DNA from: a virus
Length of the DNA: 21,024 bases
Direction: 5' to 3' (one strand)
Virus record (IMG/VR): IMGVR_UViG_3300003885_000053
Location: 1-21,024 of that record
Positions within the stretch are counted from its first letter, which is position 1. Every line of letters starts with the position of its first letter. Shown here piece after piece: positions 1-21,024 of the stretch. Below the pieces are notes generated by a model. It had not been told where the DNA came from, made no database searches, and saw nothing but the letters and a program-made list of their open reading frames with translations. The position numbers and the translations under genes are program-made.

Positions 1-1
1 T

Positions 2-376
2 GTTAAGGCAGTATTTTGTTTCTATCACAAACGTTGGGAAATAGTTGACGACATTGTTTTTGGCGCTAAAGCATCCTCTAAGTCTGGCCTGTATAACATG
101 TGTAAGGAAGGTAATGCAAACTATACCAAGCAGAATTCAGAGGCTAAGAAAACATCTGCTGATATACTAACTCGATTGCAAGACCCTGAGAGCTTAGTTA
201 CGGTAGAAGACATTCCAGTTATCCTGGCAGAGATTGAAGATGATCGAACTGTAATAGTTCCAAGTACAAAGCCTGAATACAGCTTTGAAACTCGCACGGA
301 AGTATTTGCAGCCTTAGGTCTAAGTGACCCTACAGCACCTGAGACAACAGAAGAGAGTGAAGAAGGGCATTACTGA
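2..376 (+). CDS. Unknown phage protein, C-terminal part (cut by window edge)
   Basis: The reading frame is open from base 2 without a start, so this is the 3' end of a longer gene; the first in-frame ATG at 98 lies inside it and has no clear Shine-Dalgarno. The visible 124 residues start with an aromatic and basic stretch (FCFYHKRW) and continue through a Lys/Ser-rich segment. They end in a very acidic tail rich in Thr and Glu (roughly the last 18 residues). I recognise no family. The gene is followed at once by a terminator-like hairpin, so it probably closes an upstream transcription unit. Acidic tails of this kind occur in phage DNA-binding and scaffolding proteins, but nothing else supports either role. 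Confidence 0.6.
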   Translation, partial: VKAVFCFYHKRWEIVDDIVFGAKASSKSGLYNMCKEGNANYTKQNSEAKKTSADILTRLQDPESLVTVEDIPVILAEIEDDRTVIVPSTKPEYSFETRTEVFAALGLSDPTAPETTEESEEGHY

Positions 377-398
377 GTAAAAGTTGTGTGAAGAGGGT

Positions 399-420
399 AG
401 CCAAGGATGGCTTTTTAATT
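399..420 (+). terminator. Rho-independent terminator
   Basis: Stem agcca/tggct with a 4-base loop (agga), followed directly by a T-rich run (ttttaattt). It sits 22 bases after the stop of the partial gene and before the next start at 436. The stem is short (5 bp), so termination may be partial. Confidence 0.55.
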
Positions 421-435
421 TAGATGAGATAGACT

Positions 436-639
436 ATGTTAGCTGGGAAAAGATGTAAGGTACATAAGACACATGAGCGCCTATATGAGAGAGGTGAATC
501 AGAGCTAGAGTATGCGTATACTGCAGAGATAGCCTCTGAAATTTTTGTACTTGATGGTATAGCTAAGTTAGTTGTTCTAAAGGATAACGGGAAGTTAAAA
601 GAAATTGCACTAAGCAGAATAATTATCTTAGAGGATTAA
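436..639 (+). CDS. Small hypothetical protein, paralogue of the next gene
   Basis: A 67-residue basic and acidic protein with no family I recognise. It begins with MLAGKRCKV and ends in a mainly hydrophobic strand pattern (IALSRIIILED). The gene directly downstream encodes a 57-residue protein with a similar opening (G-K/R-x-C-K-V/L) and a similar order of segments, which suggests a small beta-rich fold duplicated in tandem. The ribosome binding site is weak (gatgag about 8 bases before the ATG), and the preceding terminator means expression may depend on readthrough. Function unknown. Confidence 0.6.
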   Translation: MLAGKRCKVHKTHERLYERGESELEYAYTAEIASEIFVLDGIAKLVVLKDNGKLKEIALSRIIILED

Positions 640-643
640 CACT

Positions 644-817
644 ATGGAAAAGTATTTAGGTAGAACATGTAAACTTAGATCAATAGATGGAATACATAGG
701 CTTATGACTAAACCAGAATTTAACGGTAAGGATAAGTATTTTGTAGTGGTAATGGAACTTGCTACAGGCCAATTATTAAGTGTTCAAGTAGATAACGTAA
801 CAATCCCACCCCTCTAA
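644..817 (+). CDS. Small hypothetical protein (57 aa), paralogue of the upstream gene
   Basis: This frame starts at ATG 644, four bases after the previous stop, and ends at TAA 815-817. An AGAGGA ribosome binding site overlaps the end of the previous gene (about 628-633). The protein opens with MEKYLGRTCKL and ends with a hydrophobic segment (VQVDNVTIPPL); the opening and general layout match the 67-residue protein just upstream, so the two are probably diverged copies. No catalytic motif is visible and the function is unknown. It is the last gene before a terminator-like hairpin and the promoter that drives the replication genes. Confidence 0.6.
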   Translation: MEKYLGRTCKLRSIDGIHRLMTKPEFNGKDKYFVVVMELATGQLLSVQVDNVTIPPL

Positions 818-825
818 TAGAAAGA

Positions 826-858
826 AACTAATCCAAAGGTAATCCGTGGGGATTAGTT
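826..858 (+). other. Perfect 9-bp inverted repeat in the gap
   Basis: aactaatcc (826-834) pairs perfectly with ggattagtt (850-858) around a 15-base loop. It lies in the 185-base non-coding gap between 817 and 1003. No T-run follows, so it may be a processing or regulatory hairpin rather than a terminator on its own. Confidence 0.4.
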
Positions 859-862
859 GCTT

Positions 863-898
863 GGCTTGCTTATATTCGTCTATGGGTAAGCCTTTTTA
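863..898 (+). terminator. Probable weak rho-independent terminator
   Basis: An imperfect stem opens with ggctt and closes with aagcc, followed by ttttt and tatt-like sequence (about 893-900). The inner part has mismatches with only ata/tat pairing near the loop. Its position between the small paralogue pair and the promoter at 946-974 fits the end of a transcription unit. Confidence 0.45.
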
Positions 899-945
899 TT
901 GCCTTTAGCTATAAGTTTTGTTTATGTTACATAAAAACAAACTAT

Positions 946-974
946 TAGACATTTATATTAATCGATAATATACT
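946..974 (+). promoter_or_regulatory. Sigma70-like promoter for the replication operon
   Basis: TAGACA at 946-951 and TATACT at 969-974 are each one base from the consensus -35 and -10 boxes, with an exact 17-base spacer. The start point would fall near 981-983, about 20 bases before the ATG at 1003. This is the best host-type promoter I see in the window and would drive the coupled 106-residue protein and primase-helicase. Confidence 0.6.
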
Positions 975-1002
975 ATCACTTCAATAGATTAAGGTAAATA
1001 AT

Positions 1003-1323
1003 ATGAGTGATAAGCCTAGAACATCAAGTAGACGAATGCTCGTAAGAATGGATATTTTAGCTAACGCAAAAACACTGAAGGAATTAGGTGTACCTATAGC
1101 AGTTATACAGCGTGGTCTTGGTGTTGTTATGTCTGGCCTTACTTTTAGCAATCTTCTACATTATTACTCATCCCCAATCATTAACCACCCCGGAAATAAT
1201 TCGCTAAATCCTGAATGGTTAGATAGCGAAGGTGCAGAAATACAAATACCCCCTATCAACTATAAGTATGTAGGAAGGTTCCCCGGAGGTGAATGGGTTA
1301 ATACAGATAATACAGACGAATGA
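1003..1323 (+). CDS. Small protein coupled to the primase-helicase, possibly DNA-binding
   Basis: A 106-residue protein with a basic start (KPRTSSRRMLVR). It continues into a helical stretch, about residues 16-55, in which two helices flank a Gly/Val turn (ELGVPIAVIQRGLGVVMSGL), an arrangement compatible with a helix-turn-helix. The C-terminal half is Pro/Asn-rich and ends in an acidic tail. It is the first gene after the sigma70-like promoter, has an AAGG site 8 bases upstream, and its stop overlaps the primase-helicase start as ATGA, so the two are very likely translated together. A role in origin recognition or loading is an inference from position only; I do not recognise the family. Confidence 0.7.
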   Translation: MSDKPRTSSRRMLVRMDILANAKTLKELGVPIAVIQRGLGVVMSGLTFSNLLHYYSSPIINHPGNNSLNPEWLDSEGAEIQIPPINYKYVGRFPGGEWVNTDNTDE

Positions 1324-3572
1324 AGTCTATACAGCCTTTCATCGACCTAGGGTGGCACACTGTCCCCCTAACAGGTGAGATAGCCAGGTTATCTGACGGT
1401 ACTAAAACCATTCCAGGATTCTGTAAAGGTTGGAAAGAGAAATATACTAATGAAATAAATAAAGTACCTGCTATGTTGGGTGGTGTACTAACCGGTGAAC
1501 TCTCTAATATCATAGCTATTGACTGTGATAATCAAGCAACCTTTGATCTTTTCTATTCACAATGTAAAGAATATAAGTTTATCTTTTTCTCTAGGGATAA
1601 GCCTAAGGGTGGAGGGACTATAATATTCCAGTACCTTAAAGATTTAGCCTTACCTACATTCTCACTACGCGATGGGCTTATAGATATAGATATATTCTCA
1701 AATGATGGGTTTGTTTATTTACCATCTGATAGTAATACCACTAAAGAAGAATGGATAGCTGAGACACATAACGATCTACCATTAGTTAAAGAAATGCCAC
1801 CAAGCATCAAAGTACTGTTAATGTCTTTGTATAAACAATACACACTAACTAAAGATGGCATATCCCCGCTAAAAGAAAATACAGAAGTGGCGCAATCTAT
1901 AAACTATTTAGCTCCTCAAATAGAGATGTTTATAGCTAAAGGGTTCAGTCCTTCACTATTTAGAATAATCACACCAAAAGATTTTAGAAGTTTAGAACAA
2001 TATATTAGAGAAGGTTATTTACACCCTAAAAACATCCCTGACGGTAGAGGTAGTGAGTATCTCTCTAAAGTATCGGCAATATTAGGAGCTGATCAGTCCA
2101 TAAGTACTACTCTGTATTATCAGGCGATTAAAGCAATAAATGAGCTATGGACAATACCGATGGATGCTAAACGCCTTGACGCTACCATAGCTAAGAGGAT
2201 GCTAGAAGGGCAAGTCAAGGTTAATGGAATCAATATCTGGAAGTATGACGAAACTTGGAAGAATAAAGGCTTATCATTTTCGAATAAGCTTGGTGAAGCA
2301 GTAGAGGTATTCTTTGATGATGTACGGCGATTATATTATATGGTTAATCACACTAGAGGAGCCATTAGCTCTTTCTCACGAGATAATGATGTTTTCTCAT
2401 ATATAGAAACAGTAGGGAATAGTAGGATAGCACCTAGAAAAAAGCTAAAAACCTTAATGCCTATGGTTAGGACAGTAAGCAAACCTAACATACCGTTTGG
2501 AGCATACATGCACAACGAATACACTAAGAATTTTAATCTTTTTCAGCAAACACCGGCCTTAGCTATACTCAACAATCCTAAGAATTATAAGGCACACTAT
2601 ATTGAACCTGTAATGATTCTTAACTACTTAGAAAGTCTGATACCTAATAAAGACTCTAGAGATTTCACGTTAAAATTTCTCCGCCATAAATTATTAACAT
2701 TTGATTACAGCCCGATAGTTTTGTATTTTTTAGGTGTGCCGGGATCAGGCAAGGATACATTCATTGAGATTCTATCAGTTATCATGGGATCAAACCACAT
2801 AGCTAAACCTTCAGTTAAGGAGTTTTTGGAACAGTATAACGGTTGGTTAGTCGATAGCTACTTTGTACAACTTGATGAGTATGGTAATCAGCTCGTAAGA
2901 ACAAGTGAGAAGGCAGAAGCTTTAGGTAAGTTATTAGCTTATTCAGGTAAGTCCGAAGTTCAAATAAGGCAAATGAGAACTGACGGTTATCTAACTAAGC
3001 ACTTTGCAACATTTGTGTTAACGGCAAACTCTAACCCTTTAATGGTTACTGAAGACGATAGACGGGTACACTTGATTGAAACCCCTAATAAACTTCAGGA
3101 TCAAGGATGGGTCAAAGAAGCTGGTGGTATAGCTAAGGTACATACAGCTATACTGGAACAGGTTAATGACTTCTGCTATTATTTAGCTACTGAAGTTAGT
3201 ATAATAGCTTCACAAGACTATGTATCTCCTCCTGAGTCATTAGAGAAAAGTAGAGTAATCGCTGAGAAGTTAGGTGCTGGAGCTAAGTTAGTCTACATGC
3301 TCCGTAAGTGTTTATTTAGTGAGATGGAGGAGATAGCTTACGAACATTCAATAGATGAACTGTTTAAAAACTCTGAAATTAGCCAGATAAATGAGTTAGC
3401 TTTGTTCGACCTATATACTGCTATGACAGACGGATTAGGTACTAAAAGAGCATTAAGCAAGTTTATGATGGATGGAGGGTTTGTAAAATTCCCATCTACA
3501 CTTAAAGGTAACAAGACATATGTCTACAAGATACCCTTCCTTTCAAAGTTTAGACCTAATCAATTTACATAG
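1320..3572 (+). CDS. Primase-helicase: Prim-Pol domain plus SF3 helicase
   Basis: A 750-residue replication protein expected to unwind DNA at the fork and make primers. The N terminus looks like an archaeo-eukaryotic Prim-Pol domain: IIAIDCDN gives the D-x-D pair (D68, D70), GGGT follows near 97-100, and IDIDIF (D122/D124) fits the third acidic position. The middle is not recognisable. The C-terminal half is an SF3/P4-type helicase with Walker A GVPGSGKDT (472-480, K478), Walker B FVQLDEYG (D519, E520), sensor TAN (568-570) and the EDDRR segment (578-582). The Walker A Lys is followed by Asp then Thr instead of Thr/Ser directly. The usual His of Prim-Pol motif II appears to be Thr100, so primer synthesis is less certain than helicase activity. 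Start chosen by the ATGA overlap with the upstream gene. Confidence 0.9.
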   Translation: MKSIQPFIDLGWHTVPLTGEIARLSDGTKTIPGFCKGWKEKYTNEINKVPAMLGGVLTGELSNIIAIDCDNQATFDLFYSQCKEYKFIFFSRDKPKGGGTIIFQYLKDLALPTFSLRDGLIDIDIFSNDGFVYLPSDSNTTKEEWIAETHNDLPLVKEMPPSIKVLLMSLYKQYTLTKDGISPLKENTEVAQSINYLAPQIEMFIAKGFSPSLFRIITPKDFRSLEQYIREGYLHPKNIPDGRGSEYLSKVSAILGADQSISTTLYYQAIKAINELWTIPMDAKRLDATIAKRMLEGQVKVNGINIWKYDETWKNKGLSFSNKLGEAVEVFFDDVRRLYYMVNHTRGAISSFSRDNDVFSYIETVGNSRIAPRKKLKTLMPMVRTVSKPNIPFGAYMHNEYTKNFNLFQQTPALAILNNPKNYKAHYIEPVMILNYLESLIPNKDSRDFTLKFLRHKLLTFDYSPIVLYFLGVPGSGKDTFIEILSVIMGSNHIAKPSVKEFLEQYNGWLVDSYFVQLDEYGNQLVRTSEKAEALGKLLAYSGKSEVQIRQMRTDGYLTKHFATFVLTANSNPLMVTEDDRRVHLIETPNKLQDQGWVKEAGGIAKVHTAILEQVNDFCYYLATEVSIIASQDYVSPPESLEKSRVIAEKLGAGAKLVYMLRKCLFSEMEEIAYEHSIDELFKNSEISQINELALFDLYTAMTDGLGTKRALSKFMMDGGFVKFPSTLKGNKTYVYKIPFLSKFRPNQFT

Positions 3573-3581
3573 GAGAAAATA

Positions 3582-3779
3582 ATGTATAATAAGCCACAAA
3601 ATACAATGAGTCCAATTTGTAAACACAAATTCACACCTTATCAAAGAAGGAAATTTACGAAAAGTCCCGATGATCAAGGTCAGATAGTTAAACAATGTGT
3701 AAATTGCGGAAAAGTTACTTATGCAGACAAAGATACAATAGATATTGTACAAGCAGTAATTAATAAAAAGGAAAGCTAA
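3582..3779 (+). CDS. Small zinc-ribbon protein
   Basis: A 65-residue basic protein with C13-x-H15 in the first half and a C-x-x-C-G knuckle (CVNCGK) at about residues 39-44, a spacing that fits one zinc site. An AGGAG ribosome binding site 7 bases before the ATG supports this start, just after the primase-helicase stop. The protein is Lys/Arg-rich and could bind nucleic acid, but no specific family is recognised. Its TAA stop overlaps the next ATG (TAATG), which suggests translational coupling. Confidence 0.75.
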   Translation: MYNKPQNTMSPICKHKFTPYQRRKFTKSPDDQGQIVKQCVNCGKVTYADKDTIDIVQAVINKKES

Positions 3780-4054
3780 TGTATATAGAACCACTAAATA
3801 TAATAATAATATTAGGCACTTTATTAGGCGTTATAGTCTTTCAATTTTATAGGGAGTTTAAAACAATTAAAGGTCACAAAGATAGGATAAAGTGGTTAAC
3901 TATAAATTCAGTAGCTGACCAAAAACACACTTCTGTATTTGTTAAGTCTTTAATAGCTCATCAATCTAAGCTCGCTCTAGTAAAAGGAACTTTAAGAGAA
4001 GGGTTAAAGATATTAGAGACAGATAATAAGAGTACTAAAGAAGAAAGGAAGTAA
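3779..4054 (+). CDS. One-pass membrane protein, unknown role
   Basis: A 91-residue protein with one strongly hydrophobic segment at about residues 6-23 (Ile/Leu/Gly/Val-rich) followed by a charged, helical C-terminal part, and few charges before the segment. This looks like an N-in or N-out membrane anchor with a soluble tail of about 65 residues. It starts inside the previous stop (TAATG) and is followed by another small membrane protein. The arrangement resembles spanin or superinfection-exclusion proteins, but there is no lysis gene beside it and the block is a replication block, so I make no functional call. Confidence 0.65.
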   Translation: MYIEPLNIIIILGTLLGVIVFQFYREFKTIKGHKDRIKWLTINSVADQKHTSVFVKSLIAHQSKLALVKGTLREGLKILETDNKSTKEERK

Positions 4055-4057
4055 TAA

Positions 4058-4207
4058 ATGAAATATCTAACAGTTTTTAATGTTTTAGTGGGTGGCTCAA
4101 TACTATTGATAAGTGCACTACTCTTATTTGCCTACAGATATGAAGAAAAGCAAAGGCTTATTATTGCGGCATCAAGAATAAAGTTAAGAACTAAAAGAAA
4201 AGAATAA
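4058..4207 (+). CDS. 49-aa one-pass membrane protein
   Basis: ATG 4058 to TAA 4205-4207, three bases after the preceding stop. The protein has a hydrophobic stretch at about residues 5-26 (VFNVLVGGSILLISALLLF) and then a highly basic tail rich in Lys and Arg, predicting a single membrane helix with a positively charged cytoplasmic tail. Together with the upstream 91-residue protein it forms a two-gene membrane pair. The short length and charge fit small phage membrane modulators or holin-like peptides; neither can be decided from sequence. Confidence 0.6.
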   Translation: MKYLTVFNVLVGGSILLISALLLFAYRYEEKQRLIIAASRIKLRTKRKE

Positions 4208-4224
4208 AGTCAAGGACTAAAAGA

Positions 4225-4261
4225 AGAGGTTGGTAATAGCAAATGAAATGTGCGCACCTCT
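4225..4261 (+). promoter_or_regulatory. Hairpin that could mask a ribosome binding site
   Basis: agaggt (4225-4230), which looks like a Shine-Dalgarno, is complementary to acctct (4256-4261), with a 25-base loop. The loop holds the 3' part of a six-codon reading frame, ATG 4243 to TAA 4261-4263 (MKCAHL), and an 8-base palindrome gtgcgcac. The next gene (ATG 4273) has no Shine-Dalgarno of its own, so translation by reinitiation or release of this hairpin is possible. Confidence 0.3.
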
Positions 4262-4272
4262 AAGTATTATCT

Positions 4273-4647
4273 ATGAATAAACTAAGTATACTATTAGCTA
4301 ATGAAGTAGCAATCTTAAAGTATCATAAGCACTTAGAACTTCCATACCATCAAGTCACAATAACTAACTACGATGGCTCAGTTAATAAATATAAATTTCT
4401 TAGTTATAATATTGCAATTACTTTTATGTCGGTAAACTATAGGGAGCTTGTTAGAACTAATAGTCTAAGAAATTTAGAGCTGCCTATAATTGTGAATAAG
4501 TTTTTAGTTAAAAACAAAATAACGTCAATGTCAGAACTGTTAGAAATAACTAAGAAGCAATGGTTAAGTCAACCAAGTATAGGAGCAGTTACAGTAGATA
4601 GACTAATAGAAGAATTAGCTAAACATGGTTGTTACTTAAAAAGGTAG
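4273..4647 (+). CDS. Protein with RNA polymerase alpha C-terminal-domain-like fold
   Basis: A 124-residue protein. Residues 70-124 can be aligned without a gap to the bacterial RNA polymerase alpha-CTD, a helix-hairpin-helix domain that contacts promoter UP elements and activators. Matching positions include L70, L78, I83, L89, T93, L98, P101, G104, L114, A116 and G119 (for example SELLEITKKQWLSQPSIG against the host GDLVQ-TE-LLKTPNLG pattern). The residues that contact DNA in E. coli alpha (R265, N268, K298) correspond here to I73, K76 and V106, so it may keep the fold but lose or change DNA binding. The N-terminal 69 residues are unrecognised. Inference: it may bind host RNA polymerase or its partners. 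The start lacks a good ribosome binding site (see the hairpin just upstream). Confidence 0.7.
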   Translation: MNKLSILLANEVAILKYHKHLELPYHQVTITNYDGSVNKYKFLSYNIAITFMSVNYRELVRTNSLRNLELPIIVNKFLVKNKITSMSELLEITKKQWLSQPSIGAVTVDRLIEELAKHGCYLKR

Positions 4648-4654
4648 GTAAATT

Positions 4655-5035
4655 ATGAAAGATATTAAATTTAGATGTTTTGATTTTGAAAGTGGGGAAA
4701 TGTGTATAGTTACTCAAATAAGACTACCTAACAAAGGTAAGCACGGTGACAATATTACTGGTATTGTTACTATGCAATACACAGGTAGAAAAGATACCAC
4801 ACATACTGAAATATATGAAGGGGATATCTTAAGAACAGAGGTATTAGTAAATGTAAAAGAAACCAACACTAAAAAGCTAAAGTCTGTATATGGTACAGTT
4901 GAATACTGTGAAGATAAGGCAGCTTATTTATTTATATGCCAGGACTATGAGGTATTACTTTCATCATTCCCTAGTAAGGATTTACTTGTTTTTGGGAACA
5001 AATATGAAAATTCAGAGCTATTGAGTGAAGTATGA
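4655..5035 (+). CDS. YopX-family phage protein
   Basis: A 126-residue protein with the YopX family layout: it opens with MKDIKFRCFDFESGEM, has the MQYTGRKD segment followed by EIYEGDIL (about residues 40-60), a beta-rich middle, and the typical ending with VFGNKYENSELL. The family is common in phages and prophages; its biochemical role is not established. An AGGTAGG-like site just upstream of ATG 4655 supports the start. The stop TGA overlaps a possible downstream start as ATGA. Confidence 0.85.
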   Translation: MKDIKFRCFDFESGEMCIVTQIRLPNKGKHGDNITGIVTMQYTGRKDTTHTEIYEGDILRTEVLVNVKETNTKKLKSVYGTVEYCEDKAAYLFICQDYEVLLSSFPSKDLLVFGNKYENSELLSEV

Positions 5036-5133
5036 ATTACTTAACTAAGCTACGGTATAGTATTTTCTGTAATCCTTTAAGAGGGGCGATATATAAAGGT
5101 ACTTCACGATTCACGCAGAAGAATTATAGATAA
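5032..5133 (+). CDS. Possible 33-aa reading frame overlapping the next frame
   Basis: ATG 5032 overlaps the YopX-like stop (ATGA) and the frame closes at TAA 5131-5133, giving a short basic peptide. Its second half shares bases with a different frame (5093-5215) that looks more protein-like. It is either a coupled small peptide or the 5' part of a gene whose 3' part has shifted by one base. Little else can be said. Confidence 0.3.
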   Translation: MNYLTKLRYSIFCNPLRGAIYKGTSRFTQKNYR

Positions 5134-5215
5134 GCATAGGTATGCTATTCATGTCAAGAAATGTAATAAGTGTGGCAAGTATTTCACAGAAGCAGGATAC
5201 GAATATGAAAATTAA
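5093..5215 (+). CDS. Small zinc-finger protein with apparent AUA start (or frameshifted gene)
   Basis: No ATG, GTG or TTG opens this frame, yet it reads as a convincing small protein of 40 residues: a basic segment KVLHDSRRRIIDKHRY, then C-x-x-C knuckle VKKCNKCGKYF, then an acidic Tyr-rich tail. An AGAGGGG ribosome binding site at 5080-5086 lies 6 bases before the codon ATA at 5093, ideal spacing for a start. The stop overlaps the next gene's ATG region, as is usual in this block. Three readings fit: a genuine AUA start; an ATG mutated to ATA or misread; or a +1 shift from the frame starting at 5032. The protein is recognised only as a short Cys-x-x-Cys type. Confidence 0.5.
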   Translation: MKVLHDSRRRIIDKHRYAIHVKKCNKCGKYFTEAGYEYEN

Positions 5216-5375
5216 TTTAGAGTGTTCTTGTGGTAATAAAGATCAGTTAAGAACTATTGATGAAGGAGTGTATAATAAACCAGAAACAAAAGGTAAACCA
5301 ATCTATATATTCATTGAAAGAATGGATGAGATTAAAATAAAATGTTTAGCTTGTAATAAAGAAAGTGTTTTATAA
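5205..5375 (+). CDS. Small zinc-ribbon protein (56 aa)
   Basis: I choose ATG 5205, which has an AGGA site about 8 bases upstream, over the ATG at 5142, which has no site and would add 21 residues translated from the zinc-finger frame above. The 56-residue protein opens with MKINLECSCGN and closes with CLACNKESVL: C-x-C-G near the N terminus and C-x-x-C near the C terminus make a four-Cys zinc ribbon. A small acidic and basic middle lies between. Function unknown; it overlaps the end of the preceding zinc-finger frame and precedes the ssDNA-binding protein. Confidence 0.7.
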   Translation: MKINLECSCGNKDQLRTIDEGVYNKPETKGKPIYIFIERMDEIKIKCLACNKESVL

Positions 5376-5390
5376 CCAAAGGAAACAATT

Positions 5391-6071
5391 ATGGCCGTAA
5401 AGAAAGATTTTAAAACTCCAGTAGGTGAATTACGTTGGATGTATGTAAGTGGTAGAGGTAAAGAAGGTAGAGGTAAAAACAAAGGAACTTTTCGCTTTGT
5501 AGGATCATTATATTTACAAACAGCAAGTACAGAGTGTAATGCTTTAAAGGATAAGATTAAGGCATTTTGGAATGAGAATAAACCTAGGAAAGGTAGGCAT
5601 GGCTCTTTAGGATTTAAGGATGAAATGGTTGTAGATGACGACTATGTGCCTATCCTAGATAAGGATGGAAAAGAGCAATATACAGGAGAGACAAGTTTTG
5701 ACTTCTGGACAGGAACAACATGGAAAGATGGAAAACCTAAAGTAGTTGATATCTATAGTGCAGGGAATAAAAAAGAAGGTATTATATCAACCAAGATATC
5801 CCTACATGGTAAGACTATAGGTAATGGTTCTATCGGTGCTATTGCAGGATCGATGGGTATTTTCGATCAAGACAGCAATATGGGTATCTCTCTATATCTT
5901 AATGCTGTGCAGCTTCACAAATTGGTAGAGTATTGTAAAGACCCAGGCTTTGAGGACTCTGATGAAGGAGGGTATGAAGAGGAGGAAGAGGAGGAAATAG
6001 TGGAAAGTGGGACATGCTTTGGGCCTGAAGAAGAGTCAGTAGCTAAAGAAGAAGCTAAGCCACGTATTTAA
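5391..6071 (+). CDS. Single-stranded DNA-binding protein (Enc34/DUF2815-like)
   Basis: A 226-residue protein resembling the phage Enc34-type ssDNA-binding family (OB fold): the segments KISLHGKTIGNGSIGAIAG and GISLYLNAVQLHKLVEY are the family's characteristic second half. The C terminus, from about residue 187, is strongly acidic with a run of Glu, like the tails by which SSB proteins contact replication partners. It probably coats ssDNA at the phage fork and helps polymerase and helicase. AAAGGA about 7 bases before ATG 5391 supports the start. It lies directly before the DNA polymerase gene, consistent with this role. Confidence 0.8.
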   Translation: MAVKKDFKTPVGELRWMYVSGRGKEGRGKNKGTFRFVGSLYLQTASTECNALKDKIKAFWNENKPRKGRHGSLGFKDEMVVDDDYVPILDKDGKEQYTGETSFDFWTGTTWKDGKPKVVDIYSAGNKKEGIISTKISLHGKTIGNGSIGAIAGSMGIFDQDSNMGISLYLNAVQLHKLVEYCKDPGFEDSDEGGYEEEEEEEIVESGTCFGPEEESVAKEEAKPRI

Positions 6072-6103
6072 TAGTTAAAGATAATAAGCTGTCTAATTAG
6101 TGT

Positions 6104-6132
6104 TGTAGTGCTATAACCTTTATGGCACTACA
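6104..6132 (+). promoter_or_regulatory. 13-bp hairpin next to the DNA polymerase ribosome binding site
   Basis: tgtagtgctataa (6104-6116) pairs with ttatggcactaca (6120-6132) with one G-U pair and a 3-base loop (cct). The polymerase Shine-Dalgarno GGAG begins two bases later (6134-6137). There is no T-run, so this is not a standard terminator. It could be an RNase III-type processing site or a translational control element separating SSB and polymerase expression. Confidence 0.6.
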
Positions 6133-6142
6133 TGGAGTATTT

Positions 6143-7819
6143 ATGACACCTTACAAAATAGTAACATTTAAAGAGATGTTGGCAGCTACTAATAGTTTAG
6201 ATAGATTATTTGTAGATACTGAGACAATAGGGCTATACGGTGAGATAAGGTTACTTCAGGTTTATCACGAGTCACTAAATACTGTCCTTATAGTTGATCG
6301 ACCTAACCCAATGCAGTTAGCTGGTTACTTAATAAACCGTAAGCACATATGGCATAATGCAGCTTATGATATCTCAGTAATACAAAAATACTCAACTAAT
6401 AGCTTCTTACCTACAGACTATGAGGACACGTTTCTACTTAGTAGGTTAACATTCTGCAATAAACAAAAGTTCACGCTTGATGCAGTCTTTACCTATATAC
6501 TAGGTCATGATCCTTATGAAGAACAAGGTTTAGATAAGAAGAAACTACAGAAATCTGACTGGTCTGGGTGTATAACAGAAGAGCAATTCAGATATGCTGC
6601 CACTGATGTTTATCATATGCCAGCACTTTATGAAAAGGTAAAAGAAAAAGAATCTTCAGTTAGCTATAGATTAGATATGAAGACTTTAAACTATTGCTTA
6701 AGGTTTCAAAATAACGGTTTAGCTACTGATCAAGACAGAATAGCTAAAAGAATAATAACTAACAATGAAAGAATAGAAGAGCTAAGGTTAGCTATTAATG
6801 TTAATTCTTGGCAGCAGACTCGTAAGTATTTACAGAGTGATGATTCTGATGCTTTAGCATTAGCTAAAATGATAATATTAGGTGGTGAGCAAGGAATAAA
6901 GGCTGCAAAAGTTAGAGAAACCAGGCAACTTATAAAGCAAATATCTTTTCTCGATAAGTGGGAAGGGGATCGTATTTATGGGTATTTTAATCCTTCTGCT
7001 AGATCAGGTCGTCTAACATGCAGTAACCAAAATTTACAGCAAATACCTAAGAAACTTAAAGGAATGTTCTCTGCTCCTGATGGTAAGGTATTCATAAGAG
7101 CAGATTTTTCACAATTAGAATTAAGAGGTGGTTGTGCAATAATTTGTGAAAGAACTATGGAGAAACTCTTCAGAGATAGAGGTGATCTCCACGATTACAC
7201 AGCAGTTGCATTGTTTGGAGTTAATTTTACACTGATACAAAGACAGATATCTAAACAATGTAATTTCAATTTATTGTATGGTGGTTCAGCAGGTATGTTA
7301 GGTAAGATATTGATTAAAGAGGCAGGTATATCATTACCTGATAGAGAGCTAAACAGGCATAGAAACAAATGGTTAAACACTTATCCAGGTATAAAAAGAT
7401 GGCAGAGTGTTAGAACGTCTGATTGGAGAAGCGGTAGGTTAGGAGAAACTCCTTTTGGCAGACAATACCTAGGAAACCTCTACACAGACCAGATGAACAT
7501 TGAGGTTCAAGGTTTTGGAGCAGAGACTGCTAAGCTAGCACTGCACTATATGTATGATAAGATAAAAGACGTTAGCTCATCATCTCTACTTTGCAACTTT
7601 GTACATGATGATTATATGATTGAGGCTGATAACGATCCAGAGTGTTACAAACCTGTAGCTAAGGTAATAGCAGACTCAATGCAAGAAGCATGGCATGAAG
7701 CTTCAGCTACATTAAGAATACCTGATTTGCCAATGCCAGTAGATGTAACAGTAGGGATAAATTGGGGAGATATGGAAGACGGTCAGAATATAATACATAA
7801 ACTAGAACAAGAAGCTTAA
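6143..7819 (+). CDS. polA: Family A DNA polymerase with 3'-5' exonuclease domain
   Basis: The replicative polymerase, 558 residues from ATG 6143, chosen because GGAG sits 5 bases upstream; an in-frame ATG at 6122 is inside the hairpin and has no site. The proofreading domain shows Exo I VDTET (D25, E27), Exo II HNAAYD (D76) and Exo III YAATD (D155). The polymerase domain has motif A IRADFSQLELR (D321), motif B RQISKQCNFNLLYG (R367, K371, F375, Y379) and motif C FVHDD (H488, D489, D490). There is no 5'-3' exonuclease domain, and the protein is shorter than T7 polymerase (704). Phe at the position of E. coli F762 is seen directly. Two oddities: motif C reads HDD where HDE is usual, and Asn replaces the usual Gly after F375. 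Confidence 0.95.
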   Translation: MTPYKIVTFKEMLAATNSLDRLFVDTETIGLYGEIRLLQVYHESLNTVLIVDRPNPMQLAGYLINRKHIWHNAAYDISVIQKYSTNSFLPTDYEDTFLLSRLTFCNKQKFTLDAVFTYILGHDPYEEQGLDKKKLQKSDWSGCITEEQFRYAATDVYHMPALYEKVKEKESSVSYRLDMKTLNYCLRFQNNGLATDQDRIAKRIITNNERIEELRLAINVNSWQQTRKYLQSDDSDALALAKMIILGGEQGIKAAKVRETRQLIKQISFLDKWEGDRIYGYFNPSARSGRLTCSNQNLQQIPKKLKGMFSAPDGKVFIRADFSQLELRGGCAIICERTMEKLFRDRGDLHDYTAVALFGVNFTLIQRQISKQCNFNLLYGGSAGMLGKILIKEAGISLPDRELNRHRNKWLNTYPGIKRWQSVRTSDWRSGRLGETPFGRQYLGNLYTDQMNIEVQGFGAETAKLALHYMYDKIKDVSSSSLLCNFVHDDYMIEADNDPECYKPVAKVIADSMQEAWHEASATLRIPDLPMPVDVTVGINWGDMEDGQNIIHKLEQEA

Positions 7820-7829
7820 GGAGTATAAT

Positions 7830-8069
7830 ATGCCAGTACTAGATAAAGAGAGACACAGACTATTGTTACTAGAGCTAAATAATAGATGGGATACATTAAA
7901 TAACAATTTCAAGGTTAGAGAACTAAAAAATAGCCATGAAGGACTTAATGGTAGAGGATGCTGGAACTACAGTGAGCTAAAATGTTCAACAATAGGTAAT
8001 AAAGAAGAAATATCTTTAGCTATTTCTGATTTTAAATCTATTTTATATGAAATAAAAATTTTAAAGTGA
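7830..8069 (+). CDS. Hypothetical protein (79 aa)
   Basis: A 79-residue protein with an AGGAG site 7 bases upstream, ten bases after the polymerase stop. It opens with a helical basic region (KERHRLLLLELNNRWDTL), has a small Gly/Cys/Trp-rich middle (NGRGCWNY) and ends in a helical segment. No motif identifies a function. The spacing suggests cotranscription with polymerase and thymidylate synthase. Confidence 0.65.
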   Translation: MPVLDKERHRLLLLELNNRWDTLNNNFKVRELKNSHEGLNGRGCWNYSELKCSTIGNKEEISLAISDFKSILYEIKILK

Positions 8070-8078
8070 GAAACACTT

Positions 8079-8291
8079 ATGGATAATGCAATATTCAATA
8101 TTAGTGACTTAGATAAGCTAGAAATAAGTGTAGAAGCTTCAGATTTTGGCAAGTGTGTAGATGTTTCAGCTAAAGGTATTATGACAATACCTGTATTAAA
8201 AGAAAGTCGAGAAGTTAGGTTCCATGTCGCTAGAATACCTATAGCAAATCTAACAGATTTTATAAAAGAGTTAGAGAAGTTTGAACCTTAA
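8079..8291 (+). CDS. Hypothetical protein (70 aa)
   Basis: A 70-residue acidic protein with alternating hydrophobic residues that suggest a small beta-rich fold (for example VDVSAKGIMTIPVL) and a helical end. The ribosome binding site is weak (gtgaga about 8 bases upstream of ATG 8079). It lies between two well-supported genes in the same direction. No family recognised. Confidence 0.6.
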   Translation: MDNAIFNISDLDKLEISVEASDFGKCVDVSAKGIMTIPVLKESREVRFHVARIPIANLTDFIKELEKFEP

Positions 8292-8300
8292 GGGGGATAT

Positions 8301-9128
8301 ATGTTAGCAGATTATGAAGAATTTTATGCTGGATTAGTTAGTGAAGTACTCTATACAGGGGAAAAGAGAAAAGTTAGGAATGGCAACACTAGGGCTGTAT
8401 TCTGTAAAGCTCTTAGTATGGATAGTTTAAGTCTGCCTGTATTGGCCGGCAGACGTATCTATTACAAGGGAGTATTAGGTGAATTAGCAGCTATGTTAAG
8501 ATCACCAAAAAATATAAAGGATTTTGAAAAGTTTGGTTGTAACTATTGGGATAAATGGGCAGAAAAAGATAAAAGCATTATGGTAGATTATGGTAATGCT
8601 TGGAGAGACTTCAATGGCTTTGATCAATTAGTAGCTTTAAAAGAATCTTTAACAGAAAACCCTACAGGTAGAAGACATCTGATATCTGGTTGGCGTCCTG
8701 ATAGACTAGCTGAGTTAAGTCTACCTTGTTGTCATTTACTATATCAATGGTATGTGAACAATGATCTAGAGTTGGAAATGCTGTGGTATCAACGCTCAGT
8801 AGATTTGATGGTCGGTTTACCTTCTAATATGATCTTAGCAGTGGTGTGGAATCAGTTATTAGCTAACGAATTAGGGTTTACACCCGGAAGGGTTAATATG
8901 GTGTTAGGGGACTGTCATATCTATGAAGGCCATTTAAAAGGAGTGAAAAAGTACTTAAGTAATGCAAATGAATTACAATCTTGGAAACACTCTAGAAAAC
9001 CCCCTAAAATTTATTTAAATTTAAAGAAAGGAGCTATTACAGAAGAGTTTGATCCTACAATAGACGGAACTATAGACGATCAGTACTATGAACCTAAGAA
9101 ACCTATAAACTTTGAGGTGTATGCATGA
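8301..9128 (+). CDS. thyA: Thymidylate synthase (ThyA family), divergent
   Basis: A 275-residue ThyA-family enzyme that methylates dUMP to dTMP using methylene-tetrahydrofolate. Visible hallmarks: WDKWAE (E. coli W80/W83 region), GNAWR, the catalytic Cys in LPCCHLLYQW (C144), the phosphate-binding QRSVD (R165), GLPSN with Asn176 at the position that selects dUMP, and GDCHIY (H206, Y208). The usual Asn after HIY is Gly here and the ELLWFL segment reads ELAAML, so it is a divergent member. Asn176 argues against dCMP hydroxymethylase, which has Asp there; a dUMP hydroxymethylase cannot be excluded. GGGGG upstream of ATG 8301 supports the start. Dihydrofolate made here can be recycled by the DHFR gene downstream. 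Confidence 0.9.
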   Translation: MLADYEEFYAGLVSEVLYTGEKRKVRNGNTRAVFCKALSMDSLSLPVLAGRRIYYKGVLGELAAMLRSPKNIKDFEKFGCNYWDKWAEKDKSIMVDYGNAWRDFNGFDQLVALKESLTENPTGRRHLISGWRPDRLAELSLPCCHLLYQWYVNNDLELEMLWYQRSVDLMVGLPSNMILAVVWNQLLANELGFTPGRVNMVLGDCHIYEGHLKGVKKYLSNANELQSWKHSRKPPKIYLNLKKGAITEEFDPTIDGTIDDQYYEPKKPINFEVYA

Positions 9129-9373
9129 GACAAGTAAATGTATTTAAGAATATACTTAAGCCTAGTAAAGACGGAACAAACAGATTTGAACCTATAGAAT
9201 GGGAAAGGGTGTTTGATTATATTGGATGGTTCCACGGTATCTCGACTGAGGGTGAGATAGACAGTGACAGAGGTGAAATGTTTCCGGTTGCTGTAGTTGA
9301 AGACTTAGAAGGTAAGTTACATACCCCACCAATTAGTGAAGTTGAGTTTATAGATACACATGTAAGAAGTTAG
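9125..9373 (+). CDS. GWFHG family small protein, copy 1 of 3
   Basis: An 82-residue protein, starting at ATGA overlap with the thymidylate synthase stop. It opens with RQVNVFKN, has a central IGWFHGISTEG segment, and continues with PVAVVEDLEGKL and a C-terminal hydrophobic strand. Two further copies of the pattern follow at 9475 and 9627, so this is a tandem family. The WFHG plus V/I-A-V/I-V/I-E-D-x-E-G pattern looks like a small beta fold seen in phage accessory proteins. Function unknown. Confidence 0.7.
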   Translation: MRQVNVFKNILKPSKDGTNRFEPIEWERVFDYIGWFHGISTEGEIDSDRGEMFPVAVVEDLEGKLHTPPISEVEFIDTHVRS

Positions 9374-9474
9374 TTACGTTTTTGCTAGGGTAAAGACCCT
9401 GAAGAATTAACAGATAGAAGGCATTTAGTTAATCCTATATTAGCTAAACTTAACCATAAAATAGGAAGGTTATA

Positions 9475-9627
9475 ATGAGAAAGGTAGAGATATTTGAACA
9501 GGTAGCTCAACAGAAAGGAAGCAAAGAAAATAATCACATGACTAGAATTTTTAAGGCTAGTAAAGGTTTTGGCTGGTTTCTCGGTATATCTCAAGAAGGC
9601 GAGTTTGGTAGTAATGGGGGTCTGTAA
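9475..9627 (+). pseudogene. GWFHG family copy 2, truncated (50 aa)
   Basis: ATG 9475 to TAA 9625-9627, with an AGGAAGG site about 8 bases upstream. The frame opens with MRKVEIFEQ like its neighbours and contains GFGWFLGISQEGEFG, matching the GWFHG segment of the flanking copies. It then stops, without the V-E-D-x-E-G half present in both of them. The next copy begins inside its stop codon (TAATG). This looks like a decayed middle copy, although the open frame and good ribosome site leave a translated short form possible. Confidence 0.55.
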
Positions 9628-9845
9628 TGAGGAGGGTTAGAGTATTTAAAGGAGTTAAGTATAGTAAGCTGGAGAGGGGAGAGTTTTCTCATGTTGGTTG
9701 GTTTCACGGTTTCCACCTTTACGGTAATCCTGGAGACTCTGTATATCCAATCGCTATAATAGAGGATGATGAAGGCGATTTATTACCAATCCCTATAAAC
9801 TTGGTGAATTTTATTTATAAACCTACAACTAAAGAAAGAGGCTAA
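9627..9845 (+). CDS. GWFHG family small protein, copy 3 of 3
   Basis: A 72-residue protein beginning MRRVRVFKG, with VGWFHGFHLYG in the centre and PIAIIEDDEGDLLPI after it. The order of segments matches the 82-residue copy at 9125 closely enough to call them paralogues. A GGGGG run about 6 bases before the ATG serves as ribosome binding site. It overlaps the stop of the truncated middle copy and precedes the MazG-like gene. Function unknown. Confidence 0.7.
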   Translation: MRRVRVFKGVKYSKLERGEFSHVGWFHGFHLYGNPGDSVYPIAIIEDDEGDLLPIPINLVNFIYKPTTKERG

Positions 9846-9847
9846 TA

Positions 9848-10309
9848 ATGAAAAAGTGCCATATTGTACAATATGGAGATATGACAGAGTGTAAGGCTTG
9901 TGGATTAGTGTGGGACACTAATGATCCTTGTGAGCCGGATTGTGAAGCTGAGATGATGTATTCAATAATTGAGCGTGTCATTAATTGGAATAGGGAAAGA
10001 TACGATCAGGAGTATACTCATACACTACAAACAGCCTTACTCAAAGATACTGTAAGCAAGTTCACCTACGCGGATAGTCGAGTAGAAAGAGTTAAAGAGC
10101 TTAGTGATATTATCTACTTAGCTATAGGTGCTTTGTGGAAGTTAGGGTTAGGAGAATCTCAAATAAGGAATAGTATCATGGCTATCTGTAACTCTAATGA
10201 TACTAAAACCATTACCAAAACCTTACCGTCGGTAAAGGCTAACATAGATAAAGGAGTTAACTATATGCCACCTGAAAGTGATATAGCTAAGATAATCAAT
10301 GAAGGTTAA
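9848..10309 (+). CDS. MazG-like nucleotide pyrophosphohydrolase with zinc-finger N terminus
   Basis: A 153-residue protein. Residues 1-32 contain C4, H5, C15, C18, C28 and C32, giving a zinc-binding N terminus (ECKACGLVWD). Residues 35-150 match the MazG/HisE-type all-alpha pyrophosphohydrolase: the E-L-S-D metal-binding helix (VKELSDIIYLAIGAL) and the conserved end ICNSNDTKTI followed by DKGVNYMPPE. The first EExxE-type motif is degenerate (LLKDTVSKF), so activity is not certain. Such enzymes hydrolyse NTPs or dNTPs to monophosphates, and phage versions may balance nucleotide pools. AGAGG upstream of ATG 9848 supports the start. It overlaps the next gene by 11 bases. Confidence 0.75.
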   Translation: MKKCHIVQYGDMTECKACGLVWDTNDPCEPDCEAEMMYSIIERVINWNRERYDQEYTHTLQTALLKDTVSKFTYADSRVERVKELSDIIYLAIGALWKLGLGESQIRNSIMAICNSNDTKTITKTLPSVKANIDKGVNYMPPESDIAKIINEG

Positions 10310-11342
10310 GCTAGGTAAAGCAGAACATTGGGCAAGACTTTATCAGTCAAGTCTTAAGAGCTTAATTCGGCAAGAAGAGTTAATGAACGAGTTAATGGGT
10401 AAGTATATGAAAGAGATAGGTATACGCCAAGAGAAAATAAATAAAAGACGGATTACTGAATTATTAGCTACACACAAAAGGCAAGATAAAGTAATGAAAA
10501 TATTTAAGAGAATGACCCAAAAGACAGACGGTGACCCAAAGGAAACTAAGTCTATTAAATTTCTCACAGATGAGAGGTCTACTATTAAAGTAGATTCTTC
10601 AACTACTGAGATAGGTAGTGTAGATGCAAAAGAGCTTTTAGGTAGTTGCAAGACTCATCAAGACTGTAGCATTAAAAGATATAATAGTGTAGCAGGAAAA
10701 GATAACAAAGCTAAAAATCTTGGTGCAGTTCTTGGTAATCTTAATCACGCAGTTATAGACGACTCCTGTACATTCTCGGGTGTGTCAAGGCGTACTAAGG
10801 AATATAGAGAGTCAGACATCAAAGATGACTTCCATTCAAAATTTAAAGTTCTTTTAGATAATGCATTAGTTGAAATATATTGGACTGAAGAAGAAAAGAA
10901 AAAATTAAAAGATATAAAAGATAAGATTAATAGTTCTGAAGACACTAAAGTAAAAGATGAGGCTAATAACATAGCTATAGGACTAAAAGAAACAATGATT
11001 TCTGGCAATCGAGCACGTCCAGATAAGGTTTTATTTAATGAAGCAAATAAAGGAGAAATAACAATGGATAAACCATCAGATATCAAAGAAACACTCAATG
11101 AACGTGGTAAACGTTATGGCAAGTTTACTGGACATGCAGCTATCTCTAAGGATTTGCGGGATGTTATGGCAGCTACCAGTAGCTGGGAACACTTGACACC
11201 CGATAAACAAGAGGCTTTGATTATCATCATGCACAAGGTTGCACGTATCCTTAATGGTGATCCTGAGTACGCCGACTCATGGCATGATATTGCAGGTTAC
11301 GCTACATTAGTTAGAGATGAAATAAACAAGGGAGGTAACTAA
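10299..11342 (+). CDS. Protein with unknown N-terminal region and C-terminal DUF6378 domain
   Basis: A 347-residue frame. Residues 1-255 are basic and helical with coiled-coil tendency, match no family I know, and have a weak ribosome site at ATG 10299, which overlaps the previous gene. Residues about 263-340 match DUF6378, a phage domain of unknown biochemical role: LNERGKRYGKFTGHAA, the HKVARILNGDPEY segment and DSWHDIAGYATLV. A strong AGGAG site followed by ATG 11064 lies inside the frame at residue 256, exactly before this domain, so the domain may also be made alone. Codon choice changes there: Arg is mainly CGT or CGG after 11064 and mostly AGA before it, suggesting the domain was acquired separately and joined to the upstream frame. 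Confidence 0.7.
   Translation: MKVKLGKAEHWARLYQSSLKSLIRQEELMNELMGKYMKEIGIRQEKINKRRITELLATHKRQDKVMKIFKRMTQKTDGDPKETKSIKFLTDERSTIKVDSSTTEIGSVDAKELLGSCKTHQDCSIKRYNSVAGKDNKAKNLGAVLGNLNHAVIDDSCTFSGVSRRTKEYRESDIKDDFHSKFKVLLDNALVEIYWTEEEKKKLKDIKDKINSSEDTKVKDEANNIAIGLKETMISGNRARPDKVLFNEANKGEITMDKPSDIKETLNERGKRYGKFTGHAAISKDLRDVMAATSSWEHLTPDKQEALIIIMHKVARILNGDPEYADSWHDIAGYATLVRDEINKGGN
11064..11342 (+). CDS. Internal start giving a stand-alone DUF6378 protein (92 aa)
   Basis: An in-frame ATG with AAAGGAG (11049-11055) about 8 bases upstream, the best ribosome site in this region. The product MDKPSDIKETLNERG and onward is the complete DUF6378 domain, which in other phages often exists as a small separate protein. 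It may be produced together with, or instead of, the 347-residue form. Which form dominates cannot be read from sequence. Confidence 0.5.
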   Translation: MDKPSDIKETLNERGKRYGKFTGHAAISKDLRDVMAATSSWEHLTPDKQEALIIIMHKVARILNGDPEYADSWHDIAGYATLVRDEINKGGN

Positions 11343-11344
11343 AT

Positions 11345-11674
11345 ATGAATTTTGAAGAAACGATAGTTAGAAATATCAAACAGAAAATATTACAAGATAC
11401 TAACAAACTAGAGTTTGGTATGGCGTATTTTAAGACGGATAAGAAGTTCCCAGAAGAAGTCATAAATAAAATATGGGATTCTATAGATTGGGAGGATGTA
11501 ATTGAGACAATAAAGCCTGAAATACATAAAAGAATATGTAACACAGTTATAGCCTCTATCGAAACAGAATTAAAAACAGACGTTAAGAAAGTTTTATCTA
11601 TAAAATCAGTAAGGGAGCAATTAAGGTATGAAATCTACCCAAAAATAATGAAAATTCTAGATGGAGGGGATTAA
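11345..11674 (+). CDS. Hypothetical helical protein (109 aa)
   Basis: A 109-residue protein, mostly helical by pattern, with charged residues spread along its length, for example FEETIVRNIKQKILQDT and the segment IWDSIDWEDVIETIKPEI. The ribosome site GGGAGG lies about 10 bases before ATG 11345 and overlaps the end of the preceding gene. It sits between the DUF6378 gene and DHFR, with the DHFR ribosome site inside its last codons. No family recognised. Confidence 0.65.
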   Translation: MNFEETIVRNIKQKILQDTNKLEFGMAYFKTDKKFPEEVINKIWDSIDWEDVIETIKPEIHKRICNTVIASIETELKTDVKKVLSIKSVREQLRYEIYPKIMKILDGGD

Positions 11675-11675
11675 T

Positions 11676-12206
11676 ATGTTATATATGATAGCCTGTGTAG
11701 GTGAGAATAATGAGATAGGTTATGCAAATAAGCTACTGTGGAACATACCAAAAGATATGGCAAGGTTTAAAGAAATAACTATGGGTGATACTATTATCAT
11801 GGGTCGTAAAACTCATGAATCTATAGGTAGAGACTTACCAGGTAGAAATAATGTTGTAATATCTAAAACAGTAAAACACAATAATGATAATAAGGTCTGT
11901 CATATGTGTGACTTAAATGACACTATCTTATGGGCAATTAAACAAAGTAGAATTTATAATATCGGCATTATTGGAGGTGCAGAGATATACAAAGCCTTTA
12001 TAGATTATGTTAATGTTGTATACTTAACCAAGGTATTTACCACACCTAAGTTTGCTAGTCATTACTTTCCTATAGATATGCATAAGGAACCTGGGTGGAA
12101 GTATACTTCAGATAGCTTAGATACTGTTAATGTTCAGGATATTACAAGTTCTGAGATAATTGAAAACATTAAAGTGGAATATTCTTCATTTCGTAGGGAT
12201 TTATAA
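11676..12206 (+). CDS. folA: Dihydrofolate reductase
   Basis: A 176-residue enzyme that reduces dihydrofolate to tetrahydrofolate with NADPH. I start at ATG 11676, with GGAGGGG ending 6 bases upstream, because the ATG five codons earlier lies within that site. The N terminus aligns directly with E. coli DHFR: W22 and the catalytic acid D27 fall at the same numbers (LLWNIPKDMARF), followed by IIMGRKTHESIGRDLPGR, a NADPH-binding signature, and later IGIIGGAEIY. It complements the thymidylate synthase upstream, which consumes methylene-tetrahydrofolate and releases dihydrofolate. The stop overlaps the next gene as TAATG. Confidence 0.9.
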   Translation: MLYMIACVGENNEIGYANKLLWNIPKDMARFKEITMGDTIIMGRKTHESIGRDLPGRNNVVISKTVKHNNDNKVCHMCDLNDTILWAIKQSRIYNIGIIGGAEIYKAFIDYVNVVYLTKVFTTPKFASHYFPIDMHKEPGWKYTSDSLDTVNVQDITSSEIIENIKVEYSSFRRDL

Positions 12207-13024
12207 TGAATTTAAGTAAATATGATGGTAAGAAGATACGAATTAGACCTAGTTCTATTGACAATTTCTTCAACTGCTCAGCACAATGGGCAGATACTTT
12301 TATTGGAGGGTTAGAAGGTTTAACGGGTTCTAGAGCAGCCATAGGTACTGCTATTCATGCAGGTGCTGAAACATTTTGGACTGGTGCTATGTTATCAAGA
12401 AAGTTAGAGTTTAATATAGACAAAATCTATGACTCTTGTATAGCTAGCTTTTTTGCTGAGGATTCAAAAGGTATAAAATACAGTAAAGGTGATACCTTAG
12501 ATAGTTGTATCGCAGAGATTAAAGCAGGTATATTGATATACCTAAATGATATAGCCCTTAATGTGCCTATACCAACATCGGTTGAAAGACGTTTCACTGT
12601 GAAAATAGACCACCCAATGGTTGCTGATATATCTGGTACAGTTGATTACCTACATGAAGGTGTAATAAATGTGTTAGCTGATATAAAAACATCAAAACGT
12701 AAAATAGTAGCTAATAGTCACACTACTCAGCAATCAGTATATAAATGGTTAGTTGAGTCAAATAAGATTAATATTGACGAGTGTAATATTCATGGAGTAG
12801 TACTAACTAAAAACCCTTACTCACAGATATTAGACTTATACCCTAACATAAATAGAGCTAAGCATTTAATTAATATTATGTTAGATGTTCTTCGAGAATA
12901 TTATGATAGTGGCAATCCTGAAGTACTGTTTAGAGGTAATACTAAATACCATCTCTGTAGTTCTAACTTCTGTGCTAGCTATGATAGTTGTGATTACATT
13001 TCAAGCACAAATCCTTTTAGCTAG
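12206..13024 (+). CDS. PD-(D/E)XK exonuclease, Cas4/RecB-like with probable Fe-S cluster
   Basis: A 272-residue nuclease of the RecB/AddB/Cas4 superfamily. Motifs in order: GTAIHAG (H51), ISGTVDYL (D147), LADIKTSK (D159, K161) and QQSVY (Q175-Y179). Cys24 near the N terminus and C251, C256, C262 near the C terminus (C-x4-C-x5-C) match the four-Cys iron-sulfur cluster that caps Cas4 and AddB nucleases. It probably degrades or resects DNA ends for phage recombination or host DNA breakdown. It starts in the DHFR stop and its own stop abuts the helicase ATG, so it is part of a tight recombination unit with the helicase. A CRISPR adaptation role is not supported; no array or other Cas gene is present. 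Confidence 0.85.
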   Translation: MNLSKYDGKKIRIRPSSIDNFFNCSAQWADTFIGGLEGLTGSRAAIGTAIHAGAETFWTGAMLSRKLEFNIDKIYDSCIASFFAEDSKGIKYSKGDTLDSCIAEIKAGILIYLNDIALNVPIPTSVERRFTVKIDHPMVADISGTVDYLHEGVINVLADIKTSKRKIVANSHTTQQSVYKWLVESNKINIDECNIHGVVLTKNPYSQILDLYPNINRAKHLINIMLDVLREYYDSGNPEVLFRGNTKYHLCSSNFCASYDSCDYISSTNPFS

Positions 13025-14281
13025 ATGAAACCTTTACCACATCAACTAGAAGGAGCTAACGAGATAGTAGCTAAGCTACGTAAGTATATGTTATGTTACA
13101 TAGCTTGGGAAGAGCGTACAATGAAGTCTTTAACTGCAGTCTTAGCAGTTGAACAACTTAAAGTCAAAACATGCCTCATAATAACTAAGAAAGGTAAACC
13201 CTTAGACGGTTGGTTAGAGACTTTAGAGTACCCTCACAGCAAGGAATATAAAGTCACAAACTTCCATAAGGTGAAAAACATTAAGTTTCAGCCTGATATT
13301 GTTATAATAGATGAGGCGCATAACTATATTTCAGGAATACCTAAACAATCTGAAATGAATAAACAATTATTTAAAATATCAAGGAAAATACCTCTAATCT
13401 ATATCTCAGCTACACCTTATTCACAAGGGTTAGCTATGTTATATCATCAGTTCTATCTAAGTTCATGGAGTCCTTGGCGTACTTATGCATCATATATGTC
13501 GTGGTTTACTAACTATGGTAAGCCTTACACTACATATGTATATAAAAGAGAAATACCTAAATATGATAAGGTAGATGATGAGAGAGTATTAGCTAGTGTA
13601 GAGCACTTATTTATAGCGACAAAAACACGTAAGGAGCTAGGGTTTGAACACTTACCTAATGATGTTATACACTGGATAGAGCTACATGAAGATACTAAGT
13701 ATGTTTACAACTACATATCTAAGAAAAGAGTCTACACCTTTAAGTCAGGTACTAAATTAGTGGCTGATACGATAACTAAGGTTAGATACTCTTTACACAT
13801 GCTAGAAGGGGGAGTGTTAAAAACATCTAAGTTATTAGCACCTGCAGTTAAGGGGACAAGAACACTAAAAGCTAAATCAGCTAAGTATTTACACAAGTAT
13901 GAGGTATTAGGAAACACTGAGAAGGTAGATTACATATTAAAACATTGGGGAGATACTAAAGAATTAGCTATCATGTATCACTTTAAGGCAGAAAAACTTA
14001 AGTTAGAAAAGCATTTTAAGCATGCTTTATTACTACAAGCTACTAAGAATGCTGAAGGTATTGACCTAAGTATGAAGAAGCACCTAGTTATCTACAGTCA
14101 AGACTATTCAACTGCTAGGCATTCACAGCGTAGGGCTAGACAAGCTAACATAAACAGAGAACATCCAATAGATGTACATTTCTTATTAGTTAAGGGTGGG
14201 TTAAGTGAATCAGTATATGATACTGTGTCAATTAATAAGATCAACTATGTAGATTCAATCTACAAGAAACACCAAATATAA
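13025..14281 (+). CDS. SF2 DNA helicase (DEAH/SNF2-like)
   Basis: A 418-residue helicase. Visible motifs: PHQLEG with Q7 near the N terminus, motif I region AWEERTMKSLTA (K34, S35), motif II IIDEAHNY (D96-H99), motif III ISATP, and motif VI HSQRRARQAN near residues 360-370. These fit an SF2 translocase of the type phages use for recombination or fork remodelling. Motif I is unusual: the G-x-G-K-S/T pattern is reduced to R-T-M-K-S, so the glycines are missing while the Lys and Ser remain. It directly follows the Cas4-like nuclease gene, suggesting joint action on DNA ends or branches. Confidence 0.85.
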   Translation: MKPLPHQLEGANEIVAKLRKYMLCYIAWEERTMKSLTAVLAVEQLKVKTCLIITKKGKPLDGWLETLEYPHSKEYKVTNFHKVKNIKFQPDIVIIDEAHNYISGIPKQSEMNKQLFKISRKIPLIYISATPYSQGLAMLYHQFYLSSWSPWRTYASYMSWFTNYGKPYTTYVYKREIPKYDKVDDERVLASVEHLFIATKTRKELGFEHLPNDVIHWIELHEDTKYVYNYISKKRVYTFKSGTKLVADTITKVRYSLHMLEGGVLKTSKLLAPAVKGTRTLKAKSAKYLHKYEVLGNTEKVDYILKHWGDTKELAIMYHFKAEKLKLEKHFKHALLLQATKNAEGIDLSMKKHLVIYSQDYSTARHSQRRARQANINREHPIDVHFLLVKGGLSESVYDTVSINKINYVDSIYKKHQI

Positions 14282-14291
14282 GGTATCAATA

Positions 14292-15530
14292 ATGAGTGAT
14301 TATAAGAAGTATGACGAACTAAAAGGAACAGACTCTATAATTACTAAAGAGTCTATACTAACAAGACTAACAGCTAAGGATGTTTTAGCTTTTGTGTTTT
14401 GTTATGACCCTTATAAGACGTATAATATAGGTAAATATGAAGATATTGACTTTACATCTTTAGAGCCTCCTACTGATGATTTGTTTTATATATTGTACAG
14501 TATCTTAAAAGGTGAAATTAAAGGAAAAGAAGCCAGAAGTGCGGTTAGTGTATTCTCTCTGTTAAACGGAGACTTAATTAAGCTAATCATATCTAAGGAT
14601 ATGCAGTGTGGTGTAGGTATTAAGACATTAAATAAAGTATTCCCTAAATTAATACCTGAGTTTAAGATTGAGAAAGCTAAGGTGAAAGATTTAAACCTGT
14701 TAACCTTTCCTCAATATGTTCAAATGAAATATGATGGTGTAAGATTGGTGGTTATTAAGGATGGGGATCAGGTACAGTTTAAGTCTTCAGGAGGTCGTAA
14801 TGCTATATTCCCCAAGCTTGAAAATGAATTACTTAATCCTAGCTTCGTAGGTGGTGTATTAGACTGTGAACTAATATGGGATAGAGGTAAACAGAAAGAT
14901 AGGGACATAATCAAAGGTAAGTTAGTCAGCGCTATGAAAGGCGGAGTTATAGACGAGTCTAGGATGTACTTAAAAGTATTCGACTACTTAAGTTTATCAG
15001 ACTTTAAAAACCAATACTCAGCTAAACCTTATCAAGATAGATTTAAAGATGTAGGTACCATAGTACATAAGCTAATACAAAGTCCAATGATACATACAGC
15101 ACAAACTAAAATAGCTGAAAGCCTCAAAAAAGCTGAGCTAATCTATAGTCAATATGTTCAAGCTGGGTATGAAGGGATAATACTAAAGGATTTTACTAGC
15201 TTTTACACATTTAAGAAGTGTGATAAGTGGGTGAAAGTGAAAGAAGTAATAGATGCTGATTTAGTATGTGTAGCCACTACAAAAGGAACAGGAAAGTATA
15301 AGGGAGCTATAGCAGCATTAACATGTATAGGTTTAGTAGAAGGTGAGTATATTTCTGTAAACGTTAGTGGCTTACCTGAAAGTGTTAGGTTTGATGACCC
15401 TAAGAATTATATAGGTCAAATTATTGAGATCAAATATAATAGCGTAACTAAAGACCAACGAACAGGACAACACAGTTTATTTCTACCTAGGTATAGCCGT
15501 GTTCGTCAAGATAAGGAAACAACAAAATGA
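14292..15530 (+). CDS. ATP-dependent DNA ligase
   Basis: A 412-residue ligase that seals nicks through an AMP-lysine intermediate. Motif I MKYDGVR (K146 is the adenylated lysine), motif III LDCELIWD (E193), motif IIIa region VFDYLS, motif IV YEGIILKD (E294, K299) and motif V WVKVKE (K315, K317) are all present, followed by an OB-fold-like C terminus. The roughly 140 residues before motif I are longer than in T7 ligase and probably form a DNA-binding domain. The stop overlaps the next start as ATGA. Confidence 0.92.
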   Translation: MSDYKKYDELKGTDSIITKESILTRLTAKDVLAFVFCYDPYKTYNIGKYEDIDFTSLEPPTDDLFYILYSILKGEIKGKEARSAVSVFSLLNGDLIKLIISKDMQCGVGIKTLNKVFPKLIPEFKIEKAKVKDLNLLTFPQYVQMKYDGVRLVVIKDGDQVQFKSSGGRNAIFPKLENELLNPSFVGGVLDCELIWDRGKQKDRDIIKGKLVSAMKGGVIDESRMYLKVFDYLSLSDFKNQYSAKPYQDRFKDVGTIVHKLIQSPMIHTAQTKIAESLKKAELIYSQYVQAGYEGIILKDFTSFYTFKKCDKWVKVKEVIDADLVCVATTKGTGKYKGAIAALTCIGLVEGEYISVNVSGLPESVRFDDPKNYIGQIIEIKYNSVTKDQRTGQHSLFLPRYSRVRQDKETTK

Positions 15531-15805
15531 AGATATTAGATAAAGTACAAAGTCTGGCAATATTTAAAAATGTAAAGCATAACTATGCTACTATACAAGA
15601 CAATATTTTTGATGACTATGAGGATTATGTCCGACTTTCTGAATATGTAAAAGTTTCATTTACTTTACTCAATACAGTTGAAACTAATGCTAAAGAAGTA
15701 GAAATACTTGAGGCTCGAAAGAAAGAGGTAATGGCTAATACACAAGTAACATTAAATAAACTAGATGAGAAAATAGGTGAATTATTAGCTCTTCCTGAAC
15801 CTTAA
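15527..15805 (+). CDS. Hypothetical protein with C-terminal coiled coil (92 aa)
   Basis: A 92-residue protein starting in the ligase stop (ATGA). The first half is mixed, with an acidic aromatic patch (DDYEDYVRLSEY); the second half, about residues 48-86, is a charged heptad-like helix rich in Glu, Lys and Leu, likely a coiled coil. No family recognised. Coupling to ligase hints at a replication accessory, but there is no direct evidence. Confidence 0.65.
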   Translation: MKILDKVQSLAIFKNVKHNYATIQDNIFDDYEDYVRLSEYVKVSFTLLNTVETNAKEVEILEARKKEVMANTQVTLNKLDEKIGELLALPEP

Positions 15806-15816
15806 GATAAAGCAAA

Positions 15817-16173
15817 ATGAAAGAGTCAGAGCTACAAAAACAGATAATTAATCTAATAGAGTCAAGAGGTGGTTACTCAATCAATGTTATGTCTGCATCT
15901 AAGGACGGTGTTCATGATGTTATAAGTTGTTATAAGGGGAGATTCTTATCAATAGAAGTAAAGGTTAAAAATAACCAACCTTCAGAATTACAGCTAGATA
16001 ACGGCCTAGCTGTAATTAATGCAGGAGGTGTGTCAGCCTGTGTATGGGTTTTAGGAGATGTTGAAGATATTCTAGATGTTTTAGATACTGATTTTAACCT
16101 AATAAACACACCTAAATATTTAAACCATTTCCATGACTTATTTAAACAGACTCCCAAGTTGCCCCGTCTATAG
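15817..16173 (+). CDS. VRR-NUC domain endonuclease
   Basis: A 118-residue PD-(D/E)XK nuclease of the VRR-NUC type. D34 in DGVHDV, E47 and K49 in FLSIEVK, and Q59 in the SELQLD segment occupy the expected active-site order, followed by the typical INAGG. Stand-alone phage VRR-NUC proteins are structure-specific endonucleases suspected of resolving Holliday or flap junctions. It is the last gene of the plus-strand block; its 3' end overlaps the minus-strand structural gene by 32 bases. A 12-bp inverted repeat lies inside it. Confidence 0.85.
   Translation: MKESELQKQIINLIESRGGYSINVMSASKDGVHDVISCYKGRFLSIEVKVKNNQPSELQLDNGLAVINAGGVSACVWVLGDVEDILDVLDTDFNLINTPKYLNHFHDLFKQTPKLPRL
15986..16017. other. 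12-bp perfect inverted repeat inside the VRR-NUC gene
   Basis: aattacagctag (15986-15997) and ctagctgtaatt (16006-16017) are perfect reverse complements around an 8-base spacer. The repeat lies about 125-155 bases beyond the end of the leftward structural block. It could end leftward transcripts or act as a protein-binding palindrome. Confidence 0.45.
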
Positions 16174-16777
16174 CTCGATAGGTTATAGCAGCACCAACAC
16201 CTAGAGAGGCAGCAATGTTAACTAATGCAGCATCAAGGAAGTCACCAGATGCAGGGAATATATCGGCTGCATTAGCTCCTCTATTCTTGATATGTACAAC
16301 CATACCGGCTTGTGCAGGAGGCAATTTAACAGAGTCTCCTGCAGTTGCTACAGTAGTTAACTTATTCATTTCTCTATCTAACAATACTGCACTACCTTGC
16401 CCACCAGTAGCAAAGGCAGTCAATGAAGGGTTAACTGATCCTCTATGTGTCCTAATCCATCTACCTGTAGACACCCCAGCCACTTGAATAACATTCACAC
16501 CATCATCAGTAGTAGATACATTAATATCCCAGTAGAAGATACCTTCAACATTATCACCTAACGAAGTAGCTCCTCGTGTCATTGCCATTGTATATAGTGT
16601 AGACTGCTTAGTTCGTAACTCAGCTATATCAGCTACCACTACAGCTAAGCTTAGTGCAGTAACAGGTAAATTACCACTTTTACGTGTCTGAGTAACTTGT
16701 TGCGCTACTCCCTCACCTCTAAGTAACAAGTCTTCTTCACCACCTAATACACGCGTAAAAGTTCTAACCGTTGCCAT
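16142..16777 (-). CDS. Probable virion fibre or decoration protein
   Basis: A 211-residue protein. I choose ATG at 16777, with GGAG 6 bases upstream, over a TTG four codons earlier. The middle segment, GDNVEGIFYWDINVSTTDDG and then GVSTGRWIR, is a pattern recurring in phage tail-fibre and head-fibre proteins, and the Gly/Ala/Val-rich C terminus with LPPAQAGMVVHIKNRG looks like the beta-rich tip of such proteins. No cell-wall or catalytic motif is visible. It overlaps the amidase gene by 14 bases and the convergent VRR-NUC gene at its 3' end. Assignment to tail versus capsid is uncertain. Confidence 0.6.
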   Translation of the reverse strand: MATVRTFTRVLGGEEDLLLRGEGVAQQVTQTRKSGNLPVTALSLAVVVADIAELRTKQSTLYTMAMTRGATSLGDNVEGIFYWDINVSTTDDGVNVIQVAGVSTGRWIRTHRGSVNPSLTAFATGGQGSAVLLDREMNKLTTVATAGDSVKLPPAQAGMVVHIKNRGANAADIFPASGDFLDAALVNIAASLGVGAAITYRAIDGATWESV

Positions 16778-17189
16778 ACTGTTCTCCAATCAATTGTTGT
16801 ACATCAAAACAAGGGCATTCTTTAGTTACCCCTGGTAAATCTCTATGGCCTACTATGGTAGCTATAGGTTCTATCTTCTTAATCATATCTATAAGAACTA
16901 ACAAAGCTGTATATTGTTTTAAAGTGAAGTTAGCTTCAGCTTCGTCATTATTACCTTTACCACCAACTAAGCAAACACCTACAGAGATACCATTCCAGCC
17001 TTTAGCATGAGCACCATAGTCACTTATAGGTCTACCATACTCTATAGCTCCATGACGATTAATGACGAAATGATAACCTATATCTGACCAGCCTCTTTCC
17101 TCTACATACCATTTCCGTATCTCTTTAGCTCCTATATCCCTATCAGCATAAGTATCGCTGCAGTGGACTATTATCATAGTCTTATTCAT
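16764..17189 (-). CDS. N-acetylmuramoyl-L-alanine amidase (T7 lysozyme type)
   Basis: A 141-residue Amidase_2 family enzyme that cuts the bond between muramic acid and L-alanine in peptidoglycan, acting in lysis. Zinc ligands are H9 (IIVHCS), H115 (VGHRDLPG) and C125 (TKECPCFD), and Y39 and K123 match catalytic Tyr46 and Lys128 of T7 lysozyme. T7 lysozyme also inhibits the T7 RNA polymerase; no polymerase gene is present here, so only lysis is inferred. No signal peptide is seen, so a holin or similar is expected elsewhere. AGGGG 6 bases before the start supports ATG 17189. Confidence 0.92.
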   Translation of the reverse strand: MNKTMIIVHCSDTYADRDIGAKEIRKWYVEERGWSDIGYHFVINRHGAIEYGRPISDYGAHAKGWNGISVGVCLVGGKGNNDEAEANFTLKQYTALLVLIDMIKKIEPIATIVGHRDLPGVTKECPCFDVQQLIGEQYGNG

Positions 17190-17198
17190 ATATTGCCC

Positions 17199-20100
17199 CT
17201 ATTGAAATAGCATAACATCATCACCAACTGACACACCAATAAAACCTAACTCTTCTAATTTACGTTTAATAGTTGGGTCTTTAAGTAGTAGACCATCTGT
17301 ATACTTATCTACACCTATCAAGTTTTCTATATCTGACACTTTAGCTACACGTTCTGGCCTAACTAACATATTGGTCAATCTATTCTTAGATGTACCACTA
17401 AAGAATTCCTTATTAGATTTAAAGTAAACCCCTTTACCTAAAGAACCTTTAGACGCTTCGAATGCTTTAGAATCAACTGCATCAGTCACAATTTTGATAT
17501 TCTCTAAAGGTTTTCCGAATTGTTGCATAGATATCCTCAACTGCTTTAAATCATCAATTATGGTTAAGTCTTTAGGCATATCCTTAACCATCTCATCTAT
17601 GCTTTTAATGTTTAAAGGTTCGTTAAAAGTTTTAGCTATTTTAGTTACTAAAGCTGAAGCTTTACCTGACTCACCGGGTAGGTATCTTCTCACGTAGTTA
17701 GTTGTTTTACTAGCTAATGCCATCTTAGCCCTAACGATAGGATCGGCAGTAAAAGCAGATTTAAATGCCTCTATTGATATTTGATCAGTAGCTACACCAA
17801 CATTAGGATCAGCCCTAAGAACTGTAGCCATATCCGTTATTACCTTAGCCACTGTCCTGGCTTTAGTGGTTGTAAATTTTAAGGGTTTGAGCTTTTCAGC
17901 TAACATTGGGTAATGTATTGCCTGTATATCTGCAGATTTTCCTACTGTAAAATCCCCAACAAATTTGTTAATGATACTATCCTCCACATTCCCTTTTACT
18001 GAAGACGGTAACTTCTCAACAACCTCCATAAAAGTGTCGTCTATATCACCTATATGCTTTGATAATGTGTTTACTTTTTCTTGATTGGTTTGCCCTTTAG
18101 CAGTTAAGGCTTTAAACAATATATTTTCTTTTACTTCTTTATATTTACCATACTGTTTATTAGTTGCATCCCAAAGTTTAAGCCAATCTTCACCATCTGG
18201 AGTGTCTTTCATAACTCTAGTTATTTCATTGTCTATTGTCTGTATTACTGACCTTGCACCACTTCTATCAGCAAAAGACTTTAAAGTTTTACTAGATGTA
18301 AGTTGGTTAACTGCCACTCTCAGCTCTAAAAGATCAGCAAAAGTCCTTCTACTATTACCCTCGATATTAACAGGAGTAGTTACTGTAGCTACTGTACTTC
18401 TCTTGTCCCCTTTACGTTCAATAGAACCTATGAACTTAGTAATAGAGCTTTTGATATCAAAAGCACCTAAGTCTCTTATATTGTTAACTATAGATTCTAA
18501 CTTAGCGGCTTCAAAACCTCCAGTTATCTTTTCCATCCTTTGTAACACAGGCTCTATGGCTAATTTATTATAGTCAAAGGTATAAGTCCCCATAGAGTCT
18601 ATTTCTTGTATAGCTATGTTTTTAACAGCGGCATAATCCGAGACAACCTTCTCAGTATACTTAGTAAGCTCTTCAGAAACTATTTGACCTATGTTATCAT
18701 CTGTAGCATTGGATGTAGCTTTTATAACATTTTTAGCCCTTTGATTAACCTCTTCAGCAACGTTAACTGAACTTATAGGTTTATGCTTTGTGGCTATCTC
18801 TACTGCTCCTGTTAACCGTGGCTCAGTACGTGGTAACACCCTAAGCATTACAGAATCCATAGATTCATTATTACCTATTCGTAAGTCTAACACGTTCTGC
18901 ATCTGCGCTATCTTATCTTCTGCCATATCTCTAGTCATGCCAGCTATCTGCAACATAGCATCTACAGCGGCTTTTCTATTACCGTGTATTAGAAAATCAT
19001 TAGCCGATTTAAGGATAATTCCTGACCCTTTTATAACGACAGTACCAGCTAAACCTAAGACAGACTCAAATATCAAAGCCTCTTTCATTTGTTCTTTAAT
19101 GATGGTCATATTCAATTGCTGTCTTAACGATACAGCATTACGAACAGCATCTACACCTGTACCGAAAGCAGCGGCACCACCAGCAGCTATAGAACCACCA
19201 ACAAACCCAACTAAAGGTTTAAGCTGCCATGTAGATAAAGGAACTGACTTTATCGCTGCAATACCACCAACTGCAAAGGCGACTCCTGACATAGCTATAT
19301 TAACTCTATTAGCTATGACACCCTCAACTATCTGATCATATATAGGTATACTAAGCTTAACCATCACACCTTTAGCATTTCTAACTAAAATATCTGATGT
19401 ATTAGTGTTAGGGTTTATCTCTACCTTAGACTCAACACCAAACTTGTTAAAAGCTGCTGACAATTGGTTATCTACTTCTATGTTAGCTAATTTAGCTCGA
19501 TTAGTGGCAGTTCTATCACCTGCAAATCCTTTAATAGTATCTAAAATAGTGGAGAATCTACTGTTCAGTTGTGAGTTCATAGCCTCTAATTCAGCAATAT
19601 TGAACTCTTTAGGGTCGATAAAAGAGTCTAGTACTGCTTGTTGCAACTGTTGACGCTCCTCTTCTGGTGTAGCCATAGTCATGGATGCTGCAGTCTTAGC
19701 CTCTTGTATTCTGCTATCTCCTCTAGGTATTAAGTCTCCGCCACCATCAGCACCGTCAAATATTGGAGGTAGTAAAGGAACCTCACCTTGTATGCCTTTA
19801 CCTACCCCCTCTTCAAATACTGCAGATATTTGCATATTAGAGTAACCTCTAGCAGATAGTGTCTCTCTTATACGTTCTTCATCTACACCACCTGTTAGCC
19901 CTAAGTCTCTGATAGTCTTACCTGCGACTATTAGAGAAGGCCCAATATCCATAGCGCCTAAGTTTTTACTAGTTAGGAAGTCTTTGATATCTTTTACATT
20001 ATCACCTTGTCTAATCCTATCCATAACGAAAGCACCACCTTTAGCACTTTCTTCAGGTTTAAACTCGGCCTTTCTCTGTTCAAACTCAGTGTTGACCTCA

Positions 20101-20738
20101 CTTATAATAATCTGACCTTCAGGACTCTGTTGGAACTTTTCAAACTGTGTTAATACCTGACTCTCGTCTTCAGCCTGTGTTCCTGCACTAGCAACTCCTG
20201 GAGACACTGCAGCCGCAACTAATAAAGCTTTTTTCTTTTCTTTACCAAAAGCTATAAGATCATTAATTGTTTGACCCGGTTTAATAGTAGCTAAAGCTTT
20301 CTCAACCTTTTTCTGCTCATCAGGAGTTAATGAAGTAAAGTTTTTTTTCAGTGCTCTAGTGTCTGCCCTCTTAAATTTGTCACCTACTATACCATCTCTA
20401 ACCTTAGTTAGCAGGTCGGAAATCTCCACATCAGGGTCAATCATCCGCTTCTTAGCTGATTTAGCTGCTGCACTGCCCTTACCATCTTTAATAACTATCT
20501 TAGGGTTATTGGGTAGGTTACTTTTACCTTTTAACAGTATCTTAGGGTTATCATCTAAACCCGGCGAGCCTTTAATTAACTTTTTAGGGTTTGCACCTGG
20601 ATTACCTTTACCTTTTAACAGTATCTTAGGGTTATCATCTAAACCAGGTGAGCCTTTAATTAACTTTTTAGGGTTAGAAGGGGCCTCATCTAAAAACTTC
20701 ACAGTTTTAACTATTGCTTTATTCAACAAGTTACCCAT
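17199..20738 (-). CDS. Very large virion (probably ejected) protein with N-terminal repeats and ART-like C terminus
   Basis: A 1179-residue protein with AGGAG upstream of ATG 20738, overlapping the previous gene by 8 bases. Order of parts: residues 22-92 hold 28-residue repeats with NPK-[KI]-[LI]-[LI]-KG motifs; a hydrophobic Ala-rich stretch lies at about 166-186; further hydrophobic segments sit near 473-501, 508-528 and 551-574; the rest is helical. The last roughly 130 residues resemble an ADP-ribosyltransferase fold as found in phage polyvalent proteins (GSLGKGVYFKSN near 1098-1109, LEELGFIGVSVGDDVMLF at the end). The usual catalytic Glu near the end is Asp here, and no clear N-terminal Arg motif is seen, so activity is uncertain. 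Size, position after a portal-like gene and hydrophobic parts suggest an internal protein injected with DNA. Confidence 0.8.
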   Translation of the reverse strand: MGNLLNKAIVKTVKFLDEAPSNPKKLIKGSPGLDDNPKILLKGKGNPGANPKKLIKGSPGLDDNPKILLKGKSNLPNNPKIVIKDGKGSAAAKSAKKRMIDPDVEISDLLTKVRDGIVGDKFKRADTRALKKNFTSLTPDEQKKVEKALATIKPGQTINDLIAFGKEKKKALLVAAAVSPGVASAGTQAEDESQVLTQFEKFQQSPEGQIIISEVNTEFEQRKAEFKPEESAKGGAFVMDRIRQGDNVKDIKDFLTSKNLGAMDIGPSLIVAGKTIRDLGLTGGVDEERIRETLSARGYSNMQISAVFEEGVGKGIQGEVPLLPPIFDGADGGGDLIPRGDSRIQEAKTAASMTMATPEEERQQLQQAVLDSFIDPKEFNIAELEAMNSQLNSRFSTILDTIKGFAGDRTATNRAKLANIEVDNQLSAAFNKFGVESKVEINPNTNTSDILVRNAKGVMVKLSIPIYDQIVEGVIANRVNIAMSGVAFAVGGIAAIKSVPLSTWQLKPLVGFVGGSIAAGGAAAFGTGVDAVRNAVSLRQQLNMTIIKEQMKEALIFESVLGLAGTVVIKGSGIILKSANDFLIHGNRKAAVDAMLQIAGMTRDMAEDKIAQMQNVLDLRIGNNESMDSVMLRVLPRTEPRLTGAVEIATKHKPISSVNVAEEVNQRAKNVIKATSNATDDNIGQIVSEELTKYTEKVVSDYAAVKNIAIQEIDSMGTYTFDYNKLAIEPVLQRMEKITGGFEAAKLESIVNNIRDLGAFDIKSSITKFIGSIERKGDKRSTVATVTTPVNIEGNSRRTFADLLELRVAVNQLTSSKTLKSFADRSGARSVIQTIDNEITRVMKDTPDGEDWLKLWDATNKQYGKYKEVKENILFKALTAKGQTNQEKVNTLSKHIGDIDDTFMEVVEKLPSSVKGNVEDSIINKFVGDFTVGKSADIQAIHYPMLAEKLKPLKFTTTKARTVAKVITDMATVLRADPNVGVATDQISIEAFKSAFTADPIVRAKMALASKTTNYVRRYLPGESGKASALVTKIAKTFNEPLNIKSIDEMVKDMPKDLTIIDDLKQLRISMQQFGKPLENIKIVTDAVDSKAFEASKGSLGKGVYFKSNKEFFSGTSKNRLTNMLVRPERVAKVSDIENLIGVDKYTDGLLLKDPTIKRKLEELGFIGVSVGDDVMLFQ
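20523..20675 (-). repeat. Tandem 84-base coding repeat (28-residue unit)
   Basis: Two 69-base stretches (20523-20591 and 20607-20675) are almost identical, with a period of 84 bases. They encode repeats in the N terminus of the virion protein in which NPKKLIKG and NPKILLKG alternate, and a fifth, weaker copy (NPKIVIKD) follows. The few differences, such as cccggcgag versus accaggtgag, are silent. Confidence 0.9.
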
Positions 20739-21024
20739 TAACTATCTCCTGTGATGAAGGTACTTGACTACTTGCATCTGGATTATTAGAGGCAAACCCA
20801 GAAGCCTGTGCTTCAGCTTCTTTATCCCCTCCCAATGCTGTAGCCGTATCCTCAAATATTTTACTTATTTCAGGACTGTTTCGCGTCTGCATATTACGAA
20901 CAGATAGAGCTACAATCTTCATATATCCTGAAGGGTTAACTTGCGATAATAGCTGTCCTGCATTGCCTGATATAACACCTTCTAGCATTAATTGGTTCTT
21001 CTCATCAGTATCATCAAAAGCAAC
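20731..21024 (-). CDS. C-terminal end of a probable portal protein (partial)
   Basis: The minus-strand frame is open to the right edge of the window, so only the last 97 residues are visible; the internal Met at 20988 is not the true start. The visible part is helical (LMLEGVISGNAGQLLSQVNP, MKIVALSVRNMQTRNSPEIS) and ends in a Ser/Asn/Gln-rich tail. The mix resembles portal proteins of podovirus-type phages, and the next gene is a large virion protein, as in head-to-tail gene sets. This rests on recall of the family and not on a unique motif, so the call is tentative. Confidence 0.4.
   Translation of the reverse strand, partial: VAFDDTDEKNQLMLEGVISGNAGQLLSQVNPSGYMKIVALSVRNMQTRNSPEISKIFEDTATALGGDKEAEAQASGFASNNPDASSQVPSSQEIVNG

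Follow-up and report, generated by a model that had tools for sequence, protein, structure and literature searches.

A small phage protein with a probable, strongly diverged alpha-CTD-type domain and altered DNA-contact positions

Alpha-CTD domains in RpoA and in viral proteins

The alpha-CTD of bacterial RNA polymerase contacts the minor groove of DNA through R265 and neighboring residues. In E. coli we take the domain to comprise residues 249-329 of RpoA (PDB 1COO and 1LB2). Phage T4 provides a route by which this DNA contact is neutralized: its enzymes Alt and ModA modify the host alpha subunit by ADP-ribosylation of Arg265 (PMC2988021).

A free-standing alpha-CTD in a phage is not unusual in itself, because many viral contigs encode such proteins. 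In a profile scan of viral contigs, not all of which may be phage, we detected alpha-CTD domains at 30 loci. Their ORFs encode 98-371 aa, and the rest of RpoA is missing from them. Bacillus phage vB_BmeM-Goe8 (NC_048797) has a 210-aa protein annotated as 'RNA polymerase subunit alpha', again without the rest of RpoA.

The stretch of DNA analyzed here, which we call the window, is the 21,024-base virus record IMGVR_UViG_3300003885_000053, a fragment from an uncultured phage. An earlier note on this DNA had proposed that one of its small proteins, which we call P0001, adopts the alpha-CTD fold with altered positions of DNA contact. P0001 shares with the alpha-CTD of bacterial RpoA (PF03118) the core hydrophobic residues, the P-x-I/L-G turn and the C-terminal G..L, and it differs from RpoA in being without the alpha N-terminal domain, as do the free-standing viral members. 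Those viral proteins (such as L056, L058, L062, L064, L065, L068, L070, L075 and L078 in our scan) are small, and in most of them the domain sits at the C-terminal end or close to it. The architecture of a short N-terminal region and a C-terminal alpha-CTD is common to P0001 and many of them. On the cellular profile these contig proteins reach 39-91 bits, and all retain R265 except for one with K; P0001 reaches 13 bits and has isoleucine at this position. P0001 exhibits no enzyme domain; any likeness to Alt and ModA is one of strategy only.

The phage and the P0001 gene

Judged by its primase and DNA polymerase, the phage groups with Kafunavirus KF-1, Vibrio phage VPMS1, Pseudoalteromonas phage PH1 and Dickeya phage Amaethon. 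P0001 lies in a neighborhood of replication genes that includes the primase, SSB and the DNA polymerase, and its strand and spacing are as in the neighboring genes (Table 1). In the related phages the gene directly after the primase, or one a few genes further on, is either a Dda-like helicase or an ORF of similar size without a name; a search of the window for the KF-1 Dda helicase found nothing related. Here this slot, at 3582-5375, contains five or six small AT-rich ORFs, including the YopX family protein, and has a G+C content of about 30%, compared with 34-38% around it. A T7-type RNA polymerase, the one polymerase type looked for (PF00940), was not found in 18 records of the phage group, while the T7 positive control was detected. 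The phage group therefore probably depends on the host RNA polymerase.

Table 1. Positions of P0001, its parts and features around it in the window
Feature	Position	Strand	Remarks
Primase/helicase, Kafunavirus-like group	1320..3572	+	45-48% identity to KF-1, VPMS1, PH1, Amaethon
Predicted RNA hairpin AGAGGT...ACCTCT	4225..4261	+	Spans the mini-ORF and its AAGAGG
Possible leader mini-ORF MKCAHL*	4243..4263	+	Read from sequence; ends 9 nt 5' of the P0001 start
P0001 ORF	4273..4647	+	124 aa, ATG start, TAG stop
P0001 N-terminal region, residues 1-62	4273..4458	+	
P0001 alpha-CTD-like / helix-hairpin-helix-like domain, residues 65-123	4465..4641	+	
YopX family protein (PF09643)	4655..5035	+	Next gene after P0001; E 2e-15

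An in-frame stop codon at 4261-4263 lies just upstream of the ORF, and because this closes the frame the start is placed at 4273 among ATG, GTG and TTG starts. The codon score is slightly positive in this frame (0.035 bits per codon), the highest of the six. Residues 1-62 matched none of the families of Pfam, PHROGs and NCBIfam, and a poor, low-confidence model has this region as a helix, a beta hairpin and a second helix.

No Shine-Dalgarno sequence is evident for P0001 itself, in contrast to most of the neighboring genes. Upstream there is a possible leader mini-ORF, with the sequence AAGAGG at 4224-4229 on its 5' side, and a predicted hairpin in the RNA with an energy of -9.4 kcal/mol over 4220-4290 (ViennaRNA, without shuffle control). 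Taken with the missing Shine-Dalgarno, the mini-ORF and hairpin suggest translational coupling or control.

Elsewhere in the window, a 347-aa ORF at 10299-11342 matches ORFs of 91-212 aa in related phages by its C-terminal 80 residues (DUF6378). It has a long N-terminal extension that is not seen in the relatives' DUF6378 ORFs.

Resemblance of the C-terminal half to alpha-CTD

Residues 65-123 of P0001 align with residues 257-315 of E. coli RpoA, with about 25% identity over 59 residues. The absence of gaps stated in the earlier note is borne out over these 59 columns, with a constant offset of +192. All the core positions it listed as kept are indeed kept with the exception of L114; residue 114 is glutamate, and the core leucine is L115, corresponding to E. 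coli L307. The core pattern of hydrophobic and glycine residues is present: L14, L22, L33, G48, L59, G63 and L66, numbered as in the E. coli fragment, are identical in P0001 and four RpoA sequences.

The DNA contacts are changed as the note had described, R265, N268 and K298 becoming I73, K76 and V106, respectively. In addition E302 is replaced by R110. Of the complete 265 determinant for DNA binding (R265, N268, G296, K298, S299 and E302) only G296 is retained, as G104, with S299 becoming T107. Position 265 is arginine in 25 of 26 reference alpha-CTDs and lysine in the remaining one, and P0001 therefore stands out. Its domain is basic, with a charge of +3.8 compared with +0.8 for that of E. 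coli.

The resemblance was measured in several ways. In an unprompted scan the top model among 18,950 in NCBIfam was RpoA (NF003519), with E 0.009 over P0001 residues 61-123. An HMM was constructed without P0001 from 26 alpha-CTDs, comprising four cellular domains, among them those of B. subtilis, T. thermophilus and M. tuberculosis, and 22 viral domains whose discovery did not involve P0001. On this model P0001 scored 15.1 bits (E 0.005) and came first of 6,494 ORFs, which were taken from the window and 46 related phage loci; the next ORF had E 0.63. None of 20,000 shuffled sequences reached this score (maximum 12.5). When the HMM was made from the four cellular RpoA sequences only, P0001 was again ranked first of the 6,494 ORFs (13.0 bits, E 0.026), and one shuffle in 20,000 scored higher.

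In a profile comparison of the kind that the note had suggested, hhalign matched P0001 to alpha-CTD with a probability of 90.6% across 59 gapless columns, compared with 0.1-18.6% for eight shuffles and the reversed sequence. In the reverse direction, a search with P0001 as query placed 11 of 29 alpha-CTD ORFs within the top 20 of 9,164 distinct ORFs, with unchanged register. For 58 shuffles the corresponding number was two or fewer, and for ten other small proteins of the window one or none. The counts are not independent events, because the alpha-CTD ORFs are mutually related. The reciprocal test excluded one ORF, from an Acinetobacter plasmid, that had E 0.0006 in a small set, because its selection had relied on P0001 itself.

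The signal is specific, but membership of the alpha-CTD fold class is probable rather than proven, because the absolute score is low, P0001 goes unreported by the Pfam family for alpha-CTD with E-values allowed up to 10 (PF03118, curated cut-off 23.8 bits), there are weak matches to HHH_9 and HHH_5, and the background in the PDB is comparable. A PDB search with the P0001 fragment returned one RpoA, at E 0.72, outranked by V-ATPase subunit F and internalin B; HhH proteins other than alpha-CTD were absent from these matches, and were not prominent in the best 60 PDB matches of the alpha-CTD profile.

Single-sequence AlphaFold models of P0001 had a pLDDT of 41.5 overall and 60.6 for residues 62-124, with pTM about 0.3. 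In this low-confidence model the predicted helices at 66-80, 86-99 and 108-117 fit the helix positions of alpha-CTD. Foldseek searches with the low-confidence models returned no match, which at such confidence is evidence neither way. The sequence statistics support the alpha-CTD-like domain of the note and its loss of the 265 determinant; models of this confidence do not confirm the fold itself.

No homologue of P0001 was found in viral contigs, genome contigs, phages, plasmids or 42 related records, and a set of 39 related viral contigs likewise lacked a relative. The note had proposed a search for homologues in phages with the same neighbors, and none emerged among the related records. A degenerate DNA pattern for W-L..P.IG..TV matched 20 contigs, with no convincing relative among them, and a second such pattern matched zero contigs. 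Two further matches were judged to arise by chance, one in VPMS1 (E 0.01), which has an internal stop, and one in the Acinetobacter plasmid (E 10), which lies inside a long ORF.

Alternative explanations and possible role

P0001 is probably a diverged, free-standing protein of the alpha-CTD/HhH type. Its C-terminal half would be a strongly diverged alpha-CTD-type HhH domain fused to the short N-terminal region. Because R265, N268, K298 and E302 are gone, and from the established biochemistry of alpha-CTD, it most likely does not bind UP elements in the manner of alpha-CTD. We give about even odds to this reading of P0001 as a whole, as a small accessory protein of the phage. Its most likely mode of action would be that of a compact basic adaptor, which might dock on a surface of some protein in the host's transcription machinery or, through its lysines, bind the DNA backbone, and which may act during the replication phase.

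A rather unlikely alternative is that P0001 contains a generic HhH domain that does not descend from alpha-CTD, in a small accessory protein that would bind the DNA backbone near replication. The same residues are matched by HHH_9 (PF17674; E 0.076, 14.3 bits, below its curated cut-off of 23.1), by HHH_5 (PF14520; E 0.12, 13.3 bits, below its cut-off of 27) and by the HhH part of a family of NAD-dependent ligases in PHROGs (E 0.1). These belong to the same general fold class, and both the basic character of the domain and the adjoining replication genes would be in keeping with such a protein. However, NCBIfam ranks RpoA first, with better statistics than HHH_5 and HHH_9, and the match extends beyond the hairpin through the 'G..L' at 119-122 as in alpha-CTD, a C-terminal extension that the HHH_5 and HHH_9 matches do not include. 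The reverse search too retrieves alpha-CTD ORFs, its controls being shuffles and other small proteins of the window.

We think it unlikely that the resemblance is due to chance, with the leucine spacing and P-x-I-G motif of an unrelated small helical protein imitating alpha-CTD. The low identity, modest E-values of 0.005-0.03 and a lack of fold support would be consistent with this, and P0001 is one of many unannotated ORFs that were read, so that the search was selective. Moreover, the highest non-RpoA score in the PDB with the alpha-CTD profile was 14.9 bits over 177,635 sequences, about as high as that of P0001 on a near-identical profile. Against this, the shuffle, reciprocal and hhalign controls agree, and the alignment is gapless and in a single register across independent models.

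Returning to the basic adaptor, a dominant-negative alpha-CTD decoy would be one special case of its mode of action, and is a minority reading of P0001. It is improbable that P0001 mimics alpha-CTD in the sense of the note, which thought of redirecting host RNA polymerase or blocking activators, by occupying activators, sigma or the alpha-CTD site on the host RNA polymerase to shut down or redirect host transcription; loss of the DNA-contact residues from an otherwise conserved core is the pattern that a non-DNA-binding decoy would give, E261 of the sigma-facing 261 determinant aligns with P0001 E69, the phage group is likely to depend on the host polymerase, and phages do target Arg265 of alpha, as with T4 Alt and ModA (PMC2988021), but the 287 determinant is lost (E286 and V287 become K94 and K95), D259 becomes N67, and the residue changes fit plain divergence equally well. 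The specific proposal that such a decoy, retaining the fold without the DNA determinant, engages sigma region 4 or activators and thereby switches off activated host transcription is very improbable; by analogy its strategy would parallel the T4 modification of Arg265. The literature searched contained no account of alpha-CTD mimicry by phages.

If a decoy of this kind were true, phages would have alpha-CTD-like domains from which DNA binding has been removed, and the protein-protein roles of alpha-CTD could be separated from its role on DNA. More modestly, viral contigs repeatedly encode free-standing proteins with an alpha-CTD domain, and the PHROGs families that they match leave them unnamed, none being identified as alpha-CTD. 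One of these families, phrog_1660, carries the name 'PmgS-like head morphogenesis'. Four of the 18 domains compared with it match, with E 9e-5 at best, and because of these matches its label may hide an alpha-CTD domain.

The viral proteins found in the scan also differ in their construction. One kind has two copies, with a tandem pair of alpha-CTD domains in L060 at 2623-3312. In L049, L066, L072 and L076 an apparent sigma-factor or HTH-like region, judged by eye, is joined to a C-terminal alpha-CTD.
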